From NCBI RefSeq assembly GCF_900115785.1, contig NZ_FOYS01000001.1, positions 124,001 through 188,000 on the forward strand: a stretch of DNA of 64,000 bases, given 5' to 3'. The notes under the pieces were generated by a model. The model did no database searches and had not been told where the DNA came from. It saw only the letters and a list, made by a program, of their open reading frames with translations. The position numbers were made by a program, and so were the translations under genes. This DNA comes from Halogeometricum limi (GTDB lineage Archaea > Halobacteriota > Halobacteria > Halobacteriales > Haloferacaceae). Shown here piece after piece: positions 1 through 64,000 of this stretch (position 1 is the first letter of the stretch; every line of letters starts with the position of its first letter).

Positions 1-660
1 CGCGAGGTACTCGTCAGCGTCTCCGCCGTCGTCGCACTCGGTCTCCTCCTCTTCGCCATCAGCGGCGTCTGGCCCCCGATGGTCGCCGTCGAGAGCGGAA
101 GTATGGAACCGGAGATGTACCGCGGTGACCTCGTGTTCATCACCGCGCCCGACCGGTTCACGCCCGGGTACGCATTCGAGGATACCGGCATCGTCACCGT
201 CGACATCGGCACCGAGGAGGGCTACACGTCGTTCGGCGGGGCGGGGTCCGTCGTCGTCTTCGACCCGCCCTCCCGCATCGGGTCGCCCATCATCCACCGC
301 GCGCACTTTCACGTCGAGAAGGGAGAGAACTGGTACGACAAGGCGAACCCCGACTACATCAATGCGGAGAACTGCGAGGAGTTGCGCTACTGCCCCGCCC
401 CGCACGCCGGGTTCATCACGAAAGGCGACGCGAACGCCCGCTACGACCAAGCGAGCAACATCGCCGAACCGGTCAGACCCGAGTGGATAGAGGGCGTCGC
501 TCGACTCCGCGTCCCCTACCTCGGGTACGTTCGACTCGAACTCGCGGGGATGCTCTACCCGTCACCGGTGGCGGCGGAGTCCCTCGCCGACGAGAACAGG
601 CCTGCGTCCGCAGACCCCCTCGGTTTCGGGTCCACGACTCGAACAGTCGGCGTCGCGTAA
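1..660 (+). CDS. sec11: Signal peptidase I, archaeal S26B type, 5' end missing
   Basis: This membrane serine protease removes signal peptides from Sec-exported proteins. The frame is open from base 1, so the start lies outside the window. What remains begins with one hydrophobic segment (about residues 4-24). The nucleophile box follows, SGSMEPEMYRGDLVF, with Ser in GSM. Further on is PIIHRAHFHV, whose first His fits the His that replaces Lys in archaeal enzymes, and then TKGDAN, which supplies the conserved Asp. The C-terminal tail is low in complexity. A signal peptidase gene beside orc1 is a known arrangement at haloarchaeal origins. It converges on orc1, with 91 bases between the two stop codons. 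Family assignment is firm; the symbol follows haloarchaeal usage. Confidence 0.9.
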   Translation, partial: REVLVSVSAVVALGLLLFAISGVWPPMVAVESGSMEPEMYRGDLVFITAPDRFTPGYAFEDTGIVTVDIGTEEGYTSFGGAGSVVVFDPPSRIGSPIIHRAHFHVEKGENWYDKANPDYINAENCEELRYCPAPHAGFITKGDANARYDQASNIAEPVRPEWIEGVARLRVPYLGYVRLELAGMLYPSPVAAESLADENRPASADPLGFGSTTRTVGVA

Positions 661-751
661 CCGTCGGTCGTATCTCACAGTCACGTCCGGTTCAGTTTCG
701 GAAACCATCGGAGAATCGGTGACTCGCCGAACCGTGCAGTTGTCGAACCGT

Positions 752-2494
752 TCAGTTGTCGAACCGCGCTTGGACGAACGGTTGCGCGTTCTCGATGTCG
801 CCGAGACGCGAGTCCGACAGGAGAACGGCTTCCGTCTCGTCGATAGGGACCGAGAGCGAGATTTCTTTCGTGCGGCCGTACCGGCCCTTCGAGACGACGA
901 CGGCGTTGACGATACCGAGCATGTCGAGTTCGGAGATGAGGTCCGTCACGCGCCGTTGAGTGAGGATGTCGGCGTCGATCTCCTCGCAGAGGCGTTTGTA
1001 GATGTTGAACACCTCGCCGGTGTTGATGTTGCGGACGCCGTTCTTCTCCAAGAGGATGATGGCGAAGAGGACGATTTTCGACTGCGTCGGGAGGGTGCGG
1101 ACGACTTCGACGACCCGGTCTAACTCTATCTTGTCCTGCGCCTGCCGGACGTGCGCTTCCTCGACGGTGTCGGCCTGCCCGCGTTCGGCGAGTTCGCCCG
1201 CCGTCCTGAGGAGGTCGAGTGCGCGCCGGGCGTCTCCGTGCTCCTGCGCGGCGAAGGCGGCGCAGAGCGGAATCACGTCGTCGGTGAGTGCGCCGCCTTT
1301 GAACGCGACGTCCGCGCGGTGTTGGAGGATGTCGCGCAACTGGTTCGCGTCGTACGGCGGGAACACGATCTCCTCCTCACCGAGACTCGACTTCACGCGC
1401 GGGTCGAGAAAGTCGGTGAACTTCAGGTCGTTCGAGATACCCATGATGGAGATGCGCGAGTTGCTCAGCTCCGAGTTCATCCGTGAGAGGTTGTACAGCG
1501 TGTCGTCGCCGGATTTCTCGACGAGTTTGTCTATCTCGTCGAGCATGATGACGACGACGCGTTCGTTGTAGTCGACGGCGTCGAAGAAGGTCGAATAGAC
1601 GCGGTCGGTCGGCCACCCCGTCATCGGTACCGTCTCCATCTCCTCTCTGTCCGTCTCCAACTGCTCGATTCGTTCCTCGACGGCCTCGACGCTGTCGAAG
1701 GAGGTGTCTTCTAACGGGGCCGGGGACTCTCCGACGCGCGTTCGGAGGTCTTCGAGTCGGTCGAGTCGGTTCTCGATGATATCGAAGTTCTTCTCGATGA
1801 ACTTGTTCGCGAGTTGCGCGAGGACGCGGTACTGGGTGTCCGTCACCTCGCAGTTGATGTACTCGACCTCGCAGGGGACGTCGTACTTCTGGGACGTCGA
1901 CTCCAGTTCCTGACTGACGAACTTCGCACTCGCGGTCTTTCCTGTCCCCGTCTTCCCGTAGATGAGGATGTTCGAGGGCGTCTCCCCGCGGAGTGCGGAG
2001 ACGAGAATCGTCGCCATCTGGTTTATCTGCTCGGTCCGGTGAGGCAGTTCGTGAGGCGTGTACGAGGGGCGCAGGACCTCCTTGTTCTCGAAGATGGGTT
2101 CGCCGGAGAGTAGGTCGTCGAACAGTCCGCGACTGTCGCCGTCGTCGTCTTCGAGGACGACTTCGTCCAAACTCACGTCCGTCGACGCGTCGTCTTCGAC
2201 GCCGCCGTCTTCGGCGTCGCTCGGGCCGATGCTCTCGCGGATATCGATGTCCTCGGCGGTGACCGCTTCGCCGCTCTCGGCCCTCTCTGACGCGTCGGAC
2301 GCGTCGGAAGCGTCGGACGCGTCAGAGGTGTCGGACGAACTGGACGGGTCGGACGAGTCGGACGCGTCGGCGGTGTCTGTCTCCGGCCGGTCCGTTTCGC
2401 GGCTCGCCTCCGTGGACTGCGGTGAGTCGGTCGCCGAGTCTTCGGGTGGCCGCGACTCCTCGTCCCGGTCTGATGTCGGTGTGTCGTCGTCCAT
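752..2494 (-). CDS. orc1: Orc1/Cdc6 replication initiator
   Basis: This AAA+ protein binds origin recognition boxes and starts chromosome replication. Residues 1-120 form an acidic, probably disordered arm with a Ser-Asp-Ala repeat (about 45-69). Walker A GKTGTGKT is at 180-187, Walker B VIMLDEIDKL at about 315-324, and sensor-1-like SIMGISNDLKF follows. The C-terminal 150 residues fit the winged-helix domain (QRRVTDLISELDMLGIV). ATG at 2494 is chosen because GAGGGGGT precedes it; an in-frame start 26 codons upstream would run through the promoter. The gene points away from the 1.2 kb origin region. An ORB lies over the predicted transcription start, which suggests self-regulation. The 580-residue length is longer than most Orc1 proteins because of the arm. 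Confidence 0.95.
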   Translation of the reverse strand: MDDDTPTSDRDEESRPPEDSATDSPQSTEASRETDRPETDTADASDSSDPSSSSDTSDASDASDASDASERAESGEAVTAEDIDIRESIGPSDAEDGGVEDDASTDVSLDEVVLEDDDGDSRGLFDDLLSGEPIFENKEVLRPSYTPHELPHRTEQINQMATILVSALRGETPSNILIYGKTGTGKTASAKFVSQELESTSQKYDVPCEVEYINCEVTDTQYRVLAQLANKFIEKNFDIIENRLDRLEDLRTRVGESPAPLEDTSFDSVEAVEERIEQLETDREEMETVPMTGWPTDRVYSTFFDAVDYNERVVVIMLDEIDKLVEKSGDDTLYNLSRMNSELSNSRISIMGISNDLKFTDFLDPRVKSSLGEEEIVFPPYDANQLRDILQHRADVAFKGGALTDDVIPLCAAFAAQEHGDARRALDLLRTAGELAERGQADTVEEAHVRQAQDKIELDRVVEVVRTLPTQSKIVLFAIILLEKNGVRNINTGEVFNIYKRLCEEIDADILTQRRVTDLISELDMLGIVNAVVVSKGRYGRTKEISLSVPIDETEAVLLSDSRLGDIENAQPFVQARFDN

Positions 2495-2500
2495 GTGTGT

Positions 2501-2525
2501 GACCCCCTCGTTTCGACTGGAAACC
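2501..2525 (-). promoter_or_regulatory. ORB in the orc1 promoter/leader
   Basis: On the minus strand this reads TTTCCAGTCGAAACGAGGGG, an ORB variant that ends seven bases before the orc1 ATG. A TATA-like CGTTTAC at about 2532-2538 would put the transcript start inside this box. Bound Orc1 could therefore block its own transcription; this is inference. Confidence 0.7.
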
Positions 2526-2830
2526 GCTCCGTAAACGGCCCACAACGGGCGTGACGTCGTGTTTGAGTGCAACGTAACACCACGAAACCGAGACGGGAGC
2601 GTCCAGATGATGCAGACGAACCAGACGAACAGGTGCTACAAAAAACTTGTCTATCGGTCGCACGGTCGGTGTCGAGCATTCCTCGAATGTGCCGCTGCCG
2701 GCCCACAGTGGTCGGTGAGTAATCGATACGGGTGCTCCCGACGTGCGAGAGTGAGAACAGCCTCTGCTGTCGTGTTCGAATCGGATTTAGACGTTCAATA
2801 GGCGACAGAATAGGCGGTCGACCGCGAGGG

Positions 2831-2856
2831 TTTTCGACCGGAAGCAGGGGGTGGTG
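2831..2856 (+). repeat. Degenerate ORB-like site
   Basis: TTTTCGACCGGAAGCAGGGG followed by GTGGTG resembles the plus-strand ORB, with one base missing in the centre. It lies in the origin region between orc1 and the left perfect ORB. Half sites are also visible at 2882-2897 (minus), 2961-2985 (plus) and 3017-3038 (plus). Confidence 0.5.
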
Positions 2857-2986
2857 CCGAAAAATCGGAAGAGAGGGGGAGCGTTTCGGGTCTGGACGCT
2901 CACCAGAGAGAGTTCGTAGCCGCCGTCTTCGGACGAGTGAGTCGATTCGAGAGTGTATGGACACGAAACGGTGGAGGGGGTCACCT

Positions 2987-3013
2987 CCCCCACCCCTTCG
3001 TTTCGGGTGGAAC
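2987..3013 (-). repeat. Origin recognition box, left arm
   Basis: Read on the minus strand it begins GTTCCACCCGAAACGAAGGG and continues with a run of G. It matches the right arm (3188-3214) at all 27 positions in inverted orientation. The G-rich end points away from the AT-rich centre, as in other archaeal ORB pairs. Confidence 0.9.
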
Positions 3014-3054
3014 GCCAATCGAAGGGGGTGGGGGTCTCGCGGGGACTTCTTCGA

Positions 3055-3150
3055 ACAGGTGGTTTTATTACTTAACCTGTTCAACCAAACCCGTAGTAGA
3101 GAAAAGAGTATAATTACACTGCTTCACCTATCTAGGATAAGACCGTTCTA
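3055..3150. other. AT-rich probable duplex unwinding element
   Basis: This is the most AT-rich stretch of the origin region, with TTTTATTACTTAACC and GTATAATTACAC inside a GC-rich chromosome. It lies between the two perfect ORB arms. The role in melting is inferred from position and composition. Confidence 0.75.
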
Positions 3151-3187
3151 CCGGTCATCCGAGCAGACGGGGGGACCCGTTCGCCCG

Positions 3188-3214
3188 GTTCCACCCGAAA
3201 CGAAGGGGTGGGGG
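3188..3214 (+). repeat. Origin recognition box, right arm
   Basis: This is a perfect inverted copy of 2987-3013, with 174 bases between the two arms. The conserved core CCGAAACGAAGGGGT is followed by a G string. It is the expected binding site for the Orc1 winged helix and AAA+ domains. Confidence 0.9.
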
Positions 3215-3610
3215 TGTTGTCGCCTTCGACCCATCGCTTCGCTTCGAACCGGATAGACGGGAGGTGCCTGGTCCGCGAACACACAGAAGGCGTTTCGAAA
3301 CCGCCGGTTCGTCCTCGACCACTCATCGTCTGTTCGACACGAAACCAGGGTGATTTGAGAGTGCCCTGTGTTTCACGTCCACAGTTTCCAGAACAGAGAA
3401 CCCCCTCAGTCGCCGTCGCGGATGCACCACCGTATGGGTCGTCTTAACTCGCATCCGTCTGCGCGTGCGAGAGAAGCAGTCACGGCGGGTGTCGGTTCTC
3501 CTCTCTTGGTCGCCGTCTGCTCGATTCCGCCGAGGGCGAGACTACGCGAGCGTTAATCTGGTGTCTGTCGAGTAAAGCAGCGGTAAATCTGACCGGCGTC
3601 TGACGTAGTG

Positions 3611-3639
3611 CTTAAGTGACCTCAGAAATGTGGTACCCT
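3611..3639 (+). promoter_or_regulatory. Promoter of oapABC
   Basis: A TATA-like CTTAAG at 3611-3616 would start transcription near 3639. This leaves a leader of about 45 bases with a GGGAGGA ribosome binding site (3673-3679) just before the oapA ATG. A leader with a Shine-Dalgarno sequence is unusual here, because most genes in the window look leaderless. Confidence 0.55.
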
Positions 3640-3683
3640 CATACGCCCCTCCACGACCAAATCGGGAGGTGCGGGAGGATAGG

Positions 3684-4325
3684 ATGGGACTGCTTACAGA
3701 ACTTAGAGACAGCATCTCACGGGTCGCCGACCGCCTGTTTACGGACTCGGAGCCGAGACGAATCGGCATCTACGGTCCACCGAACGCCGGAAAGACGACC
3801 CTCGCAAACCGTATCGCCCGTGATTGGACCGGTGACGCCATCGGCCCCGAGAGCCACATTCCCCACGAGACGCGCCGCGCGCGCAGAAAGGAGAACGTGG
3901 AGATAGAACGCAACGGCAAGAAAGTCACCATCGACATCGTCGACACGCCGGGTGTGACGACGAAAGTCGACTACAAAGAGTTCCTCGACCACGATATGCA
4001 GAAGGACGACGCCGTCCGTCGGTCTCGGGAGGCCACCGAGGGCGTCGCCGAAGCGATGCACTGGCTTCGCGAGGACGTCGAGGGTGTCATCTACGTGCTC
4101 GACAGCACCGAAGACCCGTTCACGCAGGTCAACACGATGCTCATCGGTATCATCGAGAGTCAGGACCTGCCCGTGCTCATCTTCGCGAACAAGACCGACT
4201 TGGAGGACTCGAACGTCCAGCGTATCGCCAACGCCTTCCCGCAGCACGAGACGGTGCCACTCTCTGCGCTCGAAGGGAACAACATGGACGAAGTGTACGA
4301 CAAGATCGCGGAGTACTTTGGGTGA
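3684..4325 (+). CDS. oapA: Origin-associated Era-like GTPase OapA
   Basis: This is a small P-loop GTPase of the TRAFAC class, 213 residues. G1 GPPNAGKT is at 31-38, G3 DTPGVTT at about 90-96, G4 NKTD at about 173-176, and the C-terminus is short (DKIAEYFG). ATG 3684 is chosen for the GGGAGGAT ribosome site just upstream; the in-frame GTG at 3630 has none. Its stop codon overlaps the GTG of the next gene in GTGA, so translation is probably coupled. Genes for a GTPase, a DUF2073 protein and a zinc-ribbon protein beside orc1 and oriC are known in haloarchaea as oapABC. Their effect on replication is known from the family, while the biochemical role remains unclear. Confidence 0.85.
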   Translation: MGLLTELRDSISRVADRLFTDSEPRRIGIYGPPNAGKTTLANRIARDWTGDAIGPESHIPHETRRARRKENVEIERNGKKVTIDIVDTPGVTTKVDYKEFLDHDMQKDDAVRRSREATEGVAEAMHWLREDVEGVIYVLDSTEDPFTQVNTMLIGIIESQDLPVLIFANKTDLEDSNVQRIANAFPQHETVPLSALEGNNMDEVYDKIAEYFG

Positions 4326-4711
4326 GCACAGTGCCTGAAGTCACACCCGGCGACGACGGGGTACAGATCGACCTCATCAGCGGTGCCCGAATGGAGGGCC
4401 TCGCGAGCATGGAGAAAATTCGGCTCATCCTCGACGGCGTCCGCGACGGTAACATCGTCATCTTAGAGGAGGGACTCTCGCCGGACGAAGAGTCGAAGCT
4501 CATCGAGGTGACGATGACCGAGATAAGCCCCGACGAGTTCAACGGCATCGAGATAGAGACCTACCCGCAGTCGAAGGGCGGGCAGGGGTTCCTCGGCCGA
4601 CTGATGGGCAAAGAGACGACGAAGAAGCTCACGGTCATCGGCCCGGCAAACCAGATTCAGACGCTCCACAAAGACGAGAACCTCATCAGCGCGCTCGTCT
4701 CGCGGAAGTAG
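4322..4711 (+). CDS. oapB: Origin-associated protein OapB (DUF2073)
   Basis: This 129-residue acidic protein has no signal peptide or membrane segment. The N-terminal half (VQIDLISGARMEGL, then KIRLILDGVRDGNIVILEEG) and the central EEGLSPDEESKLIEVTM fit the DUF2073 family found beside OapA. A basic, Gly-rich stretch (KGGQGFLGRLMGKETTKKL) precedes a strand-rich C-terminus. Translation starts at GTG 4322, overlapping the oapA stop; GTG 4331 is an alternative. It is the second gene of the oapABC group on the replication side of the origin. Function is known only by association with origin control and RNA binding proposed for relatives, which cannot be judged from sequence here. Confidence 0.85.
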   Translation: MSTVPEVTPGDDGVQIDLISGARMEGLASMEKIRLILDGVRDGNIVILEEGLSPDEESKLIEVTMTEISPDEFNGIEIETYPQSKGGQGFLGRLMGKETTKKLTVIGPANQIQTLHKDENLISALVSRK

Positions 4712-4813
4712 CGCGCAGAACGGCGAAGAACGCCACCAACCCACCGACGCCGACGGTGCGTCCCGACCGGGACGCTCGGCGGCCGCGACGACAGACGACG
4801 AGAACGGACACAC

Positions 4814-5938
4814 ATGCCCCACCAATGCACGAACTGCGGGAGGGTGTTCGCCGACGGCTCCAAAGAGATGCTGTCGGGGTGCCCCAACTGCGGCGGCAAC
4901 AAGTTCCAGTTCGACCCTTCGGGGTCCGGGAGCGACGGCGCCGCCCAGACGACGAACCGCCGACAGGCGTCGTCGTCCGACACCACTCCGTCGGGGCGCG
5001 CCGCCGACCACAGTCGAGAGGCGACCGGACGCGAGTCCGCGTCGACCGGAAACGACACCGCACGGACGGAATCCGCGTCTTCGACCGACGACGACGCCGC
5101 GGGTTCGACGACGTGGCGACGCGCCGCGTCGCGCGCGGCGGAAGCCGACGACGGCGGACGACCCGACACACGCAGTCACGACGGACAGCCTCGCTCGGAC
5201 GACCAGACGAACGACGTCGACTCCGCCGCCCGTCGCGGGCAGACGCTCCGCGAGTGGGCGAACTCCCGCGGCTTCGCGAGCGAAGTCGAAGACGCCAACG
5301 ACGAGACGACGCTCCGGGAGAACCGTCGACGGACTGGGGATGCCCAGCGACGGCGCTCGGAGCGACCGGACGAGCAGTCGCCGCCGGGGACGACGGAGTC
5401 GTCTTCCTCGGCGTCGACGTCGCCGAACTCGCCCCCGTCGAACTCGTCTCCACCGGAATCGACGCCGTCGGATTCGTCTCCGTCCGAAACTGGACCGTCG
5501 ACGTCCCCATCGGAATCGACGCCACCGGCATCGACGCCGCCGTCTGACTCCGCCGCGTCACCGTCACCGTCCCCGGAGGCTTCGTCTGCGGACCCCGCCG
5601 ACCCGTCGGTGTTCGGCGACGACACGGAAGACGACGCACAGGCGAGTGCGCGCTCTGAGGTCGTCTCCCCGGACGAGATTCGAGCGGCGAGCGAACGACC
5701 CCCGGACGCCGAGGGGACGGTCATCGAACCACAGAGCGACGAGCGCCCGGACCTCGACGACCTGCGCGAGGAACTGAACGACCAGTTCGAGAGCATCAAA
5801 ATCGTCGCACCCGGCGAGTACGAACTCAACCTGATGGAACTGTACGACCGCCCCGAGTACATTATCTCGCTTCGCGAGGACGGCCGCTACGTCATCGAAG
5901 TCCCCGACACGTGGGGAAGCCACGACGACGACCGCTGA
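4814..5938 (+). CDS. oapC: Origin-associated zinc-ribbon protein OapC
   Basis: This 374-residue protein starts with a four-Cys zinc ribbon (CTNC at 5-8, CPNC at 23-26). About 250 residues of Ser, Asp, Pro and Thr follow, with no predicted fold (roughly 40-290). A conserved C-terminal domain closes it (about 305-374: ESIKIVAPGEYELNLMEL, then YIISLREDGRYVIEVP). The layout of ribbon, disordered linker and terminal domain matches the OapC/ArvC family of haloarchaeal origin loci. ATG 4814 lies 102 bases after oapB and is probably in the same transcript. The linker region has open frames in several phases because of its codon bias; only this frame keeps the two end domains. The stop codon lies in a 20-bp tandem duplication. 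Confidence 0.85.
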   Translation: MPHQCTNCGRVFADGSKEMLSGCPNCGGNKFQFDPSGSGSDGAAQTTNRRQASSSDTTPSGRAADHSREATGRESASTGNDTARTESASSTDDDAAGSTTWRRAASRAAEADDGGRPDTRSHDGQPRSDDQTNDVDSAARRGQTLREWANSRGFASEVEDANDETTLRENRRRTGDAQRRRSERPDEQSPPGTTESSSSASTSPNSPPSNSSPPESTPSDSSPSETGPSTSPSESTPPASTPPSDSAASPSPSPEASSADPADPSVFGDDTEDDAQASARSEVVSPDEIRAASERPPDAEGTVIEPQSDERPDLDDLREELNDQFESIKIVAPGEYELNLMELYDRPEYIISLREDGRYVIEVPDTWGSHDDDR

Positions 5939-5960
5939 ACCACAAAGACGACCGCTGAAC
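5921..5960. repeat. 20-bp tandem duplication across the oapC stop codon
   Basis: Two adjacent 20-base units (5921-5940 and 5941-5960) match at 18 of 20 positions. Both contain GACGACCGCTGAAC, so the second unit repeats the last codons and the stop outside the gene. Confidence 0.8.
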
Positions 5961-6048
5961 CGTCTCCGGTCGCGCCTCGGGCGCTTCGGGGTCCCACTCC
6001 TCTCTTCTCTTCCCGCATCCATTCTCGCGTCCTCTCCGCTTCGACGCC

Positions 6049-6075
6049 GCCGAACCCCTTCGTTTCCGGTCGAAC
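6049..6075 (-). repeat. Dispersed ORB-like motif 1
   Basis: On the minus strand this reads GTTCGACCGGAAACGAAGGG followed by GTTCGG. It shares the GAAACGAAGGGG core with the origin boxes but lies 2.8 kb from the right ORB, between oapC and the MATE gene. Confidence 0.65.
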
Positions 6076-6145
6076 TCCCCTCGCGAGTACCGGTGCTATC
6101 GGCCGGTTGGTCAACGGCTACACACGACTCGTCCCTCGTTCGGAT

Positions 6146-7615
6146 ATGCGCGCTTCGCTGCAGCGTCGTCTCTCGGCGCTGCTGACGTACTTCCCGGCGC
6201 TCTTGGCCCGACTCGGCCTCGTCGACCGAGAGAAGGGGTCACGGGCGTTCGACCTCGCGGTTCCCGTGATGGTCACGGGCGGAATGCGGACGCTCCTGCG
6301 CATCTCTGACTTTCTGATGGTGAGTTTCGCGCTCGGCGAGGCGGCCGTCGCCGGACTCGAACTCGGTTTTCAGTACTACTTCATCCCGTTCGGTCTCGCC
6401 CTCGCACTCACCAGCGGCACCATCAGCGTCGTCTCGCGGTTCGTCGGCGCGGACGACTACGACGCCGCGGACTTCGCGGTGAAACAGTCGTTGTGGCTCT
6501 CGATACTCCTCTCGGTGCCTATCACCGCCGCCGGATGGGCGTACGCCGACCCGTTGGTCGGACTGTTGACGAACGACGAGACGGCCATCCGACTCGGCGG
6601 CGACTACCTCCGCGTCGTGATGCTCTCGGTGGCGTTTCGCTTCTGGAGCATGATTGCCGCTCGCGCCCTCGCGGGCGTCGGCGACACGAAAACGCCGATG
6701 TACGTCCGACTGCTCACTCTCCCGACCAACGTCGCACTCAACGCCGTGCTCATCTTCGGCCTCCTCGGCGCGCCGCGACTCGGCGTGGAGGGGGCGGCGT
6801 GGGGAACGGTCGCCGCGAACACGCTCGCAGCGGTCATCTTCTTCGCCATCCTCGTCTCCGGTCGGCGCGACGTCCGTCTCCGCCTCGGGGGGAAGCAGTG
6901 GGACTGGAGCGTCGTCAGAGAAATCGTTCGCGTCGGTCTGCCACTCGCCGGCACGCGACTCTCGCGGACGTTCGGCCGGTTCCCGTTCCTGTTCGTCCTC
7001 GGCGTTCTCGGAACGGACGTCGTCGCCGCGTACGCCATCGGCCGTCGGGTGATGCTTCTGGCTCTCATGCCCGCGTGGGGGTACTCCACCGCGGCGTCGA
7101 CGCTCGTCGGGCAGGCCATCGGGAGCGGTGACGACGCTGAGGCGACCGAGTACGGGTGGCAGACGCTCCGAATCGCGCTGGTGACGCAGTTGCTCGTCGC
7201 CGCGGTCATCTTCGTCGCCGCCGCGCCCGTCGCCGAGGCGTTCCGCGCGAGCAACGTGGAACTGACGGCGACGTTCGTCCGCGTCTTCGGTCTCGGCGTG
7301 GCCGGGTTCAGCGTCTCGCGCACGATGCGCGGCGCACTCCGCGGTGCGGGTGACACGCGGTGGCCGTTCTACGGCGGCCTCGTCGGGACGTACGCGGTTC
7401 GGCTCCCTATCGCCGCCGCGGCACTGCCCGTCGGGTTCGGACTCACGCTGTTCGGCGTCACCGTCGCACCCGGATTCGGACTCGCACTCCCGGCCGTCTA
7501 CGCGGCCATCCTCGCCGATATGTACGCTCGTGCCGTCGTCAACGGCGCGCGGTACTACAGCGGCGAGTGGATTCGAGTCGCCCGGGAGTCCGGGGTCGGT
7601 TCGACGGCGGACTGA
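6146..7615 (+). CDS. MATE family multidrug/sodium exporter
   Basis: This is a 489-residue membrane protein with about 12 hydrophobic segments in two similar halves, as in MATE (NorM/DinF) exporters. These use Na+ or H+ gradients to expel organic cations and other small molecules. The first half has AVPVMVTGGMRTLLRISDFL and GAPRLGVEGAAWGTVAANTL; the second has GLPLAGTRL, STLVGQAIGSGD and a repeat-like RGALRGAGDTRWPFYG. RALAGVGDTKTPMYV and RGALRGAGDTRWPF are matching loops of the two halves, a strong family sign. ATG 6146 is preferred to TTG 6107 because it precedes a normal basic N-terminus. The gene stands alone between two ORB-like motifs. Substrate cannot be read from sequence. Confidence 0.9.
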   Translation: MRASLQRRLSALLTYFPALLARLGLVDREKGSRAFDLAVPVMVTGGMRTLLRISDFLMVSFALGEAAVAGLELGFQYYFIPFGLALALTSGTISVVSRFVGADDYDAADFAVKQSLWLSILLSVPITAAGWAYADPLVGLLTNDETAIRLGGDYLRVVMLSVAFRFWSMIAARALAGVGDTKTPMYVRLLTLPTNVALNAVLIFGLLGAPRLGVEGAAWGTVAANTLAAVIFFAILVSGRRDVRLRLGGKQWDWSVVREIVRVGLPLAGTRLSRTFGRFPFLFVLGVLGTDVVAAYAIGRRVMLLALMPAWGYSTAASTLVGQAIGSGDDAEATEYGWQTLRIALVTQLLVAAVIFVAAAPVAEAFRASNVELTATFVRVFGLGVAGFSVSRTMRGALRGAGDTRWPFYGGLVGTYAVRLPIAAAALPVGFGLTLFGVTVAPGFGLALPAVYAAILADMYARAVVNGARYYSGEWIRVARESGVGSTAD

Positions 7616-7656
7616 GAGGGAGAACTGAGAGCGAAAAACGAGTCGACCGTCGACCG

Positions 7657-7684
7657 CCGAACCCCTTCGCTTCCACTCGAACTC
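7657..7684 (-). repeat. Dispersed ORB-like motif 2
   Basis: The minus strand reads GTTCGAGTGGAAGCGAAGGG followed by GTTCGG, one base off the common GAAACGAAGGGG core. It lies 42 bases after the MATE stop. Confidence 0.6.
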
Positions 7685-7758
7685 CGAACGTACTCGACTT
7701 CGAGTGGTCTCTTCGAGGACCGACTGCGGACTCGGTCGGAACCGACCGATACTGAAGG

Positions 7759-7765
7759 CTTTAAG
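7759..7765 (+). promoter_or_regulatory. TATA box of the 29-residue membrane protein
   Basis: CTTTAAG is centred 28 bases before ATG 7790. The spacing fits a leaderless haloarchaeal transcript and supports the small gene. Confidence 0.65.
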
Positions 7766-7789
7766 CGCCAGCGCTGTCAGCGTGTCACT

Positions 7790-7879
7790 ATGAGCCAAGC
7801 GACGAAAATCGTCATCGGTACCGTCGGTGTCTCCGCCTTTCTCGCCATCGCACTCCTCGCCGTCCTCGCGTTCGGGTAA
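7790..7879 (+). CDS. Small single-span membrane protein, 29 residues
   Basis: The product starts MSQATKIVIG and continues with a hydrophobic helix (about residues 7-28) ending in LAFG. The support is the well-placed TATA box, an ATG at the predicted transcript start, a short polar N-terminus and a clean helix. There is no partner in an operon: the next gene begins 94 bases later. The function is unknown. Haloarchaeal genomes carry many such one-helix proteins, some of which accompany membrane complexes. The protein is too short for homology to be judged here. Confidence 0.65.
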   Translation: MSQATKIVIGTVGVSAFLAIALLAVLAFG

Positions 7880-7973
7880 CGGCGTCTCGCGCGGTGGTCT
7901 CGCCTCGCCGACGAGCGTCACGACGCCGCGCCGATAGCGCACCGCTGAAGAGTTCGCGGACCAAACGGGCCGT

Positions 7974-8828
7974 ATGTTCGAATCACGTGACCTCGCCGAG
8001 GACGTCGCCGCCGTCCGCGACGAGCACGCACCCGACGCGCTCGTCTTCTCTGCGGGCGCGGACTTCGAGACGATTCCGCCCGCGGCGGCCGAGGATTTAG
8101 GACTGCTCGCCGACTCGCTCGACCCGAAGTCGTACCCCTCGGAGTGGCTTCCGGACGACGCACCCGCACTCCTCGTCCGCTACGCCGGCGGCGACTTCAC
8201 CATCGGGATGCCCGGCGACGGCACCGTCGTCTGGACCCGACAGACCGTTCCCCCGAGCGTGATCGCCAAGAAACGCGCCGAGGGGACGCCGACGGACTTT
8301 CTGGACTTCCTGTTCGCCGAGGCGTTCGTCCAACTCGGCACCGGCGCGCCCGAGCACTGCCTCCCGTTCTTCGGCGAACGGTACCGCGAACTCGACGAGG
8401 CGGTGCCGCTTCCGGCGAACGACGTCTACCAGATAGCGGCGGCGTTGTACGAGGCGTGGTTAGGGCTCCAGACGAGGCCCGTGTTCGAGACGTGGGAGAC
8501 GGAGCACCCCCGACTGTACGACGCGTGGGTGGACGCCGGCGACCGACTGACCGGGCGACTCGACACGCTCCCGCGCGCCGTCGCCCGCGGACAGACGTCG
8601 TTCCCGGAGGCCACCGAGTACGCCTGTTCGGCCGTGAAACACGGACTGGACCTGCCCGCCCCGTTCGCGGCGCTCGACACGCAGGCGTACGTGGAGTACG
8701 GCCCGAGTTACGGCGTCCGCTGGGCGAAGAAGACGTTCGAGCGACTGAACGAGGGCGAGGACGACAGCGATGCGGCCGACACCGACGCGACTGAGAACGA
8801 CGCGGCCGACACCAACGCGGGCGAGTAG
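7974..8828 (+). CDS. Conserved haloarchaeal protein of unknown function
   Basis: This 284-residue soluble acidic protein has no signal or membrane segment. It has a well-formed globular composition up to about residue 262 (ending VRWAKKTFERLNEG). A tail of Asp, Ala, Thr and Asn follows, with the repeated unit DAADT/ENDAADT. Segments such as LLVRYAGGDFTIGMPGDGTV and PTDFLDFLFAEAFVQLGTGAPEH look strongly structured. No catalytic motif was recognised. Homologues are probably confined to haloarchaea. It stands alone between the small membrane gene and a converging minus-strand gene. No function is proposed. Confidence 0.8.
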   Translation: MFESRDLAEDVAAVRDEHAPDALVFSAGADFETIPPAAAEDLGLLADSLDPKSYPSEWLPDDAPALLVRYAGGDFTIGMPGDGTVVWTRQTVPPSVIAKKRAEGTPTDFLDFLFAEAFVQLGTGAPEHCLPFFGERYRELDEAVPLPANDVYQIAAALYEAWLGLQTRPVFETWETEHPRLYDAWVDAGDRLTGRLDTLPRAVARGQTSFPEATEYACSAVKHGLDLPAPFAALDTQAYVEYGPSYGVRWAKKTFERLNEGEDDSDAADTDATENDAADTNAGE

Positions 8829-8850
8829 CGACCGAACTCGCGAACCGAGT

Positions 8851-9429
8851 TCAGAACTCGCTGGTGACGCTGCCGTCGACGTCGAGTTCGACGACGCCTT
8901 CGAACAGGTCGCGGAACCGCTGAATCGTCTCGTCCTCGTGGACCTCGTTCGAGAGATGGAACAGACCGACGGCGTCGTGTTCGTCCAACAGGTCGAGGAG
9001 TTTCTCCGTCGCCTCGTAGGCGCGGTCGACGTCGGCGTAGTACGCCATCTCGGTCACGGAGTCGACGCTGACGCGGAGTTTCCCGTCGTGCGAGTCGAGG
9101 AAGTTCCGCGTCTGTTCGACGATGCCGTCCAAGTCGTCGGGGGCGGAGACGTAGTGGACGTTGTCGGACCCGCGGCGCGAGTAGCCTCGCTCCACGGAGA
9201 GGGTGTCGAGGATGACCGCGCGGGACTCGTCGACGTCGTAGTGCTCCAGTTTCTGCTCGACTTCGCGCGCCGTCGTGCGCGTCGAGATGACGAGGAAGTG
9301 GTCGGTGTCGGTCTTCAGGAAGTCCGTGTCGATACGGTCGGTCTCGCCGATACTCGGATGCAAGAGGAGAATGCCCGTGCCGCCGGGAATCGTGTCCGGC
9401 GTGTTCTCGATGGCGAGGGTGTAATCCAT
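8851..9429 (-). CDS. KaiC/RadA-fold-like protein lacking a P-loop
   Basis: The 192-residue product begins MDYTLAIENTPDTIPGGTGI. Alternating strands and helices follow: HFLVISTRTTAREVEQKL, then AVILDTLSVE, then RVSVDSVTEMAYYADVD and LLDEHDAVGLFHLS. The order strand-helix-D-strand resembles the RecA/KaiC core seen in several haloarchaeal families. No GxxGxGKT motif is present where Walker A would be (PGGTGILLLHP). It is therefore probably a non-hydrolysing relative with a regulatory or structural role; this is inference. A TATA box CTTAAGG at 9451-9457 fits a leaderless ATG at 9429. Confidence 0.7.
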   Translation of the reverse strand: MDYTLAIENTPDTIPGGTGILLLHPSIGETDRIDTDFLKTDTDHFLVISTRTTAREVEQKLEHYDVDESRAVILDTLSVERGYSRRGSDNVHYVSAPDDLDGIVEQTRNFLDSHDGKLRVSVDSVTEMAYYADVDRAYEATEKLLDLLDEHDAVGLFHLSNEVHEDETIQRFRDLFEGVVELDVDGSVTSEF

Positions 9430-9536
9430 ACCGAATCCACCAACTCTGTGACCTTAAGAATGCGGGTGAACGTCAGAGAGACCGGTAGGCGAAGCGGGGA
9501 GGACCCGCCGACGTTGGGGAGACCTACCACAGTCGT

Positions 9537-9986
9537 TCAGAACACGCTGTCGGCCGTCGCCGCGCCGATGACGCTGAACACCGCGCCGATGCTCGTCGCT
9601 TTGAGCGTCGTCACGACTTGGAACTCGAACGTGATCTCCGCGGGGTCGACGTGGTTCGGGATGAGCGTCGCCGGGGCGTCGAACGCGAGCGCGAGCATCA
9701 CCACCGAGAGGTAGGCGACGATGATGAGCGAGACGAACCGGAGCGGTATCCCGGCCACGTCGACCTCTCTGTCGGGGTCGCGGTCGTCGTCGGCCTTGTA
9801 CAGGGTGCCGTAGCCGATGGCGAAGACGATACCGACGGTCACGACGGCCTGATACCACTCCATCCCGACGGCCAGCGCCCACACCTCGTCGGTGACGACG
9901 AACGGACCCGCGAGGAGGAAGCCACCGACCACTTGCTGTGCGGTGTCCGTGAGCTTGAACCGGCGACTCCGTCCGACCCGAACCAT
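9537..9986 (-). CDS. DUF2391-type integral membrane protein
   Basis: The protein has 149 residues with about four hydrophobic segments: QQVVGGFLLAGPFVVTDEVW, AVVTVGIVFAIGYGTLY, SLIIVAYLSVVMLALAF and a C-terminal one ending FSVIGAATADSVF. The first of these has the character of the DUF2391/TIGR02587 membrane family. ATG 9986 is chosen because a TATA-like CTTTAG at about 10010-10015 puts the transcript start there; an in-frame GTG lies 15 bases upstream. The gene is divergent from the methyltransferase and 107 bases from the next minus-strand gene. Function is unknown in the family. Confidence 0.75.
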   Translation of the reverse strand: MVRVGRSRRFKLTDTAQQVVGGFLLAGPFVVTDEVWALAVGMEWYQAVVTVGIVFAIGYGTLYKADDDRDPDREVDVAGIPLRFVSLIIVAYLSVVMLALAFDAPATLIPNHVDPAEITFEFQVVTTLKATSIGAVFSVIGAATADSVF

Positions 9987-10045
9987 GCTCTCCTCTCGCA
10001 CCGACCGACACTAAAGGCACGCGTTCGCCGAGCGAGTCAGAACGA

Positions 10046-10053
10046 ACTTTTAC
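10046..10053 (+). promoter_or_regulatory. TATA box of the methyltransferase gene
   Basis: ACTTTTAC is centred 26 bases before ATG 10076. This supports a leaderless start there rather than at GTG 10070. Confidence 0.6.
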
Positions 10054-10075
10054 CCGTGCCCGACAACCCGTGCGT

Positions 10076-10756
10076 ATGAGCGTCAGAGACGAGTTCGACG
10101 CGTGGGCCGCCGACGGCCGCGACAAGGGGATGGAAGACCGCCACTGGCACACCGCGAAGCACGTCCTCGCGCGGATGCCCGTCGAGGCGGGCGACGTCGT
10201 CCTCGATTTGGGATGCGGCAGTGGGTACGCCGGGCGCGCCCTCCGCGAGACGGCCGGGGCCGGGCGGGTGTACGGCCTCGACGGGTCGCCGGAGATGGCG
10301 CGGAACGCCCAATCGTACACCGACGACCTGGACGTGGGTTACCTCGTCGGCGACTTCGACGAACTCCCGTTCGCGGACGACAGCGTGGACCACGTGTTCA
10401 CGATGGAGGCGTTCTACTACGCCGCGGACCCGCACCACACCCTCGAAGAGGTGGCGCGAATCCTCCGCCCCGGCGGCACGTTCTTCTGCGCCGTGAACTA
10501 CTACGAGGAGAACGTCCACTCGCACTCCTGGCAGGACAACATCTCCGTCGAGATGACGCGGTGGTCCGCCGAGGAGTACAGAGACGCGTTCCGCGACGCT
10601 GGACTCTTCGTCGCCGAACAGGACAACGTCGCCGACGCGGAGACGGAGATTCCGCCCGCGTCGGAGTTCCCCCACGAAGGGTTCGAGACGCGCGAGGAGA
10701 TGGTCGAACGGTATCGGACGTTCGGGACGCTTCTCACCGTCGGCGTCTCGCACTGA
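10076..10756 (+). CDS. SAM-dependent class I methyltransferase
   Basis: This 226-residue enzyme has a Rossmann-type core. Motif I VVLDLGCGSGYAG (41-53) binds S-adenosylmethionine, VYGLDGSPEMA carries the acidic residue for the ribose, and GDFDELPFADDSVDHVFTME is motif II. ARILRPGGTFFCAVNY is the post-motif strand typical of the ubiquinone/menaquinone (UbiE-like) and Methyltransf_11 families. The C-terminal half (SWQDNISVEMTRWSAEEYRD) is probably the substrate lid. The transfer reaction is sure, but the acceptor is not. The gene converges on the ThiP-like permease, with an ORB-like motif between the two stops, and has no metabolic neighbour that hints at its substrate. Confidence 0.85.
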   Translation: MSVRDEFDAWAADGRDKGMEDRHWHTAKHVLARMPVEAGDVVLDLGCGSGYAGRALRETAGAGRVYGLDGSPEMARNAQSYTDDLDVGYLVGDFDELPFADDSVDHVFTMEAFYYAADPHHTLEEVARILRPGGTFFCAVNYYEENVHSHSWQDNISVEMTRWSAEEYRDAFRDAGLFVAEQDNVADAETEIPPASEFPHEGFETREEMVERYRTFGTLLTVGVSH

Positions 10757-10831
10757 ACACTGCTCGTTCTGCTCCGCCTCTCCATCGCCAGATCGTTCTG
10801 CCCCGTCTCTCCACCGCCACCGACGCACGCG

Positions 10832-10858
10832 ACCGAACCCCTTCGTTTCGAGTGGAGA
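10832..10858 (-). repeat. Dispersed ORB-like motif 3
   Basis: The minus strand reads TCTCCACTCGAAACGAAGGG and continues GTTCGG. It is identical over about 25 bases to the motif at 20013 and shares the core of the origin boxes. It sits between two convergent stop codons. Confidence 0.7.
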
Positions 10859-10885
10859 TTCCGAAACGTCGTCGCTCCCGACGAC

Positions 10886-12598
10886 TCAGAACCCGCCGCG
10901 GCCGCCGGTCCGACCGCCGAACCGTTCGATGACGACGAAGCTGAGGCTCGTCACGACGAGGAGGACACAGCCCATCGCCGTCGCCGGGCCGAGTCGCCTC
11001 CCCAGATAGCGCTCGACGGCGACGGGCATCGTGTAACTGGCCGACCCCTCCGCGAGGATGACCGTCGAGTCGAACTCGCCGATACTGATGGCGAAGGCGA
11101 ACGCCGCGCCCGCGACGACGCCGGCGGCGACGAGCGGTAACTCGATATCGAAGAGAGCGCGGACGCGACTCGCGCCCAGCGTCCGCGCCGACTCGACGAG
11201 TCTCGGGTCGAGACCACCGAGTAGCGGCGCGACGTTCCGCGTCACGAACGGGTACGCACCGACGGCGTGGGCGGCGACGATGGCCGCCGCGCCCGTCACG
11301 CGAATCCGCGTGCCGAACACCTCGACGCCGAACACGAGGCCGCGAAGCAGTCCCAGTCCGACGACGATTCCCGACACCGCCAGCGGAGCCATCGACAGCG
11401 CGTCGATGACCTTCCGACCGCGGAACTCCCTCGTCGTCAGCACGCTCATCACGACGCCCATCGGGAGGGCGAGTGCGAGCGTTCCGAGGCCGAACAGCAG
11501 CGAGTTCCGGACCGCAGAGAGCGGTCTGACCTGGTACGTCGTCCCCGACTGCTGGCGTTCGAGGAGAAAGAGGTAGTGCTGGAGGGTCAGTTCGCCTCGC
11601 GGACCGGTGACGCTCGCCAGCAGCATCGAGGCGATGGGGGCGACGAACACGAGGAGGACGACGGCGGCGTACCCCGCGACGGCCGCCCGCGCGCCAGCTT
11701 CGGTCGCCGACCACGACGAGGGGACGAGCGAGCGGCGACGTTGGGGACGCGCACCCCGTCCGCTCGACGCGCGACTTCCCTCGTAGCGGAGGTACGCGTA
11801 CGTCAGTCCCAAGGACAGGGCCGTCTCGACCACCGCCAGCGACGCCGCCTCGGAGAACGCGAGGTTCTGCACGCGCGAGTAGATGAACACCTCGACGGTG
11901 GCGAGTTGGAAACCGCCGAGGGCGAGAACGATGGGGAACGACGCGAACGTGAAAACGAAGGTGAGCGTCGCGCCGACGGCGACGGCGGGGAGCAGTTGCG
12001 GGAGGACGACGTCGACGAACGCGCGACGCCGGGAGGCACCGAGCGTTCGGGCCGTCTCGACGGCGGAGGCGTCGACGCTCTCCCACGCCGCCGTCGTCAC
12101 TCTCGTCACGAGGGGTGCGTTGTAGAACGCGTGGGCGACGATGACGACGGGCAGCGAGTACAGAAGCGTCACCTCCGGGAGTCCGAGCGCGGTCAGGGCG
12201 CGGTTCAGCGTCCCGTTCCGGCCGAACGTGGCGACGAACCCGATGGCGACCATGATGGAGGGCATGACGAACGGGAGGATGGTGAGAGAGCGAAGCGTCC
12301 GTCGGCCGCGAAACTCGAAGCGCGAGAGAATCCACGCGCCGGGGAGGCCGAGTGCGACGGAGGCGACGGTGGACAACAGCGCCTGATACGCCGTGAACCG
12401 AAAGATACCGAGGTAGAACGGCGACGTGAGCACGTCGAGGAGGGGGGCGAACGTCCACCCGTCCGCGTCGGTGACGGCGTCGACGAACACCGTCGCGACG
12501 GGGAAATAAAAGAGGACGACGAGGACCAGTGCGGTGAGGGCGGCGACGGCGGCGAGGAGCCGTCGTTCGCCCCACCGGACGACTCGCTGGGCGCGCAT
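10886..12598 (-). CDS. thiP: Thiamine-type ABC transporter permease, double length
   Basis: The product has 570 residues with two fused permease domains, each of about six spans, as in ThiP and FbpB. Each half carries the EAA-type loop that contacts the ATPase: ETARTLGASRRRAFVDVVLP in the first and ESARTLGASRVRALFDIELP in the second. A Ser-Arg-rich linker (SRASSGRGARPQRRRS) joins them. ATG 12598 lies seven bases after the thiB stop; GTG 12649 would overlap thiB by 44 bases and is less likely. Together with ThiB it would move thiamine across the membrane. No ATPase gene follows: the next gene downstream is on the other strand. The ATPase must be encoded elsewhere or shared with another transporter. 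Confidence 0.85.
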   Translation of the reverse strand: MRAQRVVRWGERRLLAAVAALTALVLVVLFYFPVATVFVDAVTDADGWTFAPLLDVLTSPFYLGIFRFTAYQALLSTVASVALGLPGAWILSRFEFRGRRTLRSLTILPFVMPSIMVAIGFVATFGRNGTLNRALTALGLPEVTLLYSLPVVIVAHAFYNAPLVTRVTTAAWESVDASAVETARTLGASRRRAFVDVVLPQLLPAVAVGATLTFVFTFASFPIVLALGGFQLATVEVFIYSRVQNLAFSEAASLAVVETALSLGLTYAYLRYEGSRASSGRGARPQRRRSLVPSSWSATEAGARAAVAGYAAVVLLVFVAPIASMLLASVTGPRGELTLQHYLFLLERQQSGTTYQVRPLSAVRNSLLFGLGTLALALPMGVVMSVLTTREFRGRKVIDALSMAPLAVSGIVVGLGLLRGLVFGVEVFGTRIRVTGAAAIVAAHAVGAYPFVTRNVAPLLGGLDPRLVESARTLGASRVRALFDIELPLVAAGVVAGAAFAFAISIGEFDSTVILAEGSASYTMPVAVERYLGRRLGPATAMGCVLLVVTSLSFVVIERFGGRTGGRGGF

Positions 12599-12605
12599 CC
12601 GCCGG

Positions 12606-13751
12606 TCAGTTGCCGACGAACTGTCGTTCCCACGCGCTGGTCCACTCACTGAGGTTCGCTTGTAGCGCGTCGTACGTGAACGTGACTGCTTCGGGCGGCG
12701 CCTGGGCGTACTTCGCGAACGACTCCGGCAACTCGGCCGTCGTCGTCGCCGGATACTGGACGTTGCGGACGGCTATCTCGGCCTGTACCTCCGGCCGGAG
12801 TACGAAGTCCATGAACTGCCGGGCCACCTCCGGCCTGTCGGTCCCCTCGAACATCGCCATCCCCTCGGGGTTGGCGTAGCCCTGGTCGTTCAGGAACCGC
12901 AGTTGGTGTTTCGCCAGGTCCTCGCCGGACTCGTTGGCGTACACCTGGTCGGTGGAGTAGGAGACGACCATCGGTGCCTCGCCGTTCGAGTAGGCCGCGT
13001 AGGACGTAGACCAGTCCTCGACGACGCGCACGTCGTTCTCGCGGAGGTCCGTCCAGTAGTCGAGGTAGCCGTCTTCTCCCTTCGCTTTTATCGTGTGCAG
13101 TAAGAACGCCTTCCCGGTCGCACTGGAGACGGGATTCTGCACCAACAGGTCGCCCGCGAACTGGTCTTCCAAGAGGCCGTCGAACGTCTTCGGGGCGGTG
13201 AACCCGCCGCCGTCGAACGTCTCATCGAAGACGAGACAGATGTATCCGGTATCGTAGGGGACGGCCCGTCCCCGCGGGTCGAACTCCAAGGACTCCTTGA
13301 CGTCGTCGCGGCGGGAGAGGCCGTCGACGGGTGCGAACAGGCCCGAATCGAGGTTCTCGTCGATGCGGATGAGCATGTTCACGTCGAGGCCGACGTACAC
13401 GTCCGCCGGGATGTCGACGCCGCGGGAGGCGCGTTCGATGTAGTAGTTCACCTCGCTGTCGGGCGTCTCGTAGCGAATCGTCGCGTCGAACTCCGACTCG
13501 AATCGGTCTTTCAGCCACGGCCCCGGACTCGTACTCGGCGCGTCCACGAACGCGCCGTACGTCGCGACGACCAACTCGGGCGTCTCCGACCCGGCCGTTC
13601 CCGTCGTCGCTCCGGCCGTATCCGTTCTCTCGGCCGTCGTTCCCCCTGCCCCGTCGGTCCTCGTCTCTCCGTCCGACCCGCCGCCGAGACAGCCCGTGAG
13701 GGCGGCGACGCCGCCCGCACCGGCCGTCGTCAGGAAACTTCGTCGTCTCAT
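12606..13751 (-). CDS. thiB: Thiamine ABC transporter substrate-binding lipoprotein
   Basis: This is the 381-residue external binding protein of an ABC importer. The N-terminus has a Tat motif (RRRSFL, 2-7) and the lipobox LTGC with Cys21, so it is exported folded and lipid-anchored. A Gly/Thr-rich spacer follows to about residue 56. The core ELVVATYGAF, then DIPADVYVGLDVNMLIRID and AVPYDTGYICLVFDE, matches ThiB proteins, whose ADVxxGLDxN segment is characteristic. Iron-binding relatives are the main alternative. A TATA box GTTAAGTATC at 13773-13782 fits a leaderless ATG. It forms an operon with the permease gene that follows. No TPP riboswitch is visible upstream. Confidence 0.85.
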   Translation of the reverse strand: MRRRSFLTTAGAGGVAALTGCLGGGSDGETRTDGAGGTTAERTDTAGATTGTAGSETPELVVATYGAFVDAPSTSPGPWLKDRFESEFDATIRYETPDSEVNYYIERASRGVDIPADVYVGLDVNMLIRIDENLDSGLFAPVDGLSRRDDVKESLEFDPRGRAVPYDTGYICLVFDETFDGGGFTAPKTFDGLLEDQFAGDLLVQNPVSSATGKAFLLHTIKAKGEDGYLDYWTDLRENDVRVVEDWSTSYAAYSNGEAPMVVSYSTDQVYANESGEDLAKHQLRFLNDQGYANPEGMAMFEGTDRPEVARQFMDFVLRPEVQAEIAVRNVQYPATTTAELPESFAKYAQAPPEAVTFTYDALQANLSEWTSAWERQFVGN

Positions 13752-13772
13752 TACTCGGTAGTCGTACCTGGT

Positions 13773-13782
13773 GATACTTAAC
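13773..13782 (-). promoter_or_regulatory. Promoter of thiB-thiP
   Basis: On the minus strand GTTAAGTATC is centred about 26 bases before the thiB ATG, which predicts a leaderless transcript. This leaves no room for a leader-encoded riboswitch. Confidence 0.6.
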
Positions 13783-13860
13783 CCGTCTCATCCACGTTCA
13801 CGGGGCGAAGACTCTACCGTGGGGAGGAACGATTTTGTTCCTGCACGGGGAGATGAAGCC

Positions 13861-14862
13861 GTGACGCTCCCCCGTCGGTACGTGTTCGGCGCGTTGTTCG
13901 TACTCTCCGGCACCGCCGCCGCCGTCTTCCTTCGGTCGGTCCTCTCGACGGTCTTTTTCGCCATCACCGTCGCGTACGTCCTCTGGCCCGCGCGACAACT
14001 GGTCGTCGCGCGAGGCCGGTCGCGCCGGGTCGCCAGCGGACTCGCGACGACGGGGGCCTTCCTCGGTGTCTTTCTCGTGTTCCTCCCGCTCGCAGTCGTC
14101 GTCTACCTCCGGTTCGACGCGCTCGTGGCTCTCGTCGGTCTCTTACCGCCGGAACTCACCATCGACCTGTTCGGGATGGCGTACACGTTCACGCTGGCGG
14201 AGTTGACCGCCGTCGCCCTCGGCTACCTTCGGGCCGGCGCGACGGCGGCGGCGGCGGCGACTCCCGTGCTCTTGGTGAAGGTGACGCTCTTCGTCTTCCT
14301 CGTCTACTCGCTTCTCTACCACGGCGAGGAGGCGCAACGCGCCGCACTCGCCGTCGTCCCGCAGACGTACCGGAGCGCCGCACGGGCGCTGAACCGTCGC
14401 GTCAGCGAGACGCTGTTCGCCATCTACGTGCTTCAGGCCGCGACGGCGCTGGGGACGTTCCTGCTCGCGCTTCCGGTGTTCTTCTTCCTCGGCTACGACG
14501 CCGTCGTGACGCTGTCTACCGTCGCCGCCGTCCTCCAGTTCGTCCCCATCCTCGGGCCGAGTTTCCTCCTCGCCGGACTCGCGGTGTACCACCTCGCTAT
14601 CGGGCAGACGGTGCAGGCCGTCCTCGTCTTCGTCGTCGGCGGGGCCGTCGTCGCGTGGCTTCCCGACGTGCTCATCCGGCCGCGTCTCGCGCAACGAACC
14701 GCGGACATCCCCGGGAGCCTCTACTTCGTCGGCTTCTTCGGCGGCGTGCTCACGCTGGGTCCCGTCGGCATCGTCGCCGGTCCCCTCGTCGTCGGCCTGT
14801 TCGTCGAGACGGCGTCGTTGCTCTCGACGGAACTGCACGGCATCCGCGTCGACGAGGACTGA
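13861..14862 (+). CDS. AI-2E/PerM family membrane transporter
   Basis: This protein has 333 residues with seven or eight hydrophobic segments. The N-terminal pair (FGALFVLSGTAAAVFLRSVL and FFAITVAYVLWPARQLVVAR) is followed by a central amphipathic loop. The C-terminal block has VLQFVPILGPSFLLAGLAVY, DVLIRPRLAQRTADIPGSLY and GVLTLGPVGIVAGPLVVGLF. The last two are the conserved core of the AI-2E (TqsA/PerM) family. Some members export autoinducer-2 or act as Na+/H+ antiporters, but the substrate here is unknown. GTG 13861 is chosen because the hydrophobic N-terminus begins just after it. The gene is divergent from thiB across 109 bases. Confidence 0.85.
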   Translation: MTLPRRYVFGALFVLSGTAAAVFLRSVLSTVFFAITVAYVLWPARQLVVARGRSRRVASGLATTGAFLGVFLVFLPLAVVVYLRFDALVALVGLLPPELTIDLFGMAYTFTLAELTAVALGYLRAGATAAAAATPVLLVKVTLFVFLVYSLLYHGEEAQRAALAVVPQTYRSAARALNRRVSETLFAIYVLQAATALGTFLLALPVFFFLGYDAVVTLSTVAAVLQFVPILGPSFLLAGLAVYHLAIGQTVQAVLVFVVGGAVVAWLPDVLIRPRLAQRTADIPGSLYFVGFFGGVLTLGPVGIVAGPLVVGLFVETASLLSTELHGIRVDED

Positions 14863-14892
14863 CGTCGTCGGCCGTCGTCTCCGAACACCCGT

Positions 14893-15726
14893 TCAGGCCA
14901 TCTCTATCGGCCCGCCGCGCTTCTCCCACTCGGTGAGGCTTCCCTCGTAGAACGCGACGTCTTCGTAGCCGAGAAATCGCAAGACGACGTACGTGTGGCT
15001 GATTCGACGCGCGGTGTTACAGTAGAGGACGACGCGCTTCTCGGGCGTGACCCCGACGGATTCGAGCGCCGCTTCCAACTCGTCTGGGGACTTCAGGCCG
15101 CGCGTGTCGTCGTCGACGAGTTCGCGCCAGTCGAGGTTCACCGCGCCGGGGAGGTGACCCTCCTCGAACTCCCACGCCTCGCGGGTGTCGACGACGACGC
15201 TCTCTTCGTCGTCCAGACTGTCGAGGACGAACTCGTAGTCGACGAGCGGTGTTCGCTCGGGTTCGCGAACCTCGTAGGCCGTCTCCGACACCTCTGTCGC
15301 CTCCGTCGTCGTCTCGTGGTCGCGGTTCCACGAACTGTAGTCCCCGTCCAAGAGGTGGAGGCGGTCCGCGGGGTGGCCGTACAACTCCGCGGTGACGAGA
15401 AAACGCGCGGCGAAGACGCCGTGGGTGTCGTCGTAGGCGACGAGATGGTCGTCGGAGCCGACGCCGGCCGCCGAGAGGAGCGACTCCCACACGTCTTCGC
15501 CGGGAAGCATCCCCACGCCGTCGTCGCCGTCGTTCTCGCGGCCGTCCGCGCTCTCGCCGTCGCTCTCGTCGTCTCCAGACGCCCGGAACTCGTCGAACGG
15601 AACGTTGACCGCGCCGGGGACGTGACCGATGCCGTCGAACTCCCACGCGTCGCGAACGTCGACGAGGCGGAGTTCGTCGCGTCGTTCCTCGACCCACGCG
15701 GGCGACACGACGATGTCTTCGTACAT
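14893..15726 (-). CDS. tssB: Thiosulfate sulfurtransferase (tandem rhodanese) TssB-like
   Basis: The 277-residue protein has two rhodanese domains. The first (1-140) carries DVRDAWEFDGIGHVPGAVNV and lacks the active Cys. The second has VVDTREAWEFEEGHLPGAVN and the active loop VLYCNTARRIS, whose Cys would carry the persulfide. An acidic insert (GDDESDGESADGRENDGDDG) interrupts the first domain. It moves sulfur from thiosulfate or a related donor to cyanide or a cellular acceptor. A second rhodanese is encoded divergently 241 bases away, an arrangement common in haloarchaea. A downstream TATA was not clearly identified. Confidence 0.88.
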   Translation of the reverse strand: MYEDIVVSPAWVEERRDELRLVDVRDAWEFDGIGHVPGAVNVPFDEFRASGDDESDGESADGRENDGDDGVGMLPGEDVWESLLSAAGVGSDDHLVAYDDTHGVFAARFLVTAELYGHPADRLHLLDGDYSSWNRDHETTTEATEVSETAYEVREPERTPLVDYEFVLDSLDDEESVVVDTREAWEFEEGHLPGAVNLDWRELVDDDTRGLKSPDELEAALESVGVTPEKRVVLYCNTARRISHTYVVLRFLGYEDVAFYEGSLTEWEKRGGPIEMA

Positions 15727-15935
15727 GTGACTGCGTTACCGTGCCCGTCCCTTCAACCCGAACGGTCGTGGAGTCGTTCGCCGCACGTCAGAGAACGAGG
15801 GTGATATTGCCGGTAAAAATCCGACAGACCGTCGCGTTCGACGTGCACGAGGGCTGTGACCTGTCACGGTCACATAAACCGGTAATACTGTCCTCCTCAC
15901 ACGATGACGGGCAGTACGCGCCGTGTCTGTGAGGA

Positions 15936-15940
15936 TTAAG
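15936..15940 (+). promoter_or_regulatory. TATA box of tssA
   Basis: GGATTAAGCC is centred about 30 bases before ATG 15968, which fits a start at or just after the transcript start. The rest of the 241-base divergent spacer has no other clear signal. Confidence 0.5.
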
Positions 15941-15967
15941 CCTACGGACGTCGTACCTGTATCCGCA

Positions 15968-16828
15968 ATGTCAACCGACGGCTACGCGAAGGACGTTCTC
16001 GTCTCGGCGGAGTGGGTGGAAGACCACCTCGACGAGTTCCAGTCCGACGACCCGGCGTATCGACTCGTGGAAGTGGACGTGGACACCGAAGCCTACGACG
16101 AGGGCCACGCACCCGGAGCCATCGGCTTCAACTGGGAGACGCAACTCCAGGACCAGACGACGCGCGACATCCTCACGAAGGAGGACTTCGAGGAGTTGCT
16201 CGGAAGCCACGGCATCTCCGAGGACTCGAAAGTCGTCCTCTACGGTGACAACTCCAACTGGTTCGCGGCGTACACCTACTGGCAGTTCAAGTACTACGGC
16301 CACGAGGACGTCCACCTCCTGAACGGCGGGCGCGACTACTGGCTGGACAACGACTACCCGCTGACCGAGGAGGCGCCGGAGTTCGACGCCGTCGACTACA
16401 CCGCGAAGGGGCCGTTCGAGTCCATCCGCGCGTACCGCGACGACGTCCAACACGCCGTCGACGAGGGGCTTCCTCTCGTGGACGTTCGCTCGCCCGAGGA
16501 GTTCTCCGGCGAGATTCTCGCCCCGCCGGGACTGCAGGAGACGGCCCAGCGCGGCGGTCACATCCCCGGCGCGTCGAACATCTCGTGGGCCGCGACGGTC
16601 AACGACGACGGGACGTTCAAGTCCGCCGAGGAACTGCGCGAACTGTACGGCGCAGAGGACATCGACGGCGACGAGACCACCGTCGCGTACTGCCGCATCG
16701 GCGAGCGTTCCTCCATCGCGTGGTTCGCGCTCCACGAACTGCTCGGCTACGACGAAGTCGTCAACTACGACGGCTCGTGGACCGAGTGGGGCAACCTCGT
16801 TGGCGCACCTATCGAGAAGGGTAACTGA
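15968..16828 (+). CDS. tssA: Thiosulfate sulfurtransferase (tandem rhodanese) TssA-like
   Basis: This protein has 286 residues with two rhodanese domains. The N-terminal one (VSAEWVEDHLDEF to about 140) carries YDEGHAPGAIGFNW and lacks the Cys. The C-terminal one has LVDVRSPEEFSGEILAPPG and the active loop VAYCRIGERSS, which starts with the catalytic Cys. The CRxGERSS loop is typical of the SseA/TssA sulfurtransferase branch. ATG 15968 is preferred to the in-frame GTG 15923, since a promoter lies between them. It is divergent from tssB and probably works on related sulfur donors. The next gene, on the same strand, starts 107 bases later and has its own spacing. Confidence 0.9.
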   Translation: MSTDGYAKDVLVSAEWVEDHLDEFQSDDPAYRLVEVDVDTEAYDEGHAPGAIGFNWETQLQDQTTRDILTKEDFEELLGSHGISEDSKVVLYGDNSNWFAAYTYWQFKYYGHEDVHLLNGGRDYWLDNDYPLTEEAPEFDAVDYTAKGPFESIRAYRDDVQHAVDEGLPLVDVRSPEEFSGEILAPPGLQETAQRGGHIPGASNISWAATVNDDGTFKSAEELRELYGAEDIDGDETTVAYCRIGERSSIAWFALHELLGYDEVVNYDGSWTEWGNLVGAPIEKGN

Positions 16829-16935
16829 ACCTCCGAGCGGTTCGCGACGGCCGCGCCCGACTCTCGTTTCGACGGCCGAAGCGAGCGGTCGAGTCTCGAC
16901 GACACACTGATTTTGCGTCTCCTGCTACCGGACGT

Positions 16936-17358
16936 ATGCCGATCGAAGACGCCGACGGACTCCGTCGGATTCTCGGATACGACCGCGTCGCCGTCGTCGG
17001 GGCGTCGACGTCGCACGAGAAAGCAGCGCACATCGTGCCGGCGTACCTCCAGCGTCACGGCTACGAACTCCGACCGGTCAACCCGACGGCCGACGAGATA
17101 TTCGGCACCCGGGCCTCCGACTCACTGGCCGACGTCACAGAAACCATCGACGTCGTCGAGATTTTCCGGCCGAGCGAGGAGGTTCCGGCAATCGTCGCGC
17201 AGGCACTCGCTCGTGACGACGTGAAGGCGATATGGATGCAGCCCGGGATTCGGAACGACGCGGCGACCCGAAAAGCCGAAGCCGCCGGCCTCGACGTCGT
17301 CGAGGACCGCTGTATGAAGGTCGAACACGGACAGTTGATTCGCCATCCGATGGACTGA
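16936..17358 (+). CDS. CoA-binding domain protein (YccU family)
   Basis: The 140-residue product is a single Rossmann fold of the CoA_binding family. YDRVAVVGASTSHEKAAHIV is the nucleotide-binding strand and loop, ELRPVNPTADEIFG the second strand, and DVKAIWMQPGIRNDAATRKA the third. It ends DVVEDRCMKVEHGQL, which is very characteristic of YccU-like proteins. These bind CoA or acyl-CoA but lack the ligase and ATP-grasp domains of succinyl-CoA synthetase. A metabolic role is not established. The gene follows tssA on the same strand but has no obvious functional link. Confidence 0.88.
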   Translation: MPIEDADGLRRILGYDRVAVVGASTSHEKAAHIVPAYLQRHGYELRPVNPTADEIFGTRASDSLADVTETIDVVEIFRPSEEVPAIVAQALARDDVKAIWMQPGIRNDAATRKAEAAGLDVVEDRCMKVEHGQLIRHPMD

Positions 17359-17440
17359 GACATCGCGTGTGCGCTCCGCGTCGGGACGACGCGCCGACGA
17401 ACCCGACCAGCGGTCGACCCCCACGCGCCGCGTTCCGAGT

Positions 17441-18979
17441 TCACCCGACGATGAGCGACGCAACGAGCGGCGTCAGAAACGCCTCGACGAACGCGGCGAC
17501 GACGAACAGGGGAACGAGCCCCAGGAGCACGCGATACGCCTGTCGAATCGCCGCGGCGACGCCGGTGGCACTCGTCCGACCCCGAACCGCGCGGAGGCCG
17601 ACGCTCCCGAGCCACAACCCCAGTCCACCGCCGAACACGATGGCCGGAACTTCCAGAATCCCGTGCGGGACGACGAGCGCCGCGAACGTCACCGGGTCGA
17701 ACACGCCGCCGAGCGCGCCGACGACGACGCCGTTGAGGAGGAGGTTCACCACCGTCGGTACCCCCGCGGCGACGCCGCCGTAGGCCAAGTCGGCGGCGAC
17801 GAGCCAGTTGTTCGCCGCGAGGTTGGCGAACGTCGCCACCGGGAACGACCCGAACACGGCGCCTATCTCGCCTCGAATCGGAAGCCGCGTCCCGACGGGC
17901 GCGGTGGCGGCCCACCCGCCCACGAGTCCGGCGGCGAAGAGGGCGGCCGACGCGGCGTTGGCGATGGGGTGACCGCGGACGAACGCGCCGAGCGCACGGA
18001 GTCCGCCGAGGAACGCCTCGCGGAGACGGTCGGCGAGTGCGGGCGTCGCTCTCGGGGGGAGGTCACGCTCGGCGTACAGCGCCGTCGCGAACCCGTCCAG
18101 CACGGGAGTGACGAGGAGTATCCCGACGAGCGACCCCACTCGTGCCGCGCCGCCGACGGCGACGAGGGCGTTCACCGCGCCCGCGGCGACCAGCACGCCG
18201 AAGACGACGGCGACGTAGCCGAGGAACGCTTCGGTCCGCCGAAACGGGAAACGGGCGCTCCGCTCGACGGCGTCGAACGCACTCGCGTCGTCGACGACGA
18301 CGGCCGGCCCGGCGAAGGCGAACAGGAGGAGGACGGCCGTCGCCAACACGAACGAGACGAGTCCGCCGAGGAGGAAGCCGACGATACCCAGCACGTTCGA
18401 GACGGGGACGAGTGCCGCGCCGGCGAGCGTCGGCGCGAGGGCGACGAGCAACGCGCCGACGAACAACACTCTGACGCCGAGGAGCGAGCGCCAGTCGCGC
18501 GGGGCACCCAGTATCGCCGCGCGGACGCCGTCCTCGTCGCGGAGGAGGCCGACGACGGTGTGCAGTCGGGCCGCCGTCGCGAGGGGAGAGAGGACGAATC
18601 CGAGGACGAGCGACGCGAGGCCGCCGCCGCCGACGAGAAAGAGAACCTCGGGCGTCAGGAGCGCCGTGACGGCGTCCGTGAGACCGGGTGGGAGCGATTC
18701 CGGGCCGACGCTTCCGGGGTCGACCGGTCCGGAACCGCCGACCCCCGGTTCGCCGAAGTCGCCGTCGAGTACCGACGGGTCGACGGCTTGCAGTTCTCTC
18801 AGAAGGGTCCCGAGTCGGCCGTCGGCCGACACGAAAGCGAACGCCGCCAGTCCGGCGACGACTAGCGGGACGCGGGAGACACCGACGAGGCCGGCGGCGA
18901 GGAGGGCGACGGGAAGGACCAACGCCGAGTACTCCGAGAGCAGTCTCACCCCGGCGCGGAGAGCTGTCGAGACGTTCAC
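17441..18979 (-). CDS. SpoIIM-type (DUF95) multi-span membrane protein
   Basis: The protein has 512 residues with about ten hydrophobic segments. The first half (to about 290) looks like a DUF7847/DUF4013-type bundle. The C-terminal 190 residues match the stage II sporulation protein M (DUF95) family: LREAFLGGLRALGAFVRGHP, then NNWLVAADLAYGGVAAGVPT and FAALVVPHGILEVPAIVFGG. In other archaea and bacteria this family is an integral membrane protein of unclear role and is not limited to spore formers. GTG 18979 begins VNVSTALRAGV and is preferred over the much longer upstream frame, which is Arg-rich and antisense-like. It is divergent from the next gene across 77 bases. Confidence 0.75.
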   Translation of the reverse strand: MNVSTALRAGVRLLSEYSALVLPVALLAAGLVGVSRVPLVVAGLAAFAFVSADGRLGTLLRELQAVDPSVLDGDFGEPGVGGSGPVDPGSVGPESLPPGLTDAVTALLTPEVLFLVGGGGLASLVLGFVLSPLATAARLHTVVGLLRDEDGVRAAILGAPRDWRSLLGVRVLFVGALLVALAPTLAGAALVPVSNVLGIVGFLLGGLVSFVLATAVLLLFAFAGPAVVVDDASAFDAVERSARFPFRRTEAFLGYVAVVFGVLVAAGAVNALVAVGGAARVGSLVGILLVTPVLDGFATALYAERDLPPRATPALADRLREAFLGGLRALGAFVRGHPIANAASAALFAAGLVGGWAATAPVGTRLPIRGEIGAVFGSFPVATFANLAANNWLVAADLAYGGVAAGVPTVVNLLLNGVVVGALGGVFDPVTFAALVVPHGILEVPAIVFGGGLGLWLGSVGLRAVRGRTSATGVAAAIRQAYRVLLGLVPLFVVAAFVEAFLTPLVASLIVG

Positions 18980-19056
18980 ACGTCGACCTCTCGGAGCGAC
19001 GTCAAAGAACCCCTGGTGTCGATGGCTACAAACGGAGAGACGCCGTACGGCGAGGC

Positions 19057-19674
19057 ATGAACGGAAGCGACCTCGCAGACGGCGTTCGCGACGACCACGA
19101 GACGGCGTTCTCGCGCCTCGGTTCCTCGAAGGCACTGTACGCACTCACCGGCGGCGAGATGGAGGCCGACGCGGTCCGAACCGCCGCGGCCGACGACGAC
19201 CACGAACTCGCCGACGTCCTCGAAGACTGGGCCATGGTCGAACACGGCGACGCCGCCCCCCTCCTCGCGGACCTCGCGGAGGCGGCGCGCGAACGCGCCG
19301 AGTCGGTCGAACCCGACGGCTACGAACGGAGCGACGCCCCCGAGATGTACGACCGTCTCGCGTTCGAGGACGACACGGTCGGTCGCGTCGGCGGCCTCCT
19401 CGGTCGCTACCTCGTCTCCGCGAAGTACGTCGAACAGATGGTCGGCTTCTTCGTCGGCGACGCCGACCCGAAGGCCGCAGACGAGTTCCGCTCGATTCGC
19501 TCGGCGGTCGAGGACGAACGCGACCGCGTGATAGCCCTGCTCGACGGCGTATGCGACTCCGACGACGACTGGGACGCCGCCCGCGAGGCCGCCGACGGCG
19601 TCGTCGAGGCCGCCTACGACGACTACGTCGAGACGCTCGAAAGTATGGGCGTGAAACCGAAGAACGTCTGCTAG
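19057..19674 (+). CDS. Conserved haloarchaeal helical protein, rubrerythrin-like
   Basis: This 205-residue, very acidic protein is almost fully alpha-helical in composition: DDHETAFSRLGSSKALYAL, ADVLEDWAMVEHGDAAPLLA, YLVSAKYVEQMVGFFVGDAD and FRSIRSAVEDERDRVIALLD. Such long amphipathic helices with paired Glu and His look like a four-helix bundle of the ferritin/rubrerythrin type. The ExxH iron ligands are not complete, so iron binding is unproven. ATG 19057 is the only sensible start. The gene ends exactly at the start of a cloverleaf-like inverted repeat, which may act on its transcript. No function is proposed. Confidence 0.7.
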   Translation: MNGSDLADGVRDDHETAFSRLGSSKALYALTGGEMEADAVRTAAADDDHELADVLEDWAMVEHGDAAPLLADLAEAARERAESVEPDGYERSDAPEMYDRLAFEDDTVGRVGGLLGRYLVSAKYVEQMVGFFVGDADPKAADEFRSIRSAVEDERDRVIALLDGVCDSDDDWDAAREAADGVVEAAYDDYVETLESMGVKPKNVC

Positions 19675-19786
19675 GAGCTTTTTGCAGATTCGGGTCGCGC
19701 GGAGCGCGACCACTCTCGCGAGAACGCCTCGCGTTCTCGCTGGCTCACGAGACGTTATGCGTCTCGTGAACATCGCAAAAAGCTCC
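19674..19786. repeat. Cloverleaf-like inverted-repeat element A
   Basis: The arms GGAGCTTTTTGC (19674-19685) and GCAAAAAGCTCC (19775-19786) pair perfectly over 12 bases. Between them lie three perfect hairpins: GGTCGCGC/GCGCGACC (19693-19711), GCGAGAACGC/GCGTTCTCGC (19718-19740) and TCACGAGACG/CGTCTCGTGA (19745-19769). Together they form a four-stem cloverleaf. It starts at the last base of the preceding stop codon. TCCACCAAAAA follows at 19784-19794, then another 9-bp hairpin (19799-19828). A related copy exists at 54079. The element could be a terminator, a processed RNA or a non-autonomous mobile element; sequence alone does not decide. Confidence 0.8.
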
Positions 19787-19846
19787 ACCAAAAACATCCC
19801 GCGAGGCTCGCGTTCGCTCGCCTCGCGGTACGGCACCGGTGCGGTC

Positions 19847-19936
19847 ACCGCATCCGCTACCGCCACCGCATCCGCTACCGCCACCGCATCCGCTACCGCC
19901 ACCGCATCCGCTACCGCCACCGCATCCGCTACCGCC
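19847..19936 (+). repeat. Five tandem 18-bp repeats
   Basis: ACCGCATCCGCTACCGCC is repeated exactly five times without spacers, then decays into CTCGGCTTC. It sits after cloverleaf element A and before a dispersed ORB-like motif. No reading frame through it looks like a gene. The perfect identity of the units suggests recent slippage, so the copy number probably varies between strains. Confidence 0.9.
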
Positions 19937-20012
19937 ACCGCCTCGGCTTCTCCTCCGCTCTCGACGTTCTCCTCCACCCCGCTACCGGTCAGATTCTGCA
20001 AATCGTTCTCAT

Positions 20013-20038
20013 TCTCCACTCGAAACGAAGGGGTTCGT
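20013..20038 (+). repeat. Dispersed ORB-like motif 4
   Basis: TCTCCACTCGAAACGAAGGG is followed by GTTCG. It is identical over about 25 bases to the motif at 10832, in the opposite orientation, and lies next to the end of the gene at 20048. Confidence 0.7.
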
Positions 20039-20047
20039 CAACGATTG

Positions 20048-20320
20048 TCAGACGCCTTCGACGCCCTTGCGGTACTCGAACACCTTGTCGCGGGCGGCGG
20101 TGACGCGTTCGCTCACGTCGCCCTCGGTGGTCTCGGCTATCTCGGCGAGGATGTTCATGTGTCGGTCGAGTCGGCCGTGGTCGGGGCCGCGTTCGGCGTC
20201 GGCCAGTTTCGACAGGGCGTCGGCTTGCTCCGCGAGTCGGTCCCGTACCCCGTCGTCGTCGCTGGCGTCCGCCGCCGCGTTCAGGTCGTCGCTCGCCGCC
20301 GCGAGTAACTCTCGTGTCAT
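20048..20320 (-). CDS. Small conserved haloarchaeal helical protein
   Basis: This 90-residue acidic protein is made of three amphipathic helices: TRELLAAASDDLNAAADASD, RDRLAEQADALSKLADAERG and VTAARDKVFEYRKGVEGV, joined by polar loops. DRHMNILAEIAETTEG lies between the last two. Such short all-helical proteins (probably DUF7553) are widespread in haloarchaea and have no known function. It has no signal or membrane segment. The gene is divergent from uvrB (132 bases apart), so the two may share a control region; no specific motif was seen there. Confidence 0.75.
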   Translation of the reverse strand: MTRELLAAASDDLNAAADASDDDGVRDRLAEQADALSKLADAERGPDHGRLDRHMNILAEIAETTEGDVSERVTAARDKVFEYRKGVEGV

Positions 20321-20452
20321 ACCGTCTCAGACATCGCCTCTCGGCAAAACGCTTCGCCCGAGAGCAACGTTCGCGCCGACTCGTGACGCCGGCCGGGACG
20401 AGAAATCTGGACGACCGACCGCCTCAAGTACGTCTGTCCCCAAGCGAGGACG

Positions 20453-22555
20453 ATGAGTGACACGTCCGGTTCCGGCGGTGCCCTGACGCCGGACCACCCC
20501 GAAGTTGACCGCGAGTTCCGCGTCGACGCGCCGTTCGACCCCGCCGGCGACCAACCGGAGGCCATCGAACAGTTGGCGAGCGGATTCGAGGAGGGGATGC
20601 GGCGACAGACGCTCCTCGGCGTCACCGGTTCCGGCAAGACCAACACCGTCGCCTGGACGATAGAGGAGATACAGAAACCCACGCTGGTCATCGCCCACAA
20701 CAAGACGCTCGCCGCGCAGTTGTACGAGGAGTTCAAGAACCTCTTTCCCGACAACGCGGTGGAGTACTTCGTCTCCTACTACGACTACTACCAACCGGAG
20801 GCGTACCTCGAACAGACCGACACCTACATCGACAAGGACATGTCGATAAACGAGGAGATAGACCGCCTGCGTCACTCGGCCACCCGGTCGCTTCTCACCC
20901 GCGACGACGTCATCGTCGTTGCCTCCGTCTCGGCCATCTACGGTCTCGGTGACCCCTCGAACTACACCGACATGGCCCTCCGCGTGGAGGTGGGCGACCG
21001 GATGGACCGCGACGACTTGCTGGGCAGACTCGTCGACCTGAACTACGAACGCAACGACGTGGACTTCCAACAGGGCACGTTCCGCGTCCGCGGCGACACC
21101 GTCGAGGTGTTCCCGATGTACGGCCGCTACGCCGTCCGCATCGAGTTCTGGGGGGACGAGATAGACCGCATGCAGAAACTCGACCCCCTGCAGGGCGAGG
21201 TCAAATCCACCGAACCGGCGGTGCTGATTCACCCCGCAGAGCACTACTCCATCCCCGAAGACCAGTTGACGCAGGCCGTCTCCGAGATAGAGGAACTGAT
21301 GGAGGACCGCGTGCGCTACTTCGAGCGACAGGGTGACCTCGTCGCCGCCCAGCGAATCGAAGAGCGGACGACGTTCGACATCGAGATGCTACAGGAGACG
21401 GGCTACTGTTCGGGTATCGAGAACTACTCGGTCCACATGTCGAACCGCGAGTCCGGCGACCCGCCGTACACCCTCCTCGATTACTTCCCCGACGACTTCC
21501 TCACCGTCGTAGACGAGTCCCACCAGACGCTCCCGCAGGTCCGCGGGCAGTTCGCGGGCGACAAAGCGCGGAAGGACTCGCTCGTAGAGAACGGGTTCCG
21601 CCTGCCGACGGCGTACGACAACCGCCCGCTCACGTTCGAGGAGTTCGAGGAGAAGACCGACAAGATGCTGTACGTCTCCGCGACCCCGGGCGACTACGAA
21701 CGCGAACACTCAGAGCGGATAGCAGAACAGATCGTTCGTCCCACGCACCTCGTCGACCCGAAGGTCGAGATTTCGGAGGCGACGGGGCAGGTGGACGACC
21801 TGATGGACCGCATCGACCGACGCATCGACCGCGACGAACGGACGCTCGTGACGACGCTGACGAAGCGGATGGCCGAGGATCTGACCGAGTACCTCGAAGA
21901 GGCGGGCGTCTCGGTGGCGTACATGCACGACGAGACCGACACCTTAGAGCGCCACGAACTCATCCGCGACCTGCGTCTGGGTCACATCGACGTGCTCGTC
22001 GGCATCAACCTCCTCCGCGAGGGTCTGGACATCCCCGAAGTATCGCTCGTCGCCATCCTCGACGCCGACCAAGAGGGCTTCCTCCGGTCTGCGACGACGC
22101 TCATCCAGACGATGGGCCGGGCCGCCCGTAACGTCGAGGGCGAAGTCGTCCTCTACGCCGACGAGACGACCGACTCCATGGCGTCGGCCATCGAAGAGAC
22201 CCAGCGTCGCCGCGAGATTCAGACCGAGTTCAACGAGGAACACGGCTACGAACCGACGACCATCGAGAAAGCCGTCGGCGAGACCAACCTCCCCGGGAGC
22301 GAGTCGAGCACGTCTCGCTCTTCGTCGGACCAACCGGCGGACGAGGAGGAGGCCAAAGAACAGATCGAGTATCTCGAAGGCCGAATGGAGGAGGCCGCGG
22401 AGAACTTGGAGTTCGAACTCGCCGCCGACATCCGCGACCGGATTCGAGACATCCGACGGGAGTTCGACGTGTTCGACGAGGAGGGCGTCGTCGAACCCGA
22501 GGCGGACCCACTCGACGACGAAGACGACGGTCTGACCCCGCCGGACGAGTTCTGA
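20453..22555 (+). CDS. uvrB: Excinuclease ABC subunit B
   Basis: UvrB is the damage-verifying helicase-like subunit of bacterial-type nucleotide excision repair, which haloarchaea carry. It has 700 residues, the usual length. Walker A is GVTGSGKT (56-63). The beta-hairpin region has [20 protein letters not shown], which clamps the damaged strand. Helicase motifs include [19 protein letters not shown] and [12 protein letters not shown]. The C-terminal UVR domain ([20 protein letters not shown]) contacts UvrC or UvrA. An acidic linker precedes it. It stands alone; uvrA and uvrC are not in the window. Confidence 0.97.
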
Positions 22556-22685
22556 GGCGGGTCGTCGTCGTCGTCGGTGTGATGTCGTCGACGGCGTCAC
22601 TGTGCTGTCGGCGGCGGCGTCACTCTGCTGTCGCCATCGCGTGACCGTCACCTCCGACCGCGCGAAAAAGAAGCGCCGAACGCCG

Positions 22686-23294
22686 TTAGGAACTCTCGGT
22701 CGTCGTCGTCTCGTTGCTGGTGGACTCGTTCATCGTCGTCTCGTTCGAGGCCGACTCGTTACCGACCGCTTCGTCGTCGGCCGACTGCGCGGCGTCGCCG
22801 TCGAGTTCGATGGTGTAGTTAGCCACTTCGTTCATCTGCGCTTCCTCGAAGACGACGTTGAACTCCCACTCTGCGCCGGGTTCGAGCGTCGTCGTCGCTT
22901 CCTGTTCGGTCTCGTCGATGAACTCGTAGAGGAGTTCGCCCTGGTCGTCCTGCAGGGTGACTTCGACCTGCACCGACTCGTAGGCGACTTCGCCCTGGTT
23001 GGCGACGACGCCTTCCAGTCCGACTTCGCCGTCCGTCTCGTACGTCTGGTGACTCGTGACTTCGAGACCCTCGGGTCCCTCGTCGTCGAGCCATTCGCCG
23101 TCGAGGTCGCCGAGTGCTCCCTCTTCGGTTCCCGTCTCCGCCGACGTCTCGGTGCCCGCTTCGGTGGTCGCACCGGCTTCGGTCGTCGACTCGCCCGTGG
23201 TCTCCGTGCTGCCGCTGGAACTGCCGGAACAACCCGCGAGCGCGCTGCCAACTATCGTCGCACCTGTCGCTTTGATGAATTTTCGTCGGAACAT
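22686..23294 (-). CDS. FxLYD-type Tat-exported lipoprotein
   Basis: This 202-residue secreted protein starts with a Tat-like motif (FRRKFIKATG) and the lipobox LAGC (Cys22). A Thr/Glu/Ser-rich linker follows to about residue 60. The globular part (LEVTSHQTYETDGEVGLEGV, then ANQGEVAYESVQVEVTLQDD and EPGAEWEFNVVFEE) is an immunoglobulin-like beta sandwich of the FxLYD family. The tail repeats NESASNETTMNESTSNETTT and may be glycosylated at NxS/T sites. It probably sits on the outer face of the membrane; no substrate is known. An AT-rich spacer separates it from the divergent Nudix gene. Confidence 0.8.
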   Translation of the reverse strand: MFRRKFIKATGATIVGSALAGCSGSSSGSTETTGESTTEAGATTEAGTETSAETGTEEGALGDLDGEWLDDEGPEGLEVTSHQTYETDGEVGLEGVVANQGEVAYESVQVEVTLQDDQGELLYEFIDETEQEATTTLEPGAEWEFNVVFEEAQMNEVANYTIELDGDAAQSADDEAVGNESASNETTMNESTSNETTTTESS

Positions 23295-23441
23295 CGTTTA
23301 GCTGAACAAACTATCGTAGCGCCGTGACATAGTTAAATTCGGTGGCAAATTTGTTGAATAATAGTTCTACTTCTTGAATTTAACACGTGTTACCGCGACA
23401 CGAGGTAACGGTTACCTCGGTCCGTCGCGTCTCGGCGAGAG

Positions 23442-23825
23442 ATGGTCGTCTTCGCCGCCGGGGGAATACTCGTGCGCTCCGACGGGCGTCTCTGTGTGCT
23501 GCACCGCCCCCGGTACGACGACTGGGTGCTTCCGAAGGGGAAAGTTGAGTCCGGCGAGTCGCTCCCCGAGACGGCGCTCCGCGAGGTGACAGAAGAGACT
23601 CGCTGCGACGTCGAACTCGGAGGGTATCTGGGGCGACACCAGTACGACACCGACGCCGGGCCGAAAGCCGCCTTCTTCTGGCGGATGCGACTGGTCCGCG
23701 AACGACCCTTCGAACCGGGTCCGGAGATAGACCGGCGAGTGTGGCTCACACCGGCCGAGGCCCGTGACAGACTCACGTACGAGAACGAACGGACGCTCGT
23801 CACCGACTCGGAAACGGACCGCTGA
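23442..23825 (+). CDS. Nudix hydrolase
   Basis: The protein has 127 residues with a full Nudix box: G33, E39, R47, E48, E51 and E52 in GKVESGESLPETALREVTEE. These residues bind Mg2+ and cleave nucleoside diphosphates linked to another group. The N-terminus (VFAAGGILVRSDGRLCVLHR) is the usual first strand pair. LPKGK before the box and RVWLTPAEARDRLTY after it are typical of the diadenosine polyphosphate and MutT-like branch. The exact substrate is unknown. The gene stands between the lipoprotein (divergent) and a TauE-type exporter on the same strand, 262 bases away. Confidence 0.9.
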   Translation: MVVFAAGGILVRSDGRLCVLHRPRYDDWVLPKGKVESGESLPETALREVTEETRCDVELGGYLGRHQYDTDAGPKAAFFWRMRLVRERPFEPGPEIDRRVWLTPAEARDRLTYENERTLVTDSETDR

Positions 23826-24087
23826 CGAGGCCCGCTCTCGGTTTGGCACTAGGTCTCTAACGCTCACTGCAATCTCAAGATTTTTTACGGACTCGTCGTT
23901 ACTGCCGGGCCACGATGGTTCGCAGAGTCGCGGACGACAGCGCCGAACTCGACCGTCACGTCTGGTTGCCCACCGGGGGTATCTCCTAAATGAACGTTTT
24001 GGCTCCTCGCACGTGTCACTGCTACGACGCACTCGTTCTCTCACACGCGACAGGAACGGACGCGAGCGCACTCGAACTCTGATACAA

Positions 24088-25176
24088 ATGACTACTGACA
24101 CTACCAGCGCGATTCAGAAGACGTTCCTGAAGCATCAACATCTGTTCGTCATGCTCGCACCCGTCGTGTTCGTCGCGACGGTGCTCCTCGCCGCACCGAC
24201 CGGCGGCGACGTCGGCGTCGACTACTGGCTGGAGTTCTGGTGGCTGTTCCCGGCGTTCCTCCTGGGGGCGACTATCGTCAACACCGTCGGTATCAGCGGG
24301 TCCGCGCTGTTCGTTCCGTTCCTCATCTTCATCTTCCCGCTGTTCGCCCAACCGCTCCAACCGGAGACCATCGTCAAGGTCGGACTCATAAGCGAGGCGT
24401 TCGGCCTGTCGAGTTCCTCTATCGCGTTCATCCAGTACGGACTCGTGGACCGACGACTCGCCCTGACGCTCGTCGGCGGCGCGGTGCCGTTCGTCGTCGC
24501 GGGCGCACTGCTGTCGTTCGTCATCCCCGAAGTGGTGTTCCACTCGCTTCTCGGACTGGCGCTCATCGCGGCGGCGTACCTGCTGTTCAGAATCGACCTG
24601 GACCACGGCGGACAGGAGAGTAGTGACGACTCGAGCGCCGTCGCCGACGGCGGTACCGTAGACCGAAACCTCCCGAACGACGCCGACAAACTCGGCCCCG
24701 CGGGCGTCCGTACCGACGACGACGGCACCGTCACGCGCGTCGACCGAGAGGGTGACGACTACAGGTACACGCGCGGTGGCTACCTCCGTCGCTTCGGTAA
24801 CTACAGCGTCGGCGGCCTGTTCCAGGGTCTCGCCGGGTTCGGCGTCGGAGAACTGGGCATCATCTCGATGCTCGGAACGAAAGTTCCCGTCCGCATCGCC
24901 ATCGGGACGAACCACATCGTCGTCGCCCTGACCGCCGTCCTCGCCTCCCTCGTCCACGTGTTCGGCGGTGGACTGGTCGGTGGACACTCGCTCAGTCTGG
25001 CGACGACGCCGTGGAACATGGTCGTCTTCACCGTCCCCGCGACGGTCATCGGCGGTCAAATCGCGCCGTACGTCTCGAACGCGCTGGACACGACCACCAT
25101 CAAGAACTTCGTCGGCGTCCTGTTCGGCATCATCTCGGTGGCGCTGTTCCTCATGGCCGCCGGGAACGCCTTCTGA
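24088..25176 (+). CDS. TauE/SafE family sulfite/sulfonate exporter
   Basis: The 362-residue membrane protein has about eight hydrophobic segments. The first half has FWWLFPAFLLGATIVNTVGI and LIFIFPLFAQPLQPETIVKV. A cytoplasmic acidic insert lies at about 170-220 (ESSDDSSAVADGGTVDRNLP and on). The second half has GGLFQGLAGFGVGELGIISM, which contains the GxGGG-like TauE signature, and KVPVRIAIGTNHIVVALTAV. The family exports sulfite, sulfoacetate or other organosulfur anions. ATG 24088 is preferred because the hydrophobic N-terminus starts soon after it. The two rhodaneses are 8 kb away, so a sulfur link is only suggestive. Confidence 0.87.
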   Translation: MTTDTTSAIQKTFLKHQHLFVMLAPVVFVATVLLAAPTGGDVGVDYWLEFWWLFPAFLLGATIVNTVGISGSALFVPFLIFIFPLFAQPLQPETIVKVGLISEAFGLSSSSIAFIQYGLVDRRLALTLVGGAVPFVVAGALLSFVIPEVVFHSLLGLALIAAAYLLFRIDLDHGGQESSDDSSAVADGGTVDRNLPNDADKLGPAGVRTDDDGTVTRVDREGDDYRYTRGGYLRRFGNYSVGGLFQGLAGFGVGELGIISMLGTKVPVRIAIGTNHIVVALTAVLASLVHVFGGGLVGGHSLSLATTPWNMVVFTVPATVIGGQIAPYVSNALDTTTIKNFVGVLFGIISVALFLMAAGNAF

Positions 25177-25282
25177 CGGTCACGTCCCGTCGAAGTCGCC
25201 GTCTTCGTCGACGGCGATACACCTCTTCGTTCTCGACTCCTCGGCACTCAGAACGCTGTACGGACCGCCTGCCGGTCCGCCG

Positions 25283-25444
25283 TCACTCGGTGTCCGGGTC
25301 GAATCGTCCCGTTCGCATCTCGACGTACCGCTTCGGCCACGTCCGTACGTGTCGGCGCAGTCGCGCGAGGACGCCCGACTCGTCGACGCTCGGACGCGGT
25401 ACCGGCGCACCCTGTGGCTTCTGTGACTCGCGCTGGTGGCTCAT
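25283..25444 (-). CDS. Small basic protein of 53 residues
   Basis: The product starts MSHQRESQKPQGAPVPRPSV and ends RFDPDTE; between lie VLARLRRHVRTWPKRYVEMR. Conserved-looking aromatic and basic residues in the helix (HVRTWPKRYVEM) and a clean ATG-to-stop frame suggest a real gene. A TATA box GTTTATG at 25469-25475 is centred 28 bases before the ATG, so the transcript would be leaderless. It is divergent in sense from nothing nearby: the SPFH gene ends 78 bases upstream on the same strand. The basic helix could bind nucleic acid or a membrane surface; this is speculation. Confidence 0.65.
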   Translation of the reverse strand: MSHQRESQKPQGAPVPRPSVDESGVLARLRRHVRTWPKRYVEMRTGRFDPDTE

Positions 25445-25468
25445 ACGTCTCTTTCATACACGATTGTT

Positions 25469-25475
25469 CATAAAC
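25469..25475 (-). promoter_or_regulatory. TATA box of the 53-residue gene
   Basis: GTTTATG on the minus strand is centred about 28 bases before ATG 25444, the spacing seen for other leaderless genes in this window. Confidence 0.6.
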
Positions 25476-25521
25476 GTTGGGCACTCGCGACGGAGTGACG
25501 CGGAGTCGGACGACGCCGGAG

Positions 25522-26655
25522 TCAGGTCTCTCGAAGTGTCTCTCTTTTCGCCTCGCCGTCCGTCGCGTCGCCGTCGACGAGGTTCTCCACGTCGGCGACT
25601 ATCTCGTCCACGTCGTCGAGTCCGAGCAGTTCGCGCGTCTCCGCGTCGAAGTCGCGACTCTCCAACGCTGCCGACTCCTGCACGTCGGAGTCCGAGAGTT
25701 GGCGGCCGTACCGTCCGAGGAGACTCGTGAGTTCCTGCGGGAGGACGTACTTCGTCGACGGCGAGTCGCCGATGCGTCGCAGCGTCTCCAACCCCTTGTC
25801 GACGATGGCGCGTTCGCCCATCGACTCGGCGGACTTCGCGCGGAGGACGGTGGAGATGGCGTCGCCCTGCGCTTCGAGAATCTGGCTCTGCTTCTCGCCC
25901 TGCGCGCGGATGATGTTCGACTGCTTTTCTCCCTCCGCTCTCTCGACGGCGGAGCGTCGTTCCCCCTGCGCTTCCAGAATCATCGCCCGACGGCGACGCT
26001 CGGCGGCGGTCTGTTGCTCCATCGCGTTCTCCACGCCCGCGGAGGGTTTCACCTCGCTCACTTCGACGGACTCGACTTCGACGCCCCATTCGCTCGTCGG
26101 TTCGTCGAGTTGGCTGTGGATGCGGCGGTTTATCTCGTCGCGTCGGGACAGCGTCTCGTCTAGTTCCATGTCCCCGATGACGGCGCGAAGCGACGTCTGC
26201 GCGAGGAAGGAGACGGCGGTTCGGTAGTCGTCCACTTCGAGGAACGCTTTCTTGGCATCTCGCACGCGGATGTAGACGACGGCGTCGGCGGTGACGGGCG
26301 AGTTGTCCTCGGTGATGGCCTCTTGCGAGGGGACGTTCATCGTCTGCGTCCGCATGTCGAACGGGTACGTCTTCGAGACGAACGGGGGAACGAGGTTCAG
26401 GCCCGGTTCGAGCAGTTTGCGGTACTCACCGAACACGGTCAGCGGACGTTTCTCGTAGGCGTTGACTATCTCGACGGTGCTCAACACCGTCGCGACGAGG
26501 AGGACGGCGAGGAGGACGCCGACGAGGGTGACTGGGTCGAACCCGACGACGGCGAGGGTGACCAGCAGTCCGAAGACGAGGCCGAACGCGGTGACGACCC
26601 AGTCCGGCGGGCCACTCGCCGAGAGGCGACCGAGTTCGCGAAATAGGTTGGCCAT
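25522..26655 (-). CDS. SPFH/Band 7 (stomatin-prohibitin) membrane protein
   Basis: This 377-residue protein has two N-terminal hydrophobic segments (about 18-58) followed by a Band 7 domain (about 62-240). AYEKRPLTVFGEYRKLLEPG and LVPPFVSKTYPFDMRTQTMN open it, and DAVVYIRVRDAKKAFLEVDD and DEINRRIHSQLDEPTSEWGV close it. A long coiled coil follows with repeated units (AERRRRAMILEAQGERRSAV, ERAEGEKQSNIIRAQGEKQS), the usual oligomerisation arm. Such proteins form rings or scaffolds that organise membrane microdomains or guard proteases. No NfeD-type partner is adjacent. A TATA box was not clearly assigned. Confidence 0.92.
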   Translation of the reverse strand: MANLFRELGRLSASGPPDWVVTAFGLVFGLLVTLAVVGFDPVTLVGVLLAVLLVATVLSTVEIVNAYEKRPLTVFGEYRKLLEPGLNLVPPFVSKTYPFDMRTQTMNVPSQEAITEDNSPVTADAVVYIRVRDAKKAFLEVDDYRTAVSFLAQTSLRAVIGDMELDETLSRRDEINRRIHSQLDEPTSEWGVEVESVEVSEVKPSAGVENAMEQQTAAERRRRAMILEAQGERRSAVERAEGEKQSNIIRAQGEKQSQILEAQGDAISTVLRAKSAESMGERAIVDKGLETLRRIGDSPSTKYVLPQELTSLLGRYGRQLSDSDVQESAALESRDFDAETRELLGLDDVDEIVADVENLVDGDATDGEAKRETLRET

Positions 26656-26752
26656 AGTCTTCTCTTAGCACCGGTGACACTAAACCTCTCGCCGCCGCCG
26701 CGGCGGTTCCGACTCCACAACAAACTTACTGTCGCGAGCAGACCTGACCGTC

Positions 26753-26950
26753 GTGTTCCCGAACACGCGCGGAAAACTGGACGTAGAGGACCTCTTGCGA
26801 CTCGTCCTCGTCCTCGTCGTGGTATGGTTGGCGCTCGAAATCGTCGGCGGCGTCCTCGGCATCCTCGCGGACCTCCTCGGTCCGCTTCGACCGCTCCTCG
26901 GAATCGCCGTCGTCGCCCTCATCGTCCTCTGGCTTCTCGACCGCATCTGA
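26753..26950 (+). CDS. Small two-span membrane protein
   Basis: The protein has 65 residues with GTG start at 26753. A short polar N-terminus (FPNTRGKLDVEDLLR) is followed by two hydrophobic helices: RLVLVLVVVWLALEIVGGVL and LGIAVVALIVLWLL. Between them is LADLLGPLRP, with a Pro turn. It resembles the small DUF7554-like membrane proteins found across haloarchaea. It is divergent from the SPFH gene across 97 bases, so a joint role at the membrane is possible but unproven. Confidence 0.7.
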   Translation: MFPNTRGKLDVEDLLRLVLVLVVVWLALEIVGGVLGILADLLGPLRPLLGIAVVALIVLWLLDRI

Positions 26951-27006
26951 CACGTCGGCGACGCCGAATCCGACGGTTTTTCTCCCGTCCCACCCGAGGG
27001 TCGGGC

Positions 27007-27519
27007 GTGTTCAGCCTCAACGTCCCCGTCCACGGTCGAGTGCGGAGACTCGCGGCCGACCTCCACCCCGAACTCACGCCGTTCGACCGGGTCCGCGAGC
27101 GACACAGCCTCGTGGTCAAACGGTTCGACACGTCGCTCGACCCCGACGCCGACTCGCTCCCGCACCTCCGCGAACGACTCCGCGAGACGCTCCGCGGCGT
27201 CGAACCGTTCGAGATTCGCGTCGACGGCATCGACTTCTTCGAGCGACCGACTCGCGGACCGGGCCCCGTCGTCTACCTGACGGTGAAGAGTCCCGGACTC
27301 TACGACCTCCACGACCGACTCTGCGAGTCGTTCGGAACGGTCGCCGGACTCGAAGGGTCGGAGTACACGCCGCACGTCACCCTCGCTCGCGGCGGGAGCG
27401 TCGCCGACGCTGAAACGCTCCGCGAACGGGCCGTCGACGAGGTGCGCTGGACCGTCGACGAAGTCGGTGTGTGGGATTCTCGCTACCGAGAGAACGCCGC
27501 TCGCATCCCGATTCGGTAG
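27007..27519 (+). CDS. 2H phosphoesterase (2'-5' RNA ligase-like)
   Basis: This 170-residue protein has the two-lobed layout of the 2H family: FSLNVPVHGRVRRLAADLHP, then RERHSLVVKRFD and, in the second half, SEYTPHVTLARGG. The second catalytic HxT is present as HVTL. The first is HSLV, so its Ser/Thr lies one position away from the usual place; activity is therefore uncertain. Members open or close 2'-5' and cyclic phosphodiesters in RNA. GTG 27007 is chosen because the fold starts there; the frame extends upstream but is Arg-rich and shadow-like. It converges on the P450 gene, 59 bases between stops. Confidence 0.75.
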   Translation: MFSLNVPVHGRVRRLAADLHPELTPFDRVRERHSLVVKRFDTSLDPDADSLPHLRERLRETLRGVEPFEIRVDGIDFFERPTRGPGPVVYLTVKSPGLYDLHDRLCESFGTVAGLEGSEYTPHVTLARGGSVADAETLRERAVDEVRWTVDEVGVWDSRYRENAARIPIR

Positions 27520-27578
27520 GCCCGTCGTCGTTCTATCGCCGTCTCACTGTTCTCCGAGAGCGTTCGTTCGCCCCACCG

Positions 27579-28937
27579 TCATCGACGGTGCAGACGCATC
27601 CCCATCGGTTCCTGCGGGTGCATCGTCAGCGACCCTCGGAGTTCGAACGGGTCCTCGCGGACGTATTCGAGTTCGTACTCCTGCGCCACGGTGGCGAGGA
27701 TGAGTTGCGCCTCCATCATCGAGAACTGCTTGCCGATGCAGTGGCGAGGGCCGCCGCCGAACGGGAAGTAGGCGAATCGCGGCCGCTCCGCCCGGCGTTC
27801 CGGAAGCCACCGGTCCGGGTCGAACGACTCGGGGTCGTCGTACCACCGCGGCGACCGGTGGACCACCCACTGCGGGAGCATGATGGCCGACCCCGCCGGG
27901 ATGCGATAGCCGCCGAGGCGCACGTCCACCTGCGGTTCGCGGAAGATGACGTACACCGGCGGGTAGAGTCGCATCGCCTCCTGAATCACTCGCTCCACGT
28001 AGTCGAACCGGCGGACGTCGGCCACGGTGGGCGTCGCGCCGCCGCACACGGCGTCCAGTTCCTCGTGTACCTTCGCCTCCGCCTCCGGGTGCTGAGAGAG
28101 GAGGTACCACGTGTACGTCAGCGTCAACGCGGTGGTGTCGTGGCCCGCCAACAGCATCGTCATCATCTCGTCGCGTATCTGCTGGTCGGTCTGTTCGCCC
28201 CGGTTCTTCGCACGAAGCAGGACCGAGAGGAGGTCCATCGGCACGCCGTCGGTGTCCGCCACCGACGCGGCGGGGTCGTCTTCGGTCCCCAGTCGCTCGG
28301 CCACCACGTCGTCGATGACGCCCTCTAACAGTTCGATCGACTGCTTGTACTCGCGGTTCTCCCGCGTCGGTGCCCAGTCGGGGACGAGAAAGCGCATCGG
28401 GTCGGGTTCGAAGCGCTTGCCGAGTGGTTCGAGGTTCTCCTGCACCTCGCGGATTCGCTCGTCGTCGAGCGAGGTTCCGAACATCGCGTCGACGATTATC
28501 TTCACCGTGACGCGGGCCATCTCCAACTGGACGTCGCGCACCTCGCCGTCGTTCCACCCGTCCACCATCGACGTCGCGTGGTCCGTCATCGCCTCGCCGA
28601 GCGACGAGATTCGTCTGGGGTCGAACGACGGTTGCGCCAGTTCGCGTTGCTTTCGCCACGTCTTGCTCTCGCTCAAGAGCAAGCCGTCGCCGAGGAGGGT
28701 GCCGATGGCGTCGTCCTGAAAGTCGGGTTTGTGGTAGCGCGCGTCGTCTCTCACCAGCACGCGTTCGATGTCCGCGGGGTTGGTGAGCATGTACGTGTCG
28801 AGTGGGCCGAGGCCGAAGTAGACGACGTCGCCGTACGCCTCCGACACCTGCGTCAGGAACGTGAACGGGTCCTTCGCGTACTGTCTGCTGTTCCCGAACA
28901 ACGGCACACCCTTCGGTCCCGGGGGGCGGATGCTCAT
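27579..28937 (-). CDS. Cytochrome P450
   Basis: The protein has 452 residues with all P450 landmarks. The I-helix oxygen-binding motif is LLAGHDTTALTLTY, the K-helix is EAMRLYP (ExxR), PERF-like residues are in ESFDPDRWLPERR, and the heme loop is FGGGPRHCIG with ligand Cys400. The N-terminus PPGPKGVPLFGNSRQYAKDP is the Pro-rich hinge of a soluble enzyme. It has no membrane anchor, so it should be a cytosolic monooxygenase using ferredoxin and a reductase encoded elsewhere. The substrate is unknown; haloarchaeal P450s are few. ATG 28937 starts MSIRPPGP; an in-frame upstream start adds only 19 residues. Confidence 0.93.
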   Translation of the reverse strand: MSIRPPGPKGVPLFGNSRQYAKDPFTFLTQVSEAYGDVVYFGLGPLDTYMLTNPADIERVLVRDDARYHKPDFQDDAIGTLLGDGLLLSESKTWRKQRELAQPSFDPRRISSLGEAMTDHATSMVDGWNDGEVRDVQLEMARVTVKIIVDAMFGTSLDDERIREVQENLEPLGKRFEPDPMRFLVPDWAPTRENREYKQSIELLEGVIDDVVAERLGTEDDPAASVADTDGVPMDLLSVLLRAKNRGEQTDQQIRDEMMTMLLAGHDTTALTLTYTWYLLSQHPEAEAKVHEELDAVCGGATPTVADVRRFDYVERVIQEAMRLYPPVYVIFREPQVDVRLGGYRIPAGSAIMLPQWVVHRSPRWYDDPESFDPDRWLPERRAERPRFAYFPFGGGPRHCIGKQFSMMEAQLILATVAQEYELEYVREDPFELRGSLTMHPQEPMGMRLHRR

Positions 28938-29021
28938 TGAGAGCGACTTAGCTTGGACGCGTATGAACGACTCGGATGTACTAGAAACTGACAATTCGTC
29001 ACGTCGACGCGGACTCCGCGT

Positions 29022-31199
29022 TCAGGGTCGGGGCGGCGTCCCGTCGTAGGCGTCGTGGTCGCCGTAGAAGTTCAGCATCGCGAACTTCAACTTCTCCGTG
29101 GACACGTCGATTATCTCCGCGCGTTCTTCGGCCGGGAACGTCGAGCGGACGCCGTACTTACCCATCCCGGAACTCGCCTGCGTGTAGCGTTTGTCGGCCA
29201 GGATGCGGACGCCGAAGTCCTCCGGCGAGCGGATGACCCGGCCGAGCGCCTGCCGCGTCTTTCGAATCGTGGGAATCTCGACAGCGTAGCGCCACCCCGC
29301 CTCGCGCCGACCGCTGTACACCCGGTCGTAGGCGTCCTGAATCGCCTCCATGCGTTCGGAGAGATGGGGATACGGCACGCCGACGACGACGACGGTGCGC
29401 GCGTCGTCGCCGTCGAAGCTCACGCCCTCCGCGAGCGTCCCCCAGAGCGAGGTGAGAAGCACCGCGCCGTCGCTTCCGACGAACTTCGAGCGAATCTGCT
29501 CTGTGGGCGTGCCCGCCTCGTCCAAGTAGAGGCGGTCCGTCACCTCCGTCCGCCCCTGCAGACGCTCGTGATAGCGGTTCGCCTCCGCGTAGGAGGGGAA
29601 GAACACGAGCGTGTTCCCGGGCGTGAACCGCGACGCGTCCGCGAGCACCTGCGTCAGTCGCTCTTGCGTCGCCGGTTCTTCGCGCTCCGAACTGAACAGC
29701 GCGGGCGTCTGGACGGCCAGCGTCCGGCGGTTCTCCTCGGGGTACTCCAGTCCGTACGCCATCGTCACCGGGTCCGAGAGACCGAGTACGTCCTCCGTCA
29801 CGTCGAACGGTCGGAGCGTCGCCGACATGAGGATGCTCGCGTGCACCTCCTCGAACAGCGTCTCGGTCACCTCTCTGGGGATGCAGGTGTACAACTCGGC
29901 GCGGCCGTACACCTCCTCCGTCCCGCCGTCGCGCCGCACCGAACACATCGGATGCTGGCCCAACTTCCCGCCGTCGGCCATCCACGCGGCGACGAACTCG
30001 GCGGCCTGTAAGGTCTGACACTCCTTTCTGCTCGTCGTCTCGCCGTTCTTGTACGCCTCCTCGTACTCGTCGTCGAGGCGCTTGCCCAACTGGAGCGCCA
30101 GGTCGACTTCGGTCCCGATTCCGCGCCCTTCGTACCGCTGTAAGAAGGTGAGCGTCAGGTCGTCGCGCCTGTCGTGGTTCGCGATGGGCAGGTCGTACCA
30201 GTCCTCGCCGACCTGTTCGCGTTCGCCGAAGCCGAGGGCGTCGTCGTAGGTGTCCCGAAGGGCGGAGTGAAACGCCGAGATGACGTTCTCGGCGGCGTCG
30301 GCGCGCGAGTCGTCCGCGTCTTCGAGTTCGTTCAGCGCCTGGTCGAGCGTGTTCTCCGTCAGCGTCCGACTCGCGTGGTCGCGGGCGGCGGACTCGATGT
30401 TGTGCGCCTCGTCGAACACGGTGATGATGTCGTCCGGGTCGCGATTCAGCCACCGGAAGAACTGCTCGCGGATGTTCGGGTCCAACAGGTGGTGGTAGTT
30501 GCAGACCACCAAATCCACCTCTTCCATCCCCTCTTTCAGCAGTTCGTAGCCGCACAGCATCCGCTCGTCGGCGTACTCGTAGATGTTCTCGGGCGTCCGC
30601 ACGTCGTCGAACAGCCACGAGAAGAACTCGTCGGTGTTCTCGGTGAGGTTGTTGTAGTAATACTCGCAGACGTTCCCCTCCCGCAGGTCTTCGAGTTCCT
30701 CCGAAATCTGTTCGAGTTCGTCGGTGACGGCGGTTCGCGCCTCCGCCGCGCCCTGTTGCCCCTCGCGCATCCGGTCGACGAGTGCCTCGGCCTGTTCGCC
30801 GAGTTCCTCTCTGTCCTCCTCTCTCTCGACGAGACTCCGCGTCGTGTCGCGGAGCGTCTGGCACTCCTGATACTCGACGTCGATGTGACACATCGACGAC
30901 TTCCCTTTGAAGACGACGGCGCGGATGGGTTCTGTCTGGGTGATGGCGCGCGCGTCTTCGACGAACTGCCGCATCTGCTGGTGGACGTTCGTCGTGATGA
31001 CCACCGTCTTGTCCTCTCGTCTGGCGTGCGCTATCGCGGGAACCAACGCGGAGAGCGTCTTGCCCGTCCCGGGCGCGCCCTCTACGAGGACGTCACGCTG
31101 GTCGTCCAGCGCCTCGGCGATGCCGTCCATCGCCGCGCCCTGATTCGGGTAGGGACGGTCGTACGGGAAGAACCGCATGTGTCCGCTCGTCTCAGCCAC
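29022..31199 (-). CDS. XPD/Rad3-like iron-sulfur DNA helicase
   Basis: This superfamily 2 helicase of 725 residues has Walker A GAPGTGKT at 41-48 and the DEAH box FDEAHNIES at 262-270. Motif VI is RQALGRVIRSPEDFG. Four cysteines at 104, 113, 178 and 216 fit the XPD-type 4Fe-4S cluster, interrupted by a long acidic coiled insert. It unwinds DNA 5' to 3' in repair or replication restart. GTG 31199 is chosen: a TATA box TTATAA at 31223-31228 places the leaderless start exactly there. A longer frame exists but begins upstream of that promoter. Its neighbours are the P450 downstream and mscS upstream (divergent), with no functional link. Confidence 0.9.
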   Translation of the reverse strand: MAETSGHMRFFPYDRPYPNQGAAMDGIAEALDDQRDVLVEGAPGTGKTLSALVPAIAHARREDKTVVITTNVHQQMRQFVEDARAITQTEPIRAVVFKGKSSMCHIDVEYQECQTLRDTTRSLVEREEDREELGEQAEALVDRMREGQQGAAEARTAVTDELEQISEELEDLREGNVCEYYYNNLTENTDEFFSWLFDDVRTPENIYEYADERMLCGYELLKEGMEEVDLVVCNYHHLLDPNIREQFFRWLNRDPDDIITVFDEAHNIESAARDHASRTLTENTLDQALNELEDADDSRADAAENVISAFHSALRDTYDDALGFGEREQVGEDWYDLPIANHDRRDDLTLTFLQRYEGRGIGTEVDLALQLGKRLDDEYEEAYKNGETTSRKECQTLQAAEFVAAWMADGGKLGQHPMCSVRRDGGTEEVYGRAELYTCIPREVTETLFEEVHASILMSATLRPFDVTEDVLGLSDPVTMAYGLEYPEENRRTLAVQTPALFSSEREEPATQERLTQVLADASRFTPGNTLVFFPSYAEANRYHERLQGRTEVTDRLYLDEAGTPTEQIRSKFVGSDGAVLLTSLWGTLAEGVSFDGDDARTVVVVGVPYPHLSERMEAIQDAYDRVYSGRREAGWRYAVEIPTIRKTRQALGRVIRSPEDFGVRILADKRYTQASSGMGKYGVRSTFPAEERAEIIDVSTEKLKFAMLNFYGDHDAYDGTPPRP

Positions 31200-31222
31200 G
31201 ATGCGTTCTTGCGCGTCATCGG

Positions 31223-31228
31223 TTATAA
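31223..31228 (-). promoter_or_regulatory. TATA box of the XPD-like helicase gene
   Basis: TTATAA is centred 26.5 bases before GTG 31199 and fixes the start choice for the helicase. Confidence 0.7.
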
Positions 31229-31315
31229 CGTCCCGGTTGCCTGCGACTCTCTCTCTCGTGCCCGGGGCGGCCACAATCCGTTTTACAAGGCAGGACCTAC
31301 CGATGCTCACAACAG

Positions 31316-32248
31316 ATGGCTATTCAAGAGAGCGTCGCGTCGATTCTACTGCAGCAGAACCAACCGGACCCGATTCCCGACTCGATTCCCGAACTCCTCG
31401 CGCAGTACGGCGAACTCGTCGGCAAGGTTATCGCGTTCGTCCTCGCGTTCGTCGTCGTTTGGGCTATCGGCCGTATCGTTCTCGTCCCCCTCGCTAAACG
31501 TCTCCTGAAAGAGCGTGGCTACGACGAGACGGTTCGCAGCCTCGCGGACAACGTCCTCGGCGCACTCGCGTTGATTCTGGCGCTCGCCGTCGCGTTCACC
31601 GTCGCCGGATTCGGGAGCGTCATCGCCGCCTTCGCGACGCTGGGCGGTGCCCTCGCACTCGCTATCGGATTCGCCGCCCAGGACCTGCTGGGTAACTTCG
31701 TCGCCGGCGTGTTCATCCTGAAAGACAAGCCCTTCGAGGTGGGCGACTGGATCGAGTGGAACGACATGTCGGGACGCGTGGAGGACATCGACCTGCGCGT
31801 CTCGCGCATCAAGACGTTCGACAACGAACGCATCACCGTCCCGAACGGCGAACTCGCGAACAACGCCGTGAAGAACCCCGTCGCGTTCGACAAACTCCGC
31901 CAGAAGTTCGTCTTCGGCATCGGCTACGACGACGACATCGACCACGCGAAGTCGGTCATCGTCGAGGAAGCCGAACGCAACGACGACATCCTCGCCGACC
32001 CCGCACCGGACGTGCGCGTCACCGAACTCGCCGACTCCTACGTCGGCCTGCAGTCGCGCTTCTGGATCGCCGACCCGTCCCGCGCGGACTTCGTGAAGAT
32101 TCGCTCGGACTTCGTGCAGGCGGTCAAAGAGCGTCTCGACGCCGAGACTATCGACATGCCGTACCCCTACCGCCAACTCACGGGCGAAGTGGAGACGACG
32201 GCGACGGTCACAGAGTCGCAGTCGCAGGCGCAGTCGACCGACGACTGA
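31316..32248 (+). CDS. mscS: MscS-type mechanosensitive channel
   Basis: The 310-residue channel has three N-terminal membrane helices (KVIAFVLAFVVVWAIGRIVL, then LGALALILALAVAFTVAGF and the pore helix). The pore-lining TM3 is Gly/Ala-rich: ATLGGALALAIGFAAQDLLG, followed by NFVAGVFILKDKPFEVGDWI, the hallmark of the family. The beta domain (GRVEDIDLRVSRIKTFDNER) and the C-terminal alpha-beta cage follow. It opens under membrane tension to release solutes after hypo-osmotic shock, a likely need in a halophile. A TATA-like TTTTACAA at about 31280 fits. ATG 31316 is the first in frame. Confidence 0.93.
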   Translation: MAIQESVASILLQQNQPDPIPDSIPELLAQYGELVGKVIAFVLAFVVVWAIGRIVLVPLAKRLLKERGYDETVRSLADNVLGALALILALAVAFTVAGFGSVIAAFATLGGALALAIGFAAQDLLGNFVAGVFILKDKPFEVGDWIEWNDMSGRVEDIDLRVSRIKTFDNERITVPNGELANNAVKNPVAFDKLRQKFVFGIGYDDDIDHAKSVIVEEAERNDDILADPAPDVRVTELADSYVGLQSRFWIADPSRADFVKIRSDFVQAVKERLDAETIDMPYPYRQLTGEVETTATVTESQSQAQSTDD

Positions 32249-32338
32249 GGCTCGTTTCCGAACTCCCGGGACGTCTCGTGCGCATCCGTGACACGACCGG
32301 GCGAAGGTTTTGCTCGCCGGACGCCTACTAGACGCGCT

Positions 32339-32848
32339 ATGTCCACGAGGGCGACGGCCGGGGGAGTAGCGACCGAGGAACAACCCGAGATGATGCAGGA
32401 GGTAGAGAGTTGGCAGGCGGGAGTCGCAGGAGGAATCCTCGGCGCAATCGCGTTCGGTGCGCTGATGGTTCTCGTCTCGCCGGGCGTGCTGACGAACGCC
32501 ATCCCCGCGATGTACGGCCTGACGGGCGGTGCGGCGGGGACGTTCATCCACCTCTCACACGGTGCGGTCATCGGCGTCGCGTTCGCGGCCCTCCTGCGCG
32601 CGCGGCCCGAACTCGCCGAGACGCTGGGCCGGTCGACGGCCGCCGGCGCCGCCTACGGCGTCGCCGTCTGGGTCGTCCTCGCGGTGCTCGTGATGCCCGT
32701 CTGGCTCTCCGCCGTCGGGTTCGCGGGCGCGCCCGGACTCCCGAACATCAGCACGACGAGCCTCGTCGGCCACGTCATCTACGGCCTCGTCCTCGGCGCG
32801 GCGTACCCGATGCTCCGCCGCCGCGGGACGATGTCCGACGCCGAGTGA
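32339..32848 (+). CDS. Four-span membrane protein, paralogue 1
   Basis: This 169-residue protein has a polar, acidic N-terminus (VATEEQPEMMQEVESWQAGV) and four hydrophobic segments. Key segments are GVAGGILGAIAFGALMVLVS, GAAGTFIHLSHGAVIGVAFA and VAVWVVLAVLVMPVWLSAVG. PNISTTSLVGHVIYGLVLGA closes it. The HLSHG and LVGHVIYG His residues may be functional. The next gene encodes a clear paralogue, so the two arose by tandem duplication. A DUF6789-like family is likely, sometimes mislabelled histidine kinase; no kinase motif is present. Function is unknown. Confidence 0.75.
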   Translation: MSTRATAGGVATEEQPEMMQEVESWQAGVAGGILGAIAFGALMVLVSPGVLTNAIPAMYGLTGGAAGTFIHLSHGAVIGVAFAALLRARPELAETLGRSTAAGAAYGVAVWVVLAVLVMPVWLSAVGFAGAPGLPNISTTSLVGHVIYGLVLGAAYPMLRRRGTMSDAE

Positions 32849-33003
32849 GCGCCGACGGCCGTTTTTCCCGATAGTCACGACCGCTGACTAGTGTCAAATA
32901 ACCAGCAACATTTGCTCTCTTTCCACCTAAAGCTACCTCCTCCGTGCGGCGCGTCTGCCCGTCCGAAGTGCCGTTATATCGCTGGTCTGCGCTATGAACT
33001 CCC

Positions 33004-33468
33004 ATGGCAACAGAAACGGCCACGCAGACGGTTGACTCGACGGCGACCGGTGACTGGCAGGGCGGTGTCGTCGCCGGTGTCCTCGGAGGTATCGTGATGG
33101 GCGCGCTAATGGTGATGCAGATGCGCCCGGTGCTCGAAGTGGCGATTCCGTCGATGTACTTCCTCAGCGGCGGCCTCGCCGGCTTCACCATCCACGTCGC
33201 CCACGGCGCGGTACTCGGCGTCGGCTTCGCCGCCGTCGCGGGCGCACTCGGGACGCTCTCGACGGGCAAGAGCCTCGGATTGGGTATCGCTTACGGCGCG
33301 GCGTTGTGGCTCGTTCTCGCCGTCTTCGTCATGCCCGTCTGGCTCTCGGCCGTCGGGTCGCCCGCGAACCCGCCGCTCCCGAACATCAGCACGACGAGCC
33401 TCGTCGGCCACGTCGTCTACGGCGCCGTCGTCGGACTCGCGTACCCGGCCGTCCGCGGACAGTTCTGA
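33004..33468 (+). CDS. Four-span membrane protein, paralogue 2
   Basis: The product has 154 residues and shares long segments with paralogue 1. Both have VMPVWLSAVG, PNISTTSLVGHV and HGAVxGVxFAA. The N-terminus (MATETATQTVDSTATGD) differs and is shorter, and IPSMYFLSGGLAGFTIHVAH replaces IPAMYGLTGGAAGTFIHLSH. The loop between spans 3 and 4 keeps PxLPNISTT in both. The pair is separated by 155 bases and reads in the same direction. Retention of the His and Ser-Thr motifs after duplication suggests a shared function, perhaps as a heteromeric membrane complex; this is inference. Confidence 0.78.
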   Translation: MATETATQTVDSTATGDWQGGVVAGVLGGIVMGALMVMQMRPVLEVAIPSMYFLSGGLAGFTIHVAHGAVLGVGFAAVAGALGTLSTGKSLGLGIAYGAALWLVLAVFVMPVWLSAVGSPANPPLPNISTTSLVGHVVYGAVVGLAYPAVRGQF

Positions 33469-33661
33469 GACGCGCGAGCACTCGGCGCGTTCGCGCCACG
33501 ACTCCGATTTTTCCGGACGCTTCGTCGAGAGCGTGTCGATAGCGCGCCGTTCGAGCGTGCGTCGTCGCGTCTCGACTGTGGCCGTGAACCGGTCGCCTCC
33601 GGCTACAGTCGGCTTCGAGACGCAAACAGCCTCTTCCGTCTCACGCCGCAAGCTGTGGTCT

Positions 33662-34144
33662 ATGTTCGGTGCCTACGCGCTCGGAAAGAAGGCTGCAAAG
33701 TTCGGCTACAAACGGTACGGCGTCCCCGGCGCAGTCGCCACGGGCGGCCTCGCACTCGCGGGGTACGTCGCGGTGCGACGCGCGGTGCGGTCCGCGACGA
33801 AGTCCGGCGACGTCACCTCGGCAATCGACGCGGAGGCGATACGCGACGCGGTCGAGGAGGACGGACTCGACTCGGTGAGCGACCGCGAGACGCTCGAAGA
33901 CGTCATCGACGAAGACGAGTTGGAGACGTCCGTCGACGTGGACGAGGTCCAGTCGTCGGTCGAAGACTCCTCCGAGGCGGCGACCGATTCGGACGGAAGC
34001 GCCGCACTGGGGACGGACGACAGTCTGGACGAGATACCGGACGCAGAGAGCGGTGCACCGGACGAGGCGACGGACGCAGAGAACGACGACGCGGAGACGA
34101 CGGAGTCGGAGCACGACGACGCGGAGGCGGACGACGAGAACTGA
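33662..34144 (+). CDS. Membrane-anchored protein with acidic tail
   Basis: This 160-residue protein starts with a basic, amphipathic segment (MFGAYALGKKAAKFGYKRYG) and one hydrophobic helix (VATGGLALAGYVAVRRAV). The remaining 110 residues are highly acidic and rich in Ser, Glu and Asp, with helix-like units (AIRDAVEEDGLDSVSDRETL, DVIDEDELETSVDVDEVQSS). The tail looks disordered. ATG 33662 is chosen because it begins the basic segment; 43 in-frame residues upstream are Arg-rich and shadow-like. Such one-span proteins with long acidic tails occur widely in haloarchaea. It converges on argF. Confidence 0.7.
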   Translation: MFGAYALGKKAAKFGYKRYGVPGAVATGGLALAGYVAVRRAVRSATKSGDVTSAIDAEAIRDAVEEDGLDSVSDRETLEDVIDEDELETSVDVDEVQSSVEDSSEAATDSDGSAALGTDDSLDEIPDAESGAPDEATDAENDDAETTESEHDDAEADDEN

Positions 34145-34204
34145 ACCGCACCGGTCGCGTCCGTTCGCGCCGAGACGACTCGGTCGGCGGCCGCCCCGAA
34201 CGCG

Positions 34205-35104
34205 CTACTCGTCCAGCAGTTCGACCAGTAGTCCCTTCTGCGCGTGCAGACGGTTCTCGGCTTGGTCCCACACCAGCGCGCGGTCGGACTCCAGCACGTC
34301 GTGACTTATCTCCTCGCCGCGGTGGGCGGGCAGGCAGTGCATCACCTTCGCGTCGGTGCCTGAGAGCAGTTTCTCGTTCACCTGGTAGCCCTCGAACGCC
34401 GCGAGTTTCTCGTGGCGCTTGCCCTCTTGGCCCATCGAAATCCACACGTCGGTGTAGACGACGTCGGCGTCCGCGACGGCCTCCTCGGGCGTCTCCACGA
34501 TTTCGGGTTCGCCGTCGTACTCGGCGGCGTGGTCCAACACGTCGTCGTCGATGCCGTACTCCTCCGGCGTGGCGACGGTGAGGTCCAGTCCGGCCATCGC
34601 ACACCCGAGGACGAACGACTGGCCGACGTTGTTGCCGTCGCCGACCCACGCCGCCCGCACGCCGTCGAACCCGCCGAACGCCTCGCGGATGGTCAACAGG
34701 TCCGCGAGCGTCTGACACGGGTGCGCGTCGTCGGTCAACCCGTTGACGACGGGGACGTCCGCGTACTCCGCTATCTCCACCAAGTCGCCGTGGTCGAACA
34801 GGCGAGTCATCACCACGTCGACGTACCGCGAGAGGACGCGCGAGGTGTCCGACAGCGGTTCGCCGTGGCCGAGGTGGATGTCCTCGGGGCCGAGGAAGAT
34901 GGCGTGGCCGCCGAGTTGCGTCATCCCCGTCTCGAAGGAGATTCGGGTGCGCGTGCTCGGTTTCTCGAACACCATCCCGAGCGTCTGGTCTTCGAGCCGG
35001 GCGTCGTCCGCGCCGGATTTGATGGCCGCGGCGCGGTCCAGCACCTGGTGCAGTTCGTCGGTCTGTAGGTCGTCGATGTCGAGAAAGTGTGTGGTCTCCA
35101 GCAT
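34205..35104 (-). CDS. argF: Ornithine carbamoyltransferase
   Basis: The 299-residue enzyme makes citrulline from ornithine and carbamoyl phosphate in the cytoplasm. Carbamoyl-phosphate binding STRT is at 50-53, HPCQ at 128-131 and the ornithine-binding HCLP at 256-259, the three diagnostic motifs. The gene is last in the minus-strand arginine cluster, 13 bases after lysK. Its upstream partners supply ornithine, and ArgG and ArgH, encoded at the other end of the cluster, finish arginine. Confidence 0.97.
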   Translation of the reverse strand: MLETTHFLDIDDLQTDELHQVLDRAAAIKSGADDARLEDQTLGMVFEKPSTRTRISFETGMTQLGGHAIFLGPEDIHLGHGEPLSDTSRVLSRYVDVVMTRLFDHGDLVEIAEYADVPVVNGLTDDAHPCQTLADLLTIREAFGGFDGVRAAWVGDGNNVGQSFVLGCAMAGLDLTVATPEEYGIDDDVLDHAAEYDGEPEIVETPEEAVADADVVYTDVWISMGQEGKRHEKLAAFEGYQVNEKLLSGTDAKVMHCLPAHRGEEISHDVLESDRALVWDQAENRLHAQKGLLVELLDE

Positions 35105-35117
35105 GGGCTCTAGCTCG

Positions 35118-36212
35118 TCACTCCGTGAGCGTCTCGCAGACGCTCGTCAGTACGTCGACGGCGGCGTCGTACTCCGCCAAGTCGAGGTGTTCGTTCGGCG
35201 CGTGGTCTAAGTCCGAGTCGCCGGGGCCGTACGTCGCCATGGGGCAGTCCCACTCGCCGGCGAAGATGTTCATGTCGCTCGTCCCGGTCTTTCTGAGCAG
35301 TCGGGGGTCGCCGTCGGCTTGCCGGATGGCGACGCGGAACGCTCGCGCGACTTCCGTGCGGGGACTCGTCATCACGGGCGGGATGGGACGCTCCCAGTGG
35401 ACGCTCCCCTCGACGAGTTCGCCCTCGGCGACCTCTTGGACGTCCTCGATGGTGAGGCGCGGCGGGACGCGGAACTGCACGTCGACGGTGGCTTCGACGG
35501 CCAGTCCGTCGGCCGTCGGGCCGCCCTCGAAGGTGACGGGTTTCGTCGTCACCGTGTCGAAGACGCCGTCCTCCTCGTCGACGTCGAAGAAGTCGGCGAC
35601 GCGCGACCACCAGTCGACGGCCGACTGGATGGCGTTGTTCTCCGGGCGCGAGGAGTGACCCAGTTCGCTCGTCGCGACGTACGTCCCCGAGAGAATGCCC
35701 CGATAGCCGAGCGTGATTCCGTCCCACCCGGAGGGTTCGCCGTTGATGACCGCGTCGGGTTCCGCCCTGTTCTCGACGAGATGCCACGCGCCCTTCGAGG
35801 TGGTCTCCTCCTCGACGACGCCGACGAACGAGACGCCCGTGCGGACGGCGGCGACGGCCATCGACGCGAGCGGACCGGTGGCGTCGACGCTCCCGCGCCC
35901 CCACAAGACGCCGTCTTCGACTTTCACCGGCACGTCGCCGGGGACGGTGTCGATGTGCGAGGTCAGGAGGACGGAGTCGTCGGCGGGCGCGCGAACGTTG
36001 CCCACCTCGTCTATCCACACCTCGCGGTCGTGCGCCTCGAAGAACGCCTTCAGACGCTCCGCGGCGGCCGCCTCGTCGCCGGAGACGGAGGGCGTCGAGA
36101 CGAGGTCCGCGAGGAGCGTCTGCGCGTCGGTCAGCCCCTCCGTCAGTCCCGACTGCACGTCGAACGTCATCGTCTCCGCTTCCTCCGTCTCGTCCGCCGT
36201 GTCGACGCTCAT
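35118..36212 (-). CDS. lysK: LysW-ornithine/lysine hydrolase (ArgE/LysK family)
   Basis: This M20-type metallopeptidase of 364 residues releases ornithine (or lysine) from the LysW carrier. The metal ligands fit LLTSHIDTVPGDV (His and Asp), SVDATGPLASM (Asp), VVEEETTSKG (catalytic Glu pair), and the dimerisation domain is between about 175 and 290. NIFAGEWDCPMATYGPGDSD supplies C-terminal ligands. ATG 36212 is chosen because its ATGA overlaps the argD stop. ATG further in (residue 15) is an alternative. Its place between argD and argF marks it as the deblocking step. Confidence 0.92.
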   Translation of the reverse strand: MSVDTADETEEAETMTFDVQSGLTEGLTDAQTLLADLVSTPSVSGDEAAAAERLKAFFEAHDREVWIDEVGNVRAPADDSVLLTSHIDTVPGDVPVKVEDGVLWGRGSVDATGPLASMAVAAVRTGVSFVGVVEEETTSKGAWHLVENRAEPDAVINGEPSGWDGITLGYRGILSGTYVATSELGHSSRPENNAIQSAVDWWSRVADFFDVDEEDGVFDTVTTKPVTFEGGPTADGLAVEATVDVQFRVPPRLTIEDVQEVAEGELVEGSVHWERPIPPVMTSPRTEVARAFRVAIRQADGDPRLLRKTGTSDMNIFAGEWDCPMATYGPGDSDLDHAPNEHLDLAEYDAAVDVLTSVCETLTE

Positions 36213-37345
36213 CCGAGCACCTCCACGAACGAGTCGACGAACTGGTCGGCGTGGTCCTCCGTGATGGTCAGCGGCGGCAACAGGCGCACGACGGTCCGAC
36301 CGGCGGGGAGTGCCAACACCTGCTCGGAGATGGCGAGGTTCTTCAGGACGCGGTTCGCGCCCCGTTTCACCTGAATCCCGAGCATGAGGCCCTGTCCGCG
36401 CACCTCGCGGACGGGCAAGTCGTGCTCCTCTGCGGCCGTCTCTATCTCCGACTGCAGGTACTCGCCCACGCTCGCGGCGTGACTCGGCACGTCCTCGTCG
36501 ACGATGGTGTCGAGCGTGGCGTTCGCCGCCGCACAGACGACGGGGCCGCCGCTGAACGTCGACCCGTGGTTGCCGGGGTCCTCGGCTATCCAGTCGGCCA
36601 CCAGCGTCGCGCCGAGGGGGAGGCCGTTGGCGATACCTTTCGCGGTGGTAAGGACGTCCGGCGTGACGCCCGACTGCTCGCAGGCCCACAGGGTGCCGGT
36701 TCGGCCGACGCCGGTCTGAATCTCGTCGAACGCCAGCGCCGCACCCGCCTCTTCGGTCAGTTCGCGCGCCGTCCGGAGGTAGTCCGTCGTCGCGGGGTGG
36801 ATGCCGCCCTCGCCCTGCACCGGTTCGAGGAAGACGGCCGCCGTCTCCTCGTCCACCGCCTCCGCGAGTTCCTCCGCGTCGCCGTAGGTGACGAACTCCA
36901 CGTCGCCCGCGAGCGGTTCGAACGGCTTCTTGTACTTCTGTTTCCACGTCATCGCCAGCGCGCCCATCGTCCGGCCGTGGAAGCCGCGCTTGGTGGCGAC
37001 TATCTTCGAACGCCCCGTCGCCGAGCGTGCGAACTTCATTGCCGCCTCGTTCGCCTCCGTCCCGGAGTTACAGAGCCAGACGTTCTCCAGTCCGCCGGGG
37101 GCGACGGCGGCCAACTTCTCGTACAACTCGGTCCGCACGTCGACGGGGTAGGAGGCCTGCACGTACGTCAGCTTCTCCGCTTGCTTCTGGACGGCCTCCG
37201 TCACGGCGGGGTGCGAGTGACCGAGGGCGGCGACGGCGTACGACGCCCCGAAGTCGAGATACTCGGTGCCGTCGGCGCCGTAGAGGTATGCGCCCTCGCC
37301 CGACTCGATCTGGATGGGCTTCTCCGAGAAGACGAAGCCGCTCAT
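36209..37345 (-). CDS. argD: LysW-linked acetylornithine-type aminotransferase
   Basis: A class III PLP aminotransferase of 378 residues that aminates the carrier-bound semialdehyde with glutamate. The active Lys lies in LTTAKGIANGLPLGA, with the PLP Asp in AALAFDEIQTGVGRTG, and the N-terminal GTEYLDFGASYAVAALGHSH is typical. Its start overlaps the argB stop by four bases and its end overlaps lysK, so translation of the three is coupled. It shares the family with LysJ and ArgD; the neighbours make the LysW-bound substrate the likely one. Confidence 0.95.
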   Translation of the reverse strand: MSGFVFSEKPIQIESGEGAYLYGADGTEYLDFGASYAVAALGHSHPAVTEAVQKQAEKLTYVQASYPVDVRTELYEKLAAVAPGGLENVWLCNSGTEANEAAMKFARSATGRSKIVATKRGFHGRTMGALAMTWKQKYKKPFEPLAGDVEFVTYGDAEELAEAVDEETAAVFLEPVQGEGGIHPATTDYLRTARELTEEAGAALAFDEIQTGVGRTGTLWACEQSGVTPDVLTTAKGIANGLPLGATLVADWIAEDPGNHGSTFSGGPVVCAAANATLDTIVDEDVPSHAASVGEYLQSEIETAAEEHDLPVREVRGQGLMLGIQVKRGANRVLKNLAISEQVLALPAGRTVVRLLPPLTITEDHADQFVDSFVEVLG

Positions 37346-38280
37346 GCGTCCACCTCCTCCGCGAGGGCGGCGGCGTGCACGTGCGTTCCGCCCCCGTTGA
37401 GCGCCTCCACGATGGGGCTGTTCACGTTCGCGTCCGCGACGATTACCTTCGAGGCACCGCCGGTGAGCGCTTCCTTCGCCGCCATGACCTTCTTCGTCAT
37501 GAAGCCTTCAGCCGCCGACTCCAGCGCCTCGAACTCCGCACCGGTCGTCACGGAGTCGATGAGCGTCGCCTCGTCGTCGGGATTCTCGTAGACGCCCGAG
37601 ACGTCGGTGAGGACGACGAGTTCCGCGCCGAGTGCGCCCGCGACGGCCGCCGCCGCGCGGTCCGCGTCCGCGTTGACGGCGACGCCGTCGTCCGCGAGCA
37701 TCGGGACGGTGACGACGGGCACGTAGCCGTCGCCGAGGAGCGTCTCCAACAGACCGGCGTTCACGTCGGTTATCTTCCCCGAGTGGTCGCCGCGTTTGAT
37801 TTTCTTCTTCCCGTCTTCGACCACGCGGACGGCCGACTTGCGTGGGCCGGTCAGGAGGCCGCCGTCGACGCCGGAGAGGCCGAGGGCGTCCACGCCCGCC
37901 TCGCGCAGGGTGACGACGAGGTCCGTGTTGAGTTTGCCGGGCATCACCATCGAGAACACCTCCATGGTGCGCTCGTCGGTGAAGCGTCCGACGACGCCCG
38001 AGGGTGTCTCGACGTAGTTCGGTTCCTCGCCGAGCGCTTCGAGCGTGTCGTCCACCGCCGTCGACCCGCCGTGGACGACCACCACGTCGCGGCCGTTCGC
38101 GACGAGGTGCGACACGTCTTCGACGGCACCGGCCGGGTCCACCGCTCGCGCGCCGCCGACTTTGACCACGACCGGCGGGTCGTCCGCCGGAACGGTGCCG
38201 CCGTCGGCGCGGAGCGTGGGGTCGTTGTCGACCAGTTCGTCGTGTAACGCGGCCAGTTCGTCGCGGGTGTAGTGTGTCAT
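37342..38280 (-). CDS. argB: LysW-aminoadipate/glutamate kinase
   Basis: This amino acid kinase of 312 residues phosphorylates the gamma-carboxyl of LysW-bound glutamate. VVVKVGGARAVDP is the N-terminal phosphate loop, VVVHGGSTAVDDTLEALG the second Gly-rich loop, and VNADADRAAAAVAGALGAEL and LTDVSGVYENPDDEA make the nucleotide site. These are the marks of the ArgB/LysZ family. It starts 72 bases after argC, the one sizeable gap in the lower half of the cluster, and its stop overlaps argD in ATGA. Confidence 0.95.
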   Translation of the reverse strand: MTHYTRDELAALHDELVDNDPTLRADGGTVPADDPPVVVKVGGARAVDPAGAVEDVSHLVANGRDVVVVHGGSTAVDDTLEALGEEPNYVETPSGVVGRFTDERTMEVFSMVMPGKLNTDLVVTLREAGVDALGLSGVDGGLLTGPRKSAVRVVEDGKKKIKRGDHSGKITDVNAGLLETLLGDGYVPVVTVPMLADDGVAVNADADRAAAAVAGALGAELVVLTDVSGVYENPDDEATLIDSVTTGAEFEALESAAEGFMTKKVMAAKEALTGGASKVIVADANVNSPIVEALNGGGTHVHAAALAEEVDA

Positions 38281-38352
38281 CGTGTATCGTGTCGTGTGAA
38301 ACGGTTCGGGGGTGGTGCGGTCGAGGGTGGTCAGTCGCGGTCGGTTCGTCGA

Positions 38353-39408
38353 CTACGGTGCGCCCACCGGGTGGAGACCGGTGAACTCCAGTCCGGCCGT
38401 CTCCTCCAGTCCGAGGGCGACGTTCGCGGCGTGGACGGCCTGTCCGGCGGAGCCTTTCATCATGTTGTCGATGGCCGAGAAGACGACGACGCGGCGGTTC
38501 GAGGGGTCGAGTTCGAAGCCGACTTCCGCCATGTTCGTCCCGGCCACGGCCTTCGGTTCGGGGTAGCGGTAGACGCCGCCGCCGCCCGCGACGGTGCGGA
38601 CGAACGGTTCGTCGGCGTACGTGCCACGGTAGGCCTTCCAGAGGTCGCTCTTCGAGACGGCCGACTCGGGGAAGACGTGACAGGTCGCACTCGCGCCGCG
38701 GACCATGTCTACTGCGTGGACGGTAAAGGAGACGGAGATACCGAGGAACTGCTCTATCTCGGCCTCGTGACGGTGCCCGATGGGTGCGTACGGACGGACG
38801 ATACCCGAGCGCTCGGGGTGGCTGGAGGCGTCGCCGCCGCCCGCGCCGCCCTCCGAGGAGCCGACTTTCACGTCGACGACGACCTGTTCGTCGCCGGAGA
38901 GGACGTCGGCGTCGAACAGCGGTTTGAGTCCGAGGATGGTCGCCGTCGCGTTGCACCCGCCCGAGGCGATGAGCGACGCACCGGCGAGGTTCTCGCGGTT
39001 TATTTCGGGCAGTGCGTACTCGGCTTTCTCCAGATACTCGGGGCAGACGTGCCCGTCGTACCACTCGTCGTACTGTGCTTCGGTGTCGAGGCGGAAGTCC
39101 GCCGAGAGGTCGACGACGGTGTCCGCGGCGTCCTGAAACTCCTCGACGTGTTCCATCGAGACGCCGTGCGGCGTCGCCGCGAACAGCACGTCCACGGATT
39201 CGAGGTCCTCGGGCGAGGTGAAACGGAGGTCCATCTCGCGGAGGTTCGGGTGGACGTGGCCGACGGTCTTGCGCTCTTTCGAACGACTCGTCGCCTGTAC
39301 CACGTCGAAGTCGGGGTGCTGGTAGAGCAGACGGAGGAGTTCGCCGCCGGTGAACCCGGTTCCGCCGACGACGGCCGCCGTGTACTCGGGGTCCGTGTCT
39401 CCTGTCAT
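38353..39408 (-). CDS. argC: LysW-glutamyl-phosphate reductase (ArgC/LysY)
   Basis: The 351-residue NADPH-dependent reductase turns the carrier-bound acyl phosphate into the semialdehyde. YTAAVVGGTGFTGGELLRLL is the dinucleotide fold. The active Cys lies in SLIASGGCNATATILGLKPL and the C-terminal His in STRTHVSG-like position VGSSEGGAGGGDASSHPERS. The start overlaps argX by four bases. Two LysW-arm reductases exist in this family (for lysine and arginine); the neighbours point to arginine. Confidence 0.95.
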   Translation of the reverse strand: MTGDTDPEYTAAVVGGTGFTGGELLRLLYQHPDFDVVQATSRSKERKTVGHVHPNLREMDLRFTSPEDLESVDVLFAATPHGVSMEHVEEFQDAADTVVDLSADFRLDTEAQYDEWYDGHVCPEYLEKAEYALPEINRENLAGASLIASGGCNATATILGLKPLFDADVLSGDEQVVVDVKVGSSEGGAGGGDASSHPERSGIVRPYAPIGHRHEAEIEQFLGISVSFTVHAVDMVRGASATCHVFPESAVSKSDLWKAYRGTYADEPFVRTVAGGGGVYRYPEPKAVAGTNMAEVGFELDPSNRRVVVFSAIDNMMKGSAGQAVHAANVALGLEETAGLEFTGLHPVGAP

Positions 39409-40280
39409 ACGGCCGCCTCTGCCAACTGCGAGTCACTCTCGACTTTCGCTTCCAACCAATCGACGACCGCCGCGGGGACGTCCACGTCCACGGCGTCGTT
39501 CAGCGCCTTGAACTCGACGGTGTGGTTGACCTCGTGGACGGTGTAATCTTCTCCCGTCTCCATGAGGTCCACACCCAGCAGGCCGCCGCCGACGGCGTCG
39601 GAGGCCTGCTTTACGAGTTCTTTCGCGCGGTCGTCCAACTCGAACTCCGTCGCCTCCGCGCCTTTCGCGGCGTTCGTCAGCCAGTGCTCCGAGGAGCGAG
39701 TCATCGCCGCAACGGGTTCGCCGTCGACGGCGAGGACGCGGATGTCGCGGCCGGGTTTCTCCACGAACTCCTGCACGTAGAACACCTTGTGCTGGTAGTG
39801 ACCGAGCGTGGCCTTGTGTTCGAGGATGGCTTCGGCGGCCGACGGCGAGTCTATCTTCGCCATCAGGCGACCCCACGACCCGACGACGGGTTTGAGGACG
39901 CAGGGGTAGCCGAACTTCTCGATGGATTCCATGGCGCTGTCGGTGGTGAACGCCACCTCCGTGTTGGGCGTGGGCACGCCCGCCTTCGCCAGCGCGAGAC
40001 TGTTCTTCGCCTTGTCCGCGCAGACGTCCGCCGTCTCCGCGGAGTTGACGACGGGGATGCCGTAGGCGTCCAGGAACTGGGTGGCGTACAGGCTGCGACT
40101 CGTCGCGAGACAGCGGTCTAAGACCACGTCCACGTCGTCGAGTATCGCCGGCGGTTCCGAGATGTCGAACTGCTCTTTCCGTACGTCTATCTTCGTCACT
40201 TCGTGGCCACGCTCGCGAAGCTCCGAGAGGAGGAGCTTCTCGTCTCTGCGTATCCGGGAGTAGAGCAGTCCAACGTTCAT
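39405..40280 (-). CDS. argX: LysW-glutamate ligase (ATP-grasp, ArgX/LysX)
   Basis: An ATP-grasp ligase of 291 residues that joins glutamate to the C-terminal Glu of LysW. YPCVLKPVVGSWGRLMAKI holds the ATP-binding Lys and the Gly-rich loop, and YVQEFVEKPGRDIRVLAVDG and EVNHTVEFKAL the metal-binding residues. The N-terminal domain (GLLYSRIRRDEKLLLSELRE) matches RimK-like relatives. It is preceded by lysW with one base between, and its stop overlaps argC. Whether it takes glutamate (ArgX) or aminoadipate (LysX) cannot be read with certainty; a cluster with argF, argG and argH makes glutamate the likely substrate. Confidence 0.93.
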   Translation of the reverse strand: MNVGLLYSRIRRDEKLLLSELRERGHEVTKIDVRKEQFDISEPPAILDDVDVVLDRCLATSRSLYATQFLDAYGIPVVNSAETADVCADKAKNSLALAKAGVPTPNTEVAFTTDSAMESIEKFGYPCVLKPVVGSWGRLMAKIDSPSAAEAILEHKATLGHYQHKVFYVQEFVEKPGRDIRVLAVDGEPVAAMTRSSEHWLTNAAKGAEATEFELDDRAKELVKQASDAVGGGLLGVDLMETGEDYTVHEVNHTVEFKALNDAVDVDVPAAVVDWLEAKVESDSQLAEAAV

Positions 40281-40281
40281 C

Positions 40282-40461
40282 TTACTCGCCCCAGTCCTCT
40301 TCGAGTTCGGGTGCTTCCTCCAAGACGAGGGGGTCGACGGAGACGACTTCGAGTTCCGCCCCTGTCGCGGGACTGTCCACGATTTCGCCGACTTCGACGT
40401 CGGCAGGGAGTTCGATCTCTTCGCCGGTCAGCGGGTCTTCTGCGGTAATGGTGTCTGCCAT
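40282..40461 (-). CDS. lysW: LysW/ArgW amino-group carrier protein, cysteine-free
   Basis: This 59-residue acidic carrier is too short for routine gene calling but is certain from its end: PELEEDWGE. The terminal Glu of the EDWGE motif holds the growing amino acid. VEVGEIVDSPATGAELEVV matches the family's central strand pair. In bacterial LysW two pairs of Cys bind zinc; here the first pair is replaced by DPLTG and the second by SPATG, so zinc cannot be bound this way. A TATA-like GGTTTAAGTC (40487-40496) lies about 30 bases upstream. It is followed after one base by argX. Loss of the cysteines should be checked against other haloarchaea. Confidence 0.9.
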   Translation of the reverse strand: MADTITAEDPLTGEEIELPADVEVGEIVDSPATGAELEVVSVDPLVLEEAPELEEDWGE

Positions 40462-40700
40462 CGTACTCTCCGCTGGGCGAGGGAGAGACTTAAACCCATC
40501 GAACTTATCAGATGAATTAAACGTACAGAGAAGGGTCTCAGTGGGGTTAGAAGGTCGAACGAGCCTGCCGTGTGAAATCGACGTCTGATTTCATATGTTA
40601 GATGTCCCCGGACGGGGACGGTCGTCGCGGCGGTCGCGGCACTGGTCGAAGCGGCGTCGTGTCGATGCGCTGTGCGGCAGTCCGGTCGGTGGTTGTCGTC
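40462..40700. other. Spacer between argH and lysW with hairpins
   Basis: This 239-base gap holds the lysW TATA-like box at its left end. Two small inverted repeats follow: GAAATC/GATTTC at 40574-40592 and GTCCCCG/CGGGGAC at 40604-40619. The second could end the argG-argH transcript. If it does, lysW-argF is a separate unit with its own promoter. Confidence 0.5.
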
Positions 40701-42164
40701 TCAGACACGGGTGTTCACCTCTGTCGTCAGTTCCTCGGCCGCCGCGTCGAGTGCGTCTCGACGCTCTGCGAGCGCCGTGCGGTGGGCGTCGAGTTCCGCC
40801 GTCGCCTCGTCGAGTTGGGCCGCGACGGCCGCCGGGGCGGGTCCGCCGGCGGAGTCGCGACTCGCGACGCTGTCGACTGGGTCGAGCGCGCGTTCCACGT
40901 CTGCACGGCTCACGTATTCGAACAGGGACGCATCTAATACGTCCTCCGCGGATGCGTCAAGTGTTGCGAGGTCCGGCGTCCCGTCGCCCGCGCGTTCGGC
41001 CGCCGCGGCGACGACTTCGTGCGCCGTCCGGAACGGCAGTCCGGCCATCGCCAACGCGTCCGCGACGCCCGTGGCCGTCGAGAAGCCGTCCGCGGCGGCC
41101 GATTCGAGCGTCTCCGCGGGCCACGTCGCCTCCGACACCGCGCCGGCGACGACGGCCGTCGCCTCCGACACCGCGTCGACGGTGTCCCACGCGTGCGGCG
41201 TCGCGCGTTGCAGGTCGCGATTGTACGCGCGCGGGAGTCCCTTCAGCGTCGTCAGGAGGCCGGAGAGTCCCGACGCGGCGTCGCCCGCCGTGGCGCGAAC
41301 GAGTTCGAGCGTGTCGGGGTTCACCTTCTGCGGCATGATAGAGGACGTCGAGGAGTAGTCGTCAGAGAGGTCGACGTAGCCCTTGTTCGCGAAGATGACG
41401 AGGTCCTCGGCGAGTCCCGACAGCGTCGTCGCGTGCGTCGCGAGCGCCGACACCGATTCGAGGAGGAAGTCGCGCGCGGAGGAGGCGTCCATCGAGTTGC
41501 GGAGGACGCCGTCGAAGCCGAGCAGTTCGGCGGTTCGCTCGCGGTCCACGTCGAACGGCGTGCCCGCGAACGCCGCCGCCCCGAGGGGTGACTGGTTCGT
41601 GTGGTCGTAGGCGTCCACGAGACGCGCGGTGTCGCGGGCGAACGCCGCCTCGTACGAGAGCAGGAAGTGCGCGACGGTGGTGGGCTGGGCGGGTTGCAGG
41701 TGGGTGTAGCCGGGCATCACCGTCTCAGTCTCCGCCTTCGCGACTTCGACGAGCGCTTCGCGGAGGGCGAGCGTCGCCTCGATGGCCGCGAACAGGTCCT
41801 CGCGCAGGCGGTAGCGGATACAGGTCGCCACCTCGTCGTTGCGACTGCGGGCGGTGTGCATCTTCCCGCCGTCGGGGCCGACGCGGCCGACGACGGCCGT
41901 TTCGATGGCCTCGTGGACGTCTTCACCCTCCGGGAGGGCGCCGTGCCCGTCGGCTTCCACCGCGTCGAGGGCGGACAGAATCTCGCTCGCGGTGTCGCTC
42001 TCGACGATGTCCTGCTCGTCGAGCATCACGACGTGCGCGCGGTCCACCGCCACGTCGGCGGCGAAGATGCGCCGGTCGGCCGCGAGGCTCGACATGAACG
42101 CGCGGGCGGGGCCGCCGCTGAACCGGTCGCGGCGGACGACGCTCTCGTCTCCCTCCTCGCTCAT
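40701..42164 (-). CDS. argH: Argininosuccinate lyase
   Basis: A fumarase/aspartase superfamily lyase of 487 residues that splits argininosuccinate into arginine and fumarate. The signature SIMPQKVNPDTLELVRATAG contains the catalytic Ser, and PGYTHLQPAQPTTVAHFLLS the His pair; TARSRNDEVATCIRYRLRED completes the site. It lies three bases after argG, in one transcript with it. The final step of arginine synthesis fits the cluster. Confidence 0.97.
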   Translation of the reverse strand: MSEEGDESVVRRDRFSGGPARAFMSSLAADRRIFAADVAVDRAHVVMLDEQDIVESDTASEILSALDAVEADGHGALPEGEDVHEAIETAVVGRVGPDGGKMHTARSRNDEVATCIRYRLREDLFAAIEATLALREALVEVAKAETETVMPGYTHLQPAQPTTVAHFLLSYEAAFARDTARLVDAYDHTNQSPLGAAAFAGTPFDVDRERTAELLGFDGVLRNSMDASSARDFLLESVSALATHATTLSGLAEDLVIFANKGYVDLSDDYSSTSSIMPQKVNPDTLELVRATAGDAASGLSGLLTTLKGLPRAYNRDLQRATPHAWDTVDAVSEATAVVAGAVSEATWPAETLESAAADGFSTATGVADALAMAGLPFRTAHEVVAAAAERAGDGTPDLATLDASAEDVLDASLFEYVSRADVERALDPVDSVASRDSAGGPAPAAVAAQLDEATAELDAHRTALAERRDALDAAAEELTTEVNTRV

Positions 42165-42167
42165 CGT

Positions 42168-43409
42168 CTACTCGTCCGTCTCGGCTTTCTCGTCGCCACC
42201 GTCGGTGGCGAGTTCGGGCTTGTCCTTCGTCGCCTTCGCGACGGCGGCGTTGGCGAGGCGGGACTGGAAGCCGTGGTACTTCGCGACGCCGGTGGCGTCC
42301 TCCTGGGTGATTCCGCCGACCGTCTTCGTGTTGAAGGAGGCGGCCTCCTCGGAGTAGACGGCGTAGTCGGACTCGCGGGCGACGGGGCGCGTGCGGCCGC
42401 CGTCGAACTTCACGGTCACCGTTCCGGTCACGCGCGTCTGCGTCTCGTCGATGAAGCCTTCGAGGGCCTTCACGAACGGGGCGTCGACGAGACCCTGATA
42501 GCCCTTGTTGGCCCACTGCTGGTCTATCTGCTCTTTGAAGTCGCGCTCCTCTTTGGTGAGGACGAGTTGTTCGAGGCCCTCGTGCGCGGTGAGAAGCGTC
42601 GTCGCCGCGGGGTGCTCGTAGTTCTCACGCACCTTCAGCCCGAGCATGCGGTCTTCCATCATGTCCGTGCGGCCGACCCCGTACGCGCCCGCGACCTCGT
42701 TCAGGTGTTCGATGAGGTCGGCGGGTTCCATCTCCTCGCCGTCGACGGCGACGGGGTAGCCGTTCTCGAACGCGATTTCGACGGTGCCCGTCTCGCCCTG
42801 CGGCGTCTCGGTCCACTCGTAGATGTCCTCGGGCGGGATGTAGCTCGGGTCTTCGAGTTGGCCGCCCTCGATGGAACGACTCCAGAGGTTCGTGTCGATG
42901 GACCAGACACCGTCGTTACCGGCTTGGACGGGCAGGCCCTTCTCCTCGGCGTACTGCTTCTCCCACTCGCGGGTGAGACCCATCTCGCGGACGGGGGCGA
43001 CGACGTCGAGGTCGGAGGCGCGCCAGATGACCTCGAAGCGGAGTTGGTCGTTCCCCTTCCCGGTACACCCGTGCGCGAGGGCGTCACAGCCCTCTTCCTT
43101 CGCGACGTCGAGGATTGCGTTCGCGATGACCGGGCGGGCGAGCGCCGTCCCGAGGGGGTAACCCTGGTAGGTCGCGTTCGCGCGGACCGAGTCGAAACAG
43201 AGGTCCGCGAACTCGTCTTTCGCGTCCACGACGTGGATGTCGAGGCCGTGCGCCTCCGCCGTCGCCTTCGCCTCCTCGAACTCCGACTCCGGTTGGCCGA
43301 CGTCGACGGTGACGCCGACGACGTCGTCGTATCCGTACTCTTCTTTCAGCAGTGAGACGCAGACCGTCGTGTCGAGACCGCCACTGAACGCGAGTGCCAC
43401 GCTTGTCAT
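42168..43409 (-). CDS. argG: Argininosuccinate synthase
   Basis: This ATP-dependent ligase of 413 residues joins citrulline and aspartate. VALAFSGGLDTTVCVSLL holds the PP-loop SGGLDTT, ALAHGCTGKGNDQLRFEVIW and GNDGVWSIDTNLWSRSIEGG are conserved core segments. The last 25 residues are Lys/Glu/Asp-rich. A TATA box AATTTATC at 43434-43441 puts a leaderless transcript at the ATG. It heads the minus-strand arginine cluster. The upstream 341 bases carry no other gene. Confidence 0.97.
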   Translation of the reverse strand: MTSVALAFSGGLDTTVCVSLLKEEYGYDDVVGVTVDVGQPESEFEEAKATAEAHGLDIHVVDAKDEFADLCFDSVRANATYQGYPLGTALARPVIANAILDVAKEEGCDALAHGCTGKGNDQLRFEVIWRASDLDVVAPVREMGLTREWEKQYAEEKGLPVQAGNDGVWSIDTNLWSRSIEGGQLEDPSYIPPEDIYEWTETPQGETGTVEIAFENGYPVAVDGEEMEPADLIEHLNEVAGAYGVGRTDMMEDRMLGLKVRENYEHPAATTLLTAHEGLEQLVLTKEERDFKEQIDQQWANKGYQGLVDAPFVKALEGFIDETQTRVTGTVTVKFDGGRTRPVARESDYAVYSEEAASFNTKTVGGITQEDATGVAKYHGFQSRLANAAVAKATKDKPELATDGGDEKAETDE

Positions 43410-43433
43410 ACCTGCTTCTGGTCGTTCGGGGTT

Positions 43434-43441
43434 GATAAATT
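43434..43441 (-). promoter_or_regulatory. Promoter of argG-argH
   Basis: On the minus strand AATTTATC is centred about 28 bases before the argG ATG. The spacer around it (43425-43470) is AT-rich for this genome, with GTGTTAAGTTGCGAAATTAA just upstream, which may hold an activator or repressor site. Confidence 0.6.
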
Positions 43442-43750
43442 ACACGGTGTTAAGTTGCGAAATTAAAGGGTAGGGATGCCTATACGGGTGCTGAGCGCTT
43501 TCGAGTTTTCCGATAAACCGTCGAAGTGTAGTGTGTAGTAGGCCCTAGAGGGCCGGTCGTCGCGGTCGTCGCACGCCGTCGGGGCGCGCGGAGAAAGAAC
43601 CGTCCGTCTCGGACGCCGAGGCGTCGAGACGCGCGGCTCCCGGGGTGTCGCAGACGGCGACCGCTGGGAACCGCGTCATCACTGCTTCTGTGCGGGTACG
43701 TCGTATTAAGCGTTTTCGGGTCTGCAACGATTGCCGACCCGCTCGCCCCG
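43442..43750. other. Gene-free spacer with a palindrome
   Basis: Besides the AT-rich upstream part of the argG promoter (to about 43470), the only feature seen is the palindrome GGCCCTAGAGGGCC at 43541-43554. This could be a regulator site or an end of transcription for the small gene at 43751. No protein-like frame is present on either strand. Confidence 0.45.
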
Positions 43751-43867
43751 TCAGTCGGCCGCCTCCAGCGCCAACTCCAACACCGTCTCGGTGTCGAAGA
43801 GGGCCAGCACGATTCCGAGGACGAGCAGTGCGACGAGACCGAGGAGTGCGAGTTCCAGCAGTGTCAT
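43751..43867 (-). CDS. Small single-span membrane protein, 38 residues
   Basis: The product reads MTLLELALLGLVALLVLGIV, then LALFDTETVLELALEAAD. The first 24 residues form a clean hydrophobic helix, and the rest is an acidic tail, as in many haloarchaeal one-helix proteins. It lies 61 bases after the antiporter gene on the same strand and may be its accessory subunit. No TATA box is evident, which would fit co-transcription. The coding call rests on composition and context only. Confidence 0.6.
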   Translation of the reverse strand: MTLLELALLGLVALLVLGIVLALFDTETVLELALEAAD

Positions 43868-43928
43868 CGCACCCGACGTTCACGGAGCCACGAACAAGTG
43901 CGTAACGGCCGTCCCCGCGGCGACGGCG

Positions 43929-45131
43929 TCACCCGCCCGTCGATTCGGAGGCGTCCTCGTCGCGGAACACGAGTCGTTCGAGCGTCCCCGACTGCTCCAT
44001 CAACACCGTTCCGAGACTGCTCATGACGAGGACGTAGCCGACGGCGAACGCCGGGATGACCTCCTGCATCACCGTCGTCGCCCCGTTCGCCGCGAGGGCG
44101 GCGATGACCAAGGAGAACTCGCCGCGGGGGACCATCCCGACGCCGACGCGGAGCGACCGGCGCTTCGAGAGGTCGTAGACGCGGCCGCCGAGGTAGCCCG
44201 AGAGCATCTTCGCGGGCGTCGTCAGGGCGACGGCGAGGACGAGGGGGACGGCGGCGGCGGCGAGGAGCGTCGGGTCGGTGCCGACGCCGATCCAGAAGAA
44301 GAACACCGCGCCGAACACGTCGCGGAGGGGCGCGAGGAGACGCTCTATCTTCTCTCGGTGTCCGCTCGTCGCGAAGCCCATCCCGACGAAGAACGCCGCG
44401 ACGGCCTCGCTCACGCCGAGTGCGAGTGCGACGCCCGAGACGGGGACGACGACGGCCAGCGTCCGCAGGACGAACGCCTCCTGACCGGGGACGTCCAGTA
44501 TCCCGGCGAAGAAGCGCGACCCGTACTGGACGGCGAGGAGGAGGACGCCGAGGAAGCCGAACGCGATAGCCAGCGACTGCGCGAGGCTTCCGAGTCCGTC
44601 GCCGCCGAGGACGAGTGAGGTGACGACGGCGAGGTAGACGGCGATGAACAGGTCCTCGAACACGAGCGTCCCCAACACCGGTTCGGCCTCGGGGTTCGCG
44701 ATCCATCCGAGGTCGATGAGCGACTTCGTGATGATGGCGCTGGAGGAGATGTAGACGATGCCGCCCAGCAGGAGCGATTCGACGACCGACCACCCGAGGA
44801 GGAGGCCGATGGCGATACCGATGGGCAGGTTCACCGCGAGGTCGAAGAGACCCGACCGCGTGATTCGCGTGCGCGACGTCAGGAGGCGGTCCAGGCTGAA
44901 CTCCAAGCCGAGGAAGAACAGGAGGAGGACGATACCCACCTCCGCGAACAGCGTCACGACTTCGCCGTCGGCGACGTACGGCAGTCCGAGTCGACCCGCG
45001 ACGTACGGCCCCGCGAGGACGCCGCCGACGACGTACAGGGGGATGACCGACAGACCGAGACGGAGCGCGATGGCTCCGGTCAGGGCGAGGACGACGAACA
45101 GTTGACCGAGTTCGAGGAGTTCTCCGGCCAT
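43929..45131 (-). CDS. CPA2-type cation:proton antiporter (KhtU-like)
   Basis: This 400-residue transporter has about 12 hydrophobic segments and the Na+/H+ exchanger fold. Conserved parts are VGIVLLLFFLGLEFSLDRLL, LLLGGIVYISSSAIITKSLI, LGTLVFEDLFIAVYLAVVTS (Glu-Asp in the ion site) and VGVGMVPRGEFSLVIAALAA (Arg-Gly-Glu). It lacks a C-terminal TrkA-N domain; the regulatory part is a separate protein encoded just upstream. That split matches the KhtT-KhtU potassium efflux pair. ATG 45131 shares one base with the stop of the upstream gene (TGATG), so translation is coupled. Potassium or sodium export is likely; the ion is not proven. Confidence 0.9.
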   Translation of the reverse strand: MAGELLELGQLFVVLALTGAIALRLGLSVIPLYVVGGVLAGPYVAGRLGLPYVADGEVVTLFAEVGIVLLLFFLGLEFSLDRLLTSRTRITRSGLFDLAVNLPIGIAIGLLLGWSVVESLLLGGIVYISSSAIITKSLIDLGWIANPEAEPVLGTLVFEDLFIAVYLAVVTSLVLGGDGLGSLAQSLAIAFGFLGVLLLAVQYGSRFFAGILDVPGQEAFVLRTLAVVVPVSGVALALGVSEAVAAFFVGMGFATSGHREKIERLLAPLRDVFGAVFFFWIGVGTDPTLLAAAAVPLVLAVALTTPAKMLSGYLGGRVYDLSKRRSLRVGVGMVPRGEFSLVIAALAANGATTVMQEVIPAFAVGYVLVMSSLGTVLMEQSGTLERLVFRDEDASESTGG

Positions 45132-45616
45132 CAGTCGCCGCGTATCGTCGAGAGTGCGTCTCGGCACGCGTCGGACGACCCGACCACGACGAGCGTATCG
45201 CCCGCCTCGATGGTCGCGTTACCGCCCGGCGACGGGATGACCTCGTCGTCGCGTTCGATGGCGATGACGGACGCACCCGTGGCCTGCCGGAGGTCGGACT
45301 CGGCCAACGTCTTCCCGGCGACGGGCGAGTTCGCTCCGACTTCGACCCACTCCAGCATCGTGTTCTCGCCCAACAGCGTCTCTATCGAGTCCGTCTGGAC
45401 GGGTTGGAAGTACGCTCCTTCCAACAGCGTGCCGACCTGCCGTGCGAGTTTGTCGGAGAGTTCGAACAGTTTCTCGGAGTCGCTGTCGGCGTCCGCGCGA
45501 CGGAACACCTCGCGCTTGCCGCTGTTGTGCGTCACGATGACGAGGCGAGAGCCATCGCCGAGGTCGACCTCGTGCTTTTTGCCGACGCCCGGAAGGTCGC
45601 TCTCGTAGACAGTCAT
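45131..45616 (-). CDS. TrkA-C domain regulator of the antiporter (KhtT-like)
   Basis: This cytosolic protein of 161 residues has an N-terminal domain (YESDLPGVGKKHEVDLGDGS, RLVIVTHNSGKREVFRRADA) and a C-terminal RCK_C domain (LEWVEVGANSPVAGKTLAES, then ATGASVIAIERDDEVIPSPG and AGDTLVVVGSSDACRDALST). KhtT proteins have just this two-part form and gate KhtU by binding nucleotides or sensing pH. ATG 45616 is chosen because the conserved N-terminal starts there; a much longer frame upstream is the antisense of another gene. Its stop overlaps the antiporter start. Confidence 0.9.
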   Translation of the reverse strand: MTVYESDLPGVGKKHEVDLGDGSRLVIVTHNSGKREVFRRADADSDSEKLFELSDKLARQVGTLLEGAYFQPVQTDSIETLLGENTMLEWVEVGANSPVAGKTLAESDLRQATGASVIAIERDDEVIPSPGGNATIEAGDTLVVVGSSDACRDALSTIRGD

Positions 45617-45693
45617 ACACCCGCGTTGGTCGGCACCGGATAAAAACACTCGCCGGCGCCGGGTCGCTCGCTCGTCTTCTCTCTTGCGTCCGA

Positions 45694-46317
45694 CTACACG
45701 ACCGCCGCGGCACCCGTCACCCAGAGCACCGCCGCGATGCAGAGACACGCCGCCGGCGGAATCGAGGCGTTGTCGTCGACGACGTAGCCTCGGACGACGG
45801 GTTTCACGCCGTCTGCGACCGTCGCGCCGACCGCCCCCGCGACGGCCGCGCCGACGCCGACGGGACCGGCGACCGGCAAGAGAAACGGTACGCTGACGAG
45901 GAGGCAGACGAGGAACATCGCGCCGAGCGTCGTCATCCGCTTCGGTTCGCCCGCCTCGCGCGTCCGCCCGAGCAGTCCGCTCACGGGGTCGCCGACGGCG
46001 AGCATCAGCATCCCCGGCACGGCGACGTAGGGTTCGAAGACGAGGGCGACGGCGGTCATGCTGAAGATGTAGAGCGCGTACCCCGCGAGGTTGGTCTGTT
46101 CGTACGACCGGGTGAGTTCGTCGTAGATGGCCCAGTCGAGACCGACGCGGAGTCTGAGCAGTTCCAGTATCCCGACGAGAACGGAGAGACCGACCATCAC
46201 CACTCCCAACTGCGCCCACGTGAGGACGCCGAGGACGTAGCCGAGTGGGAGAAGCGCACCGCTCACGTGGACGAGTCGGCGTTTCACCTCGCTCTTCGAG
46301 GGTGTGGTGGAGGTCAC
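45694..46317 (-). CDS. Dolichol kinase/CTP-transferase-like membrane protein
   Basis: The 207-residue protein has about six hydrophobic segments. SEVKRRLVHVSGALLPLGYV opens with the RRxxH motif seen in the SEC59/VTE5 polyprenol and phytol kinase family. MLAVGDPVSGLLGRTREAG carries the GDxxAxxxG-like CTP-binding site, and DGVKPVVRGYVVDDNASIPP contains the DDN(L/A)xxP motif near the end. Such enzymes phosphorylate dolichol or other isoprenoid alcohols with CTP. In haloarchaea this may feed dolichol phosphate for protein glycosylation, or recycle archaeol precursors. The gene follows glyS by seven bases on the same strand, with no functional link. Confidence 0.82.
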   Translation of the reverse strand: MTSTTPSKSEVKRRLVHVSGALLPLGYVLGVLTWAQLGVVMVGLSVLVGILELLRLRVGLDWAIYDELTRSYEQTNLAGYALYIFSMTAVALVFEPYVAVPGMLMLAVGDPVSGLLGRTREAGEPKRMTTLGAMFLVCLLVSVPFLLPVAGPVGVGAAVAGAVGATVADGVKPVVRGYVVDDNASIPPAACLCIAAVLWVTGAAAVV

Positions 46318-46324
46318 CGTCCGG

Positions 46325-48112
46325 TCAGGCGTTCGTTACTTCCTCGTACTCGGCGGCGATGTCGGCGAACGTCCGGTCGTCGGCCCGGACCGACTCTAAC
46401 TCCGCGGCGAGGGCGTCGACGGGGACGCGGACCTGTCGGCCGGAGTCACGTTCGCGGATGGTGACCGTCGTCTCGCTGTCGCCCTCCAGACCGTCTCGGT
46501 CGACGGTGATACAGAACGGCGTGCCGACTTCGTCCTGTCTCCGGTAGCGACGGCCGATGCTGCCGGAGTCGTCGTAGAAGACCGAGAGGCCGGCCGTCCG
46601 CAGGTCGTCGACGATGTCTTCCGCGAGGTCGACGAGTTCGTCGACGTTGCTCACGAGGGGGAACACGCCCACGTCGCGCGGCGCGACGGCGGGGGCGAGC
46701 GACAGATACGTCCGTTCCTCGTCGTCCACCTCGTCCTCCTCGTACGCGTGCGCGAGGAGCGTGTACACCGTTCGGTCGACGCCGAACGAGGGTTCGACGA
46801 CGTGCGGCGTGACGTGTTCGCCGCTCTCGGTCTGTTCTTCGACGGCGAAGTTCGTCACGTCGGTGTCGACGGCGTAGGACTCGCCGTCCACCTCGACGGT
46901 CACCTCGTCGGCGTCGAAGGCGTCCGGGTCGCGTTCCGCGAGCGTCTCTAACGCCTGCTTCACGCCGCCCGCCGCGCCGCCGAACTCGGGGCCGAGGACG
47001 GACATGTCGGGGTCGACGACGGCGCGTTCGACCGTCTTCGGTTCGTCGTACTGCCGGAAGACGGTGAAGTCCTCGTCGGCGTGTTCGGCGTGCTTCGACA
47101 GGTCGTAGTCCGACCGGTAGGAGAAGCCCGCGATTTCTATCCAGTCGCCGTCGACTTCGCTCTCGGCGTCCCAGCAGTCCGAGGAGTAGTGCGCGAGTTC
47201 GCCGGGGAGGTGTTGGCGGAACCGGAAGCGGTCCACGTCGACGCCGATACGTTCGTACCACTCCTGGGCGACGCCGAGGAAGTAGCCGACCCACGCGTTG
47301 GCGACGATGCCGTCTTCGACGGCGGCCCCGATAGTCGTCTCCACGTAGTCGCCGTCGTCGGCCTGTTGTTCGTCTGCGGGGTAGAGAAGCACCTCGACGT
47401 CTTCTACGGACGAGAGGTCGGGTTCGTCGCGTTCGGGGTCGACGAACTGCTCTAACTCGGCCTGCGTGAACTCGCGCGTGCGGACGATGCTCTTCCGCGG
47501 CGAAATCTCGTTGCGGTAGGCGCGGCCCACCTGCGTCACGCCGAACGGCAGGCGGTTACGGGCGTACTCTTTGATGCGCGGGAACTCCACGAAGATGCCC
47601 TGCGCCGTCTCCGGGCGGAGGTAGCCCGCCGTCGAGGAACCGGGGCCGATGTTCGTCTCGAACATGAGATTGAAGTCCTCAACGGACTGGCCCGCGAGGT
47701 CAGCGCCGCAGTTCGGACAGACGAGGCCCAGGTCGGCGATTCGCTCGGCCGCTTCCTCGACGGACAGCGTCTCGGCGTCTTCGAGGTCGGAGTTGTCCTC
47801 GATGAGGTGGTCCGCGCGGTGGGACTCGCCGCACTCGGCGCACTCGACCAGCATGTCGTCGAAGCCGTCCAGGTGACCGGACGCCTCGAAGACGGGTTCG
47901 GGCATGATGGTCGGCGCGTCTATCTCCATGTTGCCCTCCTGGACGGCGAACCGGTCGCGCCACGCGTCTTCGACGTTCGACTTCAGCGCGGCACCCTGCG
48001 GACCGTAGGTGTAGAACCCGGCGACGCCGCCGTAGGCGTCGCTGGAACCGAAGTAGTAGCCGCGGCGTTTCGCGAGTTCGGTGAGGCGTTCGCCCTCGGT
48101 TCGTTCCGCCAT
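46325..48112 (-). CDS. glyS: Glycyl-tRNA synthetase, dimeric alpha2 type
   Basis: This class II enzyme of 595 residues charges tRNA-Gly in the cytoplasm. Motif 1 and the Gly site are in KRRGYYFGSSDAYGGVAGFY. An insert with two CxxC-like pairs (ECAECGESHRAD and VCPNCGADL) probably binds zinc. LRPETAQGIFVEFPRIKEYA and FGVTQVGRAYRNEISPRKSI carry motif 2. The C-terminal anticodon-binding domain (LAPAVAPRDVGVFPLVSNVD) is present. Length and layout are those of the archaeal-eukaryotic type. It lies two bases after the CBS gene, in one transcript. Confidence 0.96.
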   Translation of the reverse strand: MAERTEGERLTELAKRRGYYFGSSDAYGGVAGFYTYGPQGAALKSNVEDAWRDRFAVQEGNMEIDAPTIMPEPVFEASGHLDGFDDMLVECAECGESHRADHLIEDNSDLEDAETLSVEEAAERIADLGLVCPNCGADLAGQSVEDFNLMFETNIGPGSSTAGYLRPETAQGIFVEFPRIKEYARNRLPFGVTQVGRAYRNEISPRKSIVRTREFTQAELEQFVDPERDEPDLSSVEDVEVLLYPADEQQADDGDYVETTIGAAVEDGIVANAWVGYFLGVAQEWYERIGVDVDRFRFRQHLPGELAHYSSDCWDAESEVDGDWIEIAGFSYRSDYDLSKHAEHADEDFTVFRQYDEPKTVERAVVDPDMSVLGPEFGGAAGGVKQALETLAERDPDAFDADEVTVEVDGESYAVDTDVTNFAVEEQTESGEHVTPHVVEPSFGVDRTVYTLLAHAYEEDEVDDEERTYLSLAPAVAPRDVGVFPLVSNVDELVDLAEDIVDDLRTAGLSVFYDDSGSIGRRYRRQDEVGTPFCITVDRDGLEGDSETTVTIRERDSGRQVRVPVDALAAELESVRADDRTFADIAAEYEEVTNA

Positions 48113-48114
48113 CC

Positions 48115-48960
48115 CTACAACGCCTCCAGGAGGTCGATGTCGCGGACGATGCCGACCAGATTGTCACCGCTGACGAGCGGAATCTGCTCGATGTCTTCCG
48201 TTATCATCGCCTGTGCGGCCTCGACGGCGGACTTTCGCTTCGAGACGGTGACCACGTCGGTGCTCATGAACGTCGACACCGGTTCGGCCGGGAGTTCGAC
48301 GTTCCGCGTCGGGACGTAGCGGTTGCCGACGGTCTTGATTCCCTCCCACATCCACTCGTCGTCCTGGTCGGCGACGGAACCGCCGGTGTCGTCCTCGCCC
48401 TCGACGACGCGCGCCACGTCGATGATGTCGACTTCGGTGAGGATGCCCGCCATCTGGCCCTCCTCGTCGAGTGCGACGGCGTAGGGGACGTTCGCGTAGA
48501 AAATCTCGCGCTCGGCGACGGTCAACGGCGTCTCGACGTACGTGGTGTTCACGTCCTTCGAGGCGACGTCCGCCGCACCCGCGTCGAGTGCGACTTCGCC
48601 GCGGGCGATGGCGCGAACCACGTCGGTGACGGTGACGATGCCCTCCAGTTCGCCGTCGACGACGGGAACGCGACGAGTACCCTCTTCGACCATCATGCGG
48701 GCGACGTCCTCGACGGAGGTGTCGGCCGTCGTCGTCGGCACGTCGCGCATGAGGACGGCCAGTTGGTCTTCGTCGGGGTGTTCGATGAGGTCCTCTCGGC
48801 TGACGAGGCCGCGGTAGGCCTCCTCGCCGTCGGTCTCTTTCACGACCGGCACAGACGAGAAGCCGCGCTCTTGGAGATACTCCAGAACGTCGTCACGGGT
48901 GCCCGGGAGTTTCACGGTCACCACGTCCTCTCGCGGAGTCATCGCGTCGGCTACTTGCAT
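48115..48960 (-). CDS. Four-CBS-domain regulatory protein
   Basis: This protein of 281 residues consists of four consecutive CBS motifs, in two Bateman modules: 1 (ADAMTPREDVVTVKLPGTRD), 2 (MRDVPTTTADTSVEDVARMM), 3 (VASKDVNTTYVETPLTVAER) and 4 (STFMSTDVVTVSKRKSAVEA). Each ends in a hydrophobic-hydrophobic-D pattern, such as GIVTVTDVV and GILTEVDII, which binds adenine nucleotides or S-adenosylmethionine. An acidic linker (EGEDDTGGSVADQDD) lies between 3 and 4. No catalytic domain is attached, so it should be a free sensor. It is cotranscribed with glyS, two bases apart. Confidence 0.92.
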   Translation of the reverse strand: MQVADAMTPREDVVTVKLPGTRDDVLEYLQERGFSSVPVVKETDGEEAYRGLVSREDLIEHPDEDQLAVLMRDVPTTTADTSVEDVARMMVEEGTRRVPVVDGELEGIVTVTDVVRAIARGEVALDAGAADVASKDVNTTYVETPLTVAEREIFYANVPYAVALDEEGQMAGILTEVDIIDVARVVEGEDDTGGSVADQDDEWMWEGIKTVGNRYVPTRNVELPAEPVSTFMSTDVVTVSKRKSAVEAAQAMITEDIEQIPLVSGDNLVGIVRDIDLLEAL

Positions 48961-49047
48961 ACCCCGTCGTACTTCCCGCCGCCTCTTGTACTCTGCGAAG
49001 GTCTGCGACGCGTTCGCGTGGCGTCGAGGGAGTGAGACGCTCCGAGG

Positions 49048-49560
49048 TCAGACGGGCACGACGCCGAACACCGTCTCCAGCAGGTAGGAGACGAAGAGCG
49101 CCCACATCCCGCCGACGAAGACGCGCAGGCCCCACGACGACCGATACGCCGGGTCGGGAGCCAACGAGGCGGGCAGGAGCGTTCGGCGGGCGACGTCGCT
49201 TCGACGGCCCTCGCCTGCGTCTCCCGCCCGACGCCCGTCTGCGCCGCCCGCCGGACGCTCCTTCTCGTCGGACGCGCCGTCTCGTCCGCGTCTCCACGCG
49301 CGCTTCGGACGGAGCGAGAGGAGCGACCCGCCCATCGCGAGGAACCCGAAGACGAACAGGCCGCGCTTGAACCCGACGGGGCCGTTGCCGACGACGAGGC
49401 CGACGAGAGCCAGCAGAACGGACCCACAGAGGAGGACGACGACGCCCCACGTCGCGGCGTCGAGTGCGATTTTGAACAGTTGCGCGGGCGGGGGCATCTC
49501 GTCTGTGGGTCCCGAGTCGCCTCTCGGGCGGGAGTCGACGGTGTCCGAATCGAGGTCCAT
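49048..49560 (-). CDS. Three-span membrane protein of unknown function
   Basis: The 170-residue protein begins with an acidic N-terminus (MDLDSDTVDSRPRGDSGPTD) and has three hydrophobic segments: two adjacent (TWGVVVLLCGSVLLALVGLV and FKRGLFVFGFLAMGGSLLSL) and one near the end (VFVGGMWALFVSYLLETVFG). An Arg/Glu/Ala-rich cytoplasmic loop of about 50 residues lies between them (RPKRAWRRGRDGASDEKERP). It looks like the DUF7555-type haloarchaeal family. It sits 87 bases upstream of the CBS gene and could share its transcript. No function can be assigned. Confidence 0.68.
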   Translation of the reverse strand: MDLDSDTVDSRPRGDSGPTDEMPPPAQLFKIALDAATWGVVVLLCGSVLLALVGLVVGNGPVGFKRGLFVFGFLAMGGSLLSLRPKRAWRRGRDGASDEKERPAGGADGRRAGDAGEGRRSDVARRTLLPASLAPDPAYRSSWGLRVFVGGMWALFVSYLLETVFGVVPV

Positions 49561-49678
49561 TGGCGGTGAGTACGGCCGTTTCGTCGAGCGGACGGGTAGA
49601 ACTTCCCCTCGCGTTCGGCCCCGCCGACGAACTGACTCCCCGGTCAGATTCTGAGCATCGTCGTGGTCTTTCCGACGA

Positions 49679-49685
49679 GTTTATG
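49679..49685 (+). promoter_or_regulatory. TATA box of the 55-residue gene
   Basis: GTTTATG is centred 28 bases before ATG 49710. This supports a leaderless small gene. Confidence 0.6.
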
Positions 49686-49709
49686 TAGGGTTGTTACAGA
49701 GTATCAAAC

Positions 49710-49877
49710 ATGACGCCGAATGTGACGGCATCGTCCGACGCGTCGCGCGCCGAGGTCATGGCCTCGGTGGACTCCAGTCTCTCCCGCTCGGAGTTCATTA
49801 TCGCAGACATCTCCTGCGACAACGCGTGGCTTTCGATGCGAGAGGCGGAGGCGCCGTCACTTCGGGACTGGGCCTGA
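49710..49877 (+). CDS. Small haloarchaeal protein of 55 residues
   Basis: The product begins MTPNVTASSDASRAEVMASV and ends SLRDWA. Its core, SSLSRSEFIIADISCDNAWL followed by SMREAEAP, looks like a compact conserved module, with Cys and Trp side by side. It is probably the DUF7556-type small protein family. The well-placed TATA box and ATG support it. It is divergent from the membrane protein gene at 49560 and 191 bases before the PPC-domain gene. Function is unknown; the CDNAW motif could bind metal or a partner. Confidence 0.75.
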   Translation: MTPNVTASSDASRAEVMASVDSSLSRSEFIIADISCDNAWLSMREAEAPSLRDWA

Positions 49878-50068
49878 GCGCCCACGGGTCGGCGGGCGCG
49901 GCACGTCCGCCGACTCACTTCGACTCCGCGAATTCTCACGCGTGAGCGCCGAACGGCGGCGTTCGCGCCGGCAGACTCGTCCACTTCTCCCGAGCGACTG
50001 CGTCGTCTCGTCGCCTCGTCCGTCCCGAACACTGAACACTTTTGCCGTTCCCACGCAAGCACCTGTCT

Positions 50069-50488
50069 ATGAACTATCGGGCAGTCGAATCCAGTCGCGA
50101 GTTCCTCCTCCGACTGGACAACGGGGCGGACTGGCGCGAGGAGATAGAGGAGTTCGCCGAACTCGAGGACATCGAATCGGCGTGGTTCAACGCCATGGGC
50201 GCGGTGCAGGACGCCGAGGTGTGGTTCTACGATCAGACCGAGCAAGATTACCGCTCCGTGACGTTCGACGAACCGTTGGAAGTCGCCGCCTGCGTCGGCA
50301 ACGTCGCCCTCCTCGACGACGAACCGTTCGCGCACACGCACGCCGTCCTCTCCCGTCGAAGCGGCCAGTCGTTGGCGGGCCACCTCAACGCCGCCACCGT
50401 CTTCGCGGGCGAGGTGTACCTCCGCGCGTTCGACGAACCGCTCGAACGCGAACACGACGACGTGACCGACTTAGACCTCTGGTTGTAG
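50069..50488 (+). CDS. PPC-domain (DUF296) protein
   Basis: The 139-residue protein is a single PPC/DUF296 domain: SREFLLRLDNGADWREEIEE, then WFNAMGAVQDAEVWFYDQTE and the core FAHTHAVLSRRSGQSLAGHL. The His cluster (HTHAVLS and GHL) is the expected metal or ligand site. In plants the domain occurs in AT-hook proteins; in prokaryotes it stands alone, forms trimers and has no established function. ATG 50069 is preferred. The gene ends three bases before the PolD gene, so the pair is cotranscribed and possibly translationally coupled. This link with replication is conserved enough in haloarchaea to be worth noting, but is inference. Confidence 0.88.
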   Translation: MNYRAVESSREFLLRLDNGADWREEIEEFAELEDIESAWFNAMGAVQDAEVWFYDQTEQDYRSVTFDEPLEVAACVGNVALLDDEPFAHTHAVLSRRSGQSLAGHLNAATVFAGEVYLRAFDEPLEREHDDVTDLDLWL

Positions 50489-50491
50489 ACC

Positions 50492-53400
50492 GTGCACGAA
50501 GACGACGAACGGTACTTCGCGCGCATCGAGGACCGTCTCGACGAGGCGTTCGACCGCGCCCGCGCCGCGAAGGGACAGGGGCGTGACCCGCAACCCGAGG
50601 TCGAGATTCCGGTCGCCAAAGACATGGCCGACCGCGTCGAGAACATCCTCGGTATCCCCGGCGTGGCGGAACGCGTCCGCGAGTTGGAAGGGCAGATGTC
50701 CCGCGAGGAGGCCGCCCTCGAACTCGTCAACGACTTCGTCGAGGGGAGCGTCGGCGACTACGACTCCCGCGCCGGGAAGGTCGAAGGCGCGGTGCGGACG
50801 GCCGTCGCCCTCCTCACCGAGGGCGTCGTCGCCGCGCCCATCGAGGGCATCGACCGCGTCGAAATCTTAGAGAACGACGACGGCACCGAGTTCGTCAACG
50901 TCTACTACGCCGGCCCGATTCGCTCCGCCGGCGGGACCGCACAGGCGCTCTCGGTCCTCGTCGCCGACTTCGCCCGGTCGCTTCTCGGCATCGAGGAGTA
51001 CAAGGCGCGAGACATCGAAGTCGAGCGCTACGCCGAAGAGGTCGCTCTCTACGACAAGGAGACCGGACTGCAGTACTCGCCGAAGGACAAGGAGACGAAG
51101 TTCATCGCAGAGCACATGCCCATCATGCTCGACGGCGAGGCGACGGGCGACGAGGAAGTCTCCGGGTTCCGTGACCTCGAACGCGTCGACACCAACTCCG
51201 CCCGCGGTGGGATGTGTCTGGTCATGGCCGAGGGTATCGCGCTGAAAGCCCCGAAGATTCAGCGCTACACCCGACAACTCGACGAAGTCGACTGGCCGTG
51301 GTTGCAGGACCTCATCGACGGCACCTACTACGAGGGCGGCGGGGCGGACGACGGCGACGGCGACGGCGACGAAGACGACGCGGCCGAGGACGCCGACGCG
51401 GCCGACGAGACGCCCGAGGACGCCGTCGAAGACGCCCCGGAACCGGCCGGTCCCGCCCGCGTCGACCCCGCGAGCAAGTACCTCCGCGACCTCATCGCCG
51501 GGCGTCCCGTCTTCGGCCATCCGAGCGAGGCGGGCGGGTTCCGCCTCCGCTACGGCCGTTCCCGCAACCACGGCTTCGCGACGGCGGGCGTCCACCCCGC
51601 AACGATGCACCTCGTCGACGACTTCCTCGCGACGGGGACGCAGATAAAGACCGAACGTCCCGGGAAGGCGGGCGGCGTCATCCCCGTCGACTCCATCGAG
51701 GGGCCGACGGTCAGACTCGCCAACGGCGACGTGCGGCGCATCGACGACCCCGAGGAGGCGCTGAAAGTGAGAAACGGCGTCGAGAAGATTCTGGACCTCG
51801 GGGAGTACCTCGTCAACTTCGGCGAGTTCGTCGAGAACAACCACCCGCTCGCACCCGCGTCGTACGTCTACGAGTGGTGGGTTCAGGAGTTCGAGTCCGC
51901 GGGTGCACCGGTCCAAGCCCTCGAAGACGACCCGCGAATCGACCTCGAACATCCGACGGCCGAACAGGCGTTCGAGTGGGCCACCGAGTACGACTGCCAT
52001 CTCCACCCCGACTACACCTATCTCTGGCACGACATCACCGTCGACGAGTTCGAGACGCTCGCGGACGCCGCGGCGGGCGGACGAGTCGTCGAGTCCGACG
52101 GCGGCGTCGTCCTCGAACCCGACGACGCAGACTCCACCGACGGCGTCCTCGAACTCGACCGGACCGAGGAACTCACCCGACTGCTCGAACACCTCCTCGT
52201 CGAGCACACCCAGACCGACGAGACGCTCCGGATTCCGGAGTGGCGACTGTTCGCGCGTTCGCTCGGTCTCACAGCGTCCTTAGAGATGACCTGGGACGAC
52301 CTCTCCGCGGAGGCCCGCCAGTGGGCCGGCGGCGACAACGCCGTGAAGGCCGTCACCGAAGTCGCCCCCTTCGACGTGCGCGAACGCGCTCCGACCCGAA
52401 TCGGCAACCGGATGGGTCGCCCCGAGAAATCCGAGTCGCGGGACCTCTCGCCCGCGGTCCACACGCTGTTCCCCATCAGCGAGATGGGCGGGAACCAACG
52501 CGACGTCGGCGAGGCGGCCCGCGCGCGAAACGAACAGGGCGTCCGCGGCGAACTGAACGCCCTCGTCGGTGACCGCGAGTGCCCCGACTGCGGCGCGCAC
52601 ACGTTCAAGAACCGCTGTCCCGACTGCGAGACGCACACCGAACCGCACTACGAGTGCGAGGAGTGCGGTACCGTCGTCGAACCCGACGAGTCCGGTCGCG
52701 TGTTCTGCGAACGCTGCGAACGCGAGGTGGAGAGCCCCGACTGGTTCTCCATCGACCTCTCGACGGAACTCCGTTCGGCGTTAGAGAACGTCGGCGAACG
52801 CGAGTCCTCCTACCCCATCCTGAAAGGCGTGAAGGGACTCACCTCGGCGAACAAGACGCCCGAAGCCATCGAGAAAGGCATCCTCCGGGCGAAACACGGC
52901 GTCTCCTCGTTCAAAGACGGGACCGTCCGCTACGACATGACCGACCTCCCAGTCACCTCGGTTCGCCCCGCGGAACTCGACGTCTCCGTCGACCACTTCC
53001 GCGAACTCGGCTACGAGACGGACATCGACGGCGAACCCCTGCGGTTCGACGACCAACTCGTCGAACTGAAAGTACAGGACATCGTCCTCTCGGACGGCGC
53101 GGCCCAACACATGCTGAAGACGGCCGACTTCGTCGACGACCTCCTCTCGAAGTTCTACGGTTTAGAGCCGTTCTACGACGTAGAGGAACGAGACGACCTC
53201 ATCGGCGAACTCGTGTTCGGGATGGCCCCGCACACCTCCGCGGCCGTCGTCGGGCGCGTCGTCGGATTCACGTCCGCGGCCGTCGGCTACGCCCACCCGT
53301 ATTTTCACGCCGCCAAGCGGCGGAACTGCGACGGCGACGAAGATTGCGTCATGCTCCTCATGGACGGCCTCCTGAACTTCTCGAAGGAGTTCCTCCCGGA

Positions 53401-54079
53401 CAAGCGCGGCGGGCAGATGGACGCCCCGCTCGTGATGTCCTCGCGCATCGACCCCTCGGAGATTGACGACGAGGCGCACAACATGGACATCGTGCGCCAG
53501 TACCCCGAGGCGTTCTACGAGGCTTCCTTAGAGATGGCCGACCCCGGCGAGGTGGAGAACCTCATCCAACTCGGCGAGGACACCCTCGGCACCGACGACG
53601 AGTACCGCGGGTTCGACCACACCCACGACACCACCGACATCGCCCTCGGCCCGGACCTCTCGGCGTACAAGACGCTCGGGTCGATGATGGACAAGATGGA
53701 CGCGCAACTCGAACTCGCGCGGAAACTCCGCGCCGTCGACGAGACTGACGTGGCCGAACGGGTCATCGAGGGGCACTTCCTCCCGGACCTCATCGGGAAC
53801 CTCCGCGCGTTCTCCAGACAGGAGACGCGCTGTCTCGACTGCGGCGAGAAGTATCGACGGATGCCGCTGACCGGCGACTGCCGGGAGTGCGGCGGCCGAG
53901 TCAACCTCACCGTCCACCAGGGGTCGGTGAACAAGTACATGGACGTCGCCATCGAGGTGGCCGAGGAGTTCGGCTGTCGCGACTACACGAAACAGCGACT
54001 CGAAGTCCTCGAAAAGAGCCTCGAATCGGTCTTCGAGAACGACAAAAACAAGGCCTCGAAGTTGGGCGACTTCATGTAG
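50492..54079 (+). CDS. polC: DNA polymerase D large subunit (DP2)
   Basis: This is the catalytic subunit of the archaeal replicative polymerase, 1195 residues, with GTG start. The catalytic Asp pair lies in NCDGDEDCVMLLMDG (Asp947 and Asp949). N-terminal conserved segments are YYAGPIRSAGGTAQALSVLV and FRLRYGRSRNHGFATAGVHP. Two zinc-binding regions follow: CPDCGAHTFKNRCPDC and further CxxC pairs at about 690-750, and CLDCGEKYRRMPLTGDCREC near the C-terminus. An acidic, low-complexity insert is at about 287-325 (GDGDGDEDDAAEDADAADET). The frame is continuous with no intein, which several haloarchaeal DP2 genes carry. It ends at a cloverleaf-type element. Confidence 0.97.
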   Translation: MHEDDERYFARIEDRLDEAFDRARAAKGQGRDPQPEVEIPVAKDMADRVENILGIPGVAERVRELEGQMSREEAALELVNDFVEGSVGDYDSRAGKVEGAVRTAVALLTEGVVAAPIEGIDRVEILENDDGTEFVNVYYAGPIRSAGGTAQALSVLVADFARSLLGIEEYKARDIEVERYAEEVALYDKETGLQYSPKDKETKFIAEHMPIMLDGEATGDEEVSGFRDLERVDTNSARGGMCLVMAEGIALKAPKIQRYTRQLDEVDWPWLQDLIDGTYYEGGGADDGDGDGDEDDAAEDADAADETPEDAVEDAPEPAGPARVDPASKYLRDLIAGRPVFGHPSEAGGFRLRYGRSRNHGFATAGVHPATMHLVDDFLATGTQIKTERPGKAGGVIPVDSIEGPTVRLANGDVRRIDDPEEALKVRNGVEKILDLGEYLVNFGEFVENNHPLAPASYVYEWWVQEFESAGAPVQALEDDPRIDLEHPTAEQAFEWATEYDCHLHPDYTYLWHDITVDEFETLADAAAGGRVVESDGGVVLEPDDADSTDGVLELDRTEELTRLLEHLLVEHTQTDETLRIPEWRLFARSLGLTASLEMTWDDLSAEARQWAGGDNAVKAVTEVAPFDVRERAPTRIGNRMGRPEKSESRDLSPAVHTLFPISEMGGNQRDVGEAARARNEQGVRGELNALVGDRECPDCGAHTFKNRCPDCETHTEPHYECEECGTVVEPDESGRVFCERCEREVESPDWFSIDLSTELRSALENVGERESSYPILKGVKGLTSANKTPEAIEKGILRAKHGVSSFKDGTVRYDMTDLPVTSVRPAELDVSVDHFRELGYETDIDGEPLRFDDQLVELKVQDIVLSDGAAQHMLKTADFVDDLLSKFYGLEPFYDVEERDDLIGELVFGMAPHTSAAVVGRVVGFTSAAVGYAHPYFHAAKRRNCDGDEDCVMLLMDGLLNFSKEFLPDKRGGQMDAPLVMSSRIDPSEIDDEAHNMDIVRQYPEAFYEASLEMADPGEVENLIQLGEDTLGTDDEYRGFDHTHDTTDIALGPDLSAYKTLGSMMDKMDAQLELARKLRAVDETDVAERVIEGHFLPDLIGNLRAFSRQETRCLDCGEKYRRMPLTGDCRECGGRVNLTVHQGSVNKYMDVAIEVAEEFGCRDYTKQRLEVLEKSLESVFENDKNKASKLGDFM

Positions 54080-54153
54080 GACCTTTTTGCTGACTCGGGT
54101 TTCCTCGCGTCGCCTTCGGCGACGCTGCGGGAACCCTCGTTGCAAAAAGCTCC
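54079..54153. repeat. Cloverleaf-family inverted-repeat element B
   Basis: Arms GGACCTTTTTGC (54079-54090) and GCAAAAAGCTCC (54142-54153) pair at 11 of 12 positions. A perfect inner hairpin GCGTCGCC/GGCGACGC (54107-54125) sits inside a weaker GGGTTTCC/GGGAACCC stem (54097-54136). TCCACCAAAAA follows as in element A, then hairpin CCACAGAC/GTCTGTGG (54166-54196). Short tandem C-rich units with GCTCCGCCGCCGCA repeated twice (54212-54241) come next. It begins at the last base of the polC stop codon. The shared ends, linker and position identify it as a relative of element A, although the inner hairpins differ. Confidence 0.75.
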
Positions 54154-54253
54154 ACCAAAAATCTCCCACAGACTCGGCCTTCGGCCTCGTCTGTGGTGCG
54201 ACATCCTGACTGCTCCGCCGCCGCACCGCTCCGCCGCCGCATCCGCCCTGCTT

Positions 54254-55575
54254 CTACTCCGCCGGCCCCACGCCGTGCAGGCCGTCGGCGGCGTCCACGT
54301 ACACCGCGCCGTCGACGGGCGTGACGCCGTGAATCGTCTGGTTCACGGTGTCTGAGACCTGCACCTCGGGCGTCGCGTACGACCACAGACCCTCGCCCGT
54401 CGTCGCGTCGTAGGCGTACAGCGTCCCCCCGTTCGTCACGTACAGCACGTCTCCCGTACACGCCACGGGGACGGCGCGACGGTTCGGCAGTTCTCGTGCG
54501 GACCCGTCTTCGGCATCGAGTGCGAGCATCGTCTCGTTCGGACCGACCGCGTAGACGGTTCCGTCGGCCACGACGGGTGGCCCGCGGGCAGGCCCCGTCT
54601 CGGCGGCCCAGCGAACGCTCCCGTCCGCCGTATCGAGCGCGTACAGTCGATACCGTCGCTCGTCGCTCGACCGGTAGTCGACGACGTAGGCGGTTCCGTC
54701 GGCGACGGCGACGCTCCCCCACCCGTGCGAGACGGCGTCGCTCACGAACCGTTCCTCGCCCGTCTCCAGTTCGACGGCGTGGACGCCCGCATCGCTCGTC
54801 ACGAACACCGCGCCGTCGCCGACGGCGGGCGTCGCCCGCGACCGGACACCCGATTCGTACGACCAGCGCTCGGTCCCATCGAAGTCGAACGCCGTGAGTC
54901 GCGGCGGCGTCTCGGTGTACCCACCGCCGTTGACGAAGAGGGTGTCGTCCGTCACCGTCGGCGCGCCCTGAATCCCCTTCGTCTCCGGGCCGCGCCACAG
55001 CACCTCGTCGCGGTCGGTGGCGAGACAGAACACCTCGACGAACGTCGTGACGAACGCCCGGTCACCGGCGACGGCGGGCGGACTGTTCACGCCGTACGAG
55101 ACGAGGTCCGTCGCCGAGCGAACCGCGGCCGTCGCGGGTCGCGACGCGTGAACGACTTCGGTTCCTCCCGCGCGTAGACGTTGTACATCGTTCCGTCGGC
55201 GACGCTCGGCGCGTGTCCGGCGTCCAACGTCCAGTAGCCCGCGGCGTCGCGGAGGCCGGACAGTTCGGGTGCGTAGCCGGTGTTGCCGGCGTCGAAGCGG
55301 AACTGGGGCCACGCTCCCGACGAATCGAGCGGTGGCTCACCGGGCGGCGTCGCGGTGACCCGTTCGTCGGGGCCGTCCGTCGGTCCGTACGTCTCCGTCT
55401 CGGGCGTCACTTCGGTCTCCGTCGCCGTCGGCGGTCGGGTGGGCGATTCGGTCGGCGACGACGACTCGTCGGATTCGGCGGTACACCCGGCGAGGCCGAC
55501 GGCGGCGACGCCGGCGAGGTGGAGGAACGAGCGACGGGTCCGGCGTTCGTCTGCACCGCGCGTTGGAGGGCGCAT
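54254..55575 (-). pseudogene. PQQ-like beta-propeller lipoprotein, frameshifted
   Basis: The N-terminal part (ATG 55575) has a Tat motif RRTRRSFLHLAG and the lipobox LAGC (Cys31), a Thr/Pro/Glu linker, then WPQFRFDAGNTGYAPELSGL, the usual first blade of a PQQ-binding-like propeller. It is in frame with SVADGTMYNVYAREEP, where the reading frame shifts near 55160. In the other frame EVVHASRPATAAVRSATDLV continues and the propeller runs to 54254, with repeats such as GDGAVFVTSDAGVHAVELET and VADGTAYVVDYRSSDERRYR. One base appears lost in GAGGAACCGAAGTC. The gene is either a recent pseudogene or the site of a sequencing error; both parts look well conserved otherwise, which favours error or very recent loss. 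Confidence 0.8.
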
Positions 55576-55627
55576 ATCTCCCGTTCGACCACCGAACGTG
55601 AGTACCTTCTGTAATTTCGCCGAAGAG

Positions 55628-55634
55628 ATTTATT
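55628..55634 (+). promoter_or_regulatory. TATA box of the rubredoxin-like gene
   Basis: ATTTATT is centred 28 bases before ATG 55659, consistent with a leaderless start there and not at the upstream in-frame codon. Confidence 0.6.
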
Positions 55635-55658
55635 CCGTTGGCCGTCGAATCCTCTCCC

Positions 55659-55949
55659 ATGGCCGAACAAAAACCCACCGCGAGCATCGGAACCGTCGTG
55701 TACACCGAGGACGGCCGCGAACTCGGGACGATTCGCGGCTTCGACGACGACGGCTTCTTCGTGACGACCAGAGAGGGCATCGCCAGCCTCTCCATCGAAC
55801 ACGAACGCGCCGGCCACGAGTTCGGCGAGGCCGAGTTGGCGTGGCGCTGTGCCAACTGCGGCGAGATGGGTCAGTTGGACGAGATGCCCGACAAGTGCCC
55901 GGACTGCGGCGCGCCGAAGGAAGACCTGTTCTACTGGACCGAGGACTGA
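55659..55949 (+). CDS. Rubredoxin-like zinc-knuckle protein
   Basis: The protein has 96 residues. The N-terminal half is a beta barrel-like segment (SIGTVVYTEDGRELGTIRGF, then DDDGFFVTTREGIASLSIEH). The C-terminal half has two knuckles, WRCANCGEMG (Cys64 and 67) and KCPDCGAPKEDL (Cys80 and 83), as in rubredoxin-like and DUF7130-type proteins. It probably binds one Fe or Zn and may take part in electron transfer or redox sensing. The N-terminal PRC-barrel-like part suggests contact with another macromolecule; this is speculative. It is divergent from the frameshifted gene. Confidence 0.8.
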   Translation: MAEQKPTASIGTVVYTEDGRELGTIRGFDDDGFFVTTREGIASLSIEHERAGHEFGEAELAWRCANCGEMGQLDEMPDKCPDCGAPKEDLFYWTED

Positions 55950-56066
55950 CCGCGCCTCGGTCTCGGCCGCGGACCGTCCGTAGACGACGGACGGCCGTGA
56001 CGACGTACCGACCGACCGCCGACGACCGACCCCGACGCTTTTTCCGACTCGCGTCCATCGCTCGCC

Positions 56067-56966
56067 ATGGATATCCTCGTCTTCGGTGCCGGCAGTCTCG
56101 GGACGCTCGTCGGCGCGGTTCTCGCCCGGACGCACGACGTGACGCTCGTCGGCCGCGACCCGCACGTCTCGAACGTCCGCGAGTCGGGCGTCCGCGTCTC
56201 CGGCGCGCTCGACGTTCACACCACGCCCGCGGCGACGACGGCGGGCGAGGGCCGCGCGGCCGACCTCGCGATAGTGACGGTCAAGTCGTTCGACACCCCC
56301 GCGGCCGTCGACGCGCTCTCGACGGGGGCGTTCGACGCGGTGCTCTCGCTCCAGAACGGTCTCACCGAAGGCGAACTCGCCGCCGGACTCGACGCACCCG
56401 TCCTCGCCGGGACGGCCACCTACGGCGCGCGCCTCACGGCCCCCGGCCACGTCGAGTGTACCGGCGTCGGGCGCGTCGTCCTCGGAGCACGGCGCGGCGG
56501 CACCGACCCCCGCGCGGAACGGGTCGGGAAGGCGTTCCGCGACGCCGGCCTCGACACCCTCGTCGCCGCCGACATGCCGCGCCGTCGCTGGGAGAAACTC
56601 GCGGTCAACGCCGGTATCAACGCCGTCACCGCCCTCGCCCGCGTCGAGAACGGCGCACTCGCCGAGGGACCGGGGTCCGAACTGGCGCACCGCGCCGCCC
56701 GCGAGACGGCCCGCGTCGCCCGCGCGGAAGGCGTCTCGCTCACGAACCGACGTGCCCGCGCGTCGCTCGCGGAGGTGGTCGACGCGACGAGTGCGAACCG
56801 GTCGTCGATGCTTCAGGACGTGGACGCCGGTCGGAGAACGGAGGTGGACGCCATCCACGGCGTCGTCGTCGAACGAGCGGAGCGACACCGACTCGACGTG
56901 CCGACGCACCGTACGCTCGCGGCCCTCCTCCGAACGTGGGAGCGCGGACGGGGCGTCCGGTCGTAA
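56067..56966 (+). CDS. panE: 2-dehydropantoate 2-reductase
   Basis: This NADPH-dependent reductase of 299 residues makes pantoate for coenzyme A. FGAGSLGTLVGAVLA is the dinucleotide-binding loop. The middle carries AIVTVKSFDTPAAVDAL with the catalytic Lys and VLSLQNGLTEGELAAGLDAP with the substrate Asn. RRWEKLAVNAGINAVTAL is the typical C-terminal domain opening. Archaeal pantothenate synthesis uses this enzyme with a separate pantoate kinase. The gene is not next to other coenzyme A genes. Confidence 0.93.
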   Translation: MDILVFGAGSLGTLVGAVLARTHDVTLVGRDPHVSNVRESGVRVSGALDVHTTPAATTAGEGRAADLAIVTVKSFDTPAAVDALSTGAFDAVLSLQNGLTEGELAAGLDAPVLAGTATYGARLTAPGHVECTGVGRVVLGARRGGTDPRAERVGKAFRDAGLDTLVAADMPRRRWEKLAVNAGINAVTALARVENGALAEGPGSELAHRAARETARVARAEGVSLTNRRARASLAEVVDATSANRSSMLQDVDAGRRTEVDAIHGVVVERAERHRLDVPTHRTLAALLRTWERGRGVRS

Positions 56967-57018
56967 CCGCGAGCAGGCGAGTCGCATCGCTCAAACGGGT
57001 CGGTCTCGAAGCCCCCAC

Positions 57019-57345
57019 GTGAACCAACAGACCGCCTGGCTAGTCCTCCTCGGTGCCGCCGTGTTCGAGACGGTGTGGGCTATCGGACTGGAGTACGCCG
57101 ACGGCTTCTCGAACCTCCGAGCGACGCTCGTCGTCGTCGTCGCACTCGTCGTGAGTATGGCCGGCCTCGCGAAAGCCGTCCAAGTCCTCCCCGTCGGGAC
57201 GGCGTACGCCGCCTGGACCGGTATCGGCGCGGTGGGAACCGTCGTTCTCGGCATCGTCCTCTTCGGTGAGTCGACGTCGCTCGTCAGACTCGTCTGTCTC
57301 TCCGCCATCGTCGCGGGCGTCGTCGGCCTGCGCTTTGCGGCCTGA
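57019..57345 (+). CDS. Small multidrug resistance (SMR) family exporter
   Basis: The protein has 108 residues with four membrane helices. The first contains the essential Glu in AAVFETVWAIGLEYADGFSN; the second to fourth are VVVALVVSMAGLAKAVQVLP, VGTAYAAWTGIGAVGTVVLG and LVRLVCLSAIVAGVVGLRFA. The run LPVGTAYAAWTGIGAVG is the SMR signature. Members (EmrE, SugE/Gdx) exchange protons for cationic drugs or guanidinium. The ExVWxxxLEYA context is nearer the SugE/Gdx branch, but substrate is not certain. GTG 57019 lies 52 bases after panE. Confidence 0.9.
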   Translation: MNQQTAWLVLLGAAVFETVWAIGLEYADGFSNLRATLVVVVALVVSMAGLAKAVQVLPVGTAYAAWTGIGAVGTVVLGIVLFGESTSLVRLVCLSAIVAGVVGLRFAA

Positions 57346-57374
57346 AGACGAGACGAACAGCGACAGCGGGTCGC

Positions 57375-58916
57375 CTACTCCAGATAGCCGAGGTCACGGA
57401 GGCGGTCTTGGGCCTCCTCGTCCATCGACTCCACGGAGTCGTCCGACACGTCGGCGTCGAGAGCGTCCGTCCACGCGCCGCCGACGTTCGACTCGAACGC
57501 CGAGAGCGCCGCCTCGGTCGCTTCGATTCGGTCGTCGTCGCTCCCGGCGAGATTCTCCGTCTCTCCGGGGTCTTCGTCCAGGCGATACGCTTCGTCGGGG
57601 ATGCGGTCGATGCGGACGTACTTCGCGTCCGTCCGGCGTGCGGCCCGCATCCGCGAGTAAAAGCGCGAATCCTCGGGCAGCGTGATTCCGGCGGCAGAGG
57701 CCTTCTCCTCTAACTGCTTCAGTTCGACGACGGGTCGCGAGTACTCGACGAACGCGTACTCACCGTCGCGAGTCTGGCCGGGGTCCTCGTTCGTCGCGTC
57801 GGCGAACTCCCGGTAGGAGTCGGAGAGAAGCGACCGCGTTCGGTCGAGGGCGACCACGTCGTCGCCGGGGTCTGCGGGCGTGCCGCCCTCCACGTCGAGG
57901 GCGTCCAAGACGGTGTGGTAGAGATCGACGAGTTCGACCTGGTCCTCGCGGCGTTCCTCCTCCAACGCGGGATGCTTCACCATCAGCGGGACGTTCACGA
58001 GCGGGTCGTACAGGCAGAACTCGTGACCGTACAGGTCGTGTTCGCCGTGGAGTTCGCCGTGGTCCGCGCAGACGACGACCATCGTGTCGTCCCAGCGGTC
58101 GGTCTCTTTCAGCCAGTCGAACAGGCGGCCGAGTTGGTCGTCGATGTGGGCGATTTCGGCGTCGTACAGGCCGCCGATAGCCTCCCACTCCTCGTCGTCG
58201 ATGTCGCGCGCGCCGGCGTTGTACTCTTTGGAGTTCTGACACACTTCCGTCGAGTCGACGCCGGGTGCGAACTCGTCTGCGAACTCCTCGGGCGGGTGGT
58301 ACGGCAGGTGCGCGTCCATGAGGTTGATGAACGCGAACGACCGCTCGGAGGAGTCGATGAACGCCTTCGTCCGGTCGACGACGGCGGGCGTCTTCGAGTC
58401 GGACCCGCCGCCACTCGCGAGATACTCGTGGGCGGTGTTGCCGAGGCTGACGAGTTTGTCGGCGACGGCCCGGAGGGCGTCGTTGTCGTTCATCGTCTTC
58501 CACGCCTTCGCCAACGGCCCGGAGAGGAACTCTCCGGGCATCACCTCGAAGAAGTTGTCCTGGTCGGAGAAGCCGTCGGTCAGGTGGGTGTACGGCGTTA
58601 TCCAGGCGTTCGACGAGTAGCAGGCGGTGTCGTATCCCGCCGCGGAGAGCGTCTGTGCGAGCGTCGTCGCGCCCTCTAAGTACGGGTTCTCCTGGTCTGC
58701 GCCGTGGTCGGAGGGGTACATCCCGGTGAAGAGCGAGGCGTGGACGGGGAGGGTCCACGGCGCCGGGGCGACGGCCTGTTCGAAGACGGTCGCCTCCTCC
58801 GCGAACGCTTCGAGGTTCGGCGTCGTCGGCCGGTCGTACCCGTACGGCGTGAGTCGGTCCTTCCGGACCGTGTCCATCACGACGAAGAGAACGTTCTCGG
58901 GCGACTCAGTGCTCAT
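57375..58916 (-). CDS. Alkaline-phosphatase-superfamily hydrolase (sulfatase-like)
   Basis: This 513-residue soluble enzyme has metal ligands in VVMDTVRKDRL (Asp15) and VVCADHGELHGEHDLYGHEF, plus the usual late His. Its nucleophile position reads APWTLPVHASLFTGMYPSDHG, with Thr55 where sulfatases have Cys or Ser before PxR. It therefore cannot form formylglycine and is closer to phosphoglycerol transferases or phosphonate and phosphodiester hydrolases. No signal peptide is seen, so it acts in the cytoplasm or needs another route out. The long C-terminal half holds FAYVEYSRPVVELKQLEE-like segments. It converges on the SMR gene. Confidence 0.85.
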   Translation of the reverse strand: MSTESPENVLFVVMDTVRKDRLTPYGYDRPTTPNLEAFAEEATVFEQAVAPAPWTLPVHASLFTGMYPSDHGADQENPYLEGATTLAQTLSAAGYDTACYSSNAWITPYTHLTDGFSDQDNFFEVMPGEFLSGPLAKAWKTMNDNDALRAVADKLVSLGNTAHEYLASGGGSDSKTPAVVDRTKAFIDSSERSFAFINLMDAHLPYHPPEEFADEFAPGVDSTEVCQNSKEYNAGARDIDDEEWEAIGGLYDAEIAHIDDQLGRLFDWLKETDRWDDTMVVVCADHGELHGEHDLYGHEFCLYDPLVNVPLMVKHPALEEERREDQVELVDLYHTVLDALDVEGGTPADPGDDVVALDRTRSLLSDSYREFADATNEDPGQTRDGEYAFVEYSRPVVELKQLEEKASAAGITLPEDSRFYSRMRAARRTDAKYVRIDRIPDEAYRLDEDPGETENLAGSDDDRIEATEAALSAFESNVGGAWTDALDADVSDDSVESMDEEAQDRLRDLGYLE

Positions 58917-58982
58917 ACACCTCTCTCGCGCGGACAGAATGAAAGAGTCACCGGTCTCCCGCGTCGCCGCGGTGGGGACCGA

Positions 58983-59345
58983 CTAGAAGGGGGCCTGCGG
59001 GCCTTCGTCGCTGCCGCCGTCGTCGGAACTGGACTCGCCGGGGAACGACGGGGACATGCCGCCGCCGTGGCCGCCGTCGCCGCCCATGCCGGTGTCGGCG
59101 TTGACTTTCTCGATTTCGGGAATCTCTTTGACCATTCGGCTCTTGATGGCCTGGATGGTCATCGGCGAGATACCGCACCCGGAACATGCTCCGCCGAGCA
59201 TGATGGTGACTTCGCCGTTCTCTCGGTCGAGGTGCTGAATCGCCGCGGAGCCACCGTGCATCTGAATCTGCGGGAAGTTCCGGCGCAGGAAGTTGGTGAC
59301 GCGTTCTTTCAGGTCGTCGTCCGCGTTGCTCGCGTCCGTGCTCAT
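58983..59345 (-). CDS. NifU C-terminal-like iron-sulfur protein
   Basis: The 120-residue protein begins with a helical segment (LKERVTNFLRRNFPQIQMHG), then GGSAAIQHLDRENGEVTIML and the CxxC pair GGACSGCGIS (Cys54 and 57), followed by SPMTIQAIKSRMVKEIPEIE. This is the NifU/Nfu scaffold domain that carries a labile 4Fe-4S cluster for delivery to enzymes. A Gly-rich, acidic tail (about 88-120) is extra. It is encoded next to the hydrolase with 66 bases between and has no suf or isc neighbours. Confidence 0.9.
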   Translation of the reverse strand: MSTDASNADDDLKERVTNFLRRNFPQIQMHGGSAAIQHLDRENGEVTIMLGGACSGCGISPMTIQAIKSRMVKEIPEIEKVNADTGMGGDGGHGGGMSPSFPGESSSDDGGSDEGPQAPF

Positions 59346-59419
59346 ACGCCGGGATTCGTGGTGGACGGGCTTAGACCTTTGGTTCGGGTACGTCGCTTCC
59401 GTCTCTCGATTCGGCCCTC

Positions 59420-59737
59420 TCAGCCGTCGACGCCGAAGATACGTCGATGTTCGGCGACCAACTCGTCGAGGTAGCGGTCCAACACGGCGTCGAACTTCTC
59501 GTCTTCGACGACGACGCCGGTCAGTCGGTCTCTCGGGTTCTCGGGCAGTTGGATGTAGAAGTCGCCGTCCTCGTACATCGGTTCTGACTCGTTCAGAATC
59601 TGCTGGTCGATGGCGTGGATGAGGTTCGAGTCGTACTCGTCGTTCATCGTGCTGAACGCGTTCTTGTACGCTCGCTGGAGTTGCGGGAAGTAGTGGACGT
59701 ACTTGTCCTCGAACTTCTCGGGGTCGAAGTCGGTCAT
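59420..59737 (-). CDS. DUF5783-type conserved haloarchaeal protein
   Basis: This 105-residue protein is acidic and helical with many aromatic residues: FDPEKFEDKYVHYFPQLQRA, YKNAFSTMNDEYDSNLIHAI and DQQILNESEPMYEDGDFYIQ. A strand-rich tail (RLTGVVVEDEKFDAVLDRYL) follows. The Tyr- and Asp-rich repeated pattern matches a short haloarchaea-specific family without known function. It reads the same way as the NifU-like gene and is 75 bases upstream of it. The upstream side is the promoter region of the NhaC gene, divergent. Confidence 0.75.
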   Translation of the reverse strand: MTDFDPEKFEDKYVHYFPQLQRAYKNAFSTMNDEYDSNLIHAIDQQILNESEPMYEDGDFYIQLPENPRDRLTGVVVEDEKFDAVLDRYLDELVAEHRRIFGVDG

Positions 59738-59980
59738 ACCTCGGAGTTTTCCGTTCGAGGAGAAAAGTCGGACGGTCCGTCCGTTCGATGGTCGTCGCCG
59801 GTCGCCCGTCGCGTCTCTCCCGGCCGAGCACCCGCGACGCCGGACGGGCGGCGGCCATCGCGCGGCGTTCGGGTGCGAGTGACACGGACAGCTTGTCCGA
59901 CTGATGAACGTCTCTTTCGGAGAACATTCGGACTCGGGGCTAAAATCCTTAACACGGGCGACCGTTATCTGCGGCCTGTC

Positions 59981-61543
59981 ATGTCCGCCGAAACGTACGG
60001 AGCCCTCAGTCTGCTCCCAGCACTGTTCGCCATCGTGCTGACGCTGTTGAGCAGACAGGTGCTCCTCTCGTTGTTCACCGGTATCTGGATAGGTGCGACC
60101 ATCTTGGTCGGGTGGAATCCCATCGCGGGGGCGGCTCACTCGCTCCAGTTGGTCATCAATAGCGTCACGGGGTCGTTCAACAGCAAACTACTGTTGTTTA
60201 CGTTCCTCTCGGGGGCGATGCTCGGGATGATATTCCTCTCGGGCGGGATGAGCGCTCTCGCTCGGCGCATCATCTCGCGTATCGAGACGCGGAAGCAGGC
60301 GGAACTGGGAACGGGCCTCCTCGGGATGCTCATCTTCGTCGATTCGTACGCGAGCACGATGATAACCGGGTCCGTGATGCGCCCCATCACCGACCAGTTC
60401 GACATCAGTCGCGAGAAACTCGCGTACCTCCTCGACTCGACCACCTCGCCCGTCGTGAGCGTCGCCGTCGTCTCGACGTGGGTCGGCTTCGAGGTCGGAC
60501 TCATCAGAGAGCAGTTCTCCCAACTCGGTATCGACCAGAGCGCGTTCGTGGTGTTCCTCCAGAGCATCCCGTTCCGTTTCTACAGCCTCCTCGCCGTCGT
60601 CCTCGTCTTCATCCTCGTCTGGATGGGGTGGAACTTCGGCCCGATGAAACGCGCCGAGAAGCGCGCCAAAGAGGAGGGGAAAGTGCTCGCGGACGACGCC
60701 GACCCGCTCATCGAAACTCGTGAGGAGGACATCGTCACGCCCGACCACGTCGACTCGCGCTGGTGGTACTTCGCCGCGCCCATCGTCGTGCTGGTCGCCG
60801 TGACCGGGTTCGGTCTGCTCTACTCCGGCGGGTGGCCCGCGAAGGCCCCCGTCGAAGCGCTGAAAGGTGCGGCCACCGCCGACGCCATCCTCTGGGGCGT
60901 CTTCTCGGCGTGTGCACTCTTGCTCGCCATCCTCGTCGGCCACGCGCGCGTCGAACTCGAAGCGGTGAGCGACGCCATCTTCGAGGGGTTCAAGATGGTG
61001 ATGTTCCCGGTGGCTATCCTCTCGCTGGCGTGGACTATCGGCGGCGTCAGCGAGTCGCTCGGCGTCGGCCCCTACGTCGTCAGCATCGCGGAGGGTGTCG
61101 TCACCCCCGCACTCCTCCCCGCTATCGTGTTCGTCTCGGCGGCCATCATCTCCTTCTCCATCGGCACCTCGTGGGGAACGATGGGTATCATGTTCCCGGT
61201 GGCGGTTCCGCTGGCGTACCAACTCGGCGCGGCGTTACCGCTCGCCATCGGCGCGATACTCACCGGGTCGCTGTTCGGTGACCACTGCTCGCCCATCAGC
61301 GACACGACGGTCCTCTCGTCGATGTTCGCCGGGGCCGACCACGTCGACCACGTGAACACCCAGATTCCGTACGCGGTGCTGTGTGGGTCCGTCGCGACGG
61401 CGTTGTTCGTCGCGGCCGGCTACGGCGTCGGTGCGCTCGTCCTTCTGCCGATCGGGGTCGTCACCCTGTTCGCCGCCGCGTACGTCCTCTCCCAACACGT
61501 CGACGTGCGCGTGCCGGCGATGTTCGGGTCGTCGTCGGACTGA
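59981..61543 (+). CDS. NhaC-family Na+/H+ antiporter
   Basis: The 520-residue transporter has about 12 hydrophobic segments and the NhaC layout. Typical segments are LFTGIWIGATILVGWNPIAG, GTGLLGMLIFVDSYASTMIT, YLLDSTTSPVVSVAVVSTWV and IISFSIGTSWGTMGIMFPVA, with GDHCSPISDTTVLSSMFAGA near the end. These carry the conserved Asp, Ser, His and Thr of the ion path. Such proteins expel Na+ or exchange malate and lactate. Two acidic loops (about 223-255) are haloarchaeal adaptations. A TATA-like ATCCTTAA at 59945-59952 precedes the ATG by about 30 bases. Confidence 0.92.
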   Translation: MSAETYGALSLLPALFAIVLTLLSRQVLLSLFTGIWIGATILVGWNPIAGAAHSLQLVINSVTGSFNSKLLLFTFLSGAMLGMIFLSGGMSALARRIISRIETRKQAELGTGLLGMLIFVDSYASTMITGSVMRPITDQFDISREKLAYLLDSTTSPVVSVAVVSTWVGFEVGLIREQFSQLGIDQSAFVVFLQSIPFRFYSLLAVVLVFILVWMGWNFGPMKRAEKRAKEEGKVLADDADPLIETREEDIVTPDHVDSRWWYFAAPIVVLVAVTGFGLLYSGGWPAKAPVEALKGAATADAILWGVFSACALLLAILVGHARVELEAVSDAIFEGFKMVMFPVAILSLAWTIGGVSESLGVGPYVVSIAEGVVTPALLPAIVFVSAAIISFSIGTSWGTMGIMFPVAVPLAYQLGAALPLAIGAILTGSLFGDHCSPISDTTVLSSMFAGADHVDHVNTQIPYAVLCGSVATALFVAAGYGVGALVLLPIGVVTLFAAAYVLSQHVDVRVPAMFGSSSD

Positions 61544-62503
61544 ACCGCCGACGATATCCGAGACGGCGCTCACCCGCCTCGGCGATCGATTCGATGACTG
61601 CACCGTGGGTCCGCCGGTAGCGCTCGGTTCGTGTCTACCGAAGACTCTCGGTTCGCGTCCACCGGTGAGTCCACCGGAACCGTCACGCGCGACTCTATGG
61701 TCCTCGACTGGCACCACCCGCTTCCGATTCGGTTCGGGTCGCCGTCAGACCTCACAGACGAAAGCGGCTCTTCGCCCGCATCGAGGGTCTCTTCGGCTCG
61801 TTCTCGTGCCTCGGTGCCGCCACCGTACAGGAACACCGCGTCGTCGACGTCGTCCACGCACTCTCGTCCGCTGTCTTGGCCGACCCCCGACCCGCAGGAC
61901 CTGAACTCATTCTATATCGCATGATGACGTTTATCGGCTGCTCCTTGCTCGACTCGGAAACCGACGGCTAACAGGCGTATCCATAGCCATATCGTCGAAT
62001 TAGGGCCGTGACCGGCCGTCGGTGATTCGCCTTCCTCCGTTCACCGCCCATGCGCGGAGTTCGTTCGGCATCACCGGCGACCAACCCGTCCCGCTCTTTC
62101 GGTGGGAAAGCGCCGCCTGCGAGACGACAGCAGGGAAGGAGGCGATGAGCCTGGATGGCGAACTCGGTGCGTTCTGTCCCCACGCCACGACGCTCGACGT
62201 CGGTCTGCGTCCGACGCGGTGTCGAGACGGCGTCTCGAACGTCATTCTCTGCTGACACCGCCGCCGACGACAGCGAACGCTCCTTCGTGCGTTCGTTCGA
62301 TGGCAGAGGGTATCCGAACACGAACGTCGGACATTTTCGGCCGATTCTCGCACAGACACGGCGTCTCACCGCCGTCTCGGCTACTCGGTCACTTCGCCGA
62401 TACCGACTTCATATACTCTATACCGCGATACAGAATCTCGACACGGCGCTTTCTCTCCGTGAGATGTCGGTCTCTCATCGCAGGCGAAGCGACGCTCGCA
62501 GAA
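61544..62503. other. Gene-free 960-bp stretch between convergent genes
   Basis: No convincing gene is seen on either strand. Short frames have Arg/Ser-rich shadow composition. One minus-strand piece (61570-61857, opening MDDVDDAVFLYGGGTEARER) has somewhat protein-like makeup and may be a decayed remnant. The part around 62400-62440 is AT-rich (CATATACTCTATACCGCGATAC). Direct or inverted repeats were not found. In a genome this compact, the length stands out. Confidence 0.5.
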
Positions 62504-62920
62504 TCAGGGAAACGACGAACCGCTGACGGTGACACCGACTTCCTCGACGAACGCACCGCTGTTGTCGGCGGCGACGAGTCTCGCGGGCTTTCCGACCGGA
62601 AACCGAGCGTCGCTCACGCTCGTCTGACCGGGTGCGATGGGGGAGTTCCAGACGCTACTCCCTTCGCTGTCGATGACGGCTAGCTCTCGGACGCTGTGCT
62701 CCGTCGTCGCCGTATCGGTGAGCGAGACGGTTCCCACGGCCCGATTCGCCGTCCACGACTCCGACAGCGAGACGGACTCGAACACGTCGGAGTCGGAGAG
62801 ACCGTCGGTCCGTAGCGAGAGTCCGGTCGACACGCACCCTCCGAGCGTCGTGAGGCCGACGGCGGTCAGTCCTGCGAGGAGTCGTCTGCGGGTGTACGAG
62901 GGCGAATCTTCGGTATCCAT
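62504..62920 (-). CDS. Small Tat lipoprotein
   Basis: This 138-residue protein starts MDTEDSPSYT, then the Tat motif RRRLLAGLTA and the lipobox LGGC (Cys29). The exported part is beta-rich: SDVFESVSLSESWTANRAVG, SLTDTATTEHSVRELAVIDS and FPVGKPARLVAADNSGAFVE. It looks like an immunoglobulin-like or jelly-roll domain on the outer face of the membrane. ATG 62920 is preferred to a GTG three codons upstream. It stands alone, so no role is suggested. Confidence 0.75.
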   Translation of the reverse strand: MDTEDSPSYTRRRLLAGLTAVGLTTLGGCVSTGLSLRTDGLSDSDVFESVSLSESWTANRAVGTVSLTDTATTEHSVRELAVIDSEGSSVWNSPIAPGQTSVSDARFPVGKPARLVAADNSGAFVEEVGVTVSGSSFP

Positions 62921-62995
62921 GTAGACCACGGCCGAGTGACCGTACGTGGCCCTCGTCGGCGGCGCGCTTAGGCGGTTTGGCCGCCGGGGGTCTCG

Positions 62996-64000
62996 CTAGC
63001 CGAGTTGCTCGCCGACGAGACGGTCCGCCTCGGCCACGAACGCCTCGCGCGTCCCGGCGGGGATGGTCGCACCCGCCGCGACGTCGTGCCCGCCGCCGTC
63101 GCCGCCGACGGCGCGGGACGCCTCGCGCATCACGGCGGAGAGGTCCAGTCCCTTCCGGACGAGGGCGTGCGTCCCCCGCGCGGAGACTTTCACCTCGTCG
63201 GCCGACTTCTCCGCGAACGCGAGGATGGGCACGTCGCCGCGGATTCCGCTCGCGCCGACGGCCATCCCGGCGACGATGCCGACGATGGTCTCTCTGATTC
63301 GCGTCTCGGCGTCGAACCACTGGACGTTCTCCTCGACGGTGACGCCCTCGCTTTTCACCCACTGGAGCCCCTCCGAGAGGTTTCGCCGGTGGTTTCGGAG
63401 GAGTTTCCGCGCCCGTTCGAGCGCCTCGCCCCTGTCGCCGAGACAGACGGCCAGTCCCACGTCGGCGCGTTCGTACCGGGCGGTGGCGTTCAACAGCGTG
63501 GAGAACTCGCTCACGTCTCTCAGTTCGGTCCCCACCTCCTCGGAGAGCAGCGAGTACGTCGTCCCGACGAGTTCTTCGATGCGTTTCGCGGGGACGCCGG
63601 AGGCGATAGCTCGACGCAGCAGCGCACTCACGACGGTCTGTCGCTCGTCCATCGAGAGGTCGACCCAGCGACGCCAGTCGCCGTCGGCCTTCAGGTCGAG
63701 GTCGAGGTCCGACAGGAACTCGATTGCGCCGTTCTGGTCGTTCGAGATGCCGGGGATACGGACGTCGCTGGCGTACTCCAAGAACTTCGGGAGCGGACGG
63801 GTCTGCCGCCCGTAGATGGCGAGGTCCGTCGCCTCCTCAAGCACGCCCGCGTCGACGCCGTCGGCGACGATACCGGCGTTCGCGCCGTGGAGGCCGCCCT
63901 GTGAGTCCTGCATGTCCCCCACCGCGCCGACGACGGCGAGGGCGGCGAGGTCACGGTTCGCGCCGGGGTCGGACTCAAGCGCCCGCGCGAGGACGTAACT
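62996..64000 (-). CDS. RecJ-like DHH phosphoesterase, 5' end missing
   Basis: This is the C-terminal 334 residues of a DHH-family protein; the frame runs off the right edge of the window. LAALAVVGAVGDMQDSQGGL near the left of the visible protein is the conserved VGAVGD core that follows the DHH motif. The C-terminal DHHA1 domain is complete: FAEKSADEVKVSARGTHALV and AVGGDGGGHDVAAGATIPAG, with the GGGHxxAAG substrate loop. Relatives act as single-strand exonucleases or GINS-associated nucleases (GAN) at archaeal forks. A helical insert with RNLSEGLQWVKSEGVTVEEN sits between domains. The catalytic DHH residues themselves lie outside the window. Confidence 0.88.
   Translation of the reverse strand, partial: SYVLARALESDPGANRDLAALAVVGAVGDMQDSQGGLHGANAGIVADGVDAGVLEEATDLAIYGRQTRPLPKFLEYASDVRIPGISNDQNGAIEFLSDLDLDLKADGDWRRWVDLSMDERQTVVSALLRRAIASGVPAKRIEELVGTTYSLLSEEVGTELRDVSEFSTLLNATARYERADVGLAVCLGDRGEALERARKLLRNHRRNLSEGLQWVKSEGVTVEENVQWFDAETRIRETIVGIVAGMAVGASGIRGDVPILAFAEKSADEVKVSARGTHALVRKGLDLSAVMREASRAVGGDGGGHDVAAGATIPAGTREAFVAEADRLVGEQLG

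Follow-up and report, generated by a model that had tools for sequence, protein, structure and literature searches.

Satellite ORB cores around the oriC1 of a haloarchaeal chromosome and an inverted ORB pair within the coding sequence of DP1

The origin region proper of the window (the whole 64-kb stretch of Halogeometricum limi DNA that was analysed, located on contig C8) spans positions 2495-3683 and, as claimed in an earlier note on this DNA, is flanked by the divergent genes cdc6/orc1 and oapA. The former (752-2494, minus strand) encodes a 580-residue initiator of the oriC1 type, which scores over the cut-offs of both NF001625 (650.7 bits) and TIGR02928 and also matches Cdc6_C. On the opposite side the origin is adjoined by oapA (3684-4325, plus strand), encoding an Era-like GTPase (MMR_HSR1/small_GTP), followed by oapB (4322-4711, plus strand; Pfam OapB, 1.3e-43) and oapC (4814-5938, plus strand; Pfam OapC, 1.1e-28). 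The range of 2495-3640 given in the earlier note located the origin correctly, but its end should be placed at 3683, where it meets the start of oapA. Between the two genes, two ORBs with an extended G-string, the left at 2987-3013 (minus strand) and the right at 3188-3214 (plus strand), form a perfect inverted repeat of 27 bp, complementary at 27/27 positions and at exactly the coordinates reported before. In the window no exact inverted repeat with arms within 500 bp of each other is longer, and the corresponding maxima in 20 first-order Markov control windows were 13-17 bp. The AT-rich core described between the arms was likewise recovered, with an AT content of 62% over the 100 bp at 3051-3150 versus 34% across the window. 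The weaker boxes of the same description are an exact match to the ORB core (TCCAGTCGAAACGAGGGGG) at 2503-2521 (minus strand), located at the 5' end of cdc6 and 9 bp upstream of its ATG, and a weak ORB-like box with 2 mismatches at 3334-3352 (plus strand, C8:127334).

In published oriC1 origins an AT-rich core is enclosed by two inverted ORBs, each with a halophile-specific G-string at its end; cdc6 and a gene for a GTP-binding protein are neighbours, and genes for signal peptidase and polymerase are found in the vicinity (PMC3936714, PMC4010727, PMC3528665). The same organization was observed here. Both arms carry the halophile-specific G-string, oriented outward, and match the consensus of 68 oriC1 loci, and the conserved gene order of PolD small subunit, signal peptidase, cdc6, origin and GTP-binding protein is present, albeit with a TIGR02228 match for the signal peptidase that falls short of the cut-off. 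A skew change near the origin, as anticipated in the earlier note, was also visible: the cumulative GC skew of C8, a single draft contig of 939,581 bp, peaks at position 128,626, at a distance of 1.5 kb from oriC1. The purine and AT disparity curves of the contig peak at 104 and 146 kb, with oriC1 at 127.1 kb. Gene order, inverted ORBs, AT-rich core and skew maximum all fit published oriC1 and support the origin call, and judged by these features the region 2495-3683 is oriC1, the ancestral main-chromosome origin of haloarchaea, and a textbook case of it. The oriC1-cdc6A origin of Haloarcula hispanica, the orc7 origin of Halobacterium NRC-1 and the oriC1 of Haloferax share with it the flanking genes for Cdc6 and the GTP-binding protein, the two inverted ORBs with extended G-string, the AT-rich core and the signal peptidase and polymerase genes nearby. 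It differs from known haloarchaeal oriC1 in the G-rich internal inverted repeat, an enhancer element, of which a regular-expression check at this oriC1 found the left half only (GGGGGTGGGGG, 3024-3034, plus strand) and no right half; such a left-half-only repeat is known for Halobacterium NRC-1 and Halogeometricum among others (PMC3936714).

The perfect identity of the arms had been proposed to reflect strong selection or recent conversion. Arms were compared across 68 oriC1 loci having both, the window's locus included. The spacing of the arms varies between 183 and 429 bp, and every one of these loci keeps both arms near one consensus. Identity at 27/27 positions was found in 5 of the 68, where 1.8 would be expected with arms shuffled between genomes, a weak excess (p 0.03, kinship ignored). 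Recent gene conversion is consequently not needed as an explanation, each arm simply matching the family consensus. Because all 68 loci keep their arms near this consensus, five of them with complete identity, perfect identity is here read as the outcome of a single consensus to which both sites are held. Concerted evolution of the arms, in a weak form, is possible, although not required.

ORB cores were also observed outside the origin. Searching the 3.6-Mb genome with the core pattern TCCANNNGAAACNNRGGGG returned 8 exact sites, all of them within C8:104,252-144,033; an earlier pattern, GTTCCAGTGGAAACA, had zero matches in this genome. With one mismatch allowed, the true pattern gave 15 sites and the reversed-pattern control 1. 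Nine other haloarchaeal genomes show the same clustering of exact sites around oriC1, and in them the reversed exact pattern had 0 matches. In the ten genomes combined, 36 of 53 exact satellites fall within 25 kb of oriC1 (0.67 expected) and 47 of 53 within 135 kb (3.6 expected). When the sites in DP1 and in the gap between cdc6 and oapA are left out, approximately 16 of 29 satellites remain within 25 kb by hand count (approximately 0.4 expected). Across 80 oriC1 loci, 393 one-mismatch sites were counted, of which 210 fall outside the 1.1-kb interval preceding oapA; the reversed pattern gave 0, and in its exact form it had 0 matches in 829 kb of oriC1 loci. With reversed-pattern controls at 0, or at 1 with one mismatch, chance is rejected as the source of the sites.

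Within the window the satellites comprise the core at 2503, a core with 1 mismatch at 6055-6073 (minus strand) in the gap after oapC, an exact core at 10838-10856 (minus strand) between two apparently convergent genes, and an exact core at 20015-20033 (plus strand) upstream of a UvrB-like gene; a weak satellite ORB-like box with 2 mismatches is located at 7662-7680 (minus strand, C8:131662). Beyond the window, sites are found at C8:104252, 104298 and 123388. The satellites at 6055, 10838, 20015 and C8:104252/104298 appear intergenic, as judged from ORFs only. The satellites carry the ORB recognition core without the extended G-string of oriC1. The location of the core at 2503-2521, at the start of cdc6, suggests an autoregulatory site.

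An inverted ORB pair was found in the coding sequence of DP1, the small subunit of PolD, with its G-strings directed outward as in oriC1. The pair is situated in a hypervariable linker that joins the N-terminal domain to the catalytic part, always in the same reading frame of DP1, and its arms are spaced by exactly 57 bp start to start, corresponding to a 38-bp gap. When the gap was freed to 24-52 bp, 38 bp was observed in 41 of 45 exact pairs, 35 bp in three and 50 bp in one, all of which keep the frame. With up to 3 mismatches the pair is present in 223 of 392 haloarchaeal genomes, representing 58 of 86 genera (reversed control 0), and in 0 of 242 genomes of the phylum outside class Halobacteria. 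In this genome DP1 (NF003116, 985 bits) carries the pair at C8:123388-123463 (L099 9388-9463), 0.6 kb to the left of the window, with one arm exact and 3 mismatches in the other. Lineages without the pair mostly keep the downstream ORB alone (11 of 13). Since one arm is degraded in this genome, and Halorubrum and some others keep a single ORB, the pair is not essential everywhere. Among 42 genomes in which a long contig carries the pair, its distance from oapA was 3.8-9.3 kb in 37 and 27, 75, 155 and 196 kb in four; in G046 it was 2.9 Mb, and as the two lie at opposite ends of the single contig of this genome they are probably adjacent on a circle. DP1 is far from oriC1 also in Haladaptatus (~19 kb) and two Halorarius (~85 and ~130 kb). 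As the pair stays intact or nearly so with DP1 about 20-196 kb from oriC1, its function would be either gene-linked or exerted across tens of kb.

That the conserved unit is instead a peptide motif of DP1 (PSVSTG...PxETxG) contacting a replisome partner is highly improbable. The peptide does recur, and in one frame, but the rare codons that the ORB requires are fixed at silent sites: GTT in 55/55 (background 6.0%), ACT in 42/42 (4.7%), GGA in 49/49 (7.3%) and CCA in 59/59 (4.4%). These codon sets were selected by DNA pattern; in a repeat of the test on sites selected by the peptide P-x-E-x-x-G, from loci fetched through OapA, CCA was found in 30 of 31. Moreover, deviations from the pattern were more common at first and second codon positions (5.8%) than at third positions (1.6%; p 8e-6, kinship ignored), whereas protein constraint would produce the opposite pattern. 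At the peptide level the two arms are unlike each other; at the DNA level they are an inverted repeat of the ORB. The peptide reading was rejected on the codon and deviation tests, and the hairpin reading on covariation. Under the hairpin reading, the likeness to an ORB would be secondary: the pair would form a hairpin in mRNA or DNA, acting for instance as an attenuator, with its inverted arms pairing across a 38-nt loop. However, at five variable positions the arms matched 25, 24, 31, 28 and 28 times, versus 28.3, 24.8, 24.1, 27.5 and 28.6 by chance; matching at chance level means that no hairpin is being kept. A single arm is retained in Halorubrum and others, and the letters that are conserved match the ORB of oriC1; we give this proposal hardly any credence. 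With rare codons fixed, deviations avoiding silent positions and arms without covariation, the conserved entity at the DP1 pair is, on tests that ignore shared ancestry, a DNA motif rather than a peptide or a hairpin.

A DNA motif of this kind could nevertheless have other roles. The inverted ORBs with outward G-strings resemble oriC1, and Haloferax mediterranei is known to have dormant origins (PMC4595724), but it is very unlikely that the pair is a second, dormant origin: only 38 bp separate the arms, this gap is GC-rich in most genomes by inspection, with no AT-rich core found in it, and the GGGGTGGGGG string that comes after the core in oriC1 is missing. The pair thus lacks the extended G-string, whose alteration abolished autonomous replication of oriC1 in Haloarcula hispanica (PMC3936714). 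Only oriC1 might matter, the satellites including the DP1 pair being neutral leftovers of an origin duplication or of ancestral linkage. The proximity of the satellites to oriC1, with DP1 usually 4-6 kb away, and the loss of one arm in some lineages would be in line with this; conversely, the silent third positions of the pair are nearly invariant amid the hypervariable linker, its spacing is fixed and it persists where DP1 has moved, which makes neutral persistence unlikely. Rather similar weight falls on the proposal that the satellites act like bacterial parS sites, labelling the surroundings of the origin for segregation or for folding of the chromosome, with Orc1 as the marking protein. 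Single sites clustered around an origin resemble the distribution of parS, and three satellites of this genome lie between apparently convergent genes, but Orc1 is not known to be linked to segregation in haloarchaea, and we consider this quite unlikely.

The reading preferred here, which we hold to be probable on balance, is that oriC1 is accompanied by satellite ORBs and the DP1 pair as non-firing initiator sites, which would buffer the initiator and/or feed back on gene expression. Each archaeal Orc monomer occupies a single ORB in a defined polarity, its AAA+ domain touching the G-string (PMC7776575). By analogy with the family, Orc1/Cdc6 from the adjacent gene would bind the two inverted ORBs of oriC1 with its AAA+ part on the G-strings, whereupon the AT-rich core would open and MCM would be loaded. 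The satellites and the DP1 pair would bind the same initiator; as the core is present and the extended G-string absent, they are expected to hold it without firing. In this way they may serve as a buffer for free initiator in the vicinity of the origin, a role proposed for oriC2D at oriC2, and/or exert feedback on the expression of cdc6 and DP1, and the DP1 pair could act as a sink or as a transcriptional block. It is more tentatively suggested, as an idea that we find conceivable without counting on it, that an initiator-binding regulatory element in the codons of DP1, together with the satellites, couples initiator level, origin firing and the supply of replicative polymerase.

The closest known counterpart is found in Haloarcula hispanica, where the ORB-rich region oriC2D restrains oriC2, probably by titration (PMC3936714). 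In both cases multiple ORBs that match the box of the origin's initiator lie outside the origin. However, oriC2D belongs to oriC2 and groups its 11 ORBs in a single cluster within 722 bp of intergenic DNA, whereas here single sites and a pair embedded in DP1 are spread around oriC1 over distances of tens of kb. In bacteria, datA and dispersed DnaA boxes are non-firing initiator boxes outside the origin. The initiator is a different one, and the most conserved site of the present system overlaps codons of the replicative polymerase at a fixed spacing. A literature search of limited coverage returned no account of ORBs within the gene for PolD or of satellites around oriC1, and an earlier description is possible; as far as the literature was searched, the satellites and the DP1 pair are undescribed, the origin itself being ordinary. 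Together they suggest an undescribed layer of replication control. For the control of initiation on multi-origin, polyploid archaeal chromosomes, one titrating ORB region, that of oriC2, has been reported, in one species. A class-wide ORB pair in a polymerase gene and clustered satellites would provide concrete, silently recodable sites for initiator control and, if the proposal is true, a clear example of selection for an origin-type protein-binding site within coding sequence.

Further orc1/cdc6 genes of this genome are located at C2:228457, C4:195276, C7:299, C7:146971 and C8:301169. As no oriC1-type ORB core was found beside them, they probably use other boxes. In seven loci, mostly of Halorubrum, oapA is without ORB arms within 5 kb (L029, L036, L051, L061, L073, L074 and L081), and oapA and oriC1 may have come apart there. 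In the Halorubrum loci L052, L053, L064, L065, L067, L072 and L079, DP1 keeps the downstream ORB only. Relatives have sites near cdc6 that resemble the exact core at 2503-2521. The two exact cores at C8:104252-104316 (L098 10252-10316) are on the same strand, 46 bp apart, and sit between Cgi121-like and histidine-kinase-like genes that are apparently convergent (names read from translations). At its N terminus the Cdc6 protein carries a long extension that is acidic and rich in Ser and Asp; 9-bp repeats at 2000-2480 of the window encode it (DASDASDAS).

Follow-up and report, generated by a model that had tools for sequence, protein, structure and literature searches.

A Composite Cloverleaf in Halogeometricum limi: a Haloarchaeal Gene-End Element Carrying an Inserted Double-Hairpin Repeat

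The cloverleaf at positions 19674-19786 of the window (the whole stretch of 64,000 nucleotides that was analysed) is a composite rather than a unique structure: a gene-end element (GEE) of haloarchaea that carries a double-hairpin repeat (DH) in its 3' internal loop. The outer stem, arm 1 and the ACCAAAAA that follows make up one copy of the GEE, and the DH supplies arms 2 and 3 as an insert of 56 nt. The anatomy of the GEE, its existence as a family, its covariation, its placement and the insertion of the DH are all demonstrable from the sequences compared below.

Results

Structure of the locus

The features of the locus, together with those of a second GEE in the window, are as follows (R1 denotes the GEE covariance model described in the next section).

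19057..19674, + strand: upstream gene, 205 aa, stop codon TAG at 19672-19674 (home-made gene caller)
19674..19685, + strand: left arm of the GEE, GGAGCTTTTTGC, with the sense T5 at 19679-19683
19686..19692, + strand: 5' internal loop, with the conserved TCG at its end
19693..19711, + strand: arm 1, hairpin belonging to the GEE itself, triloop GGA, 8 bp
19715..19770 (equally 19716-19771), + strand: DH insert, 56 nt, consisting of arms 2 and 3, delimited by alignment with the insert-free copy L031
19718..19740, + strand: arm 2, DH hairpin A, GCGAGAACGC/GCGTTCTCGC, 10 bp, loop CTC
19745..19769, + strand: arm 3, DH hairpin B, TCACGAGACG/CGTCTCGTGA, 10 bp plus a T-G pair
19775..19786, + strand: right arm of the GEE, GCAAAAAGCTCC, with a minus-strand T5 at 19777-19781
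19787..19794, + strand: ACCAAAAA, with the second minus-strand T5 (TTTTTGGT)
19799..19828, + strand: distal GC-rich hairpin of the GEE, 9 bp
20048..20320, - strand: convergent downstream gene, 90 aa (home-made gene caller)
50492-54079: polC, 1195 aa, uninterrupted (NCBIfam TIGR00354)
54078..54162, + strand: second GEE of the window, long-hairpin class, R1 score 55.7 bits, directly after polC

The two genes that flank the cloverleaf were called with a home-made gene caller which was trained on 44 open reading frames of the window and is error-prone (it called the window DH "intragenic" on the antisense strand), and neither gene matches an NCBIfam model. The protein of the upstream gene, which is TorD-like by eye only, is matched in 27 of the 40 genomes searched, its own included. 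The stretch that separates the convergent gene from the GEE is in part made up of tandem 18-nt repeats (CCGCTACCGCCACCGCAT), at 19836-19961 of the window.

The sequence-only reading of this DNA had described a perfect 12-bp outer stem that begins with the final base of a TAG stop codon, encloses hairpins of 8, 10 and 10 bp, and is followed by ACCAAAAA and a further 9-bp hairpin, and had held that such stacking could not be due to chance. The whole of this description is recovered: the outer stem (19674-19685 with 19775-19786) is perfect over its 12 bp, its first base is the G of the TAG, and the two further components follow at 19787-19794 and 19799-19828. The argument against chance also holds. 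The minimum free energy of the segment 19660-19840 is -95.1 kcal/mol, compared to -63.7 +/- 4.2 kcal/mol in 200 shuffles (z -7.5), and none of the 64 perfect 12-bp stems with a span of 30-150 nt found in 20 Markov-resampled windows has three hairpins of at least 8 bp inside it, while the real window contains one stem of this kind, that at 19674-19786. The name "cloverleaf" fits the composite copy in the window but not the family at large, since most GEE copies have one arm.

The GEE family

Read in the sense direction, a GEE consists of a stop codon, nCCASC-TTTTT, an internal loop ending in TCG, a hairpin arm, R-CTC, AAAAA-KCTGG, ACC-AAAAA and a distal hairpin; a hairpin similar to the distal one in the window stands after many other copies. 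The inner module comes in three forms: a single hairpin, a set of three, or one long hairpin that bears GGGTTTCCTCG/CTGYGGGAACCC. In its own genome the GEE has 13 matches by a BLAST-type search and 22 by a pattern search for which a reversed-pattern control gives 7. The covariance model R1, built from eight one-arm copies, identifies 15 distinct places of this genome with E<=0.01 (matches on both strands at one place being merged), two of which lie in the window (19673-19795 and 54078-54162). It has matches in 45 of 60 genomes (the own genome and relatives), and the number of GEE matches per genome is uneven, ranging from 0 to 38. The existence of this family rules out a single-copy structured RNA. 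Tandem duplicated short GEE-like copies, with an N run (assembly gap) between them, are present at G000:C8:424663-424823 (L020/L021).

A sample of 157 genomes from the phylum contains R1 matches in 26. Among the 26 sampled members of the order, 16 are matched, some at full length, and 10 have no match under the strict filters applied. A spread to methanogens was considered and rejected: the matches outside the order are T5/A5 hairpins of 33-41 nt without arms, which were taken as ordinary hairpins. The exact 18-mer AAAAAKCTGGACCAAAAA occurs in at least 119 stretches, and Haloferax, Halorientalis, Halococcus, Haloarcula, Natrinema, Natrialba and Halorussus are represented among the matches listed; 69 of the 73 haloarchaeal loci found by means of this 18-mer have an R1 match at E<=0.01. 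Non-haloarchaeal records that contain the 18-mer give, among the matches listed, only short hits, mostly 32 nt and never more than 55 nt in length, which were likewise taken as ordinary hairpins.

No Rfam covariance model has a match in the window at its gathering score, the best sub-threshold match (13.6 bits, E 5) being to a viral frameshift element. Rfam also found no ncRNA gene upstream of the repeated left contexts of Natrialba/Natrinema-type genomes in 16 loci. Neither the GEE nor the DH is described in those parts of the literature that were covered by the search, which included PMC12306157, PMC3404096 and the motif letters, most subscription journals lying outside its scope.

Covariation and sequence constraint

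The sequence-only reading had proposed that other copies be examined for compensatory base changes in the stems, and such changes are present. The alignment used (A4) comprises 79 GEE copies and draws on 71 of 78 loci, L039, L042, L047, L049, L050, L001 and L002 having been dropped beforehand. Double changes occur in 14 of 20 pairs, in 206 cells compared to 71 in shuffles; in a model of three cloverleafs 10 of 41 pairs are doubly changed, and it was from this model, in work that took in ten loci picked by eye, that the second repeat, the DH, was recognised. The 1507 pair cells of the 79 copies comprise 1373 Watson-Crick, 19 G-U and 115 other cells, with 15 of the 19 G-U cells confined to two pairs at which the alignment of the long-hairpin copies is poor. 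The outer pairs vary with compensation (67 CG and 12 GC in one; 49 CG, 27 GC and 2 AT in another), and the five T:A pairs remain T:A in 74-79 of 78-79 copies.

The sense T5 is intact in 73 of the 79 copies, the A5 of ACCAAAAA in 68, and all three T5/A5 tracts in 64, while the TCG of the internal loop is kept in 72 and the CTC in 76. Mismatches beside the T5 are common (C-C in 53 of 79 copies, C-T in 22), which suggests that sequence outweighs pairing at this position. Both strands of the GEE fold equally well. The possibility that the TCG/CTC loop forms a kink-turn on the minus strand was judged by eye only, and was unsupported.

Placement and conservation of sites

Placement was evaluated for 85 copies (the 79 of A4 and six with three hairpins) against a control of 1540 random intergenic positions in the same loci. 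In 53 of the 85 copies a stop codon ends within -3 to +6 nt of the left edge, compared to 34 of the 1540 control positions; together with the intact T5 in 73 of 79 copies, this gives the oligo-T just after the gene that is typical of an archaeal T-tract terminator. A position 22-45 nt outside a minus-strand start codon is occupied by 14 copies (161 control positions), nine copies stand directly after duplicated tRNA 3' ends, and the other nine are placed differently (1345 control positions). The contexts of the first set (n=88), as assigned by the home-made gene caller, include 31 that are convergent and 25 that are sense-tandem. In several leftward-tandem contexts the stop of the right gene lies 39-75 nt past ACCAAAAA, which leaves room for the distal hairpin, and 12 contexts that were picked by eye as divergent-looking have no obvious gene 3' end on the left.

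At L114, L116, L109, L133, L117, L118 and L146 the 3' end of a tRNA is duplicated downstream of the tRNA and is followed by a GEE. Several of these duplicated ends are preceded by an inverted copy of the T-arm and a conserved AGGGA..hairpin..GACCGT, and the arrangement looks like a small att-like insertion between a tRNA and its terminator.

In all five Halogeometricum genomes searched, the own genome included, a GEE stands directly after the stop of polC. Its module at this site is the long hairpin in the window, one hairpin in three genomes and three hairpins in G004. After the window's upstream gene there are three hairpins here, one in G004 and another module in G001 and G003, and after the orthologue of this gene there is a simple hairpin in G011, which lies outside the genus, and none in G002. 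A test of closest copies was carried out on 43 copies at the genus level (G011 included), the genomes concerned having about a hundred model matches in all; the orthologous site also carries a GEE for 23 of these copies, and the orthologue is the closest copy in only one case. Taken together with the differing modules after polC, this indicates that the GEE site is kept and the cassette replaced or homogenised. The polC matches themselves are split in many relatives, with open frames of up to 2294 aa, probably by inteins.

The double-hairpin repeat

Outside the 56-nt insert, the core of the window GEE differs from that of L031, an insert-free copy in the same genome, by one loop base and one compensated pair. 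Alignment with one-arm copies reveals the same 56-nt insert at the same place in the window copy, L002 and L334. Because the place of insertion is identical, these three copies may descend from one composite. L043 and L334 have a related hairpin pair between ACC and AAAAA.

The layout of the DH is nCGTC-rYCAGAACGC(nnn)GCGTTCTGr-TTGGC-(hairpin B)-AACGTC. The corresponding model, R3, matches the window at 19711-19774 (82.3 bits) and has matches in 51 of the 60 genomes, with at most 69 per genome; in the phylum sample it is found in 22 of the 26 order members and in none of the 131 other genomes. The three places in the own genome at E<=1e-6 (C8:143711, which is the window copy, C8:900378 and C5:333070) are all in GEEs.

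A sample of 69 DH loci (L433 having been dropped as a duplicate of L384) contains 12 copies in frame inside genes, 6 in GEEs, a class to which the window DH was moved by hand from "intragenic", and 51 elsewhere. The encoded peptides resemble V-H/D-ES-x-SDSLANQNAxRSGD. In an aldehyde dehydrogenase (ALDH) 23 DH residues, and in a short-chain dehydrogenase (SDR) 22, are absent from the best PDB relatives, and the Pfam domains of both proteins run on at both sides of the DH; the repeat thus shares with Rickettsia-type intragenic palindromic elements the in-frame insertion of residues missing in homologues. Related short-chain dehydrogenases of two genera carry the DH in frame at the same place (L373 in G031 and L425 in G010).

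At L340 (G033) and L339 (G045) triloop hairpins form long tandem arrays in which the linkers alternate, and at L340 four of these hairpins lie in frame within a gene. Similar flanks surround DH copies in several places or genomes (L377, L388, L426 and L428; L400, L402, L409, L412 and L414), which indicates that the DH is there part of a larger repeat or of a conserved site. Within the GEE, the DH is probably a passenger that is tolerated by the folded middle of the element.

Discussion

It is reasonably probable that the GEE serves as a bidirectional transcription terminator or insulator between transcription units. A rightward polymerase leaving the left gene would meet a T5 right after the stop codon and stop there, a leftward polymerase would be stopped by two T5 tracts that it reaches after the GC-rich distal hairpin, and the folded middle would keep the two directions of transcription apart; a GEE that lies outside a promoter would shield it. 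We infer termination at the T5 tracts in vivo, and some binding partner for the invariant loop. In favour of this function stand the placement of the copies, the T:A pairs that stay fixed beside covarying outer pairs, the intact T5/A5 tracts and the GEE site kept after polC. In the parts of PMC7237163 consulted, T5C terminates 95% in a Haloferax reporter and a hairpin 59%, and the first 3' UTRs of Hfx volcanii have a median length of 97 nt. This median counts against termination, because it far exceeds the distance from stop codon to T5 here, as do the position of the sense-strand T5 ahead of the hairpin and the invariant TCG/CTC loop, which termination does not explain, and the 10 of 26 sampled order members that gave no match under strict filters; the 12 hand-picked divergent-looking contexts count against a simple terminator.

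A more ambitious reading, which we consider doubtful, is that the GEE is the one dedicated two-sided punctuation element at haloarchaeal transcription-unit borders of every orientation, its TCG/CTC loop being read by a putative factor, and that archaeal palindromic repeats lodge there and in frame in proteins and build composites. Should these readings of the GEE and the DH hold, haloarchaea would have a gene-border signal that is recognisable and annotatable by model, archaeal bidirectional termination or insulation would be directly testable at hundreds of natural sites, and archaea would supply a further case of in-frame insertion of palindromic repeats into proteins. Kept sites with swapped cassettes would be an unusual mode of evolution for a terminator.

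The finding that the closest copy is not the orthologue in 22 of 23 cases (43 copies compared) could also be expected if the GEE were a selfish mobile palindromic repeat of the REP, SMR or PATE kind, found in gene ends because it is harmless there. The uneven copy number (0 to 38 per genome) and a similarity that extends about 10 nt beyond the distal hairpin point the same way, and the parts of PMC3119063 consulted describe PATEs and SMR-A as haloarchaeal mobile elements with a palindromic structure. Mobility of the GEE itself is nevertheless unlikely: its terminal pairs vary with compensation, leaving no fixed inverted repeat, occupied sites are common to different species, and a 67-nt single-arm copy matches no plasmid or phage. 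A separate search gave three partial plasmid matches over 32-50% of the query. A Y1 transposase was rejected as the mobiliser, since its counts show no correlation, judged by eye, with those of the GEE; G002, G010, G011, G013 and G039 have 0 Y1 and 13, 18, 16, 12 and 33 GEE matches respectively, while G009 has 8 Y1 and 0 GEE matches. The suggestion of a folded mobile end in the sequence-only reading survives in part. Arms 2 and 3 do belong to a palindromic repeat that has been inserted, but the analysis turned up no transposon end, and the outermost pairs of the GEE are not constant.

The same reading had also noted a likeness to a structured RNA. Such an RNA might lie in the 3' UTR of the upstream mRNA and act in its stability, in protein binding or in regulation. 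Strong covariation, the conserved unpaired TCG/CTC loop and a U-G pair retained in many long-hairpin copies agree with this possibility, but G-U pairs are nearly absent, both strands fold equally well and the T5:A5 block is fixed, all of which speaks for a role at the level of the DNA or of both strands rather than for a plain structured RNA made from one strand. Copies moreover stand outside promoters and after tRNAs, and with a T5 right after the stop the transcript should end ahead of the structure; we regard such an RNA as quite improbable. The E. coli BIMEs bind gyrase, and the GEE might analogously be a DNA element, a cruciform or protein-bound hairpin concerned with chromosome topology, for which termination would be a side effect. 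Covariation that is Watson-Crick only, triloops and placement at boundaries would suit an element of this kind, which does not predict the fixed orientation of the T5 and for which no binding protein is known, and we consider it highly improbable.

Comparison with known systems

The REP/BIME elements of E. coli are palindromes at gene ends, and the GEE resembles them in this respect; it differs in that no link to a RAYT was seen and in that its T5 tracts are fixed. The GEE does not show the co-occurrence with Y1 (TnpA/RAYT) of an IS200/IS605-derived PATE or a REP with RAYT, nor does it have the constant terminal inverted repeat of an SMR or MITE. Like the T5C/hairpin terminators of Hfx volcanii, as presented in the parts of PMC7237163 consulted, it has a T5 followed by C within two bases at gene ends, and hairpins occur near some of the Hfx volcanii termination sites; unlike these, it is a conserved palindrome made of several parts, in which both strands carry T5, the internal loop is fixed and a distal hairpin is added, and no family of its type is described in those parts of the paper.

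The DH shares with SMR-A and PATE of Haloquadratum, again as far as the consulted parts of PMC3119063 go, the character of a short transposase-free palindromic repeat without target duplication, and the insertion of one kind of repeat into the palindromes of another. Compared by description only, SMR-A is about 110 bp long with prominent terminal inverted repeats and members that are commonly >95% identical, while the DH is 56-64 nt long and diverged. The CGTC-tagged REPs, for which only bacterial phyla are named in the parts of PMC3733652 consulted, have stems of 8-9 bp and loops of 4-5 nt, where the DH has stems of 10-11 bp and triloops. CGTC stands at one end of the DH in 59 of 69 copies, its hairpins are paired and sometimes lie inside genes, as in the CGTC-tagged REP dimers of that report, including Rickettsia RPE-4/RPE-6, and it resembles these REPs also in sitting at times in larger palindromes and in having no dedicated transposase that could be found. 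The best reading of these likenesses is that the DH is an archaeal counterpart of the REP/RPE palindromes.
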